Source of the DNA: Collinsella tanakaei
Lineage (GTDB): Bacteria; Actinomycetota; Coriobacteriia; Coriobacteriales; Coriobacteriaceae
Length of the DNA stretch: 64,000 bases
Direction of reading: 5' to 3'
Assembly (NCBI RefSeq): GCF_030373545.1
Contig: NZ_JAUDCO010000005.1
Location: 62,001 to 126,000, forward strand
Both the position numbers and the translations under genes were made by a program. Position 1 is the stretch's first letter. Every line of letters starts with the position of its first letter. Below are positions 1-64,000 of the stretch, piece by piece. Below the pieces are notes generated by a model. That model saw nothing but the letters and a program-made list of their open reading frames with translations, was not told the origin of the DNA and searched no databases.

Positions 1-2
1 GT

Positions 3-1004
3 CACCACCACCATGAGCATCGCGGCCCCGCCGACATCGCGGGCATCATCGATGCGGCCGACATGACCGTCGGCGCCCGGACGCTCGCCCATCGCACGCT
101 CGACATCCTCGCCGCGGCCGAGGCGGCGGCGCATGCCGTCCCGCTCGACCAGGTGCACTTCCACGAGGTGGGCGCTGTCGATTCCATCGTGGACATCGTC
201 GCGGCGAGCGTCCTGCTCGACAGCCTCGACGTCGAGCGCGTCTACGTCCCCGTCCTCGTCGACGGCAACGGCGCCATCCGCTGCCAGCACGGCATCATCC
301 CGGTTCCCGTTCCCGCGACGCTCAATGTGTGCACGCAGCACGGCCTTCCGCTTGCTCAGGCCGACGTCGAAGGCGAGCTCGTCACGCCGACCGGCGCAGC
401 GCTGGTGGCCGCCCTCGACCCCACATTCACGCTTCCGAAGCGCTACGTCGTGCGTCGCGTCGGACTCGGCGCGGGCAAACGTACCTACGAGCGCCCTTCC
501 ATCGTCCGTGCCCTGCTGATCGATGAGCTTCCCGCACCGGAGGCCGCGCCCGAGCAAGTCCCCGGGACGCCGGTGCACGTGGTCAAGCTTGAGTGCGATA
601 TCGACGACTGCTCCTCCGAGGTGCTCGCCTATGCGGCGGAGCGCCTGCGCGACGCCGGCGCGCGCGAGGTTCATTGGCTGTCGGTCTACACAAAGAAGAA
701 TCGCCCTGCCTATCAGCTGCAGGTCATAGCGGCGCCTGAGGATGTCGAGCGGCTCGAGGCGATCATCTTCGCCGAGACGACGACCATCGGCGTCCGCCGG
801 AGCGCATGGGACCGCACGGTGCTCTCGCGCACGTTCGAGTCGGTCGAGACTCCTTGGGGAGGCGTGCGCATCAAGCGCGTCGCGCTGCCCGACGGGAGCG
901 CGCGCATCGCTCCCGAATACGAGGATTGCGCCGCCATCGCGCGCCGCGAGGGCGTCGCCCTGCAGGCGGTCATGGACGCCGCCCGCGCCGCTGCCCGCGG
1001 GTGA
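3..1004 (+). CDS. larC: LarC, nickel-pincer cofactor biosynthesis protein (5' end outside window)
   Basis: LarC inserts nickel into the pyridinium-dithiocarboxylate mononucleotide pincer cofactor used by lactate racemase and related LarA enzymes. The reading frame is open from the window edge. A His-rich stretch (HHHHEHRG) followed by DIAGIIDAADM and then HFHEVGAVDSIVDIV is characteristic of the LarC/DUF111 family, and the C-terminal half (VVKLECDIDDCSSEVLAYA) is the expected second domain. 333 residues are visible and the stop is TGA. Both halves lie in one continuous frame, unlike larC of Lactiplantibacillus plantarum, which needs a programmed frameshift. The start and any larB/larE neighbours are off the left edge. 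Family assignment is secure. Confidence 0.9.
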   Translation, partial: HHHHEHRGPADIAGIIDAADMTVGARTLAHRTLDILAAAEAAAHAVPLDQVHFHEVGAVDSIVDIVAASVLLDSLDVERVYVPVLVDGNGAIRCQHGIIPVPVPATLNVCTQHGLPLAQADVEGELVTPTGAALVAALDPTFTLPKRYVVRRVGLGAGKRTYERPSIVRALLIDELPAPEAAPEQVPGTPVHVVKLECDIDDCSSEVLAYAAERLRDAGAREVHWLSVYTKKNRPAYQLQVIAAPEDVERLEAIIFAETTTIGVRRSAWDRTVLSRTFESVETPWGGVRIKRVALPDGSARIAPEYEDCAAIARREGVALQAVMDAARAAARG

Positions 1005-1045
1005 TTGCCGCCGGAGCCGTCGTCCGTCCGCATGTGCGAGCGGGG

Positions 1046-1051
1046 TACAAT
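1046..1051 (+). promoter_or_regulatory. -10 box TACAAT
   Basis: TACAAT lies about 58 bases before the ATG at 1110. No good -35 is visible. It argues that the membrane protein gene begins at 1110 rather than at the in-frame ATG at 1005, which precedes the box. Close relatives of this box recur in the window (TATAAT at 11259 and 29191, TACAAT at 27128 and 36634). Confidence 0.4.
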
Positions 1052-1109
1052 GGTCGTCGCGGGCGGCCGCGAGGCGTCCGGTTCGGTACGAGTGCGAAGG
1101 CGGTTGGGC

Positions 1110-1484
1110 ATGTCTGTTCTGCAACGGGCGTTTCGGGTTATAAGCGCGCTGGCGATCGTCGGAGCGATCGACCTGAGCATCACCGCGCGCGTGCTCGCCA
1201 CCTCCGGCACCTCGATCGAGCCGCTTCAGGTGGTGACGATCGTGCTGTCCGTCGCCATGTCGCTCGTCTTGGGTATCGCCGGCTTGGCTTCTGCAGGCAG
1301 GCCCGATGCGGTGCGGCGGCTCTTCCTTGCCATCGTGCTGGCGATCTGGGCGAACGCGTGCGACGTGCTCCTGCTGGTGTTAGAAGGGGAGTTCATCTTC
1401 TCCGTCGTGATCAACGCCGCGATCGTGGTCGCCTACGCGTATCTGGCGCATCGGGTGCGCCGCGAGCCCCCTTCGTCCTCATAG
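1110..1484 (+). CDS. Small integral membrane protein, unknown function
   Basis: A 124-residue protein with about four hydrophobic segments (near residues 7-27, 38-58, 65-85 and 90-112) and a basic C-terminus (HRVRREPPSSS). I do not recognise a family. The ATG at 1110 is preferred because a -10-like TACAAT sits at 1046 and a weak GAAGG precedes the start; the longer in-frame start at 1005 would begin upstream of that promoter. It follows larC by about 100 bases and precedes the phosphodiesterase gene by about 60, without a clear terminator. Role unknown. Confidence 0.55.
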   Translation: MSVLQRAFRVISALAIVGAIDLSITARVLATSGTSIEPLQVVTIVLSVAMSLVLGIAGLASAGRPDAVRRLFLAIVLAIWANACDVLLLVLEGEFIFSVVINAAIVVAYAYLAHRVRREPPSSS

Positions 1485-1546
1485 TCACCTGTGCGCTCGG
1501 CGCAACAGGGCGCCGCGGCTTCACATCCATCTGAAAGGACCCTCCC

Positions 1547-2116
1547 ATGAAGTTCCTCATCGCCTCGGATATCCACGGATCGGCCTATTGGGCCGGCCGC
1601 CTCATGGAGGCCATCGACACCGAGGCGCCCGACCGTATCATCCTGCTGGGCGACCTGCTCTATCACGGCCCGCGCAACGACCTGCCGCGCGACTACGCGC
1701 CCAAGCGCGTCATCCCGCTGCTCAACGAGCTGGCCGCAACGGGTCGTCTTATCGCCGTGCGCGGCAACTGCGAGGCCGAGGTCGACCAGATGGTGCTCAG
1801 CTTCCCGTGCATGGCCGACAGCGCGACGGTGATGGATCCCGACGGGCGCCAGCTGTTCTGCACGCACGGCCACGTGTTCGGCGCCGGGTTCCACAACAGC
1901 GTGGACAACCTGCCGCAGCTGCCCGAGGGCTCGGCGATCGTGTACGGGCACACCCACGTCAAGGTGAACGAGGCCGTCCCGGGCTTCCCGTCGATCTGGG
2001 CGTTCAACCCGGGCAGCGTCTCCATTCCCAAAGACGGCACGCACAGCTACGGCATCTACGAGAGCGGGCTTCCCGCGGCGGAGGCTTTCCGCCACGTGGT
2101 GCTTGAGGAGGAGTAG
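1547..2116 (+). CDS. yfcE: YfcE-type metallophosphodiesterase
   Basis: Member of the calcineurin-like metallophosphoesterase superfamily, YfcE/MJ0936 group, which hydrolyses phosphodiesters in the cytoplasm with two divalent metals. Metal-ligand motifs appear in order: SDIHG (residues 8-12), LLGDLLYHG (near 35), RGNCE (near 79), THGH (near 106) and YGHTH (near 132), then the typical FNPGSVSIPK segment. Length is 189 residues, normal for the family. A GAAAGGA ribosome-binding site lies 7 bases before the ATG. Its stop is two bases before the mazG ATG, so the two are very likely co-transcribed. The physiological substrate is unknown. A second, shorter paralogue lies at 24151. Confidence 0.85.
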   Translation: MKFLIASDIHGSAYWAGRLMEAIDTEAPDRIILLGDLLYHGPRNDLPRDYAPKRVIPLLNELAATGRLIAVRGNCEAEVDQMVLSFPCMADSATVMDPDGRQLFCTHGHVFGAGFHNSVDNLPQLPEGSAIVYGHTHVKVNEAVPGFPSIWAFNPGSVSIPKDGTHSYGIYESGLPAAEAFRHVVLEEE

Positions 2117-2118
2117 CC

Positions 2119-2979
2119 ATGGAGACTTCGCAGGACGCCGCCGCGCGCGACACCTCGACGCTTGCGGATGCGCGCGATGAGTTCCAAGCGCTCGTCCAGA
2201 CCATCTGGCGCCTGCGTCAACCCGACGGGTGCCCGTGGGACCGCGTGCAGACGCACGCCTCGATCGCGCGGAACATGATTGAGGAGGCCTACGAGGCGGT
2301 CGATTGCATCGAGCAGGACGATGTGGTGCACCTGCGTGAGGAGCTGGGCGACGTGCTCATGCAGGTCGTGCTGCACGCGCAGATCGCGGCAGATGCGGGC
2401 GAGTTCACCATCGCCGACGTCGCGGCGGAGCTCAACGAGAAGCTCATCCGCCGCCATCCCCATGTCTTCGGCGAGCACGCGGACGCCCAGAGCGCCGGCG
2501 AGGTGCTCGACATCTGGGACGACGTCAAGCGTGCCGAGCGCGAGGCGCGCGCGACGAAGGCGGGCGAGTCCGCCGACGACGCACGGCCCGAGGGGCTGCT
2601 CGACAGCGTGCCGTCGTCGTTCCCGGCCCTCATGCAGGCGCAGAAGGTGTCCAAGCGCGCCGCCAAGGTGGGGTTCGAGTGGGATACCGTCGATGACGTG
2701 TGGGATCAGGTCGCCTGCGAGCGGCGCGAGTTCTTGGCCGAGGAGCCGGGCAGCGACGCGCGCGAGATGGAGTTCGGCGACATGCTCTTCGCCCTCGTCA
2801 ACGTGGCGCGCCGCGAGGGCATCGACGCCGAGCACGCCCTGCGCAGCTCGACGGCGAAGTTCAGGCGCCGCTGGAGCGCGGTCGAGGCGCGTGCGGCACA
2901 GATGGGGACGACGGTCGAGGACCTGACGACCGAGCAGCTCAACGAGCTGTGGGACGACGTCAAGCGCGCGGAGTCCTAA
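2119..2979 (+). CDS. mazG: MazG nucleoside triphosphate pyrophosphohydrolase
   Basis: MazG hydrolyses (d)NTPs to NMP and pyrophosphate, cleaning the nucleotide pool. The sequence shows two MazG-type helical units. The first contains LRQPDGCPWDRVQTHASIA and EEAYEAVDCI...EELGDVLMQVV with its acidic metal-binding residues; the second contains GFEWDTVDDVWDQV and EFGDMLFALVNVAR. Length is 286 residues, typical of two-domain bacterial MazG. An acidic linker (near residues 135-160) separates the halves. It follows the phosphodiesterase gene by two bases, with GGAGGAG just before the ATG. The order mazG-eno-divIC-ppx is conserved in Actinomycetota. Confidence 0.92.
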   Translation: METSQDAAARDTSTLADARDEFQALVQTIWRLRQPDGCPWDRVQTHASIARNMIEEAYEAVDCIEQDDVVHLREELGDVLMQVVLHAQIAADAGEFTIADVAAELNEKLIRRHPHVFGEHADAQSAGEVLDIWDDVKRAEREARATKAGESADDARPEGLLDSVPSSFPALMQAQKVSKRAAKVGFEWDTVDDVWDQVACERREFLAEEPGSDAREMEFGDMLFALVNVARREGIDAEHALRSSTAKFRRRWSAVEARAAQMGTTVEDLTTEQLNELWDDVKRAES

Positions 2980-3013
2980 GGGCGCAGAACCATAAGAGCC
3001 TGATGGCGGAGGC

Positions 3014-3060
3014 AGGCGGCCGACAGCGGGGGCGTTTCCGTTGTCGGCTGCCTTTTGTTG
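3014..3060 (+). terminator. Intrinsic terminator after mazG
   Basis: Arms of 16 bases at 3014-3029 and 3038-3053 pair with two G-U pairs, and are followed by TTTTGTTG. It separates the yfcE-mazG unit from enolase. Confidence 0.8.
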
Positions 3061-3127
3061 TGCTCCGGCCACCGTTTGCGCCGTATCCCCGTTGCTGTGC
3101 ATAGGCTCCTGGGAACTGGGCATACTG

Positions 3128-3133
3128 TATAAA
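3128..3133 (+). promoter_or_regulatory. Possible -10 box of eno
   Basis: TATAAA lies in the AT-richest part of the mazG-eno spacer, about 55 bases before the enolase ATG. No convincing -35 is seen, so the assignment is tentative. Confidence 0.3.
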
Positions 3134-3148
3134 GTTTGCTTTGGGTAA

Positions 3149-4477
<1,329 letters not shown>

Positions 4478-4563
4478 CCGTTGAGGCTTGCGCGTCCTGC
4501 TTCTTTCGCGCGGGTGCGCGGGCTGCCGGGCGTAAAGCTCGGCTGCCCAGCATGTTGAGCATG

Positions 4564-4603
4564 CGCGGCGCCGGCTCCTCGAGGGGCCGGCGCCGCGTTC
4601 GTT
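4564..4603 (+). terminator. Terminator after eno
   Basis: A GC-rich 16-base inverted repeat (4564-4579 with 4582-4597) is followed by TTCGTTGG. The stem is very stable but the T-run is weak. Confidence 0.6.
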
Positions 4604-4670
4604 GGATGCGCGCATGCGTGCGGCTTTCGCGTGGGCGCGAACTGTGCCGTTCGCGTATCGGCCCGCGTGG

Positions 4671-4676
4671 TATAAA
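4671..4676 (+). promoter_or_regulatory. -10 box TATAAA before divIC
   Basis: TATAAA lies 50 bases before the chosen divIC start. It makes the longer in-frame ATG at 4681 unlikely, because that codon would sit at the transcription start. Confidence 0.4.
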
Positions 4677-4725
4677 CTAGATGCACAAACCAAGCGCAAA
4701 CGAACTTCAAACACACAAGGCGCCT

Positions 4726-5535
4726 ATGAACGACTACCGTAACAGCTCTATTCCCCTCGCCACGGTGCGACCGCGCGAAGGCTCTGCGCGCCGCGCCCAG
4801 GGCCCGTCCTATGCCGCTGCCGCCCCCGCGCTCGCGGGTGCGGGTTCGCGCGCCTCGTCGGGCTCGGCCTCCTCGGTCGCATCGGGGCGTGGGGCACGGA
4901 CCCGCTTCGGCGCGCAGACGCCCGCGGGCGACGGCCGCCGCCCGGCGTCGCGTCGCGGCGCTGCCCGGCAGGACGGCACAGCTGAGCCGCGCACCCCCGC
5001 GCGCGGTGCCAAGGCCCGGCGTGCGGGTTCCGCTTCGGGTCGCCGCCAGACCAACTTCATGCGGTATGCCGCCGACAATCGCTTTATCCAAGCGGCCTAT
5101 TCCTTCATGACGGGGTCCACGCGCCCCCTGTTCATCGCGCTCGTCGCGCTTGCCGTCGGCGTCGGCCTGTATTTTCCGGTGCGCGACTACTACATCGCCC
5201 AGCGCACCAACGAGATCCTGACACGTCAGGTGGCCCTGCGCGACTCCTTTAACGAGAAACTCGGGGATGAGGTCGACCAAGATTTGTCCCTAGACGGCAT
5301 CGAGCGCTCCGCGCGCGAGCTCGGCATGGTGCTTCCCGGCGAGACCTCCATCGAGGTGACCGGGGGGTCGTCCTCTGATGCCGACGAGGGAGACGACGCT
5401 ACCGCCTCGAGCGAGGCGCTGCGCGCCGAGCAGGCCGTCGCGGAGGACATCCCGTGGTACTTCAGGGTCCTCGACGCGGTGTTCTTCTTCCACGGCGTCG
5501 AGGGTCAGGTCATGACGTCTGCCGGCGAGGAGTAA
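4726..5535 (+). CDS. divIC: DivIC/FtsB-like septum formation initiator
   Basis: A bitopic divisome protein of the DivIC/FtsB family, expected to bridge FtsL and FtsQ/DivIB at the septum. The first ~115 residues are basic, rich in Ala/Gly/Arg/Ser and probably disordered. A single membrane segment follows (near 128-148, LFIALVALAVGVGLYFPV), then an extracytoplasmic coiled-coil-like stretch (YYIAQRTNEILTRQVALRD) and the family end motif (IERSARELGMVLPGE). A further acidic tail follows. Length is 269 residues, long for the family because of the N-terminal tail. AAGG at 4717 sits five bases before ATG 4726. Position between eno and ppx matches the actinobacterial arrangement, although the DUF501 gene often found here is absent. 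Confidence 0.8.
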   Translation: MNDYRNSSIPLATVRPREGSARRAQGPSYAAAAPALAGAGSRASSGSASSVASGRGARTRFGAQTPAGDGRRPASRRGAARQDGTAEPRTPARGAKARRAGSASGRRQTNFMRYAADNRFIQAAYSFMTGSTRPLFIALVALAVGVGLYFPVRDYYIAQRTNEILTRQVALRDSFNEKLGDEVDQDLSLDGIERSARELGMVLPGETSIEVTGGSSSDADEGDDATASSEALRAEQAVAEDIPWYFRVLDAVFFFHGVEGQVMTSAGEE

Positions 5536-5546
5536 GGACGAATCCC

Positions 5547-6515
5547 ATGCGCATCGCAGCCATCGATCTGGGGACGGTGTCCTCGCGCCTGCTGACGGCA
5601 CGGGTCGAGAACGGACGGGTGGTCGACTCGACCAAGCGGACCGTGATCACCGATTTGGGCGAGGGTGTCGATGCGACGGGGCGCCTGGGCGACGCCGCCA
5701 TCGCGCGCGTCGTCGATGCGTGCGCGGGTTTCGTGCGCGAGATCGCGGCGTTTGGTCCGGATGCGGTGTGCACCACGCTGACGAGTGCCGCGCGCGACGC
5801 CGACAACGGCGCCGAGCTGCTCGACGGGCTTGCCGCGCTCGGACTGCATCCCCAGGTGATTCCGGGCGAGATCGAGGCGCGATTGACGTTTTACGGCGTC
5901 GCGCACGACTTTGCCGGCGAGCGCATCGCGGTAGCCGACTCGGGTGGAGGCTCGACCGAGCTCGCCTTGGGTTCCTATGTGCCCGGCGAGCCCTTGGCGC
6001 TCGAGGCGGTCCGCTCCCTGAATATCGGATGCCGCCGGGTGACCGACCGGTTTTTATCGGGCGATCCGCCGACGGCCGACGAGATCGGGCGCGCGGCAGC
6101 GTGGGCGCACGATCAGTTTGCGGCGTACTGGCAGGACAGGGCGTCGCGTCCCGACCGGCTCGTCGCCGTGGGCGGTACGGTGACGACGCTTGTCGCCATG
6201 GCGCACGAGCTTGCCGTGTACGACTCATCGTTTGTCCATCTGCGCGAGCTGCCGATTGCAGACGTGGAGAAGTGCATCGAGCTCATGCGCGTGCGGACCC
6301 GAGCCCAGATCGCCAAGCTGCCGGGCATCCAGCCCAAGCGCGCGCCGGTGATGCTGGGCGGCGCGCTCATCATGCGCGAGCTCATGCGCGCGGCGGGGTA
6401 CGAGATGTTGACGGTGAGCGAGAACAGCCTGCTCGTGGGCATGGCTCACACGGTCGCCGAGGTGTTGGAGGGGCACGAGCCGGTCATCGGCTGGACGCCC
6501 GAGCTCTCGCGCTGA
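5547..6515 (+). CDS. ppx: Ppx/GppA family phosphatase
   Basis: Exopolyphosphatase/guanosine pentaphosphate phosphatase family, of the ASKHA fold. The N-terminal phosphate loop (IAAIDLGTVSSRLL), the second loop (VADSGGGSTELALG) and the adenosine-motif region (LVAVGGTVTTLVAM) are all present. Length is 322 residues, matching short actinobacterial Ppx enzymes that lack the C-terminal HD domain. The ATG at 5547 lies 11 bases after the divIC stop with GAGGAGTAAGGA before it, so the two form an operon. Whether it acts on polyphosphate or on pppGpp cannot be decided from sequence. Confidence 0.88.
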   Translation: MRIAAIDLGTVSSRLLTARVENGRVVDSTKRTVITDLGEGVDATGRLGDAAIARVVDACAGFVREIAAFGPDAVCTTLTSAARDADNGAELLDGLAALGLHPQVIPGEIEARLTFYGVAHDFAGERIAVADSGGGSTELALGSYVPGEPLALEAVRSLNIGCRRVTDRFLSGDPPTADEIGRAAAWAHDQFAAYWQDRASRPDRLVAVGGTVTTLVAMAHELAVYDSSFVHLRELPIADVEKCIELMRVRTRAQIAKLPGIQPKRAPVMLGGALIMRELMRAAGYEMLTVSENSLLVGMAHTVAEVLEGHEPVIGWTPELSR

Positions 6516-6565
6516 TCGCACCGACAGGCTCCGGACAACGCGAACGTGCTACACTTACCCACCAC

Positions 6566-6650
6566 GGGGGCGTGGCGGAATTGGCATACGCAGGAGACTT
6601 AAAATCTCTCGCCGCAAGGATTGAGGGTTCGAGTCCCTCCGCCCCTACCA
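6566..6650 (+). tRNA. tRNA-Leu (anticodon TAA)
   Basis: An 85-base class II tRNA with long variable arm. Acceptor GGGGGCG pairs with CGCCCCT; the anticodon loop CTTAAAA (6598-6604) gives TAA at 6600-6602; the T-arm GGTTCGAGTCC and encoded CCA are present. It reads UUA/UUG leucine codons, which are rare in these high-GC genes. Confidence 0.95.
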
Positions 6651-6672
6651 GGTAGAATCGGGCTCCGACGCC

Positions 6673-6702
6673 GGGGCCCTTTTACGTTTTGGGCCCCTTG
6701 TC
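6673..6702 (+). terminator. Terminator after tRNA-Leu(TAA)
   Basis: GGGGCCC (6673-6679) and GGGCCCC (6691-6697) enclose an AT-rich loop and are followed by TTGTCT. The hairpin could act in both directions, also closing the leftward gene at 6801. Confidence 0.55.
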
Positions 6703-6800
6703 TGGGTCAGTTGGGGACGTGTTCGCTCCAACCCATTGAACCTTTCAATCCCTACCAAGTGATGGCGGGTCCCGGCGACGGAGACTTTGTGCTTCGGGCC

Positions 6801-7421
6801 CTAGCCCTCGTTGATGCGGGAGACCGAGCGCTTCAGGTACTCGTCGCGCTTCTCCATGTTGCCCTTGTTTTGGTACTGCAGGGCGAGCAGGTACTCGAGC
6901 TGGCCGCGCGCGGGGCCCGATTTCTTTTCGAGGGCGCTCTCCATCAGCTCGATGTAGTTGTACTTCTTGAGCACGGCGATGTCATACATCATGCGGCAGT
7001 CATCCTGGGCGCTTTTGTACTTGGACGGGTCGAGCTGCTCGATCTCTTTGAGCATCGCCTTGGCCTTCTTGCCCTTGTTGAGACTGATGTACACGTTGAA
7101 GGCCTTGATGATGAGGTCGGCGCGCTGCTCGGCGCTCGTCTTGCGCGAGAGAAGGTCATCGAGTACCTCGAGCGCGGCCTTGTCGTCACCTTTCACCATG
7201 TAGGCGTTGAGCTTGAAGTACGTGCGGTTGTAGTCGGGGAACGTCAACCGCGTGAAGGGCGCATCGATCAGGCGGAAGAACTCGTCAAACTTGCGCTCCT
7301 CGACCAGCATGGTCAGCTTCGCGAACGCGCGGCGCTTGTTGATGGCGATGGCAATCGAGATGATCGCCAGCACGACGAACATGACGATGGTGACGATGGT
7401 CAGGATCTGCAGCGGCTCCAT
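6801..7421 (-). CDS. Membrane-anchored TPR-like protein, unknown function
   Basis: A 206-residue protein with one N-terminal membrane segment (residues 5-27, ILTIVTIVMFVVLAIISIAI) and a cytoplasmic helical region resembling tetratricopeptide repeats, for example FDEFFRLIDAPF, NAYMVKGDDKAALEVLDDLL and EYLLALQYQNKGNMEKRDEYL. It is rich in Lys and Glu, unlike its Arg-rich neighbours. A GGAGG lies five bases before the ATG. It stands alone on the minus strand between tRNA-Leu and a VOC gene. A scaffold or adaptor role is a guess from the repeats only. Confidence 0.75.
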   Translation of the reverse strand: MEPLQILTIVTIVMFVVLAIISIAIAINKRRAFAKLTMLVEERKFDEFFRLIDAPFTRLTFPDYNRTYFKLNAYMVKGDDKAALEVLDDLLSRKTSAEQRADLIIKAFNVYISLNKGKKAKAMLKEIEQLDPSKYKSAQDDCRMMYDIAVLKKYNYIELMESALEKKSGPARGQLEYLLALQYQNKGNMEKRDEYLKRSVSRINEG

Positions 7422-7435
7422 GGGTCCTCCAGCTC

Positions 7436-7484
7436 AAAACCGCCCGTGTCTGCGCGGGCGGACGATGTGCGTTTGGGTATTATC
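7436..7484 (-). promoter_or_regulatory. Leader with GATAAT -10 and terminator-like hairpin
   Basis: On the minus strand GATAAT (7484-7479) is followed by a 7-bp stem CCGCCCG/CGGGCGG (7461-7455 and 7446-7440) and TTTT (7439-7436), just before the ribosome-binding site of the 6801-7421 gene. This looks like a small attenuator or 5' hairpin in the leader. No ligand or leader peptide was recognised. Confidence 0.4.
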
Positions 7485-7711
7485 GCGCAACCGGACGCTT
7501 CGTGCACGGACGCTCGCTGCGAGGAGCGGGCGAATCTGTCGTGCCGACCATTGCGCGCGCTTTGTAGGGCTGCGAATATGGGTCTGGTGTTTCGATTGCC
7601 CTGCGTGTGGGTAAAGCGGATATACGTGACGGCGCGCCGGCGGGCGCGCTGCGATTGCAACGATGACGCCGCCGGTCAGGTGCCGGCGCAGCGGCATCGG
7701 GAAGGAGCATT

Positions 7712-8089
7712 ATGGCCGAGAACACCCAGAATCCTGTCGAGCTGTTTGATATGTACGTCGCCCACGTGGGCATCAACGCGACCGATCCCGCGGATGCCGA
7801 CCGCATCGCCGGGGAGTTCGGCGACCTGATGGGTCTCGAGGCGCGCGATACGCCCGTGTCGGTTTTCTCCGGCACGCTGGTCGAGACCATGAAGCAAAAC
7901 GGCCGCGGCACCAAGGGCCACATCGGCTTCCATGTGAACGACATGGCTGCCGCGGAGAAGTGGTTCAGCGAGCACGGCATGGAGATCAACGAGGAGTCCC
8001 GCGCGCTCAATGCGGACGGCACGACGCGCCTGGTCTACTTCAAGCAGGAGATCGGCGGGTTTGCCATCCACATCACGTCGGATAAGTAG
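7712..8089 (+). CDS. VOC-superfamily (glyoxalase-like) protein
   Basis: A 125-residue vicinal-oxygen-chelate fold protein: MYVAHVGINATDP starts the first beta-alpha-beta unit, GHIGFHVNDMAAAEKWFSEHG the second, and YFKQEIGGFAIHI closes the fold. Candidate metal ligands are His18 region, His69 region and the terminal His. It resembles the short VOC domain that some bacteria fuse to KDPG aldolases, but no aldolase is present. AAGGAG precedes the ATG. It is isolated between a leftward gene and tRNA-Leu(CAG); substrate unknown. Confidence 0.75.
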   Translation: MAENTQNPVELFDMYVAHVGINATDPADADRIAGEFGDLMGLEARDTPVSVFSGTLVETMKQNGRGTKGHIGFHVNDMAAAEKWFSEHGMEINEESRALNADGTTRLVYFKQEIGGFAIHITSDK

Positions 8090-8188
8090 GAGAAGAGCGA
8101 CGTCGCGCAGGGTGGCGGTTTCTGCGGCGCAAGATTTGCGAAAAAACTCCTTGCACTCGGCGCACGATTTGCTAAACTTTAACAGCAC

Positions 8189-8275
8189 GCGGGCGTGGCG
8201 GAATTGGCAGACGCGTATGGTTCAGGTCCATATGGGGGCAACCCCGTGAAGGTTCAAGTCCTTTCGCCCGCACCA
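8189..8275 (+). tRNA. tRNA-Leu (anticodon CAG)
   Basis: An 87-base class II tRNA. Acceptor GCGGGCG pairs with CGCCCGC; anticodon loop TTCAGGT (8221-8227) gives CAG at 8223-8225; the variable arm, T-arm GGTTCAAGTCC and encoded CCA are present. CUG is the dominant leucine codon here, so this tRNA should be heavily used. Its 3' end is duplicated downstream (8439-8520). Confidence 0.95.
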
Positions 8276-8285
8276 TCTGAGATTG

Positions 8286-8311
8286 AAGGCACCTGCAAGG
8301 GTGCCTTTTTT
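8286..8311 (+). terminator. Terminator of tRNA-Leu(CAG)
   Basis: AAGGCACC and GGTGCCTT enclose a six-base loop and run into six T residues. An identical copy lies at 8470-8495. Confidence 0.85.
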
Positions 8312-8438
8312 CGTGCCGGGCCCCGCGCAGGGACTTGAACCTGGGAAGGCGCGGAGTGGAGCCAACGGCGCGAGCCGTTGGCCACGGAGCGCGCAAGGCG
8401 CGAAGCGCCGCGGCGGCGGCGCGGCCGGAGGCCGCGCG

Positions 8439-8520
8439 CAAGTCCTTTCGCCCGCACCATCTGAGATTGAAGGCACCTGCAAGGGTGCCTTTTTTCATGC
8501 CGGGCCCGTGCAGGGACTTG
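8439..8520 (+). repeat. Duplicated 3' end of tRNA-Leu(CAG) plus terminator
   Basis: The 82 bases from 8255 to 8336 (half the T-arm, acceptor 3' strand, CCA, terminator and trailing GC-rich stretch) recur here at a distance of 184 bases, with only a few differences near the right end. The T-arm start also has an exact 12-base inverted copy at 8331-8342 (GGACTTGAACCT). The second copy is likewise closed by GGACTTGCG, complementary to its own CGCAAGTCC entry. The 100 bases between copies are GC-rich palindromes. This could be a relic of integration at the tRNA or a local inverted duplication; no integrase is present. Confidence 0.8.
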
Positions 8521-8671
8521 CGTGTTATGGGACAAAACGTGTGTCTGATTCAGGAGCATCGACGCAGCGTGACGCCTCTTTTTCGCGTTTTTAAATTCGA
8601 GCGGGAACGGCGGCCACCTGGACAGGATGCGTGTCTGGGATCACCTTGGCTTCGCAGGAAGATGCCGTGAC

Positions 8672-8702
8672 ATGTTAAAAAATCCCTAGGGTGTTTTTAC
8701 AT
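8672..8702 (+). repeat. CCCTAGGG-core palindromic motif, copy 1
   Basis: An AT-rich imperfect palindrome centred on CCCTAGGG (8684-8691) with arms of about 11 bases. The same ~30-base motif occurs twice, head to head, in the palindrome at 26824-26939. Here it lies about 50 bases before the start of the Mbeg1-like gene, so it could be an operator, promoter element or part of a dispersed repeat. Confidence 0.6.
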
Positions 8703-8750
8703 CGCTCGTGGGTACAAGGCGTACAAGCACCAGATTCCAAGGGGGTCGCT

Positions 8751-9908
8751 ATGCCCGTGCTCTTTGATTATCTCGAGTCGGAGCTCGCGACGTTTGACCA
8801 GAAGCCGTTCTGCCCGCTCGATTCAGCCGTTCTTTCGCAGGCGTGTCTGATAGACGGTGCCGGTGTCGTGCCGATGGTGCCCAGCGAGCCAGACCATGCT
8901 TTTGCCAGGCTCGGCGTCCTCTTGGCTGGCCGCTCGCCCTCCGCTCGCTTTGCGGATCTGATGCGCACCGAGCGCTTTGCCACGATGTTTGTCGGGCTTG
9001 TGCCCGGCGACCTCAAGCGCTGCTTGTTCTTGCTTGCGTCGAGCCCTCGCTATCGCGATCTTGAGCTGTGCCACTATCGCAGCGTGTTCGACGAAGCCTC
9101 CCATACCCAGTTTTGTGCCATGGCTTTCGTGTGGCGCGACGAGTTCGCATACGTTGGGTTCCGCGGGACGGACGCTTCCTTTACGGGGTGGCGCGAAGAC
9201 CTGGACATGGCCTACAAGCCTCGCGTGCGCTCTCAGGATCTTGCCTGCTCGTACTTGGAGGAGGTCGCAGACCTGTTGCCGTCCCGCTTGCACGTGGGCG
9301 GGCACTCCAAGGGCGGCAACTTGGCGCTGTTCGCGGCGCTGAGCTGCAGCGATCGCGTTCGCGCGCGCATCGAGCGCATATGGTGCCACGATGCGCCGGG
9401 ATTTCTGCCAGGGACGTTTACGGATGAGGACTACGTGCGTCTCGGCGGGCGCGTCCACCGCACCGTCCCGCAGGACAGCATCGTCGGGATGATGCTCGAC
9501 TGCCCGATTGAGCCCCGGGTGGTCGAGAGCCGTGCTTCGGGCATCTTGCAGCACGACGTATTCAGCTGGGAGGTCGATGGCGACGACTTCCGCTATCGCG
9601 ACGGCTTGGGCGATATGTCGGCCGTGCTGCACGACGTTGCCGCCGAATGGCTTGCCAGCGTGGACGACGAGCGGCTGGAGCGCATCATGGAGGCGGTCAG
9701 CAAGGCGGTCGTCGCGAGCGGCGCGCGTGACGCCCGGGAGATCCTTGAGGGCCGGGAGCAGTCGCTTCGTCGTGTTGTCGAGGTGGCCCACAAGCTCGAT
9801 CCTGATTCGCGTGACCTGCTCGGCCAGGCGATCGGCGACATCGCGAACCTGGTCGCCAAGCGCTTGGGGCGCGATGTCGCCGCTGCGGTGCTCAAGCTGT
9901 GGGAGTGA
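8751..9908 (+). CDS. Mbeg1-like alpha/beta-hydrolase (DUF2974)
   Basis: A 385-residue cytoplasmic protein of the DUF2974/Mbeg1 group of lipase-like alpha/beta hydrolases. The nucleophile elbow is GGHSKGGN (near residues 184-191), with FRGTD (near 140) forming the oxyanion side as in class 3 lipases; a downstream Asp and His complete the likely triad. The C-terminal third is helical and charged. The ATG at 8751 follows AAGGGGG; the longer frame from 8691 starts inside the CCCTAGGG motif and is rejected. It is monocistronic before the transglycosylase. The substrate is unknown; a lipid or ester is likely. Confidence 0.75.
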   Translation: MPVLFDYLESELATFDQKPFCPLDSAVLSQACLIDGAGVVPMVPSEPDHAFARLGVLLAGRSPSARFADLMRTERFATMFVGLVPGDLKRCLFLLASSPRYRDLELCHYRSVFDEASHTQFCAMAFVWRDEFAYVGFRGTDASFTGWREDLDMAYKPRVRSQDLACSYLEEVADLLPSRLHVGGHSKGGNLALFAALSCSDRVRARIERIWCHDAPGFLPGTFTDEDYVRLGGRVHRTVPQDSIVGMMLDCPIEPRVVESRASGILQHDVFSWEVDGDDFRYRDGLGDMSAVLHDVAAEWLASVDDERLERIMEAVSKAVVASGARDAREILEGREQSLRRVVEVAHKLDPDSRDLLGQAIGDIANLVAKRLGRDVAAAVLKLWE

Positions 9909-9992
9909 CGCGGCACAGCGTCCCTACCTTTCAAAATCGTTAGCTATCGGGCGCTCGATGTCGGGGGACAATAGCCGCTAAGGAGGTGCTCG

Positions 9993-10787
9993 ATGGAGAT
10001 GCTCGCCAAAACGGTGCGACGCCTGGTGCTCGTGGTGCTCGTGGCGGTGCTGCTGCTCGTTGCCGCGACCGTGTGGCGCGGGTACGGGATGTATCGCGAC
10101 GCGCTCGACCGCATGTCGATTTCCGAGGCGGTTGCGCAGCTGAAGCGCCAGCCGGGTTACACAACCGTCGACGAGCTGCCGCAGCGCTACCTCGATGCCG
10201 TCGTGGCCGTCGAGGACCATCGCTTTTACGGGCATGCGGGCATTGATCCTATCGGCATCTGCCGCGCGGCCGTCAACGACCTGCGTTCCTTGAGTTTGGA
10301 GGAGGGCGGCAGCACCATCACGCAGCAGGTCGCCAAGAATCTGTTCTTTACCGGCGAGAAGCGCTTCTCGCGCAAGGTCGCCGAAGCGTTCATGGCGTTT
10401 GACCTGGAGAGCCGATATGACAAGCGCGAGATTCTCGAGCTGTACGTGAACTCGTCGTATTTCGGTCTGGGCCATACGGGCATCGGGCTGGCGGCGCCTG
10501 CTTACTTGGGTTGCTCGCCAAGCGAGATGGATGATTTCTCGTGCGTCCTGATGGCGGGAATCCCCAACGCCCCCGAGTCGCTCGCGTCGGATTGGCAGGC
10601 CGCCATCGACCGCGCATACGTGGTGATCGGGCAGATGGAGAAGTATGGCTACGACCCCGGTGATGCGGTCCTTGGCGAAGGCGACGGTGCGCCGGCGGGC
10701 ACCGATGCCGATCTAGATCCGTCGCCCGCCTCATTGGTAGGCCGACAGGCGAGGAGGGGCCCTCGGATTCGTTCGTTTTTCCGTTGA
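9993..10787 (+). CDS. mtgA: Monofunctional GT51 peptidoglycan transglycosylase
   Basis: Polymerises lipid II into glycan strands at the outer face of the membrane. An N-terminal membrane anchor (residues 10-29) is followed by the GT51 domain with the catalytic motif EDHRFYGHAGID, then EGGSTITQQVAKNLFF, the conserved helix KVAEAFMAFDLE, KREILELYVNSSYFG and AGIPNAPESL. No transpeptidase domain follows; the protein is 264 residues, as for monofunctional enzymes. AGGAGG precedes the ATG by six bases. The basic C-terminus (ARRGPRIRSFFR) is unusual. The next gene is a Mur-ligase-family enzyme, which supports a wall-related neighbourhood. Confidence 0.88.
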   Translation: MEMLAKTVRRLVLVVLVAVLLLVAATVWRGYGMYRDALDRMSISEAVAQLKRQPGYTTVDELPQRYLDAVVAVEDHRFYGHAGIDPIGICRAAVNDLRSLSLEEGGSTITQQVAKNLFFTGEKRFSRKVAEAFMAFDLESRYDKREILELYVNSSYFGLGHTGIGLAAPAYLGCSPSEMDDFSCVLMAGIPNAPESLASDWQAAIDRAYVVIGQMEKYGYDPGDAVLGEGDGAPAGTDADLDPSPASLVGRQARRGPRIRSFFR

Positions 10788-11258
10788 TGGTCACGAGGGA
10801 ACGATAATTGTCGTATTGGCCTATTATTTGACCCCCTTATGAGTCTGAGAGAAACGATCTGGAGGGCATGGTGAGCGTGACGGTGTCCATCCGCTGGTGT
10901 TTCCGCAGGATTGGTTCGCGGCGGGCGGCCGTGAGCCGCCCTTCGGGCAGCTGCGGGTCGCCTTTAGGGGTGGCCATGCTTCAGTAATCGTTGTCTCGTG
11001 ACCACGATGAGGATTACGAGCGCGCGAGGCGGGCGGGAATGGCCGACGGCTCCCGATCGGAGGTCGGTATTTTGCCGCGGTTTCAGCGGTTTCTTGCCTG
11101 TACGGGCAAAAGGGTTGCTGCGGCGGGTTCCGGCATGGCGGGCGATCGTCATGGGCTCCTGCGGCAGGTCCGGGCGGTTCTCGAGCTTCCGATTGTGGGG
11201 AGCACTTGAGCAGAGGGTGAAGGGATTCTGAGGATGCACTCCAAATCCATGCCTGCCG
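10788..11258. other. Intergenic region, no confident gene
   Basis: A stretch of about 470 bases between the transglycosylase and MurT genes. It contains one short frame of 38 codons starting at 10868 after GGAGGG (Met-Val-Ser-Val-Thr...), Arg/Ser-rich and without any recognised family, which I do not call. Several GC-rich partial inverted repeats lie near 10918-10970. No riboswitch consensus was recognised. Confidence 0.4.
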
Positions 11259-11264
11259 TATAAT
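11259..11264 (+). promoter_or_regulatory. -10 box TATAAT before the MurT-GatD fusion
   Basis: A perfect TATAAT lies 58 bases before the TTG start at 11322. The -35 region is not recognisable. The leader contains a small GCCAGCCTGGCTGGC hairpin at about 11283-11297. Confidence 0.5.
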
Positions 11265-11321
11265 GGTCAGCTGCACCGTTTTGCCAGCCTGGCTGGCTGT
11301 TCGTACGTAAAGGAGCCAACC

Positions 11322-13547
11322 TTGAGCACTGCCGTTCAGGGCCGTCGCGGACCTCGCTTCCATCTGGCCATGGCTGCCGCCAAGGCCGCCGTGGCGGGAC
11401 TCAAGCTGCTGCGCCGCAACGCTGGTCAGATGCCCGGCGTCATCGCCGAGAAGTTCGACCCGGCGTTCCTCGACCATATCGACAAGCCTGCCCATATCGT
11501 GTTCGTCTCGGGCACCAACGGTAAGACCACGACGAACAACCTGTTGAACGACCTGCTTGCCGACAACGGTATCGATCTGATCGATAACCGCGCAGGCGGC
11601 AACATCAGGACCGGCATCGAGAGCACGTTCGTCAAAAACGCGACGCTTTCGGGCCGTCAGCGCAAGGACACCGCGGTCATGGAGCTTGACGAGCTGTCGT
11701 TCCGCCGCGTGCTGCCCGACGTCACGCCCGAGATCATCCTGGTTACCAATCTGTACCGCGATTCGTTTGCGCGCAACGCCAACCCCGAGTTCATCTTCTC
11801 GGTCATGAGCGAGCACATCTCGCCCAAGACCAAGCTCATCCTCAACGCTGATGACCTCATCAGCTGCCGCTTGGCGCCGCAGAACACCAACCGCGTGTAT
11901 TTCTCGCTCGGCCCGCTGGCCGAGGACACCCCTGACCCGCAGGGCATCGTATGCGACCTCACCGCCTGTCCCGAGTGCGGCGGCAAGCTGGAGTACGACT
12001 ATTGCCACCTGCGCCATCTTGGCCATGCGCACTGCACTTCGTGCGGATTCACCAACCCTGACCCCGCCTACGAGGTCATCGCCGTCGACCGCGACGCGCA
12101 TACGTTCACGGTGCGCGAGAACGCGGCGGACGGGCTTCCCGAGTACACCTACCGCTTCGGCGTGTATTCCCTCACCAACCTGTACAACCTGTTCGCCGCG
12201 ACCGTCGTGGCACGCGAGATGGGCCTTGCGCCCGCCGCGATCGCCGCGTCGCTCGAGCGCGGCATCAACGTGACCGCCGCGCGCTACGCTGAGCAGGAAG
12301 TGGGAGGCAAGCGTCTGGTGGCGCTTGCATCCAAGGGCGAGAACAGCACGGCGACTTCGGTGGCGCTTGACACCATCCGACGCGAGCCGGGCGACAAGAT
12401 CGTCATCCTTATGCTCGCCGACGCGCACAAGGCCGAGAGCCCCACAACGACCGAGTACATCGGTTGGTACTACCAGTCCGACTTCGAGTACCTGACCGAT
12501 CCGGCCATCAAGCAGGTGATCGTGCAGGGTGTGACCAACGAGGACCTGCTGCTGCGCCTGAGCCTGGCCGGCATCGATCCCACCAAGCTCTACATGGTCA
12601 CGACGCCCGACGAGGCGGCCGACGCCGTCGACCTGTCGTGCGGCGTCGACAACATCTTCTGGGCCTACGACATCTTCAACGGCGCCGATGTCGACAAGAG
12701 CCGCAGCCGACTCATCCACCGCATCGAGGCGGGGGAGCAGGGCGGCCCGGCCTCGCCGTCGGTGGCCGAGTCCGATGGCGGCGCATCCTCGCGTCCGACA
12801 TCGTCGGCTGCCCCGGTCATCGAGGTGCTGTTCCCGGAGTACGGCAACCAGGCGGGCGACAACGGCAACGTCATGTACCTGCGCGCCTGCCTGCCCGATG
12901 CGACGTTTATCGAGACCTCCCACGGCGACGTGCCCTATTTTGCCGAGCACCGCCCCGACCTCATCGTCATGTGCGGCATGACCGAAGGCCAGCAGGTCAC
13001 GGCGATCGAGCAGCTCAAGCCCTATCGCGACCGCCTGGCCGAGCTCGTCGACGACGGCGTGTTCATGCTGTTCACCGGCAACGCTCCCGAGACGCTTTGC
13101 CGCCGCATTACCGATGCGCGCGGCGAGCGCATCGAGGGCCTGGGCATCATCGACGCCGAGGTGGCCCGCGATACCGCTACGCGCTACCTGTGCGTGCAGT
13201 CCGGTTCGTTCGTACCCGCTCCGGGTGCCGAGCCCCTGGACGTCGTGGGCTTTAAGATTCAGTTCACCCAGGTCGCCGGCGACAACGCAGGGCGCTTCTT
13301 TATCGAGGACCGCGCCGGCTGGGGCCTTGATGAGCGCAGCAAGCTCGAGGGCTTCCGCATCAACAACCTGTTTGCCACCTGGATCATCGGTCCTCTGCTC
13401 CCGCTCAACCCCGATTTCACCTCGTGGTTGCTCAAAAACGTGACGGGAGGGGGTTCGGTGCATTTGGCATACGAGCCGCAAGCCCGAGCTGCCTTCGTCA
13501 AGCGCCTGCACGAGTTCAAGGCGCCGGGGATGCACCTGGCCTACTAG
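11322..13547 (+). CDS. MurT-GatD-like fusion with degenerate glutaminase site
   Basis: The N-terminal ~470 residues are MurT-like Mur ligase: P-loop GTNGKTTT (residues 64-71), Mur central domain, a zinc ribbon (C216-x2-C219, C238-x2-C241) and the DUF1727-type C-terminal domain. A linker rich in Ser/Ala joins it to a GatD-like amidotransferase domain (from ~496; GDNGNVMYLR, then GERIEGLGIIDAEV). MurT-GatD normally amidates D-Glu of lipid II using glutamine. Here the GatD cysteine position (ICGGYQ in S. aureus) reads FTGNAP, T585, and the His position (TYLHGP) reads TWIIGP, I689. The MurT segment normally WxWDxDFE reads WYYQSDFE, Q385. Glutaminase activity is therefore unlikely; the ATP-dependent ligase core looks intact. 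Start is TTG at 11322 after AAAGGAG. Length 741. Confidence 0.85.
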   Translation: MSTAVQGRRGPRFHLAMAAAKAAVAGLKLLRRNAGQMPGVIAEKFDPAFLDHIDKPAHIVFVSGTNGKTTTNNLLNDLLADNGIDLIDNRAGGNIRTGIESTFVKNATLSGRQRKDTAVMELDELSFRRVLPDVTPEIILVTNLYRDSFARNANPEFIFSVMSEHISPKTKLILNADDLISCRLAPQNTNRVYFSLGPLAEDTPDPQGIVCDLTACPECGGKLEYDYCHLRHLGHAHCTSCGFTNPDPAYEVIAVDRDAHTFTVRENAADGLPEYTYRFGVYSLTNLYNLFAATVVAREMGLAPAAIAASLERGINVTAARYAEQEVGGKRLVALASKGENSTATSVALDTIRREPGDKIVILMLADAHKAESPTTTEYIGWYYQSDFEYLTDPAIKQVIVQGVTNEDLLLRLSLAGIDPTKLYMVTTPDEAADAVDLSCGVDNIFWAYDIFNGADVDKSRSRLIHRIEAGEQGGPASPSVAESDGGASSRPTSSAAPVIEVLFPEYGNQAGDNGNVMYLRACLPDATFIETSHGDVPYFAEHRPDLIVMCGMTEGQQVTAIEQLKPYRDRLAELVDDGVFMLFTGNAPETLCRRITDARGERIEGLGIIDAEVARDTATRYLCVQSGSFVPAPGAEPLDVVGFKIQFTQVAGDNAGRFFIEDRAGWGLDERSKLEGFRINNLFATWIIGPLLPLNPDFTSWLLKNVTGGGSVHLAYEPQARAAFVKRLHEFKAPGMHLAY

Positions 13548-13616
13548 CGATCGCGCTGCCCGCCGTGCGCTTTGCGCGCGCGGCGCAGCTTGGCATCAAT
13601 CGAATAGCGGTCTATC

Positions 13617-13660
13617 GCGAACGTCGCGACCTGCTTTATCCGGCGGGCCGCGACGTTCGC
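13617..13660. repeat. Perfect 12-bp stem-loop in the MurT-CofE spacer
   Basis: GCGAACGTCGCG (13617-13628) pairs exactly with 13649-13660 around a 20-base loop. No T-run follows on the plus strand. It lies in the 284-base gap between the Mur-ligase fusion and the CofE-like gene and may be a weak terminator or RNA processing hairpin. Confidence 0.5.
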
Positions 13661-13831
13661 GTTGTATGCGGGCGACGACGCGCGATGCGGCGGCGGTATC
13701 CGCACAACCGGCGCGAAAGCCGCGGTGCAGTGGGCCGGAAGGACGCTGCGAGCTGCGGGCGAGCTGCGGCGTAGCGCGATCGCACTAGCAAGACCGAAGT
13801 AGGTACCAGGACAAACGCAAAGGAGCACACC

Positions 13832-14527
13832 ATGGAATTCAACATGAATGAGGGGCACCCCATCGAGGTCGAGGTCGGCGGCAAGCGCTACGCGCGTCAC
13901 GCCATCCGCACGCGGTTCGTCGAGATCGGGGAGAGCTATCTCGATCTGATCCGCGAGTACGTACTGCCCGTCTGGCAGCCCGGCGACATCCTGTCCTCGA
14001 GCGAGAAGGTCGTGGCGCTTTGCCAGGGGCGTGTGGTGTACGAGAAGGATGTCGAGCCGGGCCTGCTCGCGCGCTTTCTGGCGCCGTTTGCCAGCGGCAC
14101 GCCCGACGCGTTCGGCGTGAAGCATCCCGCCAAGATGCAGTTCGCGATCAACGAATGCGGTGCCCCGCGCGTGCTGTGGGCAGCTATCTGTGCCGGCGTG
14201 GCCAAGCTCTTCGGAAAGCACGGCGTCTTCTACGAGATGACGGGCCGCGAGGTCGCCGGTCTCGACGGCTTCTACGGAGCGGAGTTCGACACGTATGCCC
14301 ACATGGGCGTGCGCATCCCGGCGGATCCCGACGGCGTTTGCGATGAGGTGGAGCGCGAGCTCGGCGTGCAGATGATGATCGTGGATGCCAACAACATCAA
14401 CGTCGAGATCCTCGGCCGCAGTTCGTCGCTTGCGCTGACCGACGACGACCTGCGCGCCCTGATCGCCGACAATCCGGCGGGGCAGGGCACCGAGCTCACG
14501 CCGTTCATCCTCATCCGCCCGCTGTAG
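13832..14527 (+). CDS. CofE-like (coenzyme F420-0:L-glutamate ligase family) protein
   Basis: A 231-residue member of the F420-0:gamma-glutamyl ligase family (PF01996). True CofE adds L-glutamate to F420-0 with GTP. Family-type segments include the N-terminal ILSSSEKVVALCQGR, a central FAINECGAPRVLWAA, a DTYAHMGVRIPADPDG region and a C-terminal acidic MMIVDANNINVEILGRSS. No other F420 biosynthesis genes (cofC, cofD, cofG/H) lie in the window, so an F420 role is doubtful. Its position after a Mur-ligase fusion with a dead glutaminase suggests a role in attaching an amino acid to a wall precursor; that is inference. AAAGGAG lies six bases before the ATG. A terminator follows. Confidence 0.7.
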   Translation: MEFNMNEGHPIEVEVGGKRYARHAIRTRFVEIGESYLDLIREYVLPVWQPGDILSSSEKVVALCQGRVVYEKDVEPGLLARFLAPFASGTPDAFGVKHPAKMQFAINECGAPRVLWAAICAGVAKLFGKHGVFYEMTGREVAGLDGFYGAEFDTYAHMGVRIPADPDGVCDEVERELGVQMMIVDANNINVEILGRSSSLALTDDDLRALIADNPAGQGTELTPFILIRPL

Positions 14528-14574
14528 AACCCGATAACATCGGCGCGCACTCGGTTGGCGCGCCTTGCGTGCAT

Positions 14575-14610
14575 GCCCCCGGTTCGCTTTGGTGAGCCGG
14601 GGGCATTTTG
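14575..14610 (+). terminator. Terminator after the CofE-like gene
   Basis: GCCCCCGGTT (14575-14584) pairs with AGCCGGGGGC (14595-14604) with one G-U pair, followed by ATTTTG. Confidence 0.75.
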
Positions 14611-14662
14611 TGCAGCGCGCGCTTTAGCAAGGCGGTGCACCAATGCATGAGAAGGGATACAT

Positions 14663-14758
14663 ATGCATAAAACGGAGGAACAGAAGGCTTGGATATCCGA
14701 AATACGGGACGCTTCGTCCGTTTTGGATTGGCTGAAATACAATACTATTTACCTGTGA
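14663..14758 (+). CDS. Possible 31-residue peptide upstream of arcC
   Basis: A short open frame starting MHKTEEQKAWISEIRD and ending in TIYL, preceded by GAAGGG with seven bases of spacing. The composition (Lys, Glu, Trp, Ile, AT-rich codons) differs from neighbouring genes. It could be a leader or small acidic-basic helical peptide, or chance. No family is recognised. It sits in an unusually AT-rich 300-base spacer before carbamate kinase. Confidence 0.25.
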   Translation: MHKTEEQKAWISEIRDASSVLDWLKYNTIYL

Positions 14759-14828
14759 TAATACAAAAATCAGGCACAAATATACGCTGGGCGGCGAAAA
14801 GGTACCGTTCACCGGCTCTCGCCAAAGA

Positions 14829-14859
14829 AATGAATAAAAACTGGGTGGCTGAGTATACT
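14829..14859 (+). promoter_or_regulatory. Possible ArgR box and -10 of arcC
   Basis: AATGAATAAAAACTGGGT (14829-14846) matches the left half of the ArgR/AhrC box (consensus CATGAATAAAAATKCAAK, recalled for Bacillus subtilis) and overlaps the -35 region of a promoter with TATACT at 14854-14859. Arginine-responsive control of a carbamate kinase gene would make sense. The right half of the box is poor. Confidence 0.4.
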
Positions 14860-14924
14860 CAATAGAGTAATGAAAACGCGCGGGCGCCACGAGGTCGCGC
14901 GTGCCATCAAGAAAGGGGTTTCCC

Positions 14925-15887
14925 ATGTCCAAGCCTTTCGGCAAGCCCGATCGCATCGTCGTCGCCCTGGGAGGCAATGCCTTGGGTGACACCCCCGAGG
15001 AGCAGATCGAGAAGGTCGGCGCCGCCGCCCACGCGCTGCTCGGTCTTATTGAGCAGGGTAACGAGATCATCATCACCCATGGCAACGGCCCGCAGGTCGG
15101 CATGATCCAGAACGCCTTCGCCGCCGCTCACGACGCCATCGGCACCCCGTCCATGGACCTGCCCGAGTGCGGCGCCATGAGCCAGGGCTACATCGGCTAT
15201 CACCTGCAGCAGGGCATCGGCCGCGAGATGCACCGTCGCTATAAGCGCTGGCACGCTGCCACGGTCGTGACCCAGATCGAGTGCGATCCGGACGATCCGG
15301 CGTTCGCCAACCCCACGAAGCCCATCGGCCCGTTCTACACCGAGGAGCAGGCCAAGCAGATCATGGCCGAGAACCCCGACATGACCTTCGTCGAGGACTC
15401 CGGTCGCGGCTGGCGTCGCGTCGTCGCCTCGCCCGAGCCCAAGAAGATCGTCGAGGCCGACTCCATCCTGAACCTCCTCGACAACGAGTTCATCGTCATC
15501 GCCTGCGGTGGCGGTGGCATCCCGGTCGTGCGCGACTACAACAACAAGGGCTGCTACAAGGGCGTCGCTGCCGTTATCGACAAGGATATGGGCGGCGAGC
15601 TGCTCGCCGAGGACTGCGGCGCCGACGTGCTGTTCCTGCTGACTGCGGTCGACCACGTCGCTATCAACTGGGGCAAGCCCGACCAGACCGATCTCGAGGA
15701 GATCTCTGCAGACGAGGCGGAGAAGCTCGCTGACGAGGGTCAGTTCGGCAAGGGCTCCATGGAGCCCAAGGTCCGCGCCGCCATCAAGTTCGCGCGCAGC
15801 CGCAAGGGCCGCGTGTGCATCATCGGCGCGCTCGAGAAGGCCGCCGAGACCATGGCCGGCCTCTCCGGCACCCGCATCTACGCGTAA
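14925..15887 (+). CDS. arcC: Carbamate kinase
   Basis: Transfers phosphate from carbamoyl phosphate to ADP, giving ATP, ammonia and CO2, the last step of arginine deiminase and some purine/agmatine fermentations. Motifs: VVALGGNALG (residues ~12-21), THGNGPQVG, the long mid-domain insertion with DSGRGWRRVVASPEP, ACGGGGIPV, DKDMGGELLAEDCGADVLFLLTAV and the end segment ALEKAAETMAGLSGTRI. Length 320, typical. The ATG at 14925 follows GAAAGGGG; an upstream in-frame start is rejected. arcA and arcB are not adjacent, so the source of carbamoyl phosphate is unclear. Strong codon bias suggests high expression. Confidence 0.96.
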   Translation: MSKPFGKPDRIVVALGGNALGDTPEEQIEKVGAAAHALLGLIEQGNEIIITHGNGPQVGMIQNAFAAAHDAIGTPSMDLPECGAMSQGYIGYHLQQGIGREMHRRYKRWHAATVVTQIECDPDDPAFANPTKPIGPFYTEEQAKQIMAENPDMTFVEDSGRGWRRVVASPEPKKIVEADSILNLLDNEFIVIACGGGGIPVVRDYNNKGCYKGVAAVIDKDMGGELLAEDCGADVLFLLTAVDHVAINWGKPDQTDLEEISADEAEKLADEGQFGKGSMEPKVRAAIKFARSRKGRVCIIGALEKAAETMAGLSGTRIYA

Positions 15888-15947
15888 TCGAGCATGTCTG
15901 TACGGGCGCCGCGGCGCGACGCCCCGTGAACACGTCCTCTCTCCTTT

Positions 15948-15985
15948 CCCCGATGGCTGCCACCCGGCAGCCATCGGGGTTTTGC
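15948..15985 (+). terminator. Terminator after arcC
   Basis: A perfect 14-bp stem (15948-15961 with 15966-15979), beginning CCCCGATGGCTGCC, runs into TTTTGCGTTT. It is one of the best terminators in the window. Confidence 0.9.
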
Positions 15986-16101
15986 GTTTGGATGGGTGCG
16001 CGGGGCGTGCCGTTCGCGTCGGCTGGGGAGACTCCGCGCGACGCCGGCGCAGCCGATAGCTTGCATCGGTCGTTTGGTTTGGATGGGCGCTTGGTTGGAT
16101 C

Positions 16102-17412
16102 CTATGCGGCCGAGTAGACCCAGGCGACGTCGGCTTGGTTGAGCACGCGGACCAGGTCCCATTTGCGCGCGCTGGTATCGGGGCTGTTGGGGTCGTAGAT
16201 CTCCACCATGCCGCGCTCGTCGATGCTCTTCAGGATGATATAGTGCCCGAGCATGGTGAAATCGCCCGCTCCCACGACGCAGATGACGGGGTTTCCCTGC
16301 CGCAGGGCGCTCTCGACCGTCTGACGCGTGGGCGCGACCATCTCGGCGTAGAAGCCGAACGCGTAGGCTGCCTCCGTCATAAACGACCATTCGGTGGCGC
16401 CGGTGGGCGCGTAGTTGTTGGCGTCCGCCCAGCTCGACATCGTGCCCGGATCCATGTCGGTGTTGCCGGTGAAATACACGTACAGCATGGTCATGGCGGT
16501 GGGGCCGCAGGCATTTTGGGCGACCGTGCCGCCGCCGTAGGGCAGGTTGCACCAGGCGACGTCCGTCTGATACAGATGCGGCATCTCGCCTTGCTCCCAC
16601 TGCGACACCGGCGTGGAGACGGGGAACTGCGAGGGCGTGAGCGTGCCTATGTTGAGCTGCGAGGACTCCTGCTCCGGCGCGATGCCGGCGGGCGTGGTCG
16701 ACACGACGGAGCCGACGAGGAACAAGACGAGGAACAGCGCCGCGGCCGGTACGGCGATGGAGGCTGCCGAGAGCGGCCGTGCCGCCGGGGAGCGCCATCC
16801 GCCTGCACGGCCATAGTCGCGGCCGCGATTGCGGCTCCGGCCCCGCGAGAACGAGGGCTGCCCGCGTCGCAGGGTGTGCCCGATCACGGACGAGGGGCCC
16901 GATCCGTAGCGTCCGCGCTCTAGGACGCTTGACGTTCCCTGCGAGCGAAGCGAGCTGACGGTCGAGGCGGCCGAACCGGAGCGGAAGGTGGTATGGAGCT
17001 GATCGGCGTGCCCGTGCCCGTATCCGCGTTCGCGCGGATGGGCGTCGTGGCGCGCACCTCCTTGGAGGGCGTCGCGAATCGTGTCGACGATGGCGCCGAA
17101 GAGGTTGGCGATTGTCGAGGGCCGCGTGCCGCGCCGTTGCGCGCGGCTGCGTCCAGAGGTCGCGGTGGTGCGGCGTACGGTGCCTGCACGTTCGGTTGAA
17201 GCGGATGAGGCGCGAGAGGAAGAGGGCCGTGTGCTCTCGGCGCGACGTCCAGATCGTCCGGCTTCACTGCCCGTGCCCGTTGCGGCGTAGCCGGTCGGCA
17301 TGCGTCCCGATGCCAAACGCACGTTGCGGCGGGAAATGCCGGAAGAACGGTGCTCTGGGGGCATGCTCGTGCGCGCCTCGCCGCTCTCGCGGCGGGACCT
17401 TGCGTCTGCCAT
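16102..17412 (-). CDS. Membrane-anchored C39-like cysteine peptidase
   Basis: A 436-residue protein. Residues 1-215 are Arg/Ser/Gly-rich and probably disordered in the cytoplasm; a membrane segment follows (near 222-242, AALFLVLFLVGSVV); the extracytoplasmic domain is a papain-fold C39_2-type peptidase. The catalytic Cys lies in QNACGPTAMTMLY, preceded by YQTDVAWCNLPYGGG, the His in GHYIILKSI and the Asp/Asn in EIYDPNSPD. Such proteins act on surface or wall-associated substrates. GGAGGTG precedes the ATG by four bases, which fixes the long start. It converges on arcC and diverges from the phospholipase gene. Substrate unknown. Confidence 0.75.
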   Translation of the reverse strand: MADARSRRESGEARTSMPPEHRSSGISRRNVRLASGRMPTGYAATGTGSEAGRSGRRAESTRPSSSRASSASTERAGTVRRTTATSGRSRAQRRGTRPSTIANLFGAIVDTIRDALQGGARHDAHPRERGYGHGHADQLHTTFRSGSAASTVSSLRSQGTSSVLERGRYGSGPSSVIGHTLRRGQPSFSRGRSRNRGRDYGRAGGWRSPAARPLSAASIAVPAAALFLVLFLVGSVVSTTPAGIAPEQESSQLNIGTLTPSQFPVSTPVSQWEQGEMPHLYQTDVAWCNLPYGGGTVAQNACGPTAMTMLYVYFTGNTDMDPGTMSSWADANNYAPTGATEWSFMTEAAYAFGFYAEMVAPTRQTVESALRQGNPVICVVGAGDFTMLGHYIILKSIDERGMVEIYDPNSPDTSARKWDLVRVLNQADVAWVYSAA

Positions 17413-17648
17413 GGGGCACCTCCTTCACGGCCTCGTTGCCGCCGATGTTCCCTATATTACAGTGTGCGCACAAAACGTGCAGGCAAAAGGCCGCGAGCGC
17501 GCGGCTGGCTCGCCGCGGCGGTCGAGCGGCGACGCGATTTGGAAGCTTCGTCGGCGCGGTATGTCCGTGGGGCGGGTGGGCATAATAGCGCCAGAAGCTA
17601 TCGCGGCCGGGCCGGTGCGCCGGCCGCTGCATCGTGAAAGGACCCGGT

Positions 17649-18593
17649 ATGCCCGCATTGATCACCCATCATCTGTTTGGCGAGGAGAGCGTGGAGCGCC
17701 TTCCTGCCGGTATCGTCTCCACCGAAGAGGAGCGCTGCGCCTTTCTGATCGCCAACCAGGGGCCAGATCCATTTTTCTTCCGCGTGCGCACCCCGGGCTT
17801 CAAGGAAAGCACCGCGCTCGGACACCGCATGCACGCGGGCCGCATCTCTCAGCAGTTCCGCGCGCTGCGCGAGGGCGTAGGGCGCCTGCCCGCGCGGGAT
17901 GCCGACCTCGGGCGCGCGTTTGCGCTCGGCATGCTTTCGCACTACGTCCTCGATCGCAACGCGCATCCGTTCGTGTATGCGCAGCAGTGGGGAATCCAGG
18001 AGGTTGACCCCGACCTCGCACGCGCCGGCAGCCAGGTGCACGCCGTGATCGAGAGCGACCTGGACGTCTTGATGCTGCAGAGCAAGCGTGCGGGTGCCAC
18101 CTGCGCGGACTGTCCGCCCGCCGACGAGCTTGTCACCACGGAGCGTATCGATCGGGTGGCCGGCGCGCTCATGAGCTACGTTGCCCGCAGCGTCTATGGG
18201 CTCGAGGTGGGGGCCGCGGAGTACGGCGGCGCGGTCGCCGACATGAAGCTCGCCTACCGCGTCATCGAGCCCGCCGGATCCCTGCACACCCGCGCACTGG
18301 GCGCGCTCGAGGGGCTCGTGCGCAACTACTCCCTGCTCTCCTCGCTTGCGCATCCCGTGACCGATGAGGCGCCGGCTGCCACGGCGAACCTTGCCCATCG
18401 GCCGTGGACCGACCCGTTTGGTGGGCAGGAGTCGCGCGAGAGCTTCCCCGAGGTCTTCGATCGGGCGCTCGACGACTACGGGCGCGCCAGCGCGCTTTTC
18501 GTCCGCAGCGAGGACATGGTGCCCATAACCGAGCGCAAGAACTACTCGGGCCGCGTGCTCGACGCCGACGAGGAGTGCCGCGCCGACGACTGA
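17649..18593 (+). CDS. Zinc-dependent phospholipase C family protein
   Basis: A 314-residue protein of the zinc_dep_PLC family (PF00882). Expected zinc ligands appear in the usual order: the N-terminal THHLFGEE, the motif NQGPDPFFFR, GHRMHAG, then FALGMLSHYVLDRNAHPFVY. Unlike clostridial alpha-toxin there is no signal peptide, so it is probably cytoplasmic, as in other members in anaerobes. GAAAGGA lies six bases before ATG 17649. It is divergent from the C39 peptidase and ends in a strong terminator. Actual lipase activity is not demonstrated for most of this group. Confidence 0.8.
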   Translation: MPALITHHLFGEESVERLPAGIVSTEEERCAFLIANQGPDPFFFRVRTPGFKESTALGHRMHAGRISQQFRALREGVGRLPARDADLGRAFALGMLSHYVLDRNAHPFVYAQQWGIQEVDPDLARAGSQVHAVIESDLDVLMLQSKRAGATCADCPPADELVTTERIDRVAGALMSYVARSVYGLEVGAAEYGGAVADMKLAYRVIEPAGSLHTRALGALEGLVRNYSLLSSLAHPVTDEAPAATANLAHRPWTDPFGGQESRESFPEVFDRALDDYGRASALFVRSEDMVPITERKNYSGRVLDADEECRADD

Positions 18594-18622
18594 GACCCGG
18601 TGGATTGACCTGGCATGACGCC

Positions 18623-18669
18623 AAAAGGGGACTGACAGGGGGACAAGCCCTTTGTCAGCCCCTTTTTTG
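18623..18669 (+). terminator. Terminator after the phospholipase-like gene
   Basis: AAAAGGGGACTGACAGGGG pairs imperfectly with CCCTTTGTCAGCCCCTTTT, ending in a run of six T. Confidence 0.8.
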
Positions 18670-18774
18670 TCGGGCGGCATCCTGCCGCGTGCTTACCGAA
18701 TCCTGACGCGCGGGTCCGCAGCGTTGCCGTACCATAGATGGGTTCGTATCCGACTGCGGCCAGGAGAACCCGCT

Positions 18775-20025
18775 ATGAAATACACCAAGCTCGAGCGCAA
18801 CTGGGTTATGTACGACGTGGGCAACTCAGCTCTCGTGCTGCTGAATACGTCGGTCGTGCCCATCTACTTCGACGCGATCAACACCGGGGCGAGCTCGGCC
18901 GAGCTCGTGACCGCCTGGGCGAACGCCCAGACCGTCGCCTCGCTCGTCGTGGCGCTGCTCATGCCCGTGCTGGGGTCGCTTGCGGACTTTGCGGGCAACA
19001 AGATCAAGTTCTTCTTGGGCTTCTTCCTGACGGGACTCGTCTTGTGCCTGGCCCAGGCCATCCCCATGGGCGCTATGCCCTTCCTGGTCGTCTACGTGCT
19101 GTGCACGATCGGCCTGAACTCCTCCATGACGTTTTACGACGCCATGCTGCCCGACGTCACGACCGACGAGCGCATGGACAACGTGTCCAGCTCGGGCTAC
19201 GCCTGGGGCTACATCGGCTCCTGCGTGCCATTCATCGTGTGCATCGCGCTCATCATGCTCGGTCCCAGCGTGCTCGGGCTCGACATGATGCTCGCCACGC
19301 GTCTGTCCTTCGTCATCACCGGCATCTGGTGGCTTGCCTTCACCCTGCCGCTGCTGCGCACCTATCGTCAGCGCTTCGCCAAGGAGCTCAAGCCGGGCGA
19401 GACCTTCGGCAGCGAGGTCGTGCGCACGTTCAAGGGCCTGCTCGCCACGCTCAAGCGCATCGCCTCCGACCGCGCCATCCTCATCTACATGATCGCGTTT
19501 TTCTTCTATATCGACGGCGTGCACACGGTCATCTCGATGTCCACCACCTACGGCACGTCGCTGGGCATCGACTCGACCCAGCTCATCCTCGCGCTGCTCG
19601 TCACGCAGTTCGTGGCCTTCCCCTCGGCGATCGCCTACGGGCGTCTCGCCGGCACGTACGGCACGCTGCGCATGATCATGATCGCGGTGACCGCCTATGT
19701 CTGCATCGTCTTGTTCGCAGCGTTCTTCCTGAAGACCGCGACGGAGTTTTGGATCCTCGCCATCGCGGTCGGCCTGTTCCAGGGCGGCATCCAGGCGCTG
19801 TCGCGCAGTTACTTCGGCAAGCTCATCCCCAAGGAGCGCGCCAACGAGTATTACGGTTTCTTTGACATTTTCGGACGGTATGCGTCCGTCATGGGAACTC
19901 TGCTAGTATCGGTTGTGACATCGCTCACGGGGAATCCTTCTTTAGGAGTGCTTTCCATCGGGATCCTCTTGGTTGTGGGCCTTGTCATGCTAGCAAAGCT
20001 CTCCCGCATGAGGGGCGTCGCGTAG
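18775..20025 (+). CDS. MFS transporter, UMF1/Atg22-like
   Basis: A 416-residue, 12-helix major facilitator of the UMF1/Atg22-like family (PF11700), seen in MKYTKLERNWVMYDVGNSAL and the helix-2/3 loop GSLADFAGNKIKFF. Other conserved parts are DAMLPDVTTDERMDNVSSSGYAWGY and the late loop FGKLIPKERANEYYGFFD. Yeast Atg22 exports amino acids; the bacterial substrates are largely unknown. The ATG at 18775 follows CAGGAGA. A terminator hairpin at 20082 follows, then queT. Confidence 0.85.
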   Translation: MKYTKLERNWVMYDVGNSALVLLNTSVVPIYFDAINTGASSAELVTAWANAQTVASLVVALLMPVLGSLADFAGNKIKFFLGFFLTGLVLCLAQAIPMGAMPFLVVYVLCTIGLNSSMTFYDAMLPDVTTDERMDNVSSSGYAWGYIGSCVPFIVCIALIMLGPSVLGLDMMLATRLSFVITGIWWLAFTLPLLRTYRQRFAKELKPGETFGSEVVRTFKGLLATLKRIASDRAILIYMIAFFFYIDGVHTVISMSTTYGTSLGIDSTQLILALLVTQFVAFPSAIAYGRLAGTYGTLRMIMIAVTAYVCIVLFAAFFLKTATEFWILAIAVGLFQGGIQALSRSYFGKLIPKERANEYYGFFDIFGRYASVMGTLLVSVVTSLTGNPSLGVLSIGILLVVGLVMLAKLSRMRGVA

Positions 20026-20081
20026 GGCGCGTGCGACACGCGCATGGGCAGGCGCCGCCCATGAATTCGCGCCTTGTACAC

Positions 20082-20120
20082 GGAGGGCTTTGCTGCGGTT
20101 TAGCAAAGCCCTCCGATTTT
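20082..20120 (+). terminator. Perfect 13-bp hairpin before queT
   Basis: GGAGGGCTTTGCT (20082-20094) pairs exactly with AGCAAAGCCCTCC (20102-20114), followed by GATTTTG. It may simply end the MFS transcript, or attenuate queT. I looked for a preQ1 riboswitch aptamer upstream and did not see one. Confidence 0.75.
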
Positions 20121-20138
20121 GTAGAAGGTGACCGACAG

Positions 20139-20720
20139 ATGAAATCGACCTACATCGCCCACGCCGGGGTTATCGCCGCCGCGTATGCAGCCTGCACCCT
20201 GGTGGCCATGCTCTTTTTGGGAAGTCTCGCCTGGGGCCCCATCCAGTTCCGCATCTCCGAGGCGCTGTGCGCGCTCGCGCTCGTGACGCCCGCCGCCGTG
20301 CCCGGTCTGACGCTGGGATGCGTCATCGCCAACGTCGCCAACATCGCCATCTCGGGAACCGGCGCGCTCGGACTGCTCGACGTAACGTTCGGCTCGCTCG
20401 CGACGTTCGCGGGCGCCCTGTTCACCTGGAAGATGCGCGAGCGCCCGCTCGTGGCGCTTGCCGGCCCCGTGCTCGCCAATGCGCTGATCGTCCCGGCCTA
20501 CCTGCCGATTCTGCTTATGGGCGCCGGCTTTTACACCATCCCCTTCACGTCCATCTCGCTCGACGGCTCCTGGCCGTTCATGTACCTGTTCGGTTTGGTG
20601 ACCACGGGTGTGGGCGAAGCGGTCGTGATGTATGCTTTGGGGTATCCGCTGTACCGCTCGCTGTCCAAAACGCATATCGTGAAAAAGGGCATGGCCGAGA
20701 TGGGTACAACAAGCAAGTAA
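20139..20720 (+). CDS. queT: QueT, queuosine-precursor ECF transporter S component
   Basis: A 193-residue, about six-helix membrane protein of the QueT family (DUF988), the substrate-binding subunit of an energy-coupling-factor importer for queuosine precursors. The motif WGPIQFRISEALCALA and the helix-helix segment ANVANIAISGTGALGLLDV are typical. The shared EcfAAT module must be encoded elsewhere. GAAGGTG precedes the ATG. It lies directly after a hairpin, so premature termination may regulate it; preQ1 sensing is common for this family but no aptamer is visible. Confidence 0.85.
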   Translation: MKSTYIAHAGVIAAAYAACTLVAMLFLGSLAWGPIQFRISEALCALALVTPAAVPGLTLGCVIANVANIAISGTGALGLLDVTFGSLATFAGALFTWKMRERPLVALAGPVLANALIVPAYLPILLMGAGFYTIPFTSISLDGSWPFMYLFGLVTTGVGEAVVMYALGYPLYRSLSKTHIVKKGMAEMGTTSK

Positions 20721-20784
20721 GCGGGCGAGAGGCGTCGGGCGCCCCCGTCCCGCATGTCACGCGCGGCGCGGGGAAGGGGTGCCT

Positions 20785-21993
20785 ATGAATCCCGCAATCG
20801 TCATACCGACCTATTGGGCGGCCGATGCGGCTGATACTCATGCCCCCGGTGCGTACGACCACAGCACCGACCTGCACAGCCCTGCGCCCGAGCTCGACGC
20901 GTGCCTGAAGTCGCTCGAACAAGTGCGCGATATCTGCCGCATCATCGTTTTGGTGGTGTGCCCGCCAGCCACGACCGCGGCGGCGCGCGAGCGCGTCGAG
21001 ACCATCGCGCGCTCCCACCCCTCGCTCACGGTGACCGTCGTCTCCAACACCGAGGCCGCGCGCATCCGCGACCGCGTGAGCGAGATCGCGCCTCGGGCGC
21101 CCGGCGAGCCTGTGTCGCTGCGCGGATACGGCGCCATCCGCAACATGGGGCTCGCCGTGGCAAACATCCTCGCCCACGACGCCGTGATCTTTTTGGATGA
21201 CGACGAGCTCGTGCTCGGCCCCGACTTCATGAAGCAAGCGCTGTACGCCCTGGGACAGCTGACGCGCCAAGGCCTGCCGATTCTTGCCAAGAGCGGGTAT
21301 TATTACGACCGTTCGGGCTCGCCGCTGGCCGATACGTCCAAAGCCGACATCAACCATCGCTGGTGGACCAAGCGCATCGAGTTCAACCGCTGGATGCGCC
21401 GCGCCCTTGCGGGGACGCGCATCTCGCGGTCCAACTACGTCTGCGGCGGCTGCTTTGCCCTGCACGCCCGCGCCTACACGCGCGTGGCTTTTGACCCGTG
21501 GATCACGCGCGGCGAGGACCTGGATTACCTGTTCAACATGCGCATGCACGGCATGGACGTCTGGTTTGACAACGAGTGGGCGGTCAAGCACCTTCCGCCC
21601 GCGAGCGACCACCGTTCGCCGCGCTTCATGCAAAACGTCTATCGCTGGTACTACGAGCGCGCCAAGCTCAGCTATGCCGCCGGCCAGCACGACCTGACGC
21701 CTGTGACCCCCGCCTCGCTCATGCCCTATCCCGGGCCGTGGTTCTCGCGCGAGCTTGACGAGCGCGTCCGCAAGACCGCTGCCGCCCGCATGATGTTTAC
21801 CTCCGAGCACGAGGGCTACTGGCGCATCTGGCGCGACGGCATCGCACGCGCCGAGCGCTATGCCAACGAGAATAAAACCAAGTACTTGAAGTTCCAGAGT
21901 TTTTGGCCCAGCATCATGGACGGCCTGTGGAACGATACGGAGCTGGCCCAGATGTTGGAGGAATGCACATGCCGCGCAAGCTCAAGCACCTAA
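20785..21993 (+). CDS. GT-A fold glycosyltransferase-like protein
   Basis: A 402-residue protein with a family-2-like nucleotide-sugar binding start (NPAIVIPTYW), a central acidic metal motif FLDDDELVLGPDFM and a C-terminal half containing ITRGEDLDYLFNMRMHG, similar to the ED motif of GT2 enzymes. No membrane helices are evident. The N-terminal ~90 residues carry a long loop (ADTHAPGAYDHSTDL). AAGGGG lies six bases before ATG 20785, and a GTG six bases earlier is possible. It overlaps the sensor kinase gene by 25 bases, implying coupled translation. Donor and acceptor are unknown; a surface glycan or glycolipid is plausible. Confidence 0.7.
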   Translation: MNPAIVIPTYWAADAADTHAPGAYDHSTDLHSPAPELDACLKSLEQVRDICRIIVLVVCPPATTAAARERVETIARSHPSLTVTVVSNTEAARIRDRVSEIAPRAPGEPVSLRGYGAIRNMGLAVANILAHDAVIFLDDDELVLGPDFMKQALYALGQLTRQGLPILAKSGYYYDRSGSPLADTSKADINHRWWTKRIEFNRWMRRALAGTRISRSNYVCGGCFALHARAYTRVAFDPWITRGEDLDYLFNMRMHGMDVWFDNEWAVKHLPPASDHRSPRFMQNVYRWYYERAKLSYAAGQHDLTPVTPASLMPYPGPWFSRELDERVRKTAAARMMFTSEHEGYWRIWRDGIARAERYANENKTKYLKFQSFWPSIMDGLWNDTELAQMLEECTCRASSST

Positions 21994-23339
21994 GCGAACG
22001 GATCTCGACGCGCTCGCGGATCTTGCCGCGGCTGCGGTTGTTTGCCATCGTGTGCGCCCTCGGCCTCGCCTCATATTGTGTCTACGCCCTGTCCCACGGG
22101 CTCGACCCCATCATCGCGGTTCTTGCCTGCGCCCTGCTGTGCGTCTTCCTGGTGGCCTTCATCTACCTGTGCCTGAACCCCGATTCGCTGCGCTCCCTCT
22201 ACACCGAGCAGGCCCTGTCGACGGCATCGGAGATGCTCGAGATCATCAAGGAGGGCCTGGACGAGCGCAGCGCGCAGGACATCTGCTGCCGCCTTCTGCC
22301 CGAGACGCGCGCCATGGCCATCGCCGTGACCGATGACAAGCGCGTGCTCGCCTGCGTGGGCGAGCTCGCCTCGGATTTTCCGCCCGGCTCGCTCATCCAC
22401 ACGCCCGCGACGCGCTATGTGCTTGAGCACGGCGTCGCCCAGTCGTTTACCCACATGGTCGACGTGCCGAGCGAGCGCACGCCCCATCGCGCCATCCCCG
22501 CCGGCATCATCGTGCCGCTCAAGGTGCGCGACAAGGCGGTGGGCACGCTCAAGTTCTACTATCGCCGCTCGCATGATGTGAACCGCACGCAGTACGCACT
22601 GGCTTCCGGGTTCGCCGAGCTGCTCTCCACGCAGCTCGCCATCCACGAGCTCGAGCTGCAAGACGAGCTCACCGCCCGCGCCGAGTTGCGCGCCCTGCAG
22701 GCCCAGATCAACCCGCATTTCCTGTTCAACACCCTGAACACCATCGCGTCGTTTACCCGGACCGACCCCACGCGCGCCCGCGAGCTGTTGCGCGAGTTCT
22801 CATCGTTCTACCGCGCGACGCTCGAGAACTCCGGCTCGTTCATCCCGCTGTCGCGCGAGATCTCCCAGACGGCGCGCTACCTGCTGTTCGAGAAGGCCCG
22901 CTTCGGCGAGGACCGCATCCTGGACACCTTCGATATCACGTCGGATGCGCAGGGTGCGCCCGTCCCCTCGTTCATCATTCAGCCGCTCGTTGAAAACGCG
23001 GTTCGCCATGGCATGAAGGACGAAGGCGCCCTGCACATCTCGGTGCGCGCGAGCATGCCCGAGGAGGGCATCGTGCTCATCGAGGTGGCGGATGACGGCG
23101 CCGGCATGGATGCCAAGACGGCGGCGCGTCTGTTTGACATGCGTGAGGACGTGCCCGCTCGTGATGCGCCCCAAGGCGGGGGAGCCGGGGTCGCCATGCA
23201 CAACATCTCCGAGCGCATCCTGCGCTTCTACGGTCCGCGTTCGTCCACGAATGTGGAGTCCGAACAGGGGCGGGGCACAACCGTTTCGCTCAAGCTGGAT
23301 TTGGAAAACAGCATTCTGGGGCAGAGAGTTGTAGAATAG
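21969..23339 (+). CDS. LytS-type sensor histidine kinase
   Basis: A 456-residue kinase. Two N-terminal membrane helices (near 20-40 and 46-66) are followed by a GAF-like sensory domain (~85-225) and a His_kinase domain whose phosphorylated His sits in ALQAQINPHFLFNTLNTI. HATPase_c motifs follow: IIQPLVENAVRHGMKD (N box), EVADDGAGMD (G1) and GGGAGVAMHNISERI (G2). These kinases pair with LytTR regulators such as the next gene. GGAGGA precedes ATG 21969 by six bases, inside the end of the glycosyltransferase gene. The two membrane helices are fewer than in LytS itself, so the signal may be cytoplasmic, through the GAF-like part. Confidence 0.88.
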   Translation: MPRKLKHLSERISTRSRILPRLRLFAIVCALGLASYCVYALSHGLDPIIAVLACALLCVFLVAFIYLCLNPDSLRSLYTEQALSTASEMLEIIKEGLDERSAQDICCRLLPETRAMAIAVTDDKRVLACVGELASDFPPGSLIHTPATRYVLEHGVAQSFTHMVDVPSERTPHRAIPAGIIVPLKVRDKAVGTLKFYYRRSHDVNRTQYALASGFAELLSTQLAIHELELQDELTARAELRALQAQINPHFLFNTLNTIASFTRTDPTRARELLREFSSFYRATLENSGSFIPLSREISQTARYLLFEKARFGEDRILDTFDITSDAQGAPVPSFIIQPLVENAVRHGMKDEGALHISVRASMPEEGIVLIEVADDGAGMDAKTAARLFDMREDVPARDAPQGGGAGVAMHNISERILRFYGPRSSTNVESEQGRGTTVSLKLDLENSILGQRVVE

Positions 23340-23410
23340 CTACACGGCTCGCGGATGCCGCCGGGGCGCCGCGTATCGCCAGAATCTGACGGGAAGGGAT
23401 TTACACGCTT

Positions 23411-24127
23411 ATGCTACGTGCAATGATCGTCGACGACGAGGCGCCTGCACGCTCCGAGCTGCGCTTCTTGCTGGAGCAGACCGGCAAGATGGGATCCATC
23501 AGCGAGGCGGCGAGCGTCCGCTCCGCCATCGAGATGCTGATGGAGAATCGGGTCGATGTCGTGTTCCTGGACATCTCCATGCCGGGCGCATCGGGCATCC
23601 AGCTCGCTGAGGCCCTCCATAAGCTCAAGAATCCCCCCGCGATCGTGTTCGTGACCGCCTACAGCGATCATGCCGTCGAGGCTTTCGACGTCGACGCGGT
23701 CGACTATCTGCTCAAGCCCGTCGAGGAGGCCCGACTCGATCAGGCCATCGGCAAGGTGCTCGCTCGCGTGAAACCCGTGACCGAGAGCAAGGCGCCCATC
23801 GAGCGCATCCCGGTCGAGAAGGGCGGTCGCAAGGTCCTGATCCCGGTGGACCAGATCCGCTACATCATGGCCAAGGACGACTACTCCTGCATCTTCACCG
23901 AGGACGACCGGTACCTGTCCACCACGTCGCTCGCGCAGTTCGAGTCCAAGCTGGGCGACTTCGGCTTCTTCCGCGTGCACCGTCGCTACATCGTCAACCT
24001 CGCCTGCGTCGAGGACGTCGAGACCGCGGCGACCGGCGCCATCCAGCTGGGCGTCACCGGGGTCGATGACCGTATCCCGGTCTCTCGCCGCCGCGTCGTA
24101 CCGCTCAAGAAGGCGCTCAACCTCTAG
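23411..24127 (+). CDS. LytTR-family response regulator
   Basis: A 238-residue regulator: receiver domain with acidic pocket (VDDEAPAR), phosphoacceptor Asp in VVFLDISMPG (near residue 56), Thr in FVTAYS and Lys in YLLKPVEE; then a LytTR DNA-binding domain with IRYIMAKDDYSCIFT and FFRVHRRYIVNL. Partner of the kinase gene 71 bases upstream. LytTR sites are usually a pair of short imperfect direct repeats; I did not locate them with confidence. Targets may include the upstream operon itself or autolysis genes. Confidence 0.9.
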   Translation: MLRAMIVDDEAPARSELRFLLEQTGKMGSISEAASVRSAIEMLMENRVDVVFLDISMPGASGIQLAEALHKLKNPPAIVFVTAYSDHAVEAFDVDAVDYLLKPVEEARLDQAIGKVLARVKPVTESKAPIERIPVEKGGRKVLIPVDQIRYIMAKDDYSCIFTEDDRYLSTTSLAQFESKLGDFGFFRVHRRYIVNLACVEDVETAATGAIQLGVTGVDDRIPVSRRRVVPLKKALNL

Positions 24128-24150
24128 GTTGTCCCAGAAAGGTCGCATGC

Positions 24151-24615
24151 ATGGGTAGCGACGGTGCGAAGCGCATCGACATCATCTCGGATACGCATGG
24201 ACGGCTGTCCGACAGGCTGCTCGCGCAGCTCGAGGGCGCCGATCTCATCCTGCATGCCGGCGACCTGACCTCCGAGGCCGATTACTTCGAGCTGGCGACT
24301 ATCGCCCCGCTCAAGGCGGTGCTGGGCAACAACGATTTCTTCTACGACTACGGATCGGATGTGCGCCGCCAGGCGACCTTTGAGTACGAGGGGCTTCGCT
24401 TTGCGATGGCGCACTATCGCGAGGATCTGCCCGAACGCGGCGTGGATGTCGCGGTGTGCGGACACACCCACAAGCCTGTGATCGTGCCGCGCTCGACCGG
24501 TCTTCTGATCAACCCCGGTTCGCCTACCTATCCGCGCAGCATGCGCGGCGCCACCATGGCGCGCCTGCAGGTGCGCGCCGGCCAGATTCTCGGCGCCGAG
24601 ATCGTCGAGCTGTAG
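24151..24615 (+). CDS. MJ0936/YfcE-type metallophosphoesterase, short form
   Basis: A 154-residue phosphoesterase with all metal-binding motifs: IISDTHGR, HAGDLTS, LGNNDF, AHYRED (replacing the usual THGH) and CGHTHKP, then NPGSPTYPR. It is shorter than the paralogue at 1547, as usual for the MJ0936 group. GAAAGG precedes the ATG by eight bases, and the gene follows the response regulator after 23 bases, so it probably shares that transcript. Its physiological substrate is unknown. Confidence 0.85.
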   Translation: MGSDGAKRIDIISDTHGRLSDRLLAQLEGADLILHAGDLTSEADYFELATIAPLKAVLGNNDFFYDYGSDVRRQATFEYEGLRFAMAHYREDLPERGVDVAVCGHTHKPVIVPRSTGLLINPGSPTYPRSMRGATMARLQVRAGQILGAEIVEL

Positions 24616-24717
24616 GGGGCTGTGGGTCGGCAGCAGGTGGGGATGGTTCCTATGTGCGCCGGTAGACGTCTTGTTTGCGCGTCGATGCGGCATCGCCAAA
24701 GTTTTTAAAAAAAGTTC

Positions 24718-24747
24718 TTGCGCCGCCTGAGGAAGTCTGTGTATACT
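24718..24747 (+). promoter_or_regulatory. Promoter of tRNA-Asp
   Basis: TTGCGC (24718-24723) and TATACT (24742-24747) are separated by 18 bases, 24 bases before the tRNA. An A/T-rich stretch (TTTTTAAAAAAAG) just upstream could act as an UP element. Confidence 0.55.
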
Positions 24748-24771
24748 AGCTCTCGCAGCAAAGAGCTGTCT

Positions 24772-24849
<78 letters not shown>

Positions 24850-24858
24850 TCGCAAAAT

Positions 24859-24886
24859 AAGCCCTGCCTTGTGCGGGGCTTTTTGC
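24859..24886 (+). terminator. Terminator of tRNA-Asp
   Basis: AAGCCCTGC and GCGGGGCTT form a 9-bp stem with one G-T pair, followed by five T. The 380 bases that follow, up to the Rrf2 gene, hold no convincing gene; a TTGACA lies at about 25203 but without a matching -10. Confidence 0.85.
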
Positions 24887-25269
24887 TATTTCGAGCAGAT
24901 GGGTGAGGCTGCGGCGGGCGATTCCCGTGGGCCGCGAGTCGTCCCATCGGATTTCCAAAGCAAGGGAATGCATGCAGGGGCCGACGTTCGGGTCGGCCAA
25001 TGCGGCGGCGCGCGGGCCGCGTTTGGTTGCGCGGAGGCTCCGCCAGGCGGCGACGAAGCGGACTGCTTCGCAGCCGTTCGTCTCGACATCATGCCCTTTT
25101 TTCATGCTTCTGTTCCCATTGAGGGGTCATTTTCTAATTAGCATGTAGAACACCAGATGTCTGGGTGTATAGTAAATCTCACCCGGTTGGGGGTAGGTTG
25201 CGTTGACAGGCCGATTGTCCGGGCATTTCGGATGCGTCACGGTCGGCCGCACGGCTGCGAGGAGGGGAT

Positions 25270-25758
25270 ATGGATATCTCCCGTAAGACCGATTACGCCC
25301 TTCGCATGCTTTCCATGCTGGTACAGGGCGAAGACGGCTTGCTATCCGTGCGCACCGCTGCAGAGCAGGTGGGCGTTCCTTACTCGTTCGCACGGTCCAT
25401 TCAGCACGGCTTGGTGCAGGCCGGTATCGTGGAGAGCCTGCGCGGTGTCCATGGCGGCATGCGGCTCAAGGTCGATCCCGCCCAGGTGACGATCAGGCAG
25501 ATCGTCGAGGCCGTCCAGGGCCCTCTTTCCATGAACGACTGCACCGCTCCCGACGGTTCCTGCGCGCGCAGCGCCGACTGCTGCTATCATCCCCTCTGGG
25601 CCGGTACGCAGGCGCTCGTGTACAGCTATCTCGACTCCGTCACGCTCGACGATGTCGTCAACTGCAAGAGAGCGCCCGCTGTCGACCCCAAGTTCGCCGA
25701 TCGCTCGGCGTTCTGTTCGTACGTTTCGTGCGGCGAGGCATGCCGGTCGGCCCAGTAG
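25270..25758 (+). CDS. Rrf2-family transcriptional regulator
   Basis: A 162-residue Rrf2 regulator with an N-terminal winged helix (MDISRKTDYALRMLSMLV, then VGVPYSFARSIQHGLVQAGIV and the wing GVHGGMRL). A cysteine-rich sensor region follows (DCTAPDGSCARSADCCYH), of the type that can bind an Fe-S cluster as in IscR and NsrR. Two further Cys near the C-terminus (SYVSCGEACRSA) are extra. The ATG follows GAGGAGGGG. It lies 45 bases before a MutY-like gene, and the rubrerythrin promoter downstream carries a strong palindrome. Redox or nitric-oxide sensing is likely for the family; targets are not shown. Confidence 0.85.
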   Translation: MDISRKTDYALRMLSMLVQGEDGLLSVRTAAEQVGVPYSFARSIQHGLVQAGIVESLRGVHGGMRLKVDPAQVTIRQIVEAVQGPLSMNDCTAPDGSCARSADCCYHPLWAGTQALVYSYLDSVTLDDVVNCKRAPAVDPKFADRSAFCSYVSCGEACRSAQ

Positions 25759-25803
25759 GGCACAGGGTGGCGCTCGCCCTGCCGCGAGGTTAAGGAGCGC
25801 TTC

Positions 25804-26703
25804 GTGATCTCACAGGACCCCTTTCGCGCAACGGTTCGGGCGGAAGGGGCCCGTCTGTATCGCGACCTGCCCTGGCGGCGTACGCGCGACCCGTATGAGA
25901 TCTGGCTGTCCGAGGTCATGCTGCAGCAGACGCAGGTGCCCCGCGTGCTTGCGCGCTGGCAGGAGTGGCTCGAGCGGTTTCCCACGGTGGCTGCGCTCGC
26001 CTGCGCCGATACCGCGGACGTTTTAGCCGCCTGGCAGGGTATGGGCTACAACCGGCGGGCGCTTGCGCTCAAGGCCGCCGCTGAGACCGTGTGCACCGAC
26101 TACGACGGGGTCTTTCCGAGCGACACCGCCGCGCTCAAGGCGCTGCCGGGAATCGGTCCAGCGACCGCCCAGGGCATTCGAGCGTTTGCGTTCGACCTTC
26201 CGGGCGTCTATCTCGAGACCAATGTGCGCACCGTGCTGTTGCACCATTTCTTCCCGGACGTGCCGGGCGTGCCCGACCGCGAGCTCATCCCGCTGGCTGC
26301 ATCGACGTGTCCGGGGACGGGTGAGGAGGCGGGCGTCCCGTTTGCCGTCCCGTTTGATGAGGGGGACACGCCGCGCTCGTGGTACTACGCGATGCTCGAT
26401 TACGGCGCGTATCTGAAAAAGACGATCCCCAATCCATCCCGGCGGTCCAGCACGTATACCAGGCAGTCGCGTTTCGAGGGGTCGCGCAGGCAGAAGCGTG
26501 CGCACATCGTGCGCATGCTGCTCGATGCGCGTGCGTCGGGGGCAGGCGCGCTGACGCTCGATGAGGTGCGTGCGGGCGTGGACGAGCTTGAGCTTAGCGC
26601 GGGACGCGAGCGGGTGGGGGAGTCCGACGTCGTGTCGATTCTGGATGACCTGGTCCGCGAGGGCTTCGCGTGCGAAACCGACGGGACCTGGAGCATCGCC
26701 TAA
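25804..26703 (+). CDS. MutY-like adenine glycosylase lacking the Fe-S motif
   Basis: A 299-residue HhH-GPD protein. The catalytic Glu lies at residue 37 in WLSEVMLQQTQVP, as in E. coli MutY, and the helix-hairpin-helix is LPGIGPATAQGI. MutY removes adenine opposite 8-oxoguanine. Two differences stand out: the residue aligned with catalytic Asp138 is Glu (YLETNVRTVL, where MutY has LDGNVKRVL), and the four Cys of the 4Fe-4S loop are absent. The matching region after YGAYLKKTIPNPS is Arg/Ser-rich. There is no MutT-like 8-oxoG recognition domain; the C-terminus looks like a small helical domain. GTG start after AAGGAGCG. Reading it as an Fe-S-free MutY is inference. Confidence 0.75.
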   Translation: MISQDPFRATVRAEGARLYRDLPWRRTRDPYEIWLSEVMLQQTQVPRVLARWQEWLERFPTVAALACADTADVLAAWQGMGYNRRALALKAAAETVCTDYDGVFPSDTAALKALPGIGPATAQGIRAFAFDLPGVYLETNVRTVLLHHFFPDVPGVPDRELIPLAASTCPGTGEEAGVPFAVPFDEGDTPRSWYYAMLDYGAYLKKTIPNPSRRSSTYTRQSRFEGSRRQKRAHIVRMLLDARASGAGALTLDEVRAGVDELELSAGRERVGESDVVSILDDLVREGFACETDGTWSIA

Positions 26704-26724
26704 GCTGAGGGAGCACCGTGCAAG

Positions 26725-27005
26725 AACACCCTGCTGCCGGGGTCGTGTTGCGCGAGGACACCCTGCTGCGGCGGCGCCAGAGGCGAAAACGCCCGGTTGC
26801 TGGGGGCGCTGCGTGAGAGCCCGGTTGCTGGGGAGCCAGGGGTTAAAACACCCTAGGGATTATTTTACATGGCGTATGTTTCTACATACGCCATGTAAAA
26901 TAATCCCTAGGGTGTTTTAACCCCTGGCTTCCCAGCAACTTCCACACACGCCGCCCCTCGGCCGAACGCCATCTCGCAAGCGGTCGCCCCCGGCAGCAGG
27001 GTGTT
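26725..27005. mobile_element. Nested inverted-repeat element with 56-bp palindromic core
   Basis: Non-coding. Outer arms of 18 bases (26725-26742 and 26988-27005, AACACCCTGCTGCCGGGG) match exactly in inverted orientation. Inside, 26824-26879 pairs with 26884-26939 as a 56-bp stem with one G-T pair and a four-base loop. The stem contains two head-to-head copies of the CCCTAGGG-core motif also found at 8672. Direct repeats of ACACCCTGCTGC and of CCCGGTTGCTGGGG lie in the left half. The structure resembles a MITE-like or REP-like insertion between mutY and rubrerythrin; no transposase is present. It may also end transcription on both strands. Confidence 0.7.
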
Positions 27006-27103
27006 TTCACCCCCGACGCTCCGTGACCGGGGCCGGTGCCGATTCGGCTGCGAGCGGCAGGGTGTGTAGCGTCGGTGGAGTTGGGTATACGACCATTGGG
27101 TGG

Positions 27104-27133
27104 AATGATTTCTTATTAGGAATCATTTACAAT
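27104..27133 (+). promoter_or_regulatory. Palindromic operator overlapping the rubrerythrin promoter
   Basis: A 24-base palindrome (AATGATT, ten-base centre, AATCATT; 27104-27127) abuts a TACAAT -10 (27128-27133). The arms resemble Fur/PerR-family boxes. Covering the -35 and spacer region, it fits a repressor responding to peroxide or iron. The nearby Rrf2 protein is an alternative candidate. Confidence 0.6.
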
Positions 27134-27188
27134 AAGGACACCGAAGCGCACCGTCTTCGGATCCTGCAACACAGAGGAGGAGCTACCA

Positions 27189-27728
27189 ATGGACTTCGAG
27201 AATTCCCAGACCAAGAAGAACCTCGAGACCGCGTTTGCGGGTGAGTCCCAGGCTCACACCAAGTATCGTTACTATGCGTCCCGTGCCAAGAAGGACGGTT
27301 ACGTGCAGATCTCCAACATCTTCATGGAGACCGCGCTCAACGAGTCCGAGCACGCCAAGCTGTGGTTCAAGTACCTGCATGACGGCGCCGTGCCCGATAC
27401 GCTGACCAACCTCAAGGATGCCGCCGCAGGCGAGAACTACGAGTGGACCACCATGTACGACGAGTTCGCCAAGACCGCCGACGAGGAGGGCTTCAAGGAG
27501 ATCGCCGCCAAGTTCCGTGGCGTCGGTGCCGTCGAGAAGGCCCACGAGGAGCGTTACCTCAAGCTCGCCGAGCGCGTCGAGAAGGGCGAGGTCTTCACGC
27601 GCGAGGGCGTGAAGGTCTGGAAGTGCGGCAACTGCGGCCACCTGCACGTCGGTCCGACCGCTCCGGAGCTGTGCCCCGTGTGCGCTCATCCGAAGAGCTA
27701 CTTCGAGGAGCAGGTCGTCAACTACTAG
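27189..27728 (+). CDS. rbr: Rubrerythrin
   Basis: Peroxide-reducing non-haem iron protein of anaerobes. The N-terminal four-helix diiron domain carries ligands in [28 protein letters not shown] and [14 protein letters not shown]; the C-terminal rubredoxin-like iron site has two CxxC pairs ([10 protein letters not shown] and [11 protein letters not shown]). Length 179 residues, typical. GGAGGAG lies eight bases before the ATG. Codon use is strongly biased. The promoter palindrome suggests control by an oxidative-stress regulator. Confidence 0.97.
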
Positions 27729-27754
27729 CGCTTCGTTTCGAGGTTCTTCTGCCG

Positions 27755-27787
27755 GCCCCGTCGCATGGTTGCGGCGGGGCTGCTTTG
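27755..27787 (+). terminator. Terminator after rubrerythrin
   Basis: GCCCCGTCGC (27755-27764) pairs with GCGGCGGGGC (27771-27780) with one G-T pair, followed by TGCTTTG. T-run weak. Confidence 0.6.
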
Positions 27788-27935
27788 TGCGCACGCCCCG
27801 TGCTGGCCCCCACCGCCATTCTGGTGCCGCTCACTCCATTTTGCGCTGCTGGACTATACCTCTTTGCGTACAGTTGGTAGCAGATTGACAAAACGGAAGC
27901 CGAAATGCGGCTTTTGGACAGCGGGGGAATAGGCC

Positions 27936-28607
27936 ATGAGGGTATCCATCATCTGTGTCGGTAACGATTTTCACGGCGATGACGGCTTCGGTCCGGCGGT
28001 CGCCGCATACCTGAGGGACCGGTACATGCTTCCTTCGGAGGTCGAGGTTATCTCGCATATGGAGTACGGGCGTGCGCTTGTGGGCGACCTCATGGCCTGC
28101 GAGGCGTCGGTGGTCGTCGGCGCGTTTGACGATGCGACGGCGCCTGTCGGAACGCTGGTGACGTTTGGGCCGCAGGATGTTGACCAGGTCGCCGGTATGA
28201 CCTCCACATTGGACATGAGCTTTGCCGACGTCTTGAACCTGTCGCACGCCTTGGGGATCGACTGTTCACAGATGCGCTGCTTCGGCGCGCAGATCGACCA
28301 TGAGCGCGGGCTGTCCGGCACGGGGCTGTCCGACGCGCTCTCCGCATCGATCGCGCCGTGCGCACGCGCCATCGTCAAGCATCTTTCCGATGCGTTTTGG
28401 CACAAGGCGGTCGACTACTGGGCGATGACCTCCGATTCGCGGGCCCTGGTGGACGACCCTGCCGTCTACGCCTGCTCCGTGCTCGCCGCGATCGGCGAGT
28501 CCGAGCAGGCTGATGCCGTGCTCGCGTCGCTCGACGGCACGCCTGCACCCGACTACGAGGTCGACCGGCTGATCGCTCAGGTGCTCGAGGGCAGGCTGGC
28601 GGCGTAG
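27936..28607 (+). CDS. Hydrogenase-maturation-protease-like protein
   Basis: A 223-residue protein whose N-terminal half resembles HyaD/HybD/HycI endopeptidases, which cut the C-terminal tail of NiFe-hydrogenase large subunits after nickel insertion. The start IICVGNDFHGDDGFGPAVAAYL is the family signature; a later acidic position (VVGAFDD) and His (MEYGR/ QIDHERGLS) could be nickel-sensing residues. The C-terminal ~75 residues (from DYWAMTSDSRALVDD) are extra and form no domain I recognise. No hydrogenase genes lie in the window. A small hairpin (AGCCG/CGGCT) ends 20 bases before the start. Confidence 0.65.
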   Translation: MRVSIICVGNDFHGDDGFGPAVAAYLRDRYMLPSEVEVISHMEYGRALVGDLMACEASVVVGAFDDATAPVGTLVTFGPQDVDQVAGMTSTLDMSFADVLNLSHALGIDCSQMRCFGAQIDHERGLSGTGLSDALSASIAPCARAIVKHLSDAFWHKAVDYWAMTSDSRALVDDPAVYACSVLAAIGESEQADAVLASLDGTPAPDYEVDRLIAQVLEGRLAA

Positions 28608-28650
28608 GCGCGCCGCTCGCACGCTCGGTTTCCCGTTTGTCAGGATCGCG

Positions 28651-28679
28651 TTGACAGTCCGCCTTGTCCGTTTCATAAT
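28651..28679 (+). promoter_or_regulatory. Promoter TTGACA-17-CATAAT
   Basis: TTGACA (28651-28656) and CATAAT (28674-28679) are spaced by exactly 17 bases, 42 bases before the ATG of the next gene. This is the best sigma-A promoter in the window. Confidence 0.8.
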
Positions 28680-28721
28680 GAGGAGGCCCTTCTCCGTGCA
28701 TGCCTCGATAGGAGGCGTGCC

Positions 28722-29162
28722 ATGAATCTATTTATCGAAACCTCCCGCGATGGGGGCGAGATGGCGTTTGCCGGTGCATCTCGCGCCGATTGCGCGCCGA
28801 GCCGCCCTTCTGGGGAGAGCCGGGGCGTGTTTCACCCGCCGGCTCCGTCGGCTTGCGATGATGCGTGCGGGACAACGGGGGGCCTGCCGGTAGCGGGAAC
28901 AGCGAGCGCTCCAAGCTATCAGGCGTATCGGGACGAGATCATCCATGACCAGAGGCGCTCTCGCCGGCACAGGTGGCACGGCGTGCTCCGCATCGTCGCT
29001 ATGCTCGTCGCCATACCTGCGGTTCTTGCGGTCGCATTCGTCGTTTCCTATGTGCTGACCCTCATCGCCGGCGGCGCCACGCCGGAAGAGGTCATGGAGC
29101 TGCTGCGCAATCTGTGGAGCCGTCTCCAGGGAGCCGCGTTCCATCTGCTCGGCATGGTGTGA
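28722..29162 (+). CDS. Small membrane protein, unknown function
   Basis: A 146-residue protein with a polar, Ser/Pro/Gly-rich N-terminal 75 residues, a basic patch (DQRRSRRHRWHG) and one strong membrane segment (about 90-113, AMLVAIPAVLAVAFVVSYVLTL), then a short helical tail. By the positive-inside rule the N-terminus is cytoplasmic. AGGAGG lies six bases before the ATG and a near-consensus promoter precedes it. No family recognised. It is followed by rmuC from its own -10. Confidence 0.65.
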   Translation: MNLFIETSRDGGEMAFAGASRADCAPSRPSGESRGVFHPPAPSACDDACGTTGGLPVAGTASAPSYQAYRDEIIHDQRRSRRHRWHGVLRIVAMLVAIPAVLAVAFVVSYVLTLIAGGATPEEVMELLRNLWSRLQGAAFHLLGMV

Positions 29163-29190
29163 CGGCTGCGAAGGGCGGCGGGTATCCGGA

Positions 29191-29196
29191 TATAAT
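29191..29196 (+). promoter_or_regulatory. -10 box TATAAT before rmuC
   Basis: A perfect TATAAT located about 55 bases before the preferred rmuC start. No clear -35. Confidence 0.5.
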
Positions 29197-29249
29197 GGCA
29201 GGCGGATCGATAGATGCGCGCCGTGCGATGGGCGATGGGAGGCATGCCG

Positions 29250-30638
29250 GTGGATACGGGCATTCTGATAGGTGTGGCCGCGCTTGCCGCCGTGTGCGTG
29301 CTGCTGTCTGCCGTATGCGTGGTGCTTGTGGTGCGGCTTTCCCGCGAGGTGCGGGAAGGCCGTGAGCGGGCGGATGCGTCGACCAGGGATGCCGAGCGCC
29401 TTGCTGCGGCGCTCGATGAGCTGGCGGCGACGGGCGCACGGGCCGATGCGTCGCTTGCCGCGCTGCTGCAGCGCGCCGCCAGCGACGCTGCCGTCGATGC
29501 CGAGCGCTTCGACGTGGTCGCCCGCGAATTCAACCGCTCCGTCGTGCGCATGGACGCTCTTCGCCGCGAGGTGCAAAACCAGCTTGGACAGAATCGCGAC
29601 GTCATGGAGGCCAAGATCGGCGAGGTCCGCACAACCGTCGACCAGCAGCTCGGCCTTATCCGCGAGGACAACGAGCGGCAGCTTGAGCGCATGCGCCTTA
29701 CGGTCGACGAGAAGCTCCAGGCCACGCTCGAGAACCGCCTGGCGCGCTCGTTTAAGCAGGTGAGCGATCAGCTCGAAGCCGTGTACCGGGGCCTTGGCGA
29801 CATGCAGGGCATTGCCGCGGGCGTGGGCGACCTCAAACGCGTGCTTGCCAACGTCAAGACCCGCGGCATGCTGGGCGAGGTCCAGCTGGGCGCGATCCTG
29901 GCGGACATCCTGGCGCCCGAGCAGTACGCGCGCAACGTGGCGACCAGGCCGGGTTCTGCCGAGCGCGTCGAGTTCGCCGTGAAGATTCCCGTCGAGGGCG
30001 CGGATCCCGTGTGGCTGCCCATCGACGCCAAGTTTCCCGGAGATACCTACGAGCACCTGCGCGGTGCCATGGAGGCGGGGGATACCGACCGGCTCGCTGC
30101 GGCCCGAAAACAGCTCGAACAGCGCATCAAGCTCGAGGCGAAGGACATTTCGACCAAGTATATTTCCGTACCCGAGACCACGAACTTTGCGATCATGTTC
30201 CTGCCGTTTGAGGGGCTGTACGCCGAGGTGGTCGACACTCCCGGCCTCATCGAGTCGCTGCAGCGCGACTACCAGGTGAGCGTTGCGGGCCCGTCGACCA
30301 TGGCGGCCATCCTCAACAGCCTGCAGATGAGCTACCAGAGCTTCGCCTTCCAGCGTCGCGCCGACGAGATCCAGCGGGTGCTGTCGGCCGTGAAGGCCGA
30401 GTTGCCGCGGTACCAGGCGGCGCTGCAGAAGGCGTACGACCAGATCAACCGTGCCGGTTCCACTGTCGAGAGCATCATGACCACGCGCACCCGCGCCATC
30501 GAGCGCAAGCTGCGGTCGGTGACGGCGATGGAGGACGAGCGCGAGGCCGCGCGGGTCTTCGAGGATGACGAGTCGGTGCCGGTGGCCGTAGAGGTCGAAG
30601 TGGATGAGCAGGATGCGCCCGGGGAGGCTGATGCGTGA
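29250..30638 (+). CDS. rmuC: RmuC-family DNA recombination protein
   Basis: RmuC proteins limit DNA inversions at short inverted repeats and carry a predicted PD-(D/E)xK-like nuclease fold. An N-terminal membrane anchor (about residues 5-27) is followed by a long coiled coil (~30-185) and the RmuC core: NVKTRGMLGEVQLGAIL, PIDAKFPGDTYEHLRGA, TTNFAIMFLPFEGLYAEV and SVAGPSTMAAILNSLQM. The start is uncertain: GGGAGG at 29237-29242 fits GTG 29250, while ATG 29244 is too close to it and ATG 29214 has no good site. An acidic tail ends the protein. nth overlaps its stop. Confidence 0.9.
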   Translation: MDTGILIGVAALAAVCVLLSAVCVVLVVRLSREVREGRERADASTRDAERLAAALDELAATGARADASLAALLQRAASDAAVDAERFDVVAREFNRSVVRMDALRREVQNQLGQNRDVMEAKIGEVRTTVDQQLGLIREDNERQLERMRLTVDEKLQATLENRLARSFKQVSDQLEAVYRGLGDMQGIAAGVGDLKRVLANVKTRGMLGEVQLGAILADILAPEQYARNVATRPGSAERVEFAVKIPVEGADPVWLPIDAKFPGDTYEHLRGAMEAGDTDRLAAARKQLEQRIKLEAKDISTKYISVPETTNFAIMFLPFEGLYAEVVDTPGLIESLQRDYQVSVAGPSTMAAILNSLQMSYQSFAFQRRADEIQRVLSAVKAELPRYQAALQKAYDQINRAGSTVESIMTTRTRAIERKLRSVTAMEDEREAARVFEDDESVPVAVEVEVDEQDAPGEADA

Positions 30639-31306
30639 TGCCGAGGGAAACGAATGCCGCGAAGCGCGAACGCGCGATCGAGGTGTGCCGACGTCTCAAC
30701 GAACGCTATGGCCCGGTCGAGTGCTTCTTGGACCATGCGAACCCCTTCCGGCTGGTCATCTCGGTGTTGCTTTCCGCTCAGACGACGGATGCCCAGGTCA
30801 ACAAGGTGACGCCGCAGCTCTTCCGCCGCTGGCCCACGCCGGAGGCCATGGCGGGGGCGACCCCGGCCGAAATCGCCGAGGTCATCAAGTCCCTGGGGTT
30901 CTACAAGACCAAGGCGAAGCACTGCGTCGAGTGCGCCCAGATGATCGCGGCGGACTACGGCGGGCAGGTCCCCGCGGATATGAAGGAGCTCGTGAAGCTT
31001 CCGGGCGTCGGGCGCAAGACCGCCAACATCGTGCTGAACGTCGGGTACGGCATCGTGGAGGGCATCGCGGTCGACACGCATGTGAACCGCATCGCGCACC
31101 GGCTCAAGCTCTCGCCCAAGACGCATGAGAAGGAGCCGCTCAAGACCGAGCAGGACCTGCTCAAGATCCTGCCGCGCGAGTACTGGAACGACGTCAACCA
31201 TCAGTGGATCATGCTGGGCAGGGAGATCTGCGACGCGCGCCGGCCGCGCTGCGGGGAGTGCCCGCTTGCGGACATCTGCCCCAGCGTACGGGCCGAGTCC
31301 GCGTAG
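30638..31306 (+). CDS. nth: Endonuclease III
   Basis: Bifunctional DNA glycosylase/AP lyase that removes oxidised pyrimidines. The 222-residue protein has the HhH motif LPGVGRKTANIVL with its catalytic Lys, the catalytic Asp in VDTHVNRIAHRL, and a complete 4Fe-4S loop (CDARRPRCGECPLADIC, C-x6-C-x2-C-x5-C). The ATG overlaps the rmuC stop (TGATG), with GGGAGG upstream, so the genes are translationally coupled. The intact cluster contrasts with the Fe-S-free MutY-like protein at 25804. Confidence 0.96.
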   Translation: MPRETNAAKRERAIEVCRRLNERYGPVECFLDHANPFRLVISVLLSAQTTDAQVNKVTPQLFRRWPTPEAMAGATPAEIAEVIKSLGFYKTKAKHCVECAQMIAADYGGQVPADMKELVKLPGVGRKTANIVLNVGYGIVEGIAVDTHVNRIAHRLKLSPKTHEKEPLKTEQDLLKILPREYWNDVNHQWIMLGREICDARRPRCGECPLADICPSVRAESA

Positions 31307-31374
31307 GCGTGCCCGGCGATACGTCCGGTCGCTTTCCGGGAAACGGTAAAGGGCTCATCCACTCAGGGGCTTCG

Positions 31375-31510
31375 CCGAGTCGGCGGCGTTCCGGCTCACG
31401 CCGCCCTCCCGATCCGGCGGCGCTCCGGCTTGCGCCGCCCTACCGATCCGGCGGCGCGTCGTCTGCAGGGACTTCGCCGATCCGGCGGTGCGTCGTCTGC
31501 AGGGGCTCGA
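31375..31510. repeat. Four tandem ~34-bp GC-rich units
   Basis: Units begin at 31375, 31409, 31443 and 31477, an exact 34-base period, each starting CCGA(T/G)(T/C)CGGCGG. Units 1-2 share a GCCGCCCT end and units 3-4 share a GTCTGCAGGG(A/G) end, so they form two pairs. The stretch lies in the 340-base gap between nth and the GntR gene. The period is not a multiple of three and no conserved frame is seen. Confidence 0.75.
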
Positions 31511-31611
31511 TCGTGCCGAGGCGTGCTGCCGCTGCACGTTCGATCGGGTTGAAGGCGCCGTTTCGCAACAGGTTCCGCAGGGTGCGCAATCGGTTCGAAA
31601 TGCCGACGGGG

Positions 31612-31642
31612 TATACTGGGGAGAACAAGTTGTTCGAATAGG
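31612..31642 (+). promoter_or_regulatory. -10 and autoregulatory operator of the GntR gene
   Basis: TATACT (31612-31617) is followed by the palindrome GAACAAGTTGTTC (31624-31636), overlapping a 10/14 match to the CTTGTWCGWACAAG operator (31629-31642). A repressor bound here would block its own gene. Confidence 0.55.
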
Positions 31643-31650
31643 TGGATCCC

Positions 31651-32379
31651 ATGCCCAAGTCTGTATTTCAGGATATCTATCGCGCCCTCAAGGGAAACAT
31701 AGAGGACGGGACCTTCGCATATCAATCGTTCCTACCCTCCGAGGCGGAGCTTACCGCGCGGTTTGAATGTTCGCGCAGCTCCGTGCGCCGTGCGCTGCGT
31801 ATGCTCGCGGAGGACGGGTACGTCCAGTCCCAGCAGGGCAAGGGCGTCCGTGTGATCCGCAACCCCGCTCTGCACGATATCAGCGGCTACAACGGCTTGG
31901 AGACGTTCAACGAGCTTGCCGCCCGCCTGCGCTTCACGCCCCACACGGATGCCGTACTGCTCGAGGAGCTCATCGCCGACGACCAGCTCGCGGAGATGAC
32001 CGGGTTCGCGGTGGGGAGCAACCTCACCCATATCATGCGCGCGCGCAGCGCGGACGACATGCGCATCTCGACCGACGAGAGCTTCTACCTGTCCGAGGAG
32101 GTACCCGGGCTCACGCTCGAGATCATCTCCGACTCGGTCTACGCCTACCTGGAAGGCGAGCTCGGCATGAAGATCGGGACGAGCAAGCGCACCATAACCG
32201 TGGAGGCGGCGACGGAGAGCGACTACAAGTACATCGACCTCGGTGAGTTCAACGCTGTGGGCGTCATGCGGTCGCACACCTTCGACGCGGACGGCGTCAT
32301 GATCGAATACACCGTGTCGCGCCAGCGCCCGGGCTTCTTCGCCTATCACGAGACCGCGCTGCGGCGTCAGGTGGGGTAG
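31651..32379 (+). CDS. GntR/UTRA-type transcriptional regulator (TreR-like)
   Basis: A 242-residue repressor: GntR winged helix (SVFQDIYRALKGNIEDGTFA, then LPSEAELTARFECSRSSVRRALRML and the wing QSQQGKGVRV), and a UTRA effector domain that in TreR and relatives binds a sugar phosphate. It precedes an alpha-glucoside PTS and a GH4 hydrolase in the same orientation, with four operator-like palindromes (one at its own promoter, three before the PTS gene), so it most likely controls both. The inducer is probably a 6-phospho-disaccharide. ATG 31651 follows AGGTGG; an ATG nine bases upstream is less well placed. Confidence 0.88.
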   Translation: MPKSVFQDIYRALKGNIEDGTFAYQSFLPSEAELTARFECSRSSVRRALRMLAEDGYVQSQQGKGVRVIRNPALHDISGYNGLETFNELAARLRFTPHTDAVLLEELIADDQLAEMTGFAVGSNLTHIMRARSADDMRISTDESFYLSEEVPGLTLEIISDSVYAYLEGELGMKIGTSKRTITVEAATESDYKYIDLGEFNAVGVMRSHTFDADGVMIEYTVSRQRPGFFAYHETALRRQVG

Positions 32380-32415
32380 CTTCGGGGCCGTTTCCGTCGG
32401 ATCTCCGGTGCTGTA

Positions 32416-32678
32416 CGTTCGTTTTCCCGAGCATGGCAGAGAATCGCCGTTTGGGGGAGGGGTGTCCGTCGGTCGGAGGCGGTTTTCCCGCTTCCCGAGC
32501 GCGAACCGGCTTCCCGGACGGTAGGATCGGGCCGCCGAGGGCGTACCGGATCGAGAACCGACGCGTATGTAACGGACATATCATCCAAAGCAGACAAAGC
32601 GTCATCATCTATCGGGACGGCGTGCCGAGCGACCCTCCCCCAAACGGCGATTCTCTGCCATGCTCGGGAAAACGAACG
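32416..32678. mobile_element. 263-bp element with 46-bp perfect inverted ends
   Basis: 32416-32461 and 32633-32678 are exact inverted complements over 46 bases (outer end CGTTCGTTTTCCCGAGCATG), enclosing 171 bases that encode nothing recognisable. A direct repeat of GGAAAACGAACGGGCG follows the right arm at about 32667 and 32710. The layout is MITE-like, but no target-site duplication is evident. It lies within an 800-base gap between the regulator and the PTS gene, upstream of the operators. Confidence 0.65.
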
Positions 32679-32945
32679 GGCGAAGCCCCCCGTTCGTCGC
32701 CGCCACCCGGAAAACGAACGGGCGGGAGCTTCCGATCAACGCCGCGGCCCGCGGCGTCAAGTGCGGAAAGCGACCGAAACAGCGTCACGGCATACCGTAT
32801 CCTCAGCGCGGGAGACAGTTCGAAATGCCCGGGGCACGCGGTCTCTGTGCGGGAGACGGTTGGGCCGCATGCCGGCAGGGGCTCCGGCCTCGTCGCTCCC
32901 TCGCCGGCAATGCGCTCCTAGCGAGCAGCGCGAATACCTACCAAA

Positions 32946-32959
32946 CTTGTACGAACAAG
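32946..32959 (+). promoter_or_regulatory. GntR operator, site 1
   Basis: CTTGTACGAACAAG, a palindrome of the form CTTGTWCGWACAAG. It is the most upstream of three, 71 bases before site 2, and may act by DNA looping. Confidence 0.75.
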
Positions 32960-33016
32960 ATAAACGCTCACCGGAGAAATCCGACCGTTCGCGGGGCGTT
33001 CCCCTATGAGCCTAGA

Positions 33017-33030
33017 CTTGTACGAACAAG
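33017..33030 (+). promoter_or_regulatory. GntR operator, site 2
   Basis: CTTGTACGAACAAG, identical to site 1. TTGTAC within it could act as a -35 with CATACT/TATGGC downstream (33036-33046), so binding would block RNA polymerase. Confidence 0.8.
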
Positions 33031-33051
33031 AAAAGCATACTATGGCCATAA

Positions 33052-33065
33052 CTTGTACGAACATG
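33052..33065 (+). promoter_or_regulatory. GntR operator, site 3
   Basis: CTTGTACGAACATG, one base from sites 1 and 2, located 35 bases after site 2 and 117 bases before the PTS start. Confidence 0.75.
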
Positions 33066-33181
33066 TTTGGCGCGTTATAGCCGGCTGCGTGTCTGAGCAG
33101 GGGGGATGCAGGTTATCGTCAGAGGAAGACATCCGGGTTCGCCTGCCCGGACGACTCGTACAGGAAAGGAGGAAGCCCGTC

Positions 33182-34771
33182 ATGATGCAAAAGATCCAGA
33201 AGTTCGGCGGAGCGATGTTCACGCCGGTGCTTCTCTTCGCGTTCGCTGGCGTGGTGATTGGCCTCGGCACGCTGTTCACCACCGAGGTCATCTTCGGCCC
33301 ATTGGCGGCTCCCGATACGTTGTGGTATGGCGTTTGGAACGTGATCCTGCAGGGTGGTTGGACGGTGTTCAACCAGCTCCCGCTGCTGTTCGCGGTCTCG
33401 CTGCCCATCGGCCTGGCCAACAAGCAGAACGCGCGCTGCTGCATGGAAGTGCTCGTGGCCTACCTCACCTTCAACTATTTCGTCTCCACGATGCTCTCCC
33501 AGTGGGGGCCGACCTTCGGCGTCGACTTCTCCGCCGAGACCGGCGGTTCCTCGGGTCTCGCCATGGTCGCGAGCATCAAGACGCTCGACATGGGCATGAT
33601 CGGCGCCCTCGCCATCTCCGGCATCGTCATCGCGCTGCACAACAAGTTCTTCGAGACCGAGCTCCCCGAGTGGCTCGGCGTGTTCTCCGGCTCCACGTTC
33701 GTCTACATGATCGCGTTCTTCGTGATGCTGCCCACCGCGCTCGTCGCCTGCCTGGTGTGGCCGCACGTTCAGGACGGCATCCGCGCCTTCCAGGGGTTCG
33801 TGGCAACGGTCGGCCTGCCCGGTGTGTGGATCTTCGCCTTCCTGGAGCGCGCGCTCATCCCGTTCGGCCTGCACCACCTGCTGTACAGCCCGTTCTACTA
33901 TGACAACGCCGTGGTGAACGGCGGTATCTACGCCGCCTTCGCCAAGCAGCTCCCCGAGATCGCGGCCTCGTCCGCCCCGCTCACCGAGCTCGCCCCCTAC
34001 GCGGCCTTCACCTGCTCCACCTGGTCCAAGATGTTCGGCTGCCCCGGCATCGCGCTGGCCTTCTACGCCACCGCGAAGCCCGAGAAGCGCCAGGAGCTTC
34101 TGGGCCTGCTGATCCCGATTACCCTCACCGCCATCTTCTGCGGCGTCACCGAGCCCATCGAGTTCACGTTCCTGTTCATCGCGCCCGCGCTGTTCATCGT
34201 GCACTGCGCGCTTGCCGCGTGCCTCGCCACGGCAATGAATGCAGTGGGTGTCGTGGGCGTCTTCGCCGGCGGCCTCATCGAGATCAGCTCGCTGAACCTC
34301 ATCCCGCTGTGGGCCAACCACTGGATGACCTATCTCACCGGTCTGGTCGTGGGCCTCGTCTTCACCGGCATCTGGTTCGTCGTCTTCCGCTTCCTCATCC
34401 TCAAGTTCGACTTCAAGACCCCCGGTCGCGAGGACGACGAGGAGGAGATCAAGTTCCGCAGCAAGGCCGAGTACCGCGCGGCCAAGCAGGGCGGCGGCGC
34501 GGCGGCCATCGAGGCCGGCGCCGAGGAGAACCCCTACGCCGTGACCGCGGCCGCGTGCATGGAGCTCGTCGGCGGCCCCGACAACATCGTCGACGTCACC
34601 AACTGCGTCACCCGCCTGCGCCTGAACGTCAGGGACGAGACCCTCGTCGCCGACGACAAGGACTTCAAGGCCGTCGGCACGAGCGGCTGCATGAAGAAGG
34701 GCAAGTCGGTCCAGATCATCATCGGACTCAAGGTGCCCAAGGTTCGCGACGAGTTCGAGAAGCTCCTGTAA
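33182..34771 (+). CDS. PTS alpha-glucoside-type IICB component
   Basis: Membrane permease that imports and phosphorylates an alpha-glucoside such as maltose, trehalose or sucrose isomers. The EIIC part (~1-410) has about ten helices with conserved GLHHLLYSPFYY and FCGVTEPIEFTFLF. After a charged linker rich in Glu/Lys/Ala, the EIIB domain carries its phosphorylated Cys475 in DVTNCVTRLRLNV and ends VRDEFEKLL. There is no EIIA domain, so a separate glucose-type EIIA must act. AAAGGAGG lies nine bases before ATG 33182. The next gene, a GH4 6-phospho-alpha-glucosidase, and the CDMP motif there favour alpha-linked disaccharides. Three operators precede it. Confidence 0.93.
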   Translation: MMQKIQKFGGAMFTPVLLFAFAGVVIGLGTLFTTEVIFGPLAAPDTLWYGVWNVILQGGWTVFNQLPLLFAVSLPIGLANKQNARCCMEVLVAYLTFNYFVSTMLSQWGPTFGVDFSAETGGSSGLAMVASIKTLDMGMIGALAISGIVIALHNKFFETELPEWLGVFSGSTFVYMIAFFVMLPTALVACLVWPHVQDGIRAFQGFVATVGLPGVWIFAFLERALIPFGLHHLLYSPFYYDNAVVNGGIYAAFAKQLPEIAASSAPLTELAPYAAFTCSTWSKMFGCPGIALAFYATAKPEKRQELLGLLIPITLTAIFCGVTEPIEFTFLFIAPALFIVHCALAACLATAMNAVGVVGVFAGGLIEISSLNLIPLWANHWMTYLTGLVVGLVFTGIWFVVFRFLILKFDFKTPGREDDEEEIKFRSKAEYRAAKQGGGAAAIEAGAEENPYAVTAAACMELVGGPDNIVDVTNCVTRLRLNVRDETLVADDKDFKAVGTSGCMKKGKSVQIIIGLKVPKVRDEFEKLL

Positions 34772-36268
<1,497 letters not shown>

Positions 36269-36277
36269 GGTTTTCGC

Positions 36278-36312
36278 GAAGGGGGCTGCGCGTCCGCAGC
36301 CCCCTTCGGGCT
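36278..36312 (+). terminator. Hairpin after the GH4 gene
   Basis: GAAGGGGGCTGCG (36278-36290) pairs exactly with 36294-36306. There is no T-run (GGGCTTCG follows), so termination strength is uncertain. Confidence 0.55.
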
Positions 36313-36401
36313 TCGCAGGGTTGCGCCGCGAGGTTTAGGTCCCGTCGCGTCCCGCGAAACCCGTGGAAACCCCTGCGGATTTCGCGGCGGGATCCGAAAT
36401 G

Positions 36402-36614
36402 GGGCAATTTGTTCAGATATGAAGGTTTGTCCACCGCTGATGTGACCGGGCCGCGCCGCATGAGGGGTGCATCGTTGCGCGGGATAACATGTTATGTTGC
36501 GTTTGATATAGCAAGCCGATTCAGTGCGCGTTGCGAATCACCGTCAAAGCGTCCAAGAGCGCTCCGACGCGCCCGTTTCGCCCGTTTAAACCTTCATATC
36601 TGAACGTATTGTCC
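36402..36614. mobile_element. MITE-like element, copy A
   Basis: A 213-bp stretch bounded by 27-base inverted ends (36402-36428 and 36588-36614) that differ at three positions and contain GTTCAGATATGAAGGTTT. The same end sequence bounds copy B at 52464-52674, while the interiors are unrelated. No coding frame or target-site duplication is evident. The right end reads outward TTGTCC, 19 bases before TACAAT (36634), so the element could supply a -35 box to the gene at 36683. Confidence 0.7.
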
Positions 36615-36639
36615 ACCTGGAGTGGGAAGTCGGTACAAT
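36609..36639 (+). promoter_or_regulatory. Possible promoter spanning the end of MITE-like copy A
   Basis: TTGTCC (36609-36614), the last bases of the right inverted repeat, and TACAAT (36634-36639) are 19 bases apart and 44 bases before the next ATG. Spacing is slightly long. Confidence 0.4.
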
Positions 36640-36682
36640 CGGGTCGGTTTCTTGGGATTCCGCCCGCCTGAGAGGGGACGCC

Positions 36683-37282
36683 ATGGCAAAGATGAGTCGC
36701 TCGCAAGCTGCCGCCCGGGGCACCAAGCGGGATGCCGGTCGCACGGTGGATGCTGCGGTCATCGCGGCCGGTTCAGGCCGGGATCTGCATGCTCGCCCGC
36801 AGTCCACCTACGAGGCGCGCACCGCCAAGATTTTCACCGTGGTGCAGGTGTTGCTCGTGGTGGTTCCCGTGGCCATGGTCGCCTACGTGTGGATGGCGGG
36901 GGGCGGTTCCGTCGATGGGCTTCGCGACGCCATGGAGCAGAACCCGACGATCACGGTTGCGTTCATCTCTGCCATGTGTCAGCCGCTTGTGGCGTGGCTG
37001 CTCAAGTTCGTGCGCGAGCACTACCAGGCGGGCGACGGGGGATACGCCGCCGGTAACCTCATCGCCCTTATCTGCGGCGAGCTCATGCTGCAAAACGCCG
37101 TGGGCGTGCTGGGCTGTGCATTGCTGCTGTGGCGCATCTGGAGAAAGATTCCCGGCGAGCTGGGCGCTTGGAAGGAAGACCGCAGGCTGGGCGGCATGGC
37201 GGCGGATCTGTCCGGTGCGATTGTGGTCTGCGTGGTCGGTGCGCTGTGCGCCTTCGCGACGTGGCGTATCGGGTTGGCGTAG
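36683..37282 (+). CDS. Integral membrane protein, unknown function
   Basis: A 199-residue protein: a polar basic N-terminus (~1-45), then about four membrane helices (near 49-70, 86-105, 122-143 and 172-193) separated by short loops, one containing FVREHYQAGDGGY. No family recognised. GAGAGGGG precedes the ATG. It stands alone between MITE-like copy A and an MFS gene. Confidence 0.65.
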   Translation: MAKMSRSQAAARGTKRDAGRTVDAAVIAAGSGRDLHARPQSTYEARTAKIFTVVQVLLVVVPVAMVAYVWMAGGGSVDGLRDAMEQNPTITVAFISAMCQPLVAWLLKFVREHYQAGDGGYAAGNLIALICGELMLQNAVGVLGCALLLWRIWRKIPGELGAWKEDRRLGGMAADLSGAIVVCVVGALCAFATWRIGLA

Positions 37283-37500
37283 GCGTGTGAGCCGAGCTGG
37301 CGGGGGCGCATCGCGCAGGTCGGCATGGGTGCAGGCGCCCTGTTTGCCGGCCGTCACCATCGCGCAAACATTTCGAAAAGATGCAAGATGCCGCGCGAAA
37401 CCGATTGCGATGATGGTACCATCCGCGTGGCAAAAATGACGAAACCGGGCCGGGTTGCATGCGCATCCGGCCCGTATGCTGAGGAAAGGGCGGAGAGCCT

Positions 37501-38676
37501 GTGAAGAAGAGTCTGATCGCCCTCGCTATGGGCGCGTTCGTGCTGGGCTTCGCCGAGTTCGTCATGATGGGTATCCTGCCCGTCGTAGCCGAGGGCGTAA
37601 ACGTGAGCGTCGCGTGGGCGGGCAACTTTATCACCGCGTACGCGGTGGGTGTCTGCGCGGGCGCGACCATGCTCGTGGTGGGGCGTCGCGTGCCGCCGCG
37701 CACGCTTATCATCGTGTTCATGGCGATCTGCGCCGCCGGCAACGCGCTGTCTGCGGTGTCGGGCTACCCCACGATGCTGCTCATCGGCCGCTTCATCGCC
37801 GGTCTGCCGCACGGCGCGTTCTTCGGCACGGCAACGCTCGCGTCCAAGATGCTTGCCGATCCGGGTCGCGAGGGCCAGGCGGTGGCGACGATGGTGCTCG
37901 GCCAGACCGTGGCCAACATGATCGGCGTGCCCGCGGGCACGCTCATGGCGAGCATGTTCTCGTGGCACGCGCCCTTCGTGTTCGCTGCGGCATGGGCGGT
38001 GCTCGCCGCTGTGCTGATCATGCGTTTCGTGCCCGCGCTCGACGCCATTCCCGATGCGGGCCTTGCCGGCCAGTTCGCCTTCCTGAAGGCTCCGGGCCCC
38101 TGGCTCATCCTGGGTGCGGTGCTGCTCGGCAACACCGGCATTTTCTGCTGGTGGAGCTACGTGTCGCCCTGGCTGCAGCACATGGGCGGCTTTGCCGAGG
38201 CGGCGGTGCCGATGCTGCTCGTGCTCGCCGGTGCGGGCATGGTCGTGGGGTCCACGCTCGGCGGGCGCGCGGGCGACCGCAAGAGCCCGGGTGTCGCCGC
38301 GGCGGCGGGCCAGGCGCTTGCCGGTGTCGCGCTCGTGCTCATCTTCCTGTTCGGCCGCGGACCGGTGCTGTGCGCCCTGCTCATGTTCCTCGTGTCGGTG
38401 GGCCTGTTCTTCGTGTCCAGTCCGCAGCAGATCCTCATGGTCGAGGTGGGCCAGGGCGGCGGCGAGCTGCTCGGCGGCGCCTGCGTGCAGATCGCCTTCA
38501 ACGGCGGCAACGCCATCGGCGCCCAGGTGGGCCAGATGGTGCTCAACACCGGGGCGGCATACAACTGGATCGGTCTTGCCGGCGTGCCGTTCTCCATCGT
38601 GGCGGTGCTGCTTCTGCTGGCGTTTGCCCGCCGCTACGAGCGTCAGTATCACCTGAAGGCCACCGGCCGCGCGTAG
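37501..38676 (+). CDS. MFS efflux transporter (AraJ/YdhP-like DHA1 group)
   Basis: A 391-residue, 12-helix permease. MKKSLIALAMGAFVLGFAEFVMMGILP matches the AraJ/NepI/YdhP subgroup, as do GRFIAGLPHGAFFG and GQTVANMIGVPAGTLM in helices 4-5. Members export sugars, nucleosides or drugs; the substrate here is open. It starts with GTG at 37501, after GGAGAG. The 220-base upstream region carries the 12-base palindrome GATGGTACCATC near 37412, a possible operator. Confidence 0.85.
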   Translation: MKKSLIALAMGAFVLGFAEFVMMGILPVVAEGVNVSVAWAGNFITAYAVGVCAGATMLVVGRRVPPRTLIIVFMAICAAGNALSAVSGYPTMLLIGRFIAGLPHGAFFGTATLASKMLADPGREGQAVATMVLGQTVANMIGVPAGTLMASMFSWHAPFVFAAAWAVLAAVLIMRFVPALDAIPDAGLAGQFAFLKAPGPWLILGAVLLGNTGIFCWWSYVSPWLQHMGGFAEAAVPMLLVLAGAGMVVGSTLGGRAGDRKSPGVAAAAGQALAGVALVLIFLFGRGPVLCALLMFLVSVGLFFVSSPQQILMVEVGQGGGELLGGACVQIAFNGGNAIGAQVGQMVLNTGAAYNWIGLAGVPFSIVAVLLLLAFARRYERQYHLKATGRA

Positions 38677-38871
38677 CGGCAGCCCCGTCCGGCGCAATGT
38701 AGGGGGATTGCGTCAGACGCAATTTCATGCGATGAGCCGATGCCCGCCGGAGTTCTGTGAGGTACGATAGCGGGCGACAAACGATTCGCATCGCCCGCCT
38801 GGATTCGTCCAGGTGGGCTTTCGGCGTGGGAAAAGGCGCCTGCCCCATTTTCCCGCGGACGGGAGACATGC

Positions 38872-41800
38872 ATGCTCATACACCGCATAGCAGCGCAGCT
38901 CTACACGGCCGAGGCGCTTCAGACCATCGAGGCGGCGCTTGCCGAGGGCCAAGACGCCACGCTCGCCGTGTCGCAGTCCGGTCGCACGCTCATGCTCGCC
39001 GCGCAGTTCGCGCGCGCCCCGCGCCCGGTGGTCTATGTCGTGTCGGGCGAGGACGCCGCCGACCGCGCCGCGCGCTCCCTTGCCGCCTACGTGGGCCTCG
39101 AGCGCGTCGTGCGCTTCCCTGAGCGTACCGATTACCCGTGGAAGGCCAAGGCCGACGACGCCGTCGTGGCCTCGCGCTGTGCCGCGCTCGGGCGCGTGGC
39201 CCGCGGCGAGGCGGTCATCATGGTGACCTCGGCTCGCGCTCTGCTGCGCTGCGTGCCTCCGCGCGAGAGCCGCTATTGGGCTTCGACCACCTTTGCGGTG
39301 GGCGAGGAGATCCCCTACGAGGAGGTTCCCGCGCGCCTGGTGGGCATGGGCTACACCAACGCCGACGCGGCGGATGCGCCGGGGCTGTTCCGCGTGCACG
39401 GCGACGCGGTGGACGTGTTTCCCGCGCAGGCGAGCGCTCCGGTGCGCATCGAGTTTTTCGGCGACGAGATCGACCGCATCCGCCGCATGGTGAGCTCCAC
39501 CGGCCAGACCATCGGCGACGAGGACGCCGTCGAGATCTTCCCCGTGCGCGAGCTGGCGCTTACCGACGACGCCGTCCGCCGCATCTCCGCGGCCCTGTAT
39601 GCGTCGGCCAAGAACGACACCGAGCTCGCGGCGATGCTCGAGATGATCAAGGCGCGCATCGTCACGCCCGAGCTCGACCGCTTCATGCCGCTCATGTACG
39701 AGGGCACGGCCAGCCCGCTGGCGCACATAAGCGACGACGCGCTCGTGGTGCTCTCCGAGCCGCGCAGCCTGTTTGATGACTGCTCGCGCGCCTACGAGGA
39801 CCTGGAGCGGCGCGCGGGCGAGGCCAAGATCTCGCACCTGGACGGCCTGTACGTGCGCCCTCAGCAGCTCGACTTCGGCCGCCAGCAGCGCCTGAACTAC
39901 GTCTCGCTCATCCGGGCGGGCGGTGCGGTGACCGCCGAGCTCAAGATCGAGCAGCCGGCGCTTGCGGGCTCGGACAACCGCTTCATCTCCCGCATCCAGG
40001 AGGTCGTCAACAACCATTACGCCGTGGCGTTCGCCATTCCCGACCGCGGGGCGCGCGAGTCGATGGAGCTGTCGTTTACCGACGAGTCGATCCCCTTCGA
40101 GGAATCGCTCCAAAACGCGCCTGAAAACGCCGGCGCCGTGGCGGGCGACACCCAGGTGAACGTGACCTTGCTCAAGCGCGATGCCGACAAGCTCAACGCG
40201 GCGGATATCGGTGGAAAGCCCGCTGTCACGGTGCCCACGATCACGCGCGGCCGCGTGACCTTCGTGGACGCGCCTATCCCCTCCGGCGTGGTGGTGCCCG
40301 ACGCGCATCTGGCGGTGTTCTCGCTCGCCGACCTCAACGCCCGCATGGACGCCAAGCGCGCCCGCGGCCGCGCCCGACGCCACGTGGACATCACCGAGGT
40401 CACCTTCCCGTTCAAGCCGGGCGATTACGTCGTGCACGCCACGCACGGCATCGCCCTGTTCTCCGAGATCGTGCGTCAGGAGGTCGCTGGGCGCGAGCGC
40501 GACTACTTTTTGCTGGAATACGCGGGCGGCGACAAGCTCTACGTGCCGCTCGAGCAGGTCGATCGCATCTCGCGCTACGTGGGTCCCGACGGCGCCAACC
40601 CGCGTCTCACCCGCCTGAACACCGCCGACTGGAGCCGCGCGACCACCAAGGCGCGCAAGAGCGCGAAAAAGCTCGCCTTCGACCTTGTCGACCTGTACAC
40701 GCGCCGCAGCTCCATCACGGGCTTTGCCTTCGGGCCCGACACGCCCGAGCAGATCGAGATGGAGGAGAGCTTCCCCTACGAGCCCACGCGCGACCAGCTC
40801 GAGGCCATCGCCGACATCAAGGGCGACATGGAGAGCGCCAAGCCCATGGACCGTCTGCTGTGTGGCGACGTGGGCTTCGGCAAGACCGAGGTCGCCCTGC
40901 GCGCGGCGTTCAAGTGCGTGGACGGCGGGCGGCAGGTCATGGTCCTGTGCCCCACGACGATCCTCGCGCAGCAGCATTTCGAGACGTTCTTCGAGCGGTT
41001 CGCGCCGTTCGGCGTCGAGGTGGAGGTGCTGTCGCGCTTCCGCACGCCGGCGCAGCAGAAGCGTGCGCTCGCGGCGTTCGCGGAGGGCAAGGTGGACGTG
41101 CTCGTGGGCACGCATCGCCTGCTGTCGGCCGACGTGAACCCGCACAACCTGGGCCTCGTGATCATCGACGAGGAGCAGCGCTTCGGCGTGCAGCACAAAG
41201 AGCAGCTCAAGAACTTGCGCGAGCAGATCGACGTGCTTACGCTGTCGGCCACACCCATCCCGCGCACCATGCAGATGGCCATCTCGGGCGTGCGCGACAT
41301 GAGCCTCATCACCACGCCGCCCACCGGCCGTCGACCGGTCGTGGTGCACGTGGGCGAGTACGACCCCGACGTGGTGAGTGCGGCGATCCGTCTGGAGCTC
41401 GGCCGCGGCGGGCAGGTGTATTACGTGTCCAACCGCGTGAAGACCATCGACGACGCGGTCGAACGCGTGCACGACGTGGTGCCCGAGGCGCGCGTGGGCG
41501 TGGCGCACGGCAAGATGAGCGCGCGCGAGGTCGAGGACGTGATGGTGCAGTTTGCCACGGGCAAGATCGACGTGCTCGTGGCGACCACGATCATCGAGAG
41601 CGGCATCGACAACCCACACACCAACACGCTCATCATCGAGGACTCGCAGCGCCTGGGTCTCGCCCAGCTCTACCAGCTCAAGGGCCGCGTGGGTCGTTCC
41701 GCCACGCAGGCCTACGCCTACTTCATGTTCCCCGGCGAGCTGCCGCTCACCGAGGAGGCCACCGAGCGTCTGACGGCGCTCTCCGAGTACCAGGACCTGG

Positions 41801-42456
41801 GTAGCGGCATGCGCATCGCCATGCGCGACCTGGAGATCCGCGGTGCGGGCTCGCTTGTGGGCGCCGAGCAGCACGGCAACCTGTCGAGCGTGGGCTTCGA
41901 CCTGTTCACGCAGATGCTGGGGCAGGCCGTGGCCGAGGCGCGCGGCGAGGGCGGTGCCGATCTGGAGCAGGCACAGGTCGCCATCAACCTGCCGGCCGAT
42001 TTCTACCTGTCCGAGGAGTACCTGCCCGCCGTCGACCAGCGCGTGCTCATCTACCGCAAGCTGGCCGCCGCCGATTTGCTGTCGGTCGTGGACGAGGTGC
42101 AGGAGCAGACCGAGGCGAGCTTCGGCGAGCTGCCGCTGGCGGCGGCGAACCTGTTCGACCGCGCGCGCATCCGCATCCGCGCGGAGCGCCTGGGGCTCGA
42201 GAGCATCTCGCTCACGCAGGGCCGCTTGGTGTACCAGGGGGTGGACGTTCCCAAGACGGTGGCGTTCGACCTCAAGGGCAGGCTCGGGGCAATCAACTAT
42301 CCGAAGAGCCGTAAGTTTACGGTGCCGGCGCGCCCCGGCGCGGGCGCGGGCAGCGGCGTGGGCCGTGGTGTGGACACCGGCGAGAACGGTTCCGGCGTCG
42401 TGGCGGCGGCGCTGGCGATCCTCGTGCAGCTCGGGGCCTCCGGCGACGACGACTGA
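38872..42456 (+). CDS. mfd: Transcription-repair coupling factor Mfd
   Basis: Removes RNA polymerase stalled at DNA lesions and recruits UvrAB. The 1194-residue protein has all modules: UvrB-like N-terminal domains, the RNA-polymerase-interacting domain (FKPGDYVVHATHGIALF...DYFLLEYAGGDKLYVPLEQ), the SF2 translocase with Walker A GDVGFGKTEV, the DEEQRFGVQHKE box and the TRG motif region, and the C-terminal regulatory domain. After residue ~1150 there is a Gly/Ala-rich tail. The ATG 38872 follows GGGAG. The leader has an 8-bp hairpin GCGGGCGA/TCGCCCGC at 38770-38798. Confidence 0.97.
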   Translation: MLIHRIAAQLYTAEALQTIEAALAEGQDATLAVSQSGRTLMLAAQFARAPRPVVYVVSGEDAADRAARSLAAYVGLERVVRFPERTDYPWKAKADDAVVASRCAALGRVARGEAVIMVTSARALLRCVPPRESRYWASTTFAVGEEIPYEEVPARLVGMGYTNADAADAPGLFRVHGDAVDVFPAQASAPVRIEFFGDEIDRIRRMVSSTGQTIGDEDAVEIFPVRELALTDDAVRRISAALYASAKNDTELAAMLEMIKARIVTPELDRFMPLMYEGTASPLAHISDDALVVLSEPRSLFDDCSRAYEDLERRAGEAKISHLDGLYVRPQQLDFGRQQRLNYVSLIRAGGAVTAELKIEQPALAGSDNRFISRIQEVVNNHYAVAFAIPDRGARESMELSFTDESIPFEESLQNAPENAGAVAGDTQVNVTLLKRDADKLNAADIGGKPAVTVPTITRGRVTFVDAPIPSGVVVPDAHLAVFSLADLNARMDAKRARGRARRHVDITEVTFPFKPGDYVVHATHGIALFSEIVRQEVAGRERDYFLLEYAGGDKLYVPLEQVDRISRYVGPDGANPRLTRLNTADWSRATTKARKSAKKLAFDLVDLYTRRSSITGFAFGPDTPEQIEMEESFPYEPTRDQLEAIADIKGDMESAKPMDRLLCGDVGFGKTEVALRAAFKCVDGGRQVMVLCPTTILAQQHFETFFERFAPFGVEVEVLSRFRTPAQQKRALAAFAEGKVDVLVGTHRLLSADVNPHNLGLVIIDEEQRFGVQHKEQLKNLREQIDVLTLSATPIPRTMQMAISGVRDMSLITTPPTGRRPVVVHVGEYDPDVVSAAIRLELGRGGQVYYVSNRVKTIDDAVERVHDVVPEARVGVAHGKMSAREVEDVMVQFATGKIDVLVATTIIESGIDNPHTNTLIIEDSQRLGLAQLYQLKGRVGRSATQAYAYFMFPGELPLTEEATERLTALSEYQDLGSGMRIAMRDLEIRGAGSLVGAEQHGNLSSVGFDLFTQMLGQAVAEARGEGGADLEQAQVAINLPADFYLSEEYLPAVDQRVLIYRKLAAADLLSVVDEVQEQTEASFGELPLAAANLFDRARIRIRAERLGLESISLTQGRLVYQGVDVPKTVAFDLKGRLGAINYPKSRKFTVPARPGAGAGSGVGRGVDTGENGSGVVAAALAILVQLGASGDDD

Positions 42457-42464
42457 CCGACAAC

Positions 42465-42531
42465 CGACAAGATGGTGCCAGGTGCAAGCTTGTCGGCAGG
42501 CGACAAGTTTGCACCTGGCACCATCTTGTCG
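42465..42531. repeat. REP-like palindrome: two 31-nt units head to head
   Basis: 42465-42495 and 42501-42531 are inverted copies of a 31-base unit (one mismatch) separated by five bases. The unit begins CGACAAGTTTG and ends CCATCTTGTCG, so each one can also fold by itself through CGACAAG/CTTGTCG. Two more copies lie in tandem at 53866-53929. It sits directly after mfd, where it may end transcription, and directly before the yitT promoter. Confidence 0.8.
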
Positions 42532-42589
42532 TCATGGCCCCGCGCTATACTGAGGGCGCAGTGCCCGCGTTCGCAAGGAGCTATGCACC

Positions 42590-43672
42590 ATGGCATACGA
42601 ACAGGACCAGCGCGGCTTTGGCCAGATCAGGCGTCTCGGTCGCTATGTTCTCATCCGGCGCCTCGTCACGCTGTGCAGCGTCGCGATTGCGGCACTTTTG
42701 CAGGCATTCGTCATCCGGGTGTTCGTCGACCCGGCCAACCTGCTCTCGGGCGGCTTCACCGGCCTCGCCATCCTCATCGACCGCATCACGAGCCTCTTTG
42801 GCGTCAGCTTCCCCACGTCGGCGGGCATGATCGCGCTCAACATCCCCGTCGCCATCCTGTGCTGGAGAAGCATCAGCAAGCGCTTCGTGATCTTCTCGAT
42901 GACGCAGGTGTTCCTCGCGAGCTTCTTCTTGCAGTTCGTTCCCTTTGAGCCGCTGCTCGACAATACGATTCTGTGCGTGCTGTTCGGCGGCGTGCTCAAC
43001 GGCTTGGCCATCTCCATCGCGCTCAAAAGCGGCGCCTCGACGGCGGGCACCGACTTCATCGCCCTCATGGTGTCCAACAAGACCGGCAAGACCATCTGGG
43101 GCCAGGTCTTTTTATTCAACTGCATCATCCTGGTGATCTTCGGCGCGATTTTTGGCTGGGAGCATGCGGCGTACTCCATCGTGTTCCAGTTCCTGTCCAC
43201 GAAGACGATCGACAGCTTCTACCACCGTTACGACCGCGTGACGCTTCAGATCGCCACCTATCGCGCCGACGAGGTGCTCGCGGCGTACAACGACGTGTTC
43301 CATCACGGGTCGACATGCTTCGAGGCGTACGGAGGCTATAGTAAAAAGCCGCTGACCTTTATCGTGAGCGTGATTTCTTCCTATGAGTCGGAGGACGTGA
43401 TCAGACTCATCCGCCGCGTCGATCCGCGCGCCGTCATCAACGTGACCAAGTCCGAGAACTTCGTGGGCAATTTCCACCGCGCTCCCGCCGACGAGCCCTT
43501 GCCCACCGAGGTCGACGGCACACCGCCGGACGACCCTGTGCTCGAGCTCGCCTCGACGATTCGCCACGGCTTGGAGCAGTCGGCCGATGCGCTCGAGCAG
43601 ACCGCCTCCGCCCGCGGCGAGCGCGTCACCGAGGACCTGGCCGACGCCGTCGATCGGCTTATCGAGAAGTGA
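42590..43672 (+). CDS. YitT-family membrane protein, paralogue 1
   Basis: A 360-residue protein with five to six membrane helices (DUF161-type; LLSGGFTGLAILIDRI, ALKSGASTAGTDFIALMVSNKTGKT) and a C-terminal DUF2179 cytoplasmic domain (YDRVTLQIATYRADEVLAAY, VISSYESEDVIRLIRRVDPRAVINV). The family is widespread in Gram-positives and its transport role is unproven. It has a longer acidic tail than paralogue 2 at 45209, to which it is clearly similar along the whole length. AAGGAG lies nine bases before the ATG, and a TATACT -10 is at 42546. It converges on fic with a 19-base gap. Confidence 0.85.
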   Translation: MAYEQDQRGFGQIRRLGRYVLIRRLVTLCSVAIAALLQAFVIRVFVDPANLLSGGFTGLAILIDRITSLFGVSFPTSAGMIALNIPVAILCWRSISKRFVIFSMTQVFLASFFLQFVPFEPLLDNTILCVLFGGVLNGLAISIALKSGASTAGTDFIALMVSNKTGKTIWGQVFLFNCIILVIFGAIFGWEHAAYSIVFQFLSTKTIDSFYHRYDRVTLQIATYRADEVLAAYNDVFHHGSTCFEAYGGYSKKPLTFIVSVISSYESEDVIRLIRRVDPRAVINVTKSENFVGNFHRAPADEPLPTEVDGTPPDDPVLELASTIRHGLEQSADALEQTASARGERVTEDLADAVDRLIEK

Positions 43673-43691
43673 GTACGCTTCGGGGCGAGTT

Positions 43692-44924
43692 TTACAACTT
43701 CAAGATGCTCCGCCCCGTATCGCTCAAACGGAAAACCGGAGGTCTTTTGCTTACCCTTACGATGAGGTTCGCCGAGATCAGCTCATCGAAGGACTTGCGT
43801 GCCGTAGGTTTGCTCACACCCAACCACGCGGCGACATCCGCCATGCGTGTTTCGCGGAACGCATCGAACAGTTCCATCTGCGCCGCGTAAAAGAGGACAT
43901 CGAGCGAGCGCTTGGAGAGGTCGAGTTTGCAGCTGGCAATGCACTCCTCAAGTGTGTCGAGTAGATGACGCTTTTCGTCGAGTTCGGCGATAAGTTGTTC
44001 TTGCGCTTCTGCAACAAGCTCGAGCATTGTCATGACGAAATGCGTGCCCTCTGCGCAATTGAGCTTTCGCTCCGTTACATCGAACGCGCGATAATATACG
44101 CTTTTATGCTCGGCAATCGTTCTTGACAATGATAAGACCGTGGGCAGGGATAGCGGCTTGCTGAGGTGTAGCGCGAGTAGATATCGGCCCGTGCGTCCGT
44201 TCCCATCGTAAAACGGATGGATATAGCCAAATAGGAAATGACAGAGCAGCGCGCTATATGTCTCTGGAATGGCTTCGGAACGAGAAAGCTCAAGCCATTG
44301 TTCGAGCATTTTCTCGATTTTCGCCTCCGGGGAAACTCCAACGTGCACCACTTTTCCGGTGCCGGTTTCGACCACGACCTGCCCTGTACGGAACAAGCTG
44401 TCGCCTAGCTTATCCTTTTCGTCCAGTGCGTCCACTACGATCGCGTCATACGAGCTACGGATATCTTGAAGGGTCCGCGGGGGTTGAGGGTTATCGATGA
44501 GTCCGAGGTAGAGCTTCGCGAATTCAAAAAACGGCGCATGTCGCCCCGGCGATTCGCTGAATACCGATCTGCGCTGTGCTTCCTCGAGGGCCAGCTCAAT
44601 GTCGCGGTGCGTACTGTGTACGCCCTCGATTTCGTTGCTGCAGACCACCTCATCCATGATGAGCGTCCGAATATAGGCGCCGAGTGCGGCGGTTGGAAGG
44701 CTGCGCCACAGAGCAGATACCTTGCGCTCTCTTCTCAGCACTTGCTCGTTCATCAATGACAACTCGCGTGGAACGGCGAGGTACAGTTCGCCCGTATCCA
44801 GGTGGATTCCCGTACGGAATGTCGATTCGCTTTCGAGTCGCTGTTGGAGCAAGAGCTCATGATTCTGATATCTATCGGAGGAACCGTCAGCATAGAAGAG
44901 CTTTTCAAGCGTTGCGTATGCCAT
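43692..44924 (-). CDS. Fic-domain protein (putative AMP transferase)
   Basis: Fic enzymes usually transfer AMP from ATP to a hydroxyl of a target protein. The core motif HPFYDGNGRTGR (residues 236-247) is complete, with catalytic His and both Arg. An inhibitory helix motif (S96-NEI-E100-G101) precedes it, making this a class II, self-inhibited Fic. The C-terminus is a winged helix (MADVAAWLGVSKPTARKSFDELI), a common architecture of free-standing bacterial Fic proteins of 370-410 residues. Codon use is less GC-biased than in neighbouring genes, suggesting acquisition. It lies between two YitT paralogues and is preceded by an unusual hairpin array. No antitoxin-like partner is seen, so a classic toxin-antitoxin role is doubtful. 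Confidence 0.9.
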   Translation of the reverse strand: MAYATLEKLFYADGSSDRYQNHELLLQQRLESESTFRTGIHLDTGELYLAVPRELSLMNEQVLRRERKVSALWRSLPTAALGAYIRTLIMDEVVCSNEIEGVHSTHRDIELALEEAQRRSVFSESPGRHAPFFEFAKLYLGLIDNPQPPRTLQDIRSSYDAIVVDALDEKDKLGDSLFRTGQVVVETGTGKVVHVGVSPEAKIEKMLEQWLELSRSEAIPETYSALLCHFLFGYIHPFYDGNGRTGRYLLALHLSKPLSLPTVLSLSRTIAEHKSVYYRAFDVTERKLNCAEGTHFVMTMLELVAEAQEQLIAELDEKRHLLDTLEECIASCKLDLSKRSLDVLFYAAQMELFDAFRETRMADVAAWLGVSKPTARKSFDELISANLIVRVSKRPPVFRLSDTGRSILKL

Positions 44925-44944
44925 GCATCCTCCCCGAATCGGTA

Positions 44945-45112
44945 ATTTCTTTCCGATAGTCTAGCGTATTTCTATGCTATCGGAAAGAAATAGCGTATTT
45001 TTTCCGATAGCATCGAGTTGCTCACGTCTATCGGAAAGAAATCGTTGATTCTTTCCGATAGCTATGGGGTAGAGGAGCCTATCGGCAAGCAGAAACTCTT
45101 TCTTTCCGATAG
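44945..45112. repeat. Seven-copy alternating inverted-repeat array upstream of fic
   Basis: CTATCGGAAAGAAAT and its complement alternate: complement at 44945-44959, forward 44977-44991, complement 44997-45010, forward 45028-45042, complement 45048-45061, a shortened forward copy at 45079-45090, complement 45099-45112. Adjacent pairs fold into three hairpins about 51 bases apart. It lies between the fic start and the end of YitT paralogue 2, within the fic 5' region. Flanks are partly conserved too: both strands would encode related peptides (IGKxxxFLSDR-like), but no ribosome-binding site or continuous gene supports translation. Confidence 0.8.
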
Positions 45113-45208
45113 GGAGGGGTTGCCGGGGCCTGCGGAAAACCGATCGCCTGTCGTGCGCAACCGGCTCGGGATCGCAGCCCGCTGCGGCAATACCGCTCGC
45201 GGTCGCCG

Positions 45209-46204
45209 CTACCTGCCGTCGTCCTGCAGCAGCGCATTGCGCTTGCGGGTCGCCGACGAGCGCGGCGGCAGCTTGTCCGGGTCGGGCACGGCGGTCGGTA
45301 CCGGCTCGTCGACGTGCCCGTGCCACCAGCCGCCGATGAAGTTGTCGGTGCGTAGGATATTGATCACCACGCCGGGGTCGATATCGCGCATGAGCTTGAC
45401 GATGTCCTCCGACTCGTAGGTGGAAACCACCGCGTGCAGCAGGTACATCTTTTCGCGGCTGTAGCCGCCGATGATCTCGGCGCAGCTGATGCCGTGCTGG
45501 AAGCGCTCGATGTAGGCGGTCATGATCTCGTCGGCGTACTTCGTGGTCACCTGCAGCGTCACGCGGTCGTACCGGTGGTAGAAGCTGTCGATCGACTTGG
45601 TCGAGATGAACTGGAACACGATGGCGTACGCGGCGTTGTCCCACCCGAACATCGCGCCGAAAATCACGAGCACGAGGCAGTTGCCCGCGAACACGAAGCC
45701 CCAGATGGTCTTGCCGGTTCGGTTGGACACGAGCAGGGCGATGAAGTCGGTGCCGCCCGTGGACGCGCCCGCCTTGAGCGCGAGCGCGATGGAGATGCCC
45801 GACAGAAAGCCGCCGAACACCACGAGCAGCATCTTGTCGTCGAGTAGCGGCTCAAAGTGGAATATCTGCAGGAACAGGGAGGACAGCGCAACCTGCATCA
45901 TGGAGAAGAGCACGAAGCGGTGGCTGATGCTCTTCCAGCACAGGATGGCGACGGGCACGTTGAGCGCAAGCATGCCGAGCGAGGTGTCGATGCGCACGCC
46001 GCCAAGCGAGGTGATGCGATCGAGCAGCACGGCGATGCCGGTAAAACCGCTCGGCAGCAGGTCGGCGGGGTTCACGAACGCCTGGATGAGGAACGCTTGG
46101 AGTAGGGCAGATGCCGTGACTGCCACCGCGGTGATGATGCGGCGGACGACGGTGAGGCGTGCGAGCTCGTGGGCGCGATCGGTCAGGGTATCGGCTGCTG
46201 CCAC
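45209..46204 (-). CDS. YitT-family membrane protein, paralogue 2
   Basis: A 331-residue paralogue of the protein at 42590, with matching helices (LLPSGFTGIAVLLDRI, ALKAGASTGGTDFIALLVSNRTGKT, STKSIDSFYHRYDRVTLQ) and the DUF2179 domain (VSTYESEDIVKLMRDIDPGVVINI). The tail is short and basic (SSATRKRNALLQDDGR). The ATG follows AAGGAGG with five bases of spacing. Its direction is opposite to paralogue 1, so the pair faces inward around fic. Function unknown; transport of a small solute or ion is the usual guess. Confidence 0.85.
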   Translation of the reverse strand: MAAADTLTDRAHELARLTVVRRIITAVAVTASALLQAFLIQAFVNPADLLPSGFTGIAVLLDRITSLGGVRIDTSLGMLALNVPVAILCWKSISHRFVLFSMMQVALSSLFLQIFHFEPLLDDKMLLVVFGGFLSGISIALALKAGASTGGTDFIALLVSNRTGKTIWGFVFAGNCLVLVIFGAMFGWDNAAYAIVFQFISTKSIDSFYHRYDRVTLQVTTKYADEIMTAYIERFQHGISCAEIIGGYSREKMYLLHAVVSTYESEDIVKLMRDIDPGVVINILRTDNFIGGWWHGHVDEPVPTAVPDPDKLPPRSSATRKRNALLQDDGR

Positions 46205-46790
46205 AGGTCCTCCTTATGGGTATCGGCGGGTATCGCGCCGATTCTATCACGCGCGCCGCGCCGCAACGCGAGGGCCCGCAGGGGTATCGGCTTCGTCATG
46301 CCGTCCACACGCTTGGGTTTCGCTGCGCCTGACCGTGCTGCGCCGGTGCGCTGTGGGCGGTCTGGCACCCTTGCGGCTTGGCGCTCCTGGCGCCCTTGCG
46401 GCTTGGCGGCTTGGCGGCTTGGCGACGCGAAGTGAGCGCTTGGATCGGCGGGCCTGACATATACCGATTAGGGACGAGCTTGTGACCTGCCGTTTTTCTG
46501 TCGCGGAGACGGTCTGTACCGAGCGATTTCAAAATGAAGCGCTCACTTCGTAAGGGTCAGTAGCTTTATATTGTGTTCTATTACTTATGTATGTAGCGAA
46601 AGGTGCGCTTTGCCCACCGGCGGTATAGCGACCTCTGTCGTATAATCCTCTGGCAAGCTATGCGGAGGCGGAGGTCACGCTTTGGCAAGGCCGTGCCGAC
46701 GGGGCCTCGTCGGGACGGAGAGCATGCTGGGGCAGGGGCCGCGCCGGGGCGGAGAGCGCTCGCGGCAAGGGGGCGGAGGTGGCAAGCGGC
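46205..46790. other. Intergenic region with low-complexity and inverted repeats
   Basis: About 585 bases. Near 46363-46425 there are short tandem CGGCTTGG-type repeats. AAGCGCTCACTTCG occurs as an inverted pair (46428-46441 and 46537-46550), spanning 123 bases. The 16-base GAAGCGCTCACTTCGT at 46536 is matched with one change at 57239-57254. The stretch 46550-46600 is AT-rich. No gene is called. Confidence 0.5.
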
Positions 46791-48788
46791 ATGGCCGACA
46801 TCATGGACGAAGCGAGGCAGACGCTCTCGCGCTACTTTGGCTATGAGGCCTTTCGCCCCGGCCAGGACCGTCTGGTCCAGGCGATTCTTTCTGGCCGCGA
46901 CGCCTTGGGCGTCATGCCGACGGGCGCGGGCAAATCCATTTGCTATCAGGTCCCCGCGCTCATGCTGCCCGGCATCACCTTCGTGGTGAGTCCCCTCGTC
47001 TCACTCATGGGCGACCAGGTGCGCGCGCTCAAGGCGACGGGCGCGCGACCGAGCTTTCTCAACTCGTCGCTTTCGCCCGCACAGCAAAACACCGTGCTCA
47101 AGCGCGCCCGCGAGGGCTGGTACCAGATCATGTACGTGGCGCCCGAGCGCCTGCTCGAGCCGCGCTTCCTCGCGTTCGCCCAGGCTGCGGCCGCATCCGA
47201 TGGCATCGGCGTGCCGCTCGTGGCGGTCGACGAGGCGCACTGCATCTCGCAGTGGGGCCAAGATTTCCGCCCGTCGTATCTCGAGATCGCGCAGTTCGTG
47301 GACGCGCTGCCCGCACGTCCGGTCGTGGCGGCCTTCACCGCGACGGCGACCGAGCGCGTCCGCGCCGATATCGTCTCGATGCTCGGGCTGCACCGCCCTG
47401 AGACCGTGGTGACCGGCTTTGATCGCGCGAACCTCTTCTTCGGCGTGGAGGAGATGGGCGACAAGGCCAAGACGGTGTGGATCCGCGATTACGCGCTCGC
47501 CCACGCCGACGAGAGCGGCATCGTGTACTGCTCGACCCGCAAGGCCGTCGACGAGCTGTATCTCAAGCTCGCCCACGCGCTCGAGCCGCAGGGCGTCCAC
47601 GTGGTGCGCTACCATGCGGGAATGTCCAACGCGGACCGTACGGAAAGCCAGGTTGCCTTCATCAACGACACGGCGCCGGTCATCGTGGCGACCAACGCCT
47701 TCGGCATGGGTATCGACAAGCCCAACGTGCGCTACGTGATCCACAACAACGTGCCCGAGAGCATCGAGGCTTACTATCAGGAGGCGGGCCGTGCCGGTCG
47801 CGATGGCGATCCGGCGAGCTGCTATTTGCTGTGGAACGGCAACGACTTCCGCCTGCGCCGCTATCTCATAGACCGCGAATACGACGGCGACGAGTTCATG
47901 ACCGAGGTGCGCGAGTTCGCGCGCCAGAATCGCTATCGGCTGCTGGGCGCCATGGAGGGCTACTGCCAGACGACGGGCTGTCTGCACGAATACATCCTGC
48001 GCTACTTCGGCGACGAGGGTGCGCTGGGGACGGACATCTCCGCTGCGCAAGGCGGCACGGCGGATGGTTCGTCCGCGGGGTGCGGCGCCTGCTCAAACTG
48101 CACGACGCCGTACGAGACCGAGGACGTGACCGACATCGCGCGCGCCGCGATCGAGTTCGTGCGCGATACCGGCGGGCGTTTCGGCCGGGCGATCGTGGCG
48201 GACGCGCTGCACGGTGCCAACAACGAGAAGATCCGCGGCTACCGCTTGGACGAGGTTGCGGGCTACGGGGTGCTGGCAGGCGAAAAGACCGCGCACATCA
48301 AGGATGTGATCGGTCAGCTGATCGGCCGCGGCTACCTCGTGCAGTCGCAGGGACAATATCCGGTTGTGAGCTTGGGGCCCCACGCCGTCGAGGCGCTTGC
48401 CGACAGCAGCGAGCAGCCGTTCTCGTTCACGATGAAGCGGCGCGCGGCGCAGGCACGGGCAAAGACCCGCGTGCAGCGGGCGGTCGACCGCGTGCGCAGC
48501 CAGATCGAGGCCGAACAGGACCTGGCGTCCGCGCCGACCCGCCCGCACGTGGGAGACGACGCGGAGCTGTTCGAGCGTCTGCGAGAGCTGCGACGCGACT
48601 TCGCCGCCGAACGCCAGTGGGCGCCCTACATGGTCTGCTCGGACAAGGCGCTGCGCGGCATGTGCCGGCGTCGTCCGCTCACCCGCGATGAGTTGCTGGA
48701 AGTTCCCGGCATCGGCGAGAAGAAGGCCGACGATTTCGGCGACGCGTTCCTGTCGGCCATCCGGCAGTTCGAGGATGAGCGGCTGTAA
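46791..48788 (+). CDS. recQ: RecQ-family ATP-dependent DNA helicase
   Basis: A 3'-5' helicase for recombination and repair. The 665-residue protein has Walker A MPTGAGKSICYQ, the DEAH-type box VDEAHCISQWGQDFRPSY, the aromatic-rich loop, motif VI EAGRAGRDG, a zinc-binding region with Cys in GYCQTTGCLHEYILRYFG and GCGACSNC, the RQC winged helix and a C-terminal HRDC domain ending in LLEVPGIGEKKADDFG. The start at ATG 46791 has GGAGGTG nine bases upstream; the in-frame GTG at 46779 overlaps that site and is rejected. Confidence 0.95.
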   Translation: MADIMDEARQTLSRYFGYEAFRPGQDRLVQAILSGRDALGVMPTGAGKSICYQVPALMLPGITFVVSPLVSLMGDQVRALKATGARPSFLNSSLSPAQQNTVLKRAREGWYQIMYVAPERLLEPRFLAFAQAAAASDGIGVPLVAVDEAHCISQWGQDFRPSYLEIAQFVDALPARPVVAAFTATATERVRADIVSMLGLHRPETVVTGFDRANLFFGVEEMGDKAKTVWIRDYALAHADESGIVYCSTRKAVDELYLKLAHALEPQGVHVVRYHAGMSNADRTESQVAFINDTAPVIVATNAFGMGIDKPNVRYVIHNNVPESIEAYYQEAGRAGRDGDPASCYLLWNGNDFRLRRYLIDREYDGDEFMTEVREFARQNRYRLLGAMEGYCQTTGCLHEYILRYFGDEGALGTDISAAQGGTADGSSAGCGACSNCTTPYETEDVTDIARAAIEFVRDTGGRFGRAIVADALHGANNEKIRGYRLDEVAGYGVLAGEKTAHIKDVIGQLIGRGYLVQSQGQYPVVSLGPHAVEALADSSEQPFSFTMKRRAAQARAKTRVQRAVDRVRSQIEAEQDLASAPTRPHVGDDAELFERLRELRRDFAAERQWAPYMVCSDKALRGMCRRRPLTRDELLEVPGIGEKKADDFGDAFLSAIRQFEDERL

Positions 48789-48920
48789 GGATTCGCCGTC
48801 TACTGGGGAAGGGTGGCGGCAGCGACGGGTCGGAACGTGCCGCCTACCTGCTCAATCGGAGATTGAACCGGACCTCGTGAGATAATCGACCCACGCACGC
48901 CGTCCTGATCGGGGGTCATC

Positions 48921-50258
48921 ATGTTCTGTAGGCACTGTGGGAAGAAGCTGCCGGACGACTCGCATTTTTGCACGTACTGCGGCAAGAACGTCGAGGTGGA
49001 CGACGATGCGGCTCAGGTCGAGGGCGACGCGGCGACCGTCGATGACGGCACGACCTCCGACGCTCGGGAGCCTGCGGACGATGGCGTGTCGGTCGCCGAG
49101 CCGTTGAACGATGGGCTCGCCGCGACGGACGCCGCGGTCGGTCGCGATGACGCCGCGAACGTCGGTGCCGCGACAGACACCGCATCCGCATCCGATGACG
49201 CCGCGCACGCCGACGCCGCCGCGCCCCCAGCCGGCTTTACCTCGGATGCCCCTGCTGCGTCGCATGCGCCGAGCGGTTCCCGCGCCGACGTCGCATCGAC
49301 GAAGCGCTGGATACCCATCGCCATCGCGGTGGCGGTCGTGGTCATCGCCGCCATCGGTATCGGTGTGTTCGCGCAACAGCGCGCCGAGGCCGAGCGCATC
49401 GCCCAGCAGGAGCGTGCGGAGCGCGAGCGGGAACAGGAGGAGCGCCTCGAACGGCTTTCGATTGCCCACGATGTGAGAATCGGTGTTTCCGCAAACGGAT
49501 GGGATACCGATGACGGCAGCACGCCGCTGCCGGTGCATGTCGAGGGGATGACCGACGCCGGCGACACCTACGAGGAGATCCAATTCGTCGACGGCGCCGG
49601 CAACGGCATCTCGCTTTTGCCGGGAACCTACACGATCGACGTCGCCGCATCGCCCTTTGCGGAATACGGGCGCATGTACGATTACACGGTCGACCCGTTC
49701 ACGGTCGAGGTCGATGACGACCTCGAGGAAAAGATCCTGATCGACCTGTCGGATGAGATTCAGATCGAGCTCACCTATCCCGACAACCTCACGGAAGACG
49801 GTATCGAGCGGGCGCGCGAGATCGCGCTGAACGGCGGCTACGACGAGGCCGATGAGCTGGCGGACAAGGCGTACGAGCGCTATTTCGACGACGAGGACGA
49901 CGATGACGACCGCACTCCCTCCTCATCCACGAGCTCCTCGGGTCTCAACACGAAGACCTACGACGGCGACTTCTTCGAGATCGACTTGCCTGCGGCATGG
50001 GAGATCAATGTCGCCAGCGGTGGCGGGGACGTGCTTGCGCGTCATTCCATCAAGCTCGAGGGCGAGACCATCCTGACGATCGACGTCATGGTGGGCGACG
50101 AGGACGTTTCCGGCACTATCACCGATGCGGGCGGCATGGAAAAGCTCGGGGTGACAAGCGACGGCAACGCGGTCATCGCCGTGCGCGGCAACGGGACCGT
50201 CGCCTACAACAGCATGGAGCTTATCGCGCAGACGCTCAAGACCATCGACATCGACTAG
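48921..50258 (+). CDS. Zinc-ribbon membrane protein, unknown function
   Basis: A 445-residue protein with an N-terminal zinc ribbon (CRHCGKKLPDDSHFCTYCG), a long acidic Asp/Ala-rich region (~28-120), one membrane helix (near 130-150, IPIAIAVAVVVIAAIGIGV), a charged coiled coil (QQRAEAERIAQQERAERE) and extracytoplasmic domains: a beta-rich module containing LLPGTYTIDVAASPF, a very acidic DDEDDDDD linker with Ser-rich stretch, and a C-terminal module starting YDGDFFEIDLPAAWEINV. The layout resembles other anaerobe zinc-ribbon membrane proteins; I cannot assign a role. It ends near a GC-rich hairpin and converges on the dehydrogenase gene. Confidence 0.75.
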   Translation: MFCRHCGKKLPDDSHFCTYCGKNVEVDDDAAQVEGDAATVDDGTTSDAREPADDGVSVAEPLNDGLAATDAAVGRDDAANVGAATDTASASDDAAHADAAAPPAGFTSDAPAASHAPSGSRADVASTKRWIPIAIAVAVVVIAAIGIGVFAQQRAEAERIAQQERAEREREQEERLERLSIAHDVRIGVSANGWDTDDGSTPLPVHVEGMTDAGDTYEEIQFVDGAGNGISLLPGTYTIDVAASPFAEYGRMYDYTVDPFTVEVDDDLEEKILIDLSDEIQIELTYPDNLTEDGIERAREIALNGGYDEADELADKAYERYFDDEDDDDDRTPSSSTSSSGLNTKTYDGDFFEIDLPAAWEINVASGGGDVLARHSIKLEGETILTIDVMVGDEDVSGTITDAGGMEKLGVTSDGNAVIAVRGNGTVAYNSMELIAQTLKTIDID

Positions 50259-50280
50259 CTGCCGAGGATCGAACCGAAAA

Positions 50281-50316
50281 GCGGCGCGGGTGCATGAAGT
50301 CGCCCGCGCCGCGTGC
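50281..50316. terminator. Hairpin between convergent genes
   Basis: GCGGCGCGGG (50281-50290) pairs exactly with 50303-50312. It lies between the zinc-ribbon gene and the end of the dehydrogenase gene; no T-run. Confidence 0.5.
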
Positions 50317-50397
50317 TGTATGCAGCGTTGTGCTATCGCCGGCCGCCTTGCTTCGTCGTACTATCGCGGACCGCGCCCGCTCGCTGCATGTTCCGCC

Positions 50398-51354
50398 CTA
50401 CCACCAGGTCAGGCGCGCGATGTTGTCGCGGATGTGCTCGCAGCTGGCGTGGAAGCCTGCGCGTTCGTCGTCGGACAGGTCCAGTTCGAGCACGCGCTCG
50501 ACACCGTTGCGCCCGATGATGCACGGCAGCGACGAGAAGATCCCCTCTTCGCCGTATTGGCCGGTGAGCAGTGTGGACGCGGCAAGCACGGCGTGCTCGT
50601 CGTGGAAGATCGCCGCGACCAGCCGCGCAGCAGCGCCGGCAACGGCGTACTCGGTGCAGTGCTTGCCAGCCATGGTCACATAGCCGCCGCGCCGTGCGAG
50701 CTCCTCGACCTCAGCCAGGTCAAACCCGAAGTGCTCAGGATCGGCCGCCGCAAGCTCGGAGAGCAGCACGCCGGAGATGCTCGCGGACTTCCAAGCCGCA
50801 ATCTGCGAAAAGCCGTGCTCGCCAATCATGTAGGTGTCGATGGACTTGGGGTCCAGTCCGCCGCAAGCAAGCGAGATCTGCGAGCGCAGGCGCGCCGAGT
50901 CAAGGCCCGTGCCGCTGCCGATAATGCGCGCAGGGTCGTAGCCGGTCAAATGCCAGATCTCGGTCGCCACTACGTCGCAGGGATTGGCGATAGTGACCCA
51001 GATGCCCTGGAAGCCCGCATCGACCACACGGTTAGCGAAGGTCCGGCAAGCGTCCGTGGTGTAGAACAGCTCGCCGTCGCGGTTGGTGGCAGACAGCGAG
51101 ACGTCGCCCGCGGCGTTGACGATGATGTCGCAGCCGGCGAGCTTCTCGTAGGTGTCGCCGCAGTTCACGATCGCGGCGTTATAGGGGCAAAAGGCCAGCG
51201 AGTCGCGTAGGTCCTGGACCTCGGAGGCAAGCTTCTGCGCATCGATGTCGCACAGGTAGAGCTCGTCGACGAGCCCCTGCAACAGCAGGGTGTTAGCCAC
51301 ATGGGCCCCCACGTGCCCCAGTCCGATGATGCCGACCGTCCTCGCGTCGCTCAT
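50398..51354 (-). CDS. L-lactate/L-2-hydroxyacid dehydrogenase family
   Basis: A 318-residue NAD-dependent dehydrogenase: Rossmann motif [13 protein letters not shown], conserved Arg/Asp ([15 protein letters not shown]) and catalytic His in [10 protein letters not shown]. In L-lactate dehydrogenases the specificity loop reads AGANQKPGETR; here it reads [11 protein letters not shown], keeping the final Arg but replacing the Gln at the discriminating position by Ser. That suggests a substrate larger than pyruvate, as in L-2-hydroxyisocaproate dehydrogenases, although lactate cannot be excluded. AAGGCGG precedes the ATG at 51354. It is divergent from metA, with a TACAAT at about 51401 for the metA side. 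Confidence 0.85.
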
Positions 51355-51484
51355 GATGCCGCCTTTCCTTCGAGTTCTACCTGCTCCCATTTTAGCGCGG
51401 TACAATGGACAAACCGAACGCTTCGTCCGTCCGACTCGTTCAGGCGACCGCTCGCCGCCGCGTCGGGCACAAGGAGATCCGCAC

Positions 51485-52408
51485 ATGCCGATTCGCATTC
51501 CCGACGCGCTGCCCGCCACCGAGACACTCAAAGGCGAGAACATCTTCGTCATGACGGAGTACCGGGCCATTCATCAGGATATTCGCCCGCTGCATGTGCT
51601 CATCTTGAACCTCATGCCCACCAAAATCGCCACCGAGACCCAGATCATGCGCAAGCTGTCCAACACGCCGCTGCAGATCGAGGTCGAGCTCATGCGCACC
51701 AAGAGCCACGAGGCCACGCACGTCGCGGCGAGCCACCTGGAGACGTTCTACCGCACCTTCGATGAGGTGCGCGACCGCCATTACGACGGCCTCATCATCA
51801 CGGGCGCGCCGGTCGAGCAGATGCCGTTCGAGCAGGTCGACTACTGGCCCGAGCTGTGCGACATCATGGAGTGGTCGACGACCAACGTGCACTCCACGCT
51901 GCACATCTGCTGGGGTGCGCAGGCGGGATTGTACTACCACTACGGGATCGACAAGTACGACCTGCCGGCCAAGGCGTCCGGTGTGTTCGAGCATCGGCTG
52001 GTCAAGTCGTCGAGCCCGCTCGTGCGTGGACTGGATGACCGCTTCTGGGCGGTGCATTCGCGCAACACCGGCGTGCGTCGCGAGGACGTGGAGGCCGTGC
52101 CCGAACTCGAGGTCATCGCGGTGTCCGACGAGGTCGGGCTGTATATCGTCAAGTCGACGGACAGCCGGCGGTTCTTCATCTTCGGCCATCCCGAGTACGA
52201 TGCCGACACGCTGCGGCTCGAGTACGAGCGCGACGTCAAGCGCGGCATCGACCCCGAGATCCCGGTCAACTATTTCCCCAACGACGACCCGGCACAACCG
52301 CCGCTCAACGTCTGGCGCGCGCAGGCGCAGCTGCTCTACACCAACTGGCTGAACTACTACGTCTACCAGACCACGCCCTACGACATCCGCCAGGCCGGCG
52401 GCGCGTAA
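51485..52408 (+). CDS. metA: Homoserine O-acyltransferase MetA (probably O-acetyltransferase)
   Basis: First committed step of methionine synthesis: acylates homoserine. The 307-residue protein has [11 protein letters not shown] at the start, the nucleophile Cys in [18 protein letters not shown], and the His/Glu in FGHPEYD and YERD. The acyl-CoA selecting position reads GAPVEQM, with Glu where E. coli MetA has Gly; that Glu is associated with acetyl- rather than succinyl-CoA use in Bacillus MetA. AAGGAGA lies seven bases before ATG 51485. The gene is divergent from the dehydrogenase; no SAM riboswitch was recognised in the short leader. Confidence 0.93.
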
Positions 52409-52463
52409 CGGCAGCGGCGGACGACGCCGCGAGCGCGTTTTGCGCGCCGGCGCGGCTCTAGGT

Positions 52464-52674
52464 GGACAATTTGTTCAGATATGAAGGTTTGGGCGGCCAT
52501 AATCTGGCAGGATCAGGGCCTTCGAAAGCTGTCGCTTCAGGATGCTATCGTTTTGTGACGTGATGACAATATAAAATCTGTCCGGTGCCTGCGTTCGCCA
52601 GTCTGTCGGCGCTTCAGCATGTCTGGGCGCCCCGATTTCCGCGGCCCAAACCTTCATATCTGAACAAATTGTCC
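52464..52674. mobile_element. MITE-like element, copy B
   Basis: A 211-bp stretch bounded by 31-base perfect inverted ends (52464-52494 and 52644-52674) starting GGACAATTTGTTCAGATATG. Copy A at 36402 has the same ends and nearly the same length but a different interior. It lies between the convergent metA and glycosylase/5-FCL genes. No coding frame, transposase or clear target duplication is present. Confidence 0.75.
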
Positions 52675-52717
52675 CGCTTGGGGTCGATACGATGCGTGGC
52701 GGGGCCCGAATCAGGCG

Positions 52718-53830
52718 TTACGCGCTGATGATGCGCAGGAGCGGGCGGTCGTGCGGCTCGGTGGGAACTTCGGGCACGCGTTGAGCCTCGAAGGCGACGC
52801 CGGCAACGATGCAATTGGTACGCAGCTGCGGCAGGTAGCGGTCGTAGTTCCCACCGCCGTAGCCAAGCCGGTTGCCCGAGTCGTCATAGGCGACGAGCGG
52901 CACGGCGACAAGGTCGATATCCTGCGGGGCAACCAACGGGAAGCGCTGGGCATCCGGGCCTGTGGGTACGAAGGAGGCGACGGGCCGGTTGATAAACGGG
53001 ACGTTGCCTGCAAGGTGGTCGTCCTCGGTGACAGCGCGCATGACCATGGTCTGGCGTCCGTCGGCGGCGCGTTGCATGCAGGGGAACGCCACACGGCAGC
53101 CGCGTCCGTAAGCGGCGCGGACAAACTCGTCCAGATTGACCTCGGAGCGCATGGCAGCGTAGACGGCGACGGTTGCAGGAGAAGCCAGGCGTCCGAGTTC
53201 ACAGGTCAGCTGCGTGCAGATTTCTGCTGAGCGGCGCGTGCGCTCGCCGGGATCGATGGCATCGCGAGCCGACAGCGCGGCCGCGCGGATTGCCTGTTTA
53301 TCGTGTTGCAGCAGGTGGGCCTGACGCAACGGCGTAAACGCGGGAGCATATGCCGCAACCAGGTCGTCCAGACGCATGCGCGCGTTGGCAGGACTTGTAG
53401 ACGGCAGGCCGACCAGCTCGATGCCCCGTTCATGCAAAAGCTTGCCGTTGAAGCGGCGGCACAGGCGCTCCGCGGTGCCCCCGGTGCAGATAACCCGCTC
53501 GATGGGCGCGGCGTCCAAGATGCGCGTCAGGTCGTTGGGCACAGGGTCGGAGATGCTCGCGTCCGACGCGCCCTCGATTGCACAGGAGGCCAGCACGTCC
53601 CACAGGGCGATATGCCGCTCCAGCAGAAACGCCGTGCGCGCGTCGTTATCCACCAGCGTGTGATCTTCCAGCCCGAACAGGCGCTCCATAACGCGCCAGA
53701 AGCGGTTTTGCGGGTGCCCGTAGTAAAACCCGACCTCGCGCGAGGCGGGCGAGGGCATCGTGCCCAGCACGAGCACGCGCGACGATGCGTCGAACACCGG
53801 CTCGATGGTATGGGTGACAACCTCGCTCAT
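52718..53830 (-). CDS. Fusion of DNA-deoxyinosine-glycosylase-like and 5-formyl-THF cyclo-ligase domains
   Basis: A 370-residue protein. Residues 1-~165 match the uracil-DNA-glycosylase superfamily of the hypoxanthine/deoxyinosine type: VLVLGTMPSPASREVGFYYG, NRFWRVMERLFG and the closing PSTSPANA. Residues ~175-370 match 5-formyltetrahydrofolate cyclo-ligase (YgfA/MTHFS), which converts folinic acid to 5,10-methenyl-THF with ATP: a basic N-terminal helix, SEVNLDEFVRAAYGRGC and the signature GNRLGYGGGNYDRYLP. The frame is continuous with no internal start signal seen. GAAAGG precedes the ATG. A DNA repair enzyme joined to a one-carbon enzyme has no obvious logic beyond nucleotide hygiene. Confidence 0.85.
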   Translation of the reverse strand: MSEVVTHTIEPVFDASSRVLVLGTMPSPASREVGFYYGHPQNRFWRVMERLFGLEDHTLVDNDARTAFLLERHIALWDVLASCAIEGASDASISDPVPNDLTRILDAAPIERVICTGGTAERLCRRFNGKLLHERGIELVGLPSTSPANARMRLDDLVAAYAPAFTPLRQAHLLQHDKQAIRAAALSARDAIDPGERTRRSAEICTQLTCELGRLASPATVAVYAAMRSEVNLDEFVRAAYGRGCRVAFPCMQRAADGRQTMVMRAVTEDDHLAGNVPFINRPVASFVPTGPDAQRFPLVAPQDIDLVAVPLVAYDDSGNRLGYGGGNYDRYLPQLRTNCIVAGVAFEAQRVPEVPTEPHDRPLLRIISA

Positions 53831-53865
53831 GGGGCGCCTTTCAGGAAAACGCAGATGGGGTCGGG

Positions 53866-53929
53866 CGACAAGTTTGTACCCGGCCCCATCTTGTCGGGCG
53901 ACAGGTTTGAACCCGGCCCCATCTTGTCG
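53866..53929 (+). repeat. REP-like 31-nt unit, two tandem copies
   Basis: 53866-53896 and 53899-53929 are direct copies of the unit seen at 42465-42531 (CGACAAG or CGACAGG start, CCATCTTGTCG end), 33 bases apart. They occupy almost the whole gap between the stop of the M16C protease gene and the fusion gene's ribosome-binding region. Confidence 0.8.
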
Positions 53930-56900
53930 CTATGCCAGCAGGTCGACGGGAGTCAGGCCGGCGCGGCTGCGATCGATGACCTCGCGGCCGCCGAAGACGC
54001 AGACCGGCGCCTCCTGCGCCACGCGCGAGATGTCGTCGCCAAGCGCCCGCAGCTTGTCGGGCGTGGCGGCGAGCATATCCGCGCGCAGCTGCTCGCGCCA
54101 GTGGACGGGACGCTTGGTGAAAAACTCCGCGTTCTGGCGACGGGTGAGCGCGTACGGCTTGAGCGGGGCATCGTGGCCGGCGACGCACGACACGATGAAG
54201 CCCTCGAAATCCTGAGGGTCGGGCTCAAAGCTGCTCAGCCAGCTTCCCGCCTCGGCAATCCGCTCGATCGAGGGATCGATCGCCGGGTCGCGATAGGTGT
54301 AAAAGCTCAGCTGGCGGTCGGCGACGGCGCGGAACCCGCAGCCGTAGGCGCCGCCCTTCACGCGGATCTCGTTCCACAGGTAGTCGTACGAAAGCACGGT
54401 CGAGGCGACGCCCCACGTGCCGTCCATGGAGATGCCCAAGGCGCGCGGGTCGGCCGCCTTCGCCACGAAGCAGATGTCGCTGGGGATGATGAATGCCTCG
54501 CGTTTGGGCTCGGGCATGGGAACGTAGAGCTCCTTGCCCGCGTCGCCGCGCTCGGCAAGCCCCATCGTGCCGGCGGCCGCCCAGAAGCGGTCGTAGTCCT
54601 CGTCCGATCCGGTGAAGCTCGCCACCGTGCGGGTGGAGGTGAAGATGCGCTGCTGCAGGTCGCGCAGCTTGGCGCACAGGTCGCCTGCGCGCTCGTCGAA
54701 GTGCTCGAGCAGGTCGCGCAGGAAACGGTAGAAGTCCACGCCGCCGAGCATCTCCTTCACCACGCCGGCGGGCGACACGTACGACCACGAGCGGGCAAGC
54801 GCCGCCTGGTGTCCCGCGTTCAGGAACGCCTGCTCCATGCCGATGCGCATCTGGGTGAGCACGTCGCGGATGCGGTCGGTGTCCTCAAAGACGGTCTCGC
54901 CCCACACCTCGGTGGGGATGGCGGCAAGCATGTCGATCTTCTCGGACAGGGCGCCGGCAGCCACGGTGAGCACGGGGTGGGCGAGCTTCCAGCCGGGCTG
55001 CGGCATGACCTCGGGGGCAAATGCCAAAAAGCCCAGGTTGGAGCCGATATAGCTGTCGAGCTCGGAGGCGGAGCGGCGCGCGGTGCCCAGCTGCTTCATG
55101 AGGCGGGCGAGCACCGTCACGTAGGGCAGCTCGGCGTAGCTCACGTGCGTCAGGTCGAAGTACACCATGAGGTAGGCGAGCCGATGCGTGGGGATGTCGT
55201 GCTTCAGGCACGGCAGCGGCGCAAGGGTGTCCAGCGTGAGCGCGGGCTCGGGGCGCGCCGGCCCGATGTCCGACACGTGCAGGCGCGGCAGGGTCGCCTT
55301 GGCCTCGGGCGTGTCGGGGGCCTCCTGCACGGCGCGCAGGGCGGCCACGTTGGCGGCCACCTCATCGCGGGAGGGCAGCTCGTCGGCGGGCAGGCGCACG
55401 ATGCTCGGATCGTCGTCGGCACCGGCCTCGCGGGGCACGAGCTCCACCAGGGCGCGGTGCTCGCTGCAAAGCACGAGCTCGCGCAGCAGGTCCTCAAAGT
55501 AGGAGCCGCCGAGCTCCTCGCGCAGCTCGGCGTAGACCGGGCCGTACTTGAGCGCGAGCGTGGCGGCATCGTCGTCGTACAGCCAGGTGGTGAGCGCGTC
55601 GCAGGCGATGGCGACGCCGTCGGCCATGCCGTAGTCGCGCTGGCGCAGGTCGTACTCGTTGCTCGAGATCACGGCCTCCAGGCGGTCGCGGGGGATGCCC
55701 TCGTCGGCCAGGCGGCGGCATTCGTCCTCGATGACGCGGCGGAACTCGCGCGCGACCTCGGGCTTGGCGTTCTGCAGGATGATGAGCTCATAGGGCTGCA
55801 GGCACGACGCGTCGGTGTAGCTCACCACGTTGCCGCCAATGCCGGCGGCCATGATGGCCTTCTTGACAGGTGCCTCGTTGGAGCCGAGCAGGGCCTCGAA
55901 CAGGATGTCCGCCGCGATGACGCGCTTGCGATCCAGGGCGCTGCCCAGCACGTAGGCCATGCCGACCAAAGCGTTCTCGGGCGTCGTCACCATGTCGACG
56001 CGCTTATAGTCGCAGATCACGGGCGCCTGAGCCGCGAGCGGGTTGGGCTCGCCGGGCGTCTCCACGAGCGTGCCGGCCCCGCGCTTGGCGGCAGCCGCGG
56101 CCGCGCGCGCCTCGTCGGACAGGTAGCGCTCGTCCAGAAACGCGAGCACGCGGTCGACGTCCATGTCGCCGTAGAGCACGATGTAGCTGTTGGCCAGGTT
56201 GTAGTGGCGCGCATGCGTGTCCAGGAACTGCTCGTAGGTGAGGTTGGGAATCGCACGCGGGTTGCCGCCCGACTCGCAGGCGTACGCGGTGTCGGGGAAC
56301 AGCGCGCGGCCCATGGCGTTGTCAAGCACGTCCATGGGGTCGGACAGCGCGCCTTTCATCTCGTTGAACACGACGCCGTTGTAGCGCAGACCGGAGCCCG
56401 CGGCGGCGTTCGCGTTGCCGTCGGCCGCGTAGCCGTCGGCTGCCTCCTCGTCGAGCTCCATGTGCCATCCTTCCTGCTCAAAGATGGCACGCTTGAGGTA
56501 GATGGCGGGGTTGAGCACCGCGTCCATGTACACGTCCATGAGGTTGAGCAGGTCCTGCTCATTGGTGGACGCCACGGGGTAGACGGTCTTGTCCGGGTAG
56601 GTCATGGCGTTCAAAAACGTCTGCATGGAGGTCTTGATCAGGTCGACGAACGGCTCTTTGACCGGGAACTTCAGCGAGCCGTTGAGCACCGAGTGCTCCA
56701 GGATGTGGAACACGCCCGTGTCGTCGACCGGTGGGGTCTTGAAGCCGATCGCAAAGGCCTTGTTCTCGTCCTCGCAGGCCAGGTAGAGCAGACGCGCGCC
56801 GGACGCGGCGTGATGCATCACGTAGGCGTCGGCGTCGAGCTCGGGAACGTCCTCGCTGCGGGTAAGGTCAAAACCGTGCAGGTTCGCGCCGGGAACAAGG

Positions 56901-56959
56901 CGCTCGGCGGCGCGCTCGCGCGCGGAGGATGCGACGGATGGGGAGGCGGATTCGCTCAT
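53930..56959 (-). CDS. M16C-family zinc metallopeptidase (presequence-protease-like)
   Basis: A 1009-residue four-domain peptidase of the M16C group (PreP, falcilysin, CymA-like), which degrades peptides inside a closed chamber. The inverted zinc motif is HILEH (H85, E88, H89) in GVFHILEHSVLNGS, with the distal Glu in AIFEQEGWHMEL. Later domains show the usual R/Y motif region near VKGGAYGCGFRAV. No signal peptide is seen, so it is cytoplasmic. The start has GGAAAGGACCCCT upstream. Probable role: clearing peptides or processing intracellular oligopeptides. It is the last gene of a leftward pair with the fusion gene. Confidence 0.9.
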   Translation of the reverse strand: MSESASPSVASSARERAAERLVPGANLHGFDLTRSEDVPELDADAYVMHHAASGARLLYLACEDENKAFAIGFKTPPVDDTGVFHILEHSVLNGSLKFPVKEPFVDLIKTSMQTFLNAMTYPDKTVYPVASTNEQDLLNLMDVYMDAVLNPAIYLKRAIFEQEGWHMELDEEAADGYAADGNANAAAGSGLRYNGVVFNEMKGALSDPMDVLDNAMGRALFPDTAYACESGGNPRAIPNLTYEQFLDTHARHYNLANSYIVLYGDMDVDRVLAFLDERYLSDEARAAAAAAKRGAGTLVETPGEPNPLAAQAPVICDYKRVDMVTTPENALVGMAYVLGSALDRKRVIAADILFEALLGSNEAPVKKAIMAAGIGGNVVSYTDASCLQPYELIILQNAKPEVAREFRRVIEDECRRLADEGIPRDRLEAVISSNEYDLRQRDYGMADGVAIACDALTTWLYDDDAATLALKYGPVYAELREELGGSYFEDLLRELVLCSEHRALVELVPREAGADDDPSIVRLPADELPSRDEVAANVAALRAVQEAPDTPEAKATLPRLHVSDIGPARPEPALTLDTLAPLPCLKHDIPTHRLAYLMVYFDLTHVSYAELPYVTVLARLMKQLGTARRSASELDSYIGSNLGFLAFAPEVMPQPGWKLAHPVLTVAAGALSEKIDMLAAIPTEVWGETVFEDTDRIRDVLTQMRIGMEQAFLNAGHQAALARSWSYVSPAGVVKEMLGGVDFYRFLRDLLEHFDERAGDLCAKLRDLQQRIFTSTRTVASFTGSDEDYDRFWAAAGTMGLAERGDAGKELYVPMPEPKREAFIIPSDICFVAKAADPRALGISMDGTWGVASTVLSYDYLWNEIRVKGGAYGCGFRAVADRQLSFYTYRDPAIDPSIERIAEAGSWLSSFEPDPQDFEGFIVSCVAGHDAPLKPYALTRRQNAEFFTKRPVHWREQLRADMLAATPDKLRALGDDISRVAQEAPVCVFGGREVIDRSRAGLTPVDLLA

Positions 56960-57517
56960 AGGGGTCCTTTCCGAAACAGTGCATGCACAAGGTTATACCC
57001 CTCGGGGCGGCGCGGAGTCGACACCGTCGGGCGAAAACGGGACGCTTGCCGGGTGTTTGCCGCGCGCGATGGGGGATGCGGGGGAGGGCGGAAGGGCCCG
57101 TCTGTCGCGCCCCGGATCGTGCTGCCTCGCGAAGTGTGTGCTAGAAATCGGAAGTGCTTTGTATATCTTGGTGGTAGCAATTTCTGTACCTGGGGTTCTG
57201 TGCATCGAGCATACGGCTCTACTCCGGAATTCCGAAGCGAAGCACTCACTTCGTGAGCTGAGGGGGTCAGGGACGAGCGGAGCGGTCCATTTGCCGCGCC
57301 CACAGACCGTCCGCGACGCGCGCGAAGCCCCGCATCGCCTCCGCCCCGAGCCCCGCCCCGTCCATGATTCGCCTACAAGTCCGCGCGTGCACCGCCGTTT
57401 GCCAAGGGCGTGCTCCGGCTTGCCGCAGTGACTTTGCTTTTATGCAAAAACACGCTACAACCAGCAAAAAGTATGCGCTAAGGTAGTCGGCGGAATCACG
57501 ACGCACCAGGGGGATAT
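56960..57517. other. Intergenic region, no gene called
   Basis: About 560 bases between divergent genes. The motif GAAGCACTCACTTCGT at 57239-57254 matches one at 46536 with a single change, and CTCACTTCGTGAG there forms a small hairpin. An AT-rich segment lies at 57140-57200. Several Arg/Pro-rich frames are chance products of GC-rich DNA. Confidence 0.4.
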
Positions 57518-58501
57518 ATGTCCGAGGACATGGCCAAGATCATGCGCGAGAACGTGCCGCACGGCGCCGACGCCACCAGCCGCGCCAAGCGCCGCGCGTG
57601 GCGCGACCGCCTGAACAACCAGGCGACGCGCAGGCTGCTGATCGGCGCGTTGGCAGCGCTGCTCGGTGGCGCGTTCTGGGGCTTCTCGGGCACGGCGGCC
57701 AGCGCCCTGTTTGACGTGTACCACGTCGACACCATGTGGCTCATGAGCGTGCGTCAGCTGCTCGCGGGCGGGCTGTTCATGATCATCATCCTGCTGTTTG
57801 ACCGCAAGCGCTTCGTCCAGCTGTGGACCACGCGCGAGCATCGCCGCATCCAGCTGGTGTTTACGTTTTTCGGACTGCTGGCCAACCAGTTTTTCTATCT
57901 CAGCGCGGTGCGCCTGACCAACGCGGGCACCGCGACGGTCCTGCAGTGCCTGCAGCTCGTGTTCATCATGGGGTACGCCTGCGTGAGCGGGCACCGTCGT
58001 CCGCGCAAGCGCGAAATTGCCGGCCTGCTCATGGCATTTGCAGGCACGGTGCTCATCTCGACGGGCGGCGACCTTACCAAGCTGTCCATTCCGCCTATGG
58101 GCCTGGCGATGGGCCTGCTCACCGCCCTGGGTGCGGCGCTTATCACCATTCTGCCTGTCAAGATCCTGCCGGTGTACGGCTCGACGATCGTGACGGGTTC
58201 GGCCATGTTCCTCTCGGGCATCGTGACGTCGATTTTCGTGCAGCCGTGGAACAACGCGCCTGCACTGGACATGGCGGGTATCGAGACCCTTGCCGTCTTC
58301 GTGCTGCTCGGTTCGTTTTTGGCCTACCTGCTGTACATGCAGGGCGTCAAGGACATCGGCAGCATGCGCGCCGGCCTCATCGGCACGGTGGAGCCCGTGT
58401 CGGCAACCATCACGAGCGCGCTCATGTTGGGCACCGCCTTTGCCCCGACCGACATCGCCGGCTTCGTGCTCATCATCGGGATGATGTTCCTCACGGTGTA
58501 G
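57518..58501 (+). CDS. EamA-type DMT-superfamily permease
   Basis: A 327-residue drug/metabolite transporter with a polar N-terminal 38 residues and ten membrane helices in two EamA repeats: ALAALLGGAFWGFSGTAASAL begins the first, and GLLTALGAALITILPVK the second. The end segment GTVEPVSATITSALMLG is the typical conserved helix 9 motif. Exports amino acids, nucleosides or similar small molecules; the actual substrate is unknown. AGGGGG precedes the ATG. It is monocistronic ahead of the polysaccharide locus. Confidence 0.85.
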   Translation: MSEDMAKIMRENVPHGADATSRAKRRAWRDRLNNQATRRLLIGALAALLGGAFWGFSGTAASALFDVYHVDTMWLMSVRQLLAGGLFMIIILLFDRKRFVQLWTTREHRRIQLVFTFFGLLANQFFYLSAVRLTNAGTATVLQCLQLVFIMGYACVSGHRRPRKREIAGLLMAFAGTVLISTGGDLTKLSIPPMGLAMGLLTALGAALITILPVKILPVYGSTIVTGSAMFLSGIVTSIFVQPWNNAPALDMAGIETLAVFVLLGSFLAYLLYMQGVKDIGSMRAGLIGTVEPVSATITSALMLGTAFAPTDIAGFVLIIGMMFLTV

Positions 58502-58780
58502 GTGAGTTCCGGGGGATGACGCTGGCAGGAGAGCGTTGGACGCTCATTTTCGTTGGTCCGCGGCGATAGCGCATTGGAAGTATTACCAACAGGGACAAAC
58601 CGGCCCTTACTTCCTCCTTACAAACGTGTCTTATTTGTGATGCGGGGGGAGGGCGTCTTGGAATACCTTTACGAATCTTTTTCCTGCTTGGAATACATGC
58701 AGATAAAAGACGGTGGATTAAGGACACCCGGCGCTTTTCGGGTGCGCGCGACCCCTGTATGCCCAACCTTACGTCAACCT
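58502..58780. other. Spacer before the polysaccharide locus
   Basis: About 280 bases, AT-richer than its surroundings. It holds a direct repeat of CTTGGAATAC (near 58658 and 58687) and a weak hairpin CACCCGGCGCTTTTCGGGTG near 58727. No gene is supported. Confidence 0.4.
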
Positions 58781-58788
58781 TAAGATGA

Positions 58789-58794
58789 TATAGT
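58789..58794 (+). promoter_or_regulatory. Possible -10 of the polysaccharide operon
   Basis: TATAGT lies in an AT-rich stretch about 365 bases before the first gene, just ahead of the structured leader. No convincing -35. Confidence 0.35.
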
Positions 58795-58802
58795 GTTGAT
58801 GC

Positions 58803-58880
58803 GTTTCGTCATGCGGGCACACGCTTGCCGCAGCATACGAAACATCCTGTTGAGACGCTAAAAAGCGCCTGAACAGGATG
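58803..58880 (+). ncRNA. Structured 5' leader (two stem-loops) of the loaP operon
   Basis: Stem-loop 1: GTTTCGT (58803-58809) pairs with ACGAAAC (58837-58843), with a smaller ATGC/GCAT stem inside. Stem-loop 2: CATCCTGTT (58843-58851) pairs exactly with AACAGGATG (58872-58880), with inner GACGCT/AGCGCC around AAAA. LoaP proteins are known to bind RNA hairpins in their target leaders, so these are candidates; binding is inferred only. Confidence 0.45.
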
Positions 58881-58952
58881 CACATATCCGAACGGACGGG
58901 CAATCGTCGCTGAGCGCGCGTTGGCTATGCCGTCGGAGGTTAAGCGGTCGGG

Positions 58953-58986
58953 CGTGCGGCCTTGGCAACGAGGCCGCACGATTTTC
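58953..58986 (+). terminator. Leader terminator upstream of the LoaP-like gene
   Basis: CGTGCGGCCT (58953-58962) pairs exactly with AGGCCGCACG (58971-58980), followed by ATTTTCC. It lies between the leader hairpins and the first gene, about 170 bases before it, so unprocessed transcripts would stop here. It is the likely target of processive antitermination. Confidence 0.75.
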
Positions 58987-59154
58987 CGTACACAGGGCCA
59001 GATGCGCACGGGCGCGTCTGGGCTTTTGCGTGTTCCGACCCGGCGGTAGGCGTCACCCGCGCCGCGCCGACCCGATGGCAAGACCTCCGACGTGCACGAT
59101 AAAGCCGAGCCCTGAGCGCCTCGTCCGCAGCATGAGCCAAGGACCGATGCTCGC

Positions 59155-59667
59155 GTGAACATGTACGTACTGCAGGTGCCCGGTGGGCGCGAGCGCGCGG
59201 CGTGCGAGCTGCTGCAAAGGTTGATGGGCGACATGGTGGGCGAGTGCTTCGTCCCGCTGTACGAGTCTATGAGGCGTGAGCAGGGTACGTGGTGCCGCGA
59301 GGTGCGCCGGCTCTTTCCGGGATATGTGTTTGTGAGTACGCCGAATATCGAGGGCATCGCCCAGCGTTTGGGCGAGTTGCCCTTTTTTGTTCGCGTGGTC
59401 GGCGGGCACGACGAGCAGTATGTGCCGCTTACGCGCGAGGAGGTTGCCTGGCTGCTGGCGCTCACCAACGCGGAGACCCACACGGTGGAGTTCTCCGAGG
59501 GTGTGATCGAAGGCGACGAGGTCAAGGTGACCAAGGGCCCACTGAAGGGCCAGGAGGCAAAGATCGTCAAGGTAGATCGCCACAAGCGTCTGGCTTGGCT
59601 TGAGATGCATATGTTTGGCCGCACCAAAGTCGTAAAGGTGGGGTTGGAGATTGTAAGCAAGTCGTAG
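59155..59667 (+). CDS. NusG-paralogue antiterminator (LoaP/RfaH-like)
   Basis: A 170-residue NusG-family regulator: N-terminal NGN domain (MYVLQVPGGRERAACELLQRL, then LFPGYVFVSTPN and FFVRVVGG) and a C-terminal KOW domain (EGDEVKVTKGPLKGQEAKIVKVDRHKRLAWLEM). Paralogues of this type (LoaP, RfaH, UpxY) head polysaccharide and natural-product operons and let RNA polymerase pass terminators. Here it is the first gene of such a locus, with an intrinsic terminator and hairpins in its leader. Start GTG 59155 has AAGGA eleven bases upstream; ATG 59161 is an alternative. It is followed by the WecA-GT4 gene after 54 bases. Confidence 0.88.
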   Translation: MNMYVLQVPGGRERAACELLQRLMGDMVGECFVPLYESMRREQGTWCREVRRLFPGYVFVSTPNIEGIAQRLGELPFFVRVVGGHDEQYVPLTREEVAWLLALTNAETHTVEFSEGVIEGDEVKVTKGPLKGQEAKIVKVDRHKRLAWLEMHMFGRTKVVKVGLEIVSKS

Positions 59668-59721
59668 GGGACTTGCTGGTCGGGGGATTGAAACTGTTGA
59701 AAAACACGAAGGACGGCTGTC

Positions 59722-62070
59722 GTGAGTAATTGGGTTGTCGTTGCGCTTGTTGCTATCGTAGCATGCCTCATCGCCTTGTTTTGCACTCCATTGAGTATGA
59801 AGCTGGCGCTTAAAGTCGGCGCGGTTGATGCTCCTGGCGGCAGGCATATCCATGAAAATCCGACTCCACGTATGGGCGGCGTGGCTATTTTTCTGGGGGT
59901 TATGATTCCCCTCTGCATAGCCTTTCTTTTGATGGGAAAACAGTCGTTCGGGGTAAGCAATAAGATTTCTCTTGTCGGACTTTTCCTTTCTTTGGTCGTT
60001 GTCTTCGTCGCGGGATGCATCGATGACACCAGGCAGCTCAATCCCAAAGTCAAGCTTGCCTTTCAGGTGATTGCAGCCATCATTGCGGCGGCATCGGGTG
60101 CCCTTGTGGATGATATTCGGTCGTACGGCGGCCAGGTGGTTTTTGAGATGGGCGCCTTGTCATGGCCGGCAACGGTTGTCTACTTGGTTGCGTTCTGCAA
60201 CATCATCAATCTCATTGACGGCCTCGACGGCCTTTCTGCTGGAATCGTCTGCATTGCCTCGTTGGGCCTAATTGGCGTGTCGTGGCAGACCGGCAATTTG
60301 GCTTCTGCCCTCATTTGTGCAGGCCTTGCAGGTTCGACGCTCGGTTTCCTTCGCTGGAACTTTCATCCCGCCAAAACGTTTATGGGCGATTCCGGTTCGC
60401 TGTTCTTGGGATTTGCCCTTGGCCTTGCATCCCTTGTGGGAACGATGAAAGTCTCAACCATTACTTCTATCGCCGTCCCGATTATCATCGCCGGTGTTCC
60501 CGTGTTGGACACCCTTGCGGCGATTATCAGGCGCCTGCGCGGCCATGTCTCATTTGACACTCCGGATGCGGGGCATATTCATCACAGCCTACTGAAGTTG
60601 GGGTATGATCAAAAGCACGTGGTGCTTACCATCTATGCTGTGAGCTCTATCTTCGCGTTTACCGGAGTGCTAATCGCGAATTCCGGGTTTGCTCTTAGAC
60701 TTGCATGCGTCGCCGCCGATTTTGTTGTGGCGCTATGGCTTGTTTGGAAGCTGGAACTGTTCGAGCCAGTGCTCATGAGGTTGTATCCTCAGGGGCACGG
60801 AAAATTGTTCGGCAGACCTTTGCCTGGTTCTGGCCAGGTTCCTCAGCGTGTTCTGATCGTTTGCGAGCATTTTCCTCCTGCGCTCGACGCATGCGCGAAG
60901 CGCATGGGGGTCATGGCCAAAGAACTGTTGAAGCGCGGGTATGATGTACATGTCCTTGCTTCAGAGACCAGTCTCGATAATGCGAAGGAATACTCCGAGC
61001 TTCCGTCGTATTTGCATCTGTATCCCGCTTTTCGCATGGGGAAGAAAACGGTTATCAACCGTTTGCGTAATAACTTGAGCGAAAAGAACGGCTCGCTTCG
61101 CATTGCTGCGACGCTTGGTCGATTTGACGTCGTTGTAGTCACATCGCCACCGCTGCTGCTTGCGCTCAGTGGAATGACCATCGCTCGCAAAGCGCATGCT
61201 CGTTTAGTTTTTGATGTTCGCGACATTTGGCCTGAAGTTGCATATCAGATGGGTAGTTTCACGGAAGGGAGCATTTACGGAAAAGTGTTCCGCGCCATTG
61301 CGGATAGGGCATATAAAGCTGCAAGCTTGATTACGACTGTCACTCCCACTAAGGTTGCAGCGATCAAATCGTTGCTTCCGACAGCAAGTGCTGACAAGGT
61401 CGTTCTTGCTCAAAACGGGCTCGATCTCGATTTTCTCGATCTTGCTGAGCGAGAAGAGCTGGTTGCGCAGTATGAGCTCGATCAAGATCCGCCATGTGTC
61501 TATATCGGAAATCTTGGACTTGCGCAGGGCTTATCCTCACTTCTCGACATGGCTTCTCGTTTTCCGCACATTCGCTTCCTGTTGTTTGGAAGCGGCGCAG
61601 AAGAGCAGCTTCTTCGTGACCGTATAGGCAAGAAAGGTTTGACTAACGTGTGCCTATGCGGTCGTGTCGACGACCGGGGTGCAAAAACGCTATTGCGCCA
61701 TGCGCGTTGCGCGTTCGTGTCGCTTAAGAACTCGGATATGGTGGATAGCATTCCCACGAAGCTATATGAAGCATTGGGTTGCGGTTGTCCAGTTGTGCTT
61801 GCAGCGGCGGGGGATTCTGTTGACGTGCTTAACGATTGTGAGTTGGGCTTTGCTGCGGCACCGGAGAACCTTGACGCAATTGCACAGGCTTTCTCGGATG
61901 TTGTTTCCTGTGAGTGGACTCGGGAAGAGAGACTTCATTCCGAGTTGGTGGTTCGCGATCGTTACTCCCGACAGGCTGCTGCCATTTCTTTTGCGGATGC
62001 TATCGAAATGCTGTTTTCGGAAACTTCTGAGCGCGTTACTCCGCATATGGTCGAAAAGGGTATGGCATGA
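59722..62070 (+). CDS. Fusion: polyprenyl-phosphate HexNAc-1-P transferase (WecA/TagO) + GT4
   Basis: Residues 1-~345 are a WecA/TagO/MraY-type enzyme with about ten helices, which starts glycan synthesis by adding a HexNAc-1-phosphate to undecaprenyl phosphate: motifs GCIDDTRQLNPK, NIINLIDGLDGLSAG, HPAKTFMGDSGSL and GHIHHSLLKLG. From ~372 a family 4 glycosyltransferase of the WbuB type follows: VLIVCEHFPPALDACAKRMG, DVRDIWPEVAYQMGSF and SIPTKLYEALGCGCPVVLA. One chain could thus add the first two sugars. Length 782; GTG start; codon use less GC-rich than upstream genes. It overlaps the next gene by four bases. Confidence 0.9.
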   Translation: MSNWVVVALVAIVACLIALFCTPLSMKLALKVGAVDAPGGRHIHENPTPRMGGVAIFLGVMIPLCIAFLLMGKQSFGVSNKISLVGLFLSLVVVFVAGCIDDTRQLNPKVKLAFQVIAAIIAAASGALVDDIRSYGGQVVFEMGALSWPATVVYLVAFCNIINLIDGLDGLSAGIVCIASLGLIGVSWQTGNLASALICAGLAGSTLGFLRWNFHPAKTFMGDSGSLFLGFALGLASLVGTMKVSTITSIAVPIIIAGVPVLDTLAAIIRRLRGHVSFDTPDAGHIHHSLLKLGYDQKHVVLTIYAVSSIFAFTGVLIANSGFALRLACVAADFVVALWLVWKLELFEPVLMRLYPQGHGKLFGRPLPGSGQVPQRVLIVCEHFPPALDACAKRMGVMAKELLKRGYDVHVLASETSLDNAKEYSELPSYLHLYPAFRMGKKTVINRLRNNLSEKNGSLRIAATLGRFDVVVVTSPPLLLALSGMTIARKAHARLVFDVRDIWPEVAYQMGSFTEGSIYGKVFRAIADRAYKAASLITTVTPTKVAAIKSLLPTASADKVVLAQNGLDLDFLDLAEREELVAQYELDQDPPCVYIGNLGLAQGLSSLLDMASRFPHIRFLLFGSGAEEQLLRDRIGKKGLTNVCLCGRVDDRGAKTLLRHARCAFVSLKNSDMVDSIPTKLYEALGCGCPVVLAAAGDSVDVLNDCELGFAAAPENLDAIAQAFSDVVSCEWTREERLHSELVVRDRYSRQAAAISFADAIEMLFSETSERVTPHMVEKGMA

Positions 62071-63668
62071 GAGCGTCCTTACTCTTATATGCTCGTACCA
62101 TCCGGCGCATGAAGCCGAGCATGGTAATCGCGCGTCTTCGCAGGCGCCGCCGCGTATCCAAGGATGTTGTTAAACGGATAGGTGCTTTTCGGCATTTGGA
62201 TATTGCTGTTCCGCAGCTCGATCTCGAAGAGGGATATGTGTCCCGTTTCGATGTCGACGCTCTGCTGCGAGATGAATTCCTACTGATCAATGAGCGTCAT
62301 CATGTTGACCTCGAGGTCTGGAACGTTTCCGATGCATCGCATCTCTGGAACTTCAACCTTCACTACTTTGAGTATTGTGTTGCCCTCGCCGCTGCTTGGC
62401 GGCGTGCCGGCGATGCTAAGTATCTCGAGTGCTTTAAGAGGCTTGTGCGGTCCTGGCTGCACGCATGTCCTTATGCCGATGGGGATGCGTGGCATCCGTA
62501 TACTATTTCGCTTCGCCTTGTAAACTGGCTGATCTGCATCGATTTGTTCGGTTCTGCGCTGAGCGAAGACGATGCCTTTATGGATGCCCTTACAAAGAGC
62601 ATGTATGTTCAGTACAGGCATCTACTAATCAATCAGGAGACGCATCTTCGCGCTAACCATTACTGGGAGAATCTTAAAACGTTGCTCATCTGTGCGGCGG
62701 CATTCGATGAGCAAGATGTGTATCGACGCGTTATGCGTGGTTTTGAGCGTCAACTCGACGAGCAGATTCTTCCAGATGGGGTTCACTTCGAGCGAAGCCT
62801 TATGTACCACAAGCTCGTACTTGAGGGCATGCTGCGCGTTTGGCTTACTGCGAAACAGACTGGGTACCCGCTACCGAAGATCTTTTTGCCAAAGGTCCAG
62901 GCAATGCTCAATGCCATGGCATCTTTGGAAAAGGGGATGGGGAAAACCCCGTTTTTCAACGACGCGGCAGATGGCGTTGCGAAGACCTGCGGTCAGCTTG
63001 TCGTTGCTTGCAAACGTCTCCTTGGGATGAATGCAGATGATTCAATAACTGCCTTTCCTAATGCGGGCTACTACAAGCTGTACGATGGCGATATTGCCGT
63101 GATGTTTGACGCGGGGGAGCCGGGTCCGAGTTACATGCTTGGCCATGCACACTGCGACTGCCTATCCTTTGAGCTTTCCTACAAAGGCGAACCGGTGATT
63201 GTCAACTCGGGTACCTATGCGTACCAAAGCGAGCTGCGCCCTTACTTTCGCTCGACCGCTGCGCATAACACTGTGGTGGTTGACGGTGAAGAGCAGATGG
63301 AGTGCTGGGGAGAGCATCGGGTGGGAACGGCATACCGACATTCGAGCGCTAGGCGGCTCTCAGACAATTGCTTGATTGGCGAGATGGTTCTTCATGATGG
63401 CAAGAGTATACGCAGGAGCATATCTCTAAAAGAAGACGTGGTTACGATATCGGACGCTCTGCTCAGCGATGGGAAAGACGCCGTTACTGTCCTGTTCCAC
63501 CTCTTTCCGGGCATCAACACCGTTGCCCTTTCAACTGATGGTGACCTGTCGACGGATGAATACCTCTATTCACCAGAATTTGGAGTTCTAAACAGTGCGC
63601 AGGTTTTCAAGGTTGCCGCGTTTGGAACCGTTACATCAAGGCTTGAGATCGGGCAGCTTGATGAATAG
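62067..63668 (+). CDS. Heparinase II/III-like (alginate-lyase-fold) protein
   Basis: A 533-residue protein with an (alpha/alpha)-barrel N-terminal half (LWNFNLHYFEYCVALAAAW, LRANHYWENLKTLLICAAAF) and a beta-sheet C-terminal half of the heparinase II/III type (GHAHCDCLSFELSYKGEPVIVNSGTYAY, RSTAAHNTVVVDGEEQMECW). His and Tyr in those segments fit the family's catalytic residues. Such proteins occur inside capsule and exopolysaccharide clusters, where they may trim or modify the polymer. No signal peptide is clear. ATGA overlap with the preceding gene indicates coupling. Substrate unknown. Confidence 0.85.
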   Translation: MRASLLLYARTIRRMKPSMVIARLRRRRRVSKDVVKRIGAFRHLDIAVPQLDLEEGYVSRFDVDALLRDEFLLINERHHVDLEVWNVSDASHLWNFNLHYFEYCVALAAAWRRAGDAKYLECFKRLVRSWLHACPYADGDAWHPYTISLRLVNWLICIDLFGSALSEDDAFMDALTKSMYVQYRHLLINQETHLRANHYWENLKTLLICAAAFDEQDVYRRVMRGFERQLDEQILPDGVHFERSLMYHKLVLEGMLRVWLTAKQTGYPLPKIFLPKVQAMLNAMASLEKGMGKTPFFNDAADGVAKTCGQLVVACKRLLGMNADDSITAFPNAGYYKLYDGDIAVMFDAGEPGPSYMLGHAHCDCLSFELSYKGEPVIVNSGTYAYQSELRPYFRSTAAHNTVVVDGEEQMECWGEHRVGTAYRHSSARRLSDNCLIGEMVLHDGKSIRRSISLKEDVVTISDALLSDGKDAVTVLFHLFPGINTVALSTDGDLSTDEYLYSPEFGVLNSAQVFKVAAFGTVTSRLEIGQLDE

Positions 63669-64000
63669 GTTGGCGTACATTGGTAGCTTCCCTCCGCCAT
63701 ATGGAGGCGTTACCGTGAAAAATTCCCTCTTATTTGACAGCATTTCTTCCAGGATGGGGATTACAAGAGTCGATCTTTCGATGGTGAAGCGCTTTCGGCT
63801 CGTCGATCTTTCTCGTTTCATAAAAGAGATGGCAAGCCCTTCAGGGGGTCTTGTTATCGGTACATCTGATTCGTGGCGCCGTCGAATCACGATGGCTCTT
63901 AACCGGACTAATCGTGGCAAAATGCGTCGGTCTGTCGTGTTCGTAATGGGCGGGTCAAGCTTGGATGATCCACGTTATGCTCATGCGCTTTCGAACTATA
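63661..64000 (+). CDS. Glycosyltransferase (GT4-like), truncated by the window end
   Basis: Open from ATG 63661, which overlaps the preceding stop by eight bases, to the right edge: 113 codons. The start LAYIGSFPPPYGGV is typical of the nucleotide-sugar transferase GT4/GT-B N-terminal fold (glycine-rich loop). Later segments include GGLVIGTSDSWRRRI and SVVFVMGGSSLDD. Acceptor and donor are unknown. It continues the polysaccharide locus. Confidence 0.7.
   Translation, partial: MNRLAYIGSFPPPYGGVTVKNSLLFDSISSRMGITRVDLSMVKRFRLVDLSRFIKEMASPSGGLVIGTSDSWRRRITMALNRTNRGKMRRSVVFVMGGSSLDDPRYAHALSNY

Follow-up and report, generated by a model that had tools for sequence, protein, structure and literature searches.

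A MurT-GatD fusion in Collinsella tanakaei with a glutaminase-dead GatD half belongs to a clade of such pairs and suggests an amine donor other than glutamine

The GatD half of a MurT-GatD fusion encoded by Collinsella tanakaei lacks the residues of a glutaminase, and the aligned sequences indicate that the protein belongs to an old clade of similarly dead pairs. We think it probable, with considerable room for doubt, that the fusion is a glutamine-independent ligase of the MurT type, which joins a free amine to a carboxyl of a peptidoglycan precursor. The gene lies in what we call the window, i.e. the whole stretch of 64,000 nucleotides that was analysed (contig NZ_JAUDCO010000005.1, positions 62,001 to 126,000 of the forward strand). 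The features discussed below are as follows, in window coordinates.

9993-10787, + strand: monofunctional transglycosylase gene (PF00912), just upstream of the fusion
11309..11315, + strand: AAAGGAG, likely ribosome-binding site, 6 bases 5' of the TTG (by eye)
11322..13547, + strand: murT-gatD fusion with glutaminase-dead GatD domain; TTG start, 741 aa plus stop
11322..12731, + strand: MurT ligase domain, residues 1-470 (VIA-align to 6gs2_B and 9sqj_BBB)
11511..11534, + strand: P-loop GTNGKTTT, residues 64-71; few substitutions among aligned relatives
11841..11855, + strand: LNADD, residues 174-178, counterpart of the DNADD acceptor motif of S. aureus MurT
11967..12044, + strand: zinc ribbon with four Cys, residues 216, 219, 238 and 241 (alignments)
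12474..12476, + strand: Q385 at the position of the canonical MurT triad Asp (alignments)
12813..13544, + strand: GatD-like domain, residues ~498-741 (VIA-align to 5n9m_B)
12852..12854, + strand: A511 at the position of the canonical GatD channel-plug Tyr (column check)
13074..13082, + strand: T585-G586-N587, G586 being the catalytic Cys position (column check, hhalign)
13254..13265, + strand: K645-I-Q647-F648 in place of canonical E-N-H-x (in the clade K 86%, Q 78%, F 98%)
13386..13388, + strand: I689 at the catalytic His position (alignments)
13832..14527, + strand: CofE-like protein, possible partner (PF01996, 25.4 bits, cut-off 25)

The first-pass annotation, made from the letters of the window, had read the plus-strand frame at 11322-13547 as a MurT-GatD fusion, and the open reading frame, Pfam, phmmer and the fold comparison all agree with it. 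Pfam finds Mur_ligase_M (29.5 bits) and MurT_C (43.9 bits) in the protein, with GATase_3 at 23.7 bits, below its cut-off of 27; phmmer matches S. aureus MurT with E 7e-53 and GatD with 2e-8. Modelling of the fold, a check proposed by the annotation, gave a confident AlphaFold2 model (mean pLDDT 93.9, pTM 0.92) in which VIA-align recognises both folds: the MurT domain aligns with 6gs2_B (Z 28.1, rmsd 8.3, 380 aligned) and 9sqj_BBB (Z 28.0, rmsd 3.6, 394 aligned), and the GatD-like domain with 5n9m_B (Z 24.7, rmsd 2.5, 230 aligned). The P-loop and all four zinc-ribbon cysteines are in place in the alignments, as had been stated. LNADD is invariant in 14/14 rows of one alignment of relatives, and the available text of PMC6113224 describes the acceptor-motif role of DNADD in S. 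aureus MurT. A 903-aa antisense frame (window 10824-13535, minus strand) spans the whole fusion gene and was read as a high-GC by-product, not as a gene.

We compared the protein with the S. aureus isoglutaminyl synthase MurT/GatD (6gs2, 6h5e, 7q8e and 5n9m). The P-loop, the zinc ribbon, MurT_C, the GatD fold and the LNADD counterpart are common to both, whereas Cys94 and His189 of GatD and Asp349 of MurT are all replaced in the window protein, the region ENHGGRT of canonical GatD reads KIQFTQ, and the two S. aureus proteins are fused into one. The proposals that the His of TYLHGP became I689 and the Asp of W-x-x-D-x-D-F-E became Q385 hold in the alignments. The nucleophile, which had been placed at T585, is one residue off: a profile-profile comparison of 38 dead and 24 canonical GatD rows by hhalign (E 8e-30, gapless there) puts the canonical Cys on Gly586, and a gapless column check aligns Thr585 with the Ile/Val preceding that Cys. 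This correction matters because Cys to Gly is the exact change in the characterised S. aureus C94G mutant. The channel-plug Tyr replaced by A511 is described for S. pneumoniae in the available text of PMC6085368; the Asp of GDxGN is retained in the GatD domain as D513. Residue losses and retained ligase motifs together support the earlier picture of a fusion whose glutaminase is dead and whose ligase core is intact. The NCBIfam equivalog scores of the fusion (200.1, 149.8, 37.5 and 24.8 bits) are all below the cut-offs (800, 800, 450 and 400). The window protein is thus related to the isoglutaminyl synthases without being one of them: it has the fold and the ligase features, but all three triad residues are absent and its scores stay under the NCBIfam cut-offs.

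The annotation had implied that these losses are unique to the window protein, but they are conserved clade-wide. We followed its proposal to align homologues, and the losses of Cys and His proved to be shared across the dead clade. The Cys column of 99 clade GatD rows holds G in 81, H in 11, N in 2, C in 2 and a gap in 3, so that Cys is absent from 94/96 ungapped rows, and His is absent from 95/95. The two rows with Cys are L120, a broken fragment, and L153, a second copy in a Fastidiosipila MAG. Both residues are kept in 34/34 canonical loci checked. Such conservation over the whole clade puts the losses in the window beyond chance. A His stands at the Cys position (LFTHSA or LFTHSG) in the fusions L108-L113, L115, L116, L119 and L121, several of them from Atopobiaceae.

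Glutamine might still be hydrolysed, by way of a relocated nucleophile or of another glutaminase, and we consider this very unlikely. The two Cys-bearing rows, one of them broken, speak for it; the G, H or N in 94/96 rows of the Cys column and a His column that never shows His speak against it. A search with the whole protein gave one match in the window genome (99.96% complete), and this counts against another glutaminase. The genome also has one MurT_C match. The GATase_3 search of that genome listed HisH only; since it was too insensitive to list the window's own GatD domain, it says little against a further divergent GatD.

The dead pairs are spread over a wide range of genomes. Our genome-contig scan found 174 relatives, from which 79 loci were kept. 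They come from Coriobacteriales and Clostridia (with Oscillospiraceae, Lachnospiraceae and Sporobacter termitidis among the latter) and, outside these, from one Erysipelotrichaceae and one Bacilli MAG. One locus that is near-identical to the window's, L103, is from an uncultured Collinsella MAG. We also sampled 243 genomes of the class to which Sporobacter termitidis belongs (taken as Clostridia); a GatD-type match is present in 127 of them, giving 131 loci that were all read. Of these loci, 87 have both residues and 34 have neither; Cys alone is missing in 6 and His alone in 3, and the remaining one, cut at a contig end, has its Cys.

In the window's genus, 36 genomes have a MurT_C match (one further genome has none) and each carries exactly one. 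The match is canonical-like in 22 (E about 1e-28) and divergent in 14, including the window's (E 1e-12 to 1e-16). The lack of a second MurT_C in these 36 genomes indicates that the divergent enzyme stands in the place of the canonical one there. The dead pair is likewise the sole MurT_C match in 28/31 genomes counted, i.e. the window genome and 27/30 Clostridia. The canonical pairs of the genus (L098-L101) and many of those in other Coriobacteriales (L003-L032, L102) are fused too, and are about 30% identical to the window protein; none of the window's neighbour genes is found around L098-L102. We observed tandem dead MurT-GatD pairs at L126 (3944-8670, G365) and L127 (3983-10120, G164), from Collinsella vaginalis and C. 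massiliensis, one pair having Gln and the other Glu at the MurT Asp. Some Collinsella have a reversed order of split genes, gatD-like and then murT-like (L122, L123, L125 and L130; also L082-L084, L091 and L092); elsewhere murT precedes gatD or both are fused.

We built a MurT-domain tree of 206 rows with the Asp columns omitted; it is a quick tree with no mixture model and no inferred root. The window protein falls within a dead clade of 98 (support 98, unrooted). One branch sets the canonical rows apart from this clade and from two more dead clades, of 11 and 6. The fewest state changes on this tree are five, and midpoint rooting of this quick tree makes the dead clades basal. The MurT Asp behaves differently from the GatD residues. 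It is kept as D in 62/67 clade rows outside the main Coriobacteriales set (the others being E in 3, N in 1 and A in 1), whereas the main set itself (the window, L103-127, 130, 132 and 163; 31 rows) has Q in 27 and E in 4. Three further Coriobacteriales loci, L095-L097 of another family, have D. Since the whole clade is marked by the loss of Cys and His, and Asp is mostly kept outside the main set, the losses were stepwise, GatD Cys and His having gone before MurT Asp. The simultaneous change of three cooperating residues, from which the annotation had argued, does not fit these counts. Separate and seemingly younger losses of Cys and/or His were seen on the canonical Clostridia side (L205, L241, L206, L207, L262, L266, L264 and L230), with L205 and L241 retaining Cys and having Asp for His.

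Could the dead domain be a decaying relic with no function? In L148 and L167 GatD is spread over two reading frames, and in L120 it is broken; these cases favour decay and count against a rebuilt, needed domain. Against it, dN/dS (Nei-Gojobori, 9 comparisons for each domain) is well under 1 in both, at 0.012-0.178 for MurT and 0.029-0.281 for the dead GatD, indicating purifying selection and no decay; the residues are conserved over two phyla, and the predicted fold is of high confidence. We give decay practically no credence. The dead GatD has acquired near-invariant residues of its own, namely E501, P538 and F540 (100%), F648 (98%), R728 (97%), T585 (94%), E590 (87%) and K645 (86%). The pattern in the alignment suggests that these make up a rebuilt site and not a relic, and that site might bind an amine.

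An alternative hypothesis is an ammonia-dependent amidotransferase, in which D-isoglutamine is still made, free ammonia is used and GatD is a mere scaffold; this seems to us possible, if somewhat doubtful. There are parallels. In human CPS1 and other GATases, the Cys was lost, ammonia is used and the dead glutaminase domain is kept as a partner, although the synthetase of CPS1 is unrelated to the MurT-type ligase half. The S. aureus GatD C94G complex has the same Cys to Gly change and an intact ligase half, as in the window protein, but this mutant was made in the laboratory and still has the His and the MurT Asp. According to the available text of PMC3266927, C94G loses the use of glutamine and keeps NH3-dependent amidation of lipid II, seen at pH 8.5 and not with MurT alone; the complex with ammonia is inactive at pH 7.5. 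GatD C94S and MurT D349N abolish or severely reduce the glutamine-dependent activity (PMC6113224, available text). The window genome has arcA and a carbamate kinase, which could yield ammonia. A mere scaffold, however, leaves the new near-invariant residues of the dead domain and its ectB neighbours (see below) unexplained.

Carbamate kinase lies near the pair in many Coriobacteriales and was considered as a local ammonia source. We rejected this, the adjacency being shared gene order: Collinsella with canonical MurT-GatD retain the kinase with no pair adjoining, so the adjacency is no evidence of function. A C39-like gene is near the kinase in four of these canonical Collinsella loci (L327, L328, L331 and L333), and the end of a PFOR-like gene in L327 and L333 (both inspected, by eye). 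The neighbouring ECF, glycosyltransferase, histidine kinase, response regulator and phosphodiesterase genes were read as vertical inheritance, since the window's family shares their conserved order with a second family. Five related loci (L063-L066 and L078) also have the PF00912 transglycosylase gene upstream of their pair.

A clue to the donor comes from ectB, the gene of EctB, which we take to be the diaminobutyrate (DAB) aminotransferase, maker of 2,4-diaminobutyrate. Ten genomes from two phyla have it directly next to the MurT-GatD pair and in the same orientation: it is downstream in five of the Clostridia (L131, L142, L158, L161 and L171; 5/51 loci) and upstream in five Coriobacteriales (L095, L096, L097, L342 and L079), where L342 (G454) has only its MurT part visible and L097 has GatD cut after the Cys region, with the His region missing. 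The TIGR02407 scores of L158 (588.7 bits), L171 (569.1), L142 (573.6) and L095 (556) are all above the cut-off of 552.2; L096 (548) and L079 (505.1) are under it and over that of NF006733 (438). The flanks read around the 87 canonical Clostridia loci, about 2-3 kb and in some cases shortened by a contig end, show no ectB beside the pair, and the 34 dead loci of the class sample likewise have none beside them. Most dead pairs in the scan also lack an adjoining ectB (46/51 Clostridia loci). ATP-grasp homologues occur beside ectB in L320, L345, L346 and L348.

EctB is also enriched at the level of genomes. A strong EctB (540 bits or more) is encoded in 12/31 scanned Clostridia genomes, which had been chosen by similarity to Coriobacterial queries, 9 of them over the cut-off, versus 5/243 genomes of the class sample. 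Three of the latter five (G748, G584 and G734) have a GatD lacking both residues, G559 is canonical and G644 has no GatD match; this is 3/33 dead-pair genomes vs 2/210 others (one-sided p 0.019, kinship ignored). Among 395 Coriobacteriales genomes only 8, from four genera, have EctB: 7/42 dead-pair genomes vs 1/353 others (one-sided Fisher p 7e-7, kinship ignored), the eighth, G341, being 75% complete with no pair seen. The 42 are the Coriobacteriales genomes strongly matching the window protein plus G454, and the GatD residues were read at least partly in 40 of them, the exceptions being G094, a fragment, and G454; weaker matches to the window protein (e.g. G076, G362, G364, G239, G249 and G270) were left unread.

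In G734, which has a dead pair of another clade, murE is directly followed by ectB (L321:3675-6435; MurE TIGR01085 292.8 bits, cut-off 257.3), an order that ties ectB to the cell wall. By eye this MurE has no DNPR motif (EDPS is about there), which hints at a non-DAP diamino acid in the stem peptide. A search for EctC in 5 ectB genomes gave no match, but the control search was equally silent, so that the result says nothing about ectoine. The window genome (G000) has no EctB, its best match being 117 bits, so the DAB clue does not reach the window protein directly.

The acceptor might instead be outside peptidoglycan, with the pair being a MurT-derived biosynthetic or storage amide ligase that acts on a small molecule together with ATP-grasp and CofE-like ligases. 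Genes for ATP-grasp (PF14397) and CofE-like proteins do occur near some pairs: ATP-grasp homologues lie beside the dead pairs of L148, L149, L166, L167, L179, L180, L183 and L186, the PF14397 assignment having been tested in L167 and L179. The CofE-like protein of the window scores 15.8 bits with TIGR01916 vs a cut-off of 180.65; one further Collinsella (L064/L105) has an 87% identical counterpart of its gene, and in two Clostridia a homologue with 48-49% identity is located near the dead pair. In G559, with its canonical pair, ectB lies in a group of large open frames, the start of one of them resembling an acyltransferase (by eye). We judge this hypothesis unlikely, as LNADD and the zinc ribbon are kept, and as the dead pair is so often the only MurT_C of its genome, with no second copy in the genus.

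We return to the glutamine-independent ligase, for which the following steps are proposed. The MurT half would still bind ATP and, most likely, a lipid-linked peptidoglycan precursor, since its LNADD and zinc-ribbon motifs are kept. It would turn a carboxyl into an acyl phosphate, the alpha-carboxyl of the stem-peptide D-Glu being the probable target. The GatD half, hydrolysing no glutamine, would stay as a structural partner with a rebuilt, conserved pocket and is probably needed for the reaction. Another amine would then attack the acyl phosphate, a free amino or diamino acid being our first choice and ammonia the second; the rebuilt site and the ectB link favour the former. The donor could be diaminobutyrate where ectB is linked, and in Collinsella perhaps ornithine, lysine, glycine or ammonia. 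The annotation's suggestion of a different amine donor is the leading idea, and the ectB neighbourhoods, the new conserved residues and the purifying selection point to it. A further observation counts against our explanation: S. aureus MurT-GatD at pH 7.5 took no tested donor but glutamine, according to the available text of PMC3266927.

We speculate further, and with rather little confidence, that the dead clade is a new class of wall ligases that add free amino or diamino acids (diaminobutyrate in ectB-linked genomes) to the D-Glu alpha-carboxyl, with the former glutaminase as the amine-binding partner, and that it could be the missing enzyme for such substituents or for group-B-type cross-bridges in gut Clostridia and Coriobacteriia. 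In group B peptidoglycan, diamino acids are placed on the D-Glu alpha-carboxyl. The ligase or ligases responsible act on the same carboxyl, and the ectB link would agree with a diamino acid as the donor; the part of the literature searched names no gene for them. Type B peptidoglycan and diaminobutyrate are both named in the available text of PMC11382707, which lists Atopobium, a relative, as A4alpha and so speaks against a group B wall in the order.

We found no description of a glutaminase-dead MurT-GatD clade in the titles and abstract openings that our literature search covered. A MurT/GatD phylogeny (PMC11915815) does not discuss the catalytic residues in its available part. The literature seen held no muropeptide data for hosts of dead pairs, with PMC6113628 and PMC4149003 giving, in their available parts, nothing usable on Collinsella muropeptides. 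MurT-GatD is a studied drug target, and amidation of D-Glu bears on cross-linking (PMC6113224, PMC3266927 and PMC6085368 among the sources, available parts). In this context it is of interest that 34/131 GatD-type loci in the class sample of 243 genomes are without both glutaminase residues. The glutaminase-dead half in the window and in many relatives suggests that the wall receives something other than glutamine's ammonia. If these pairs do load another amine, there would be an unrecognised wall modification in many gut bacteria, and a named gene would be available for testing who substitutes the D-Glu alpha-carboxyl.
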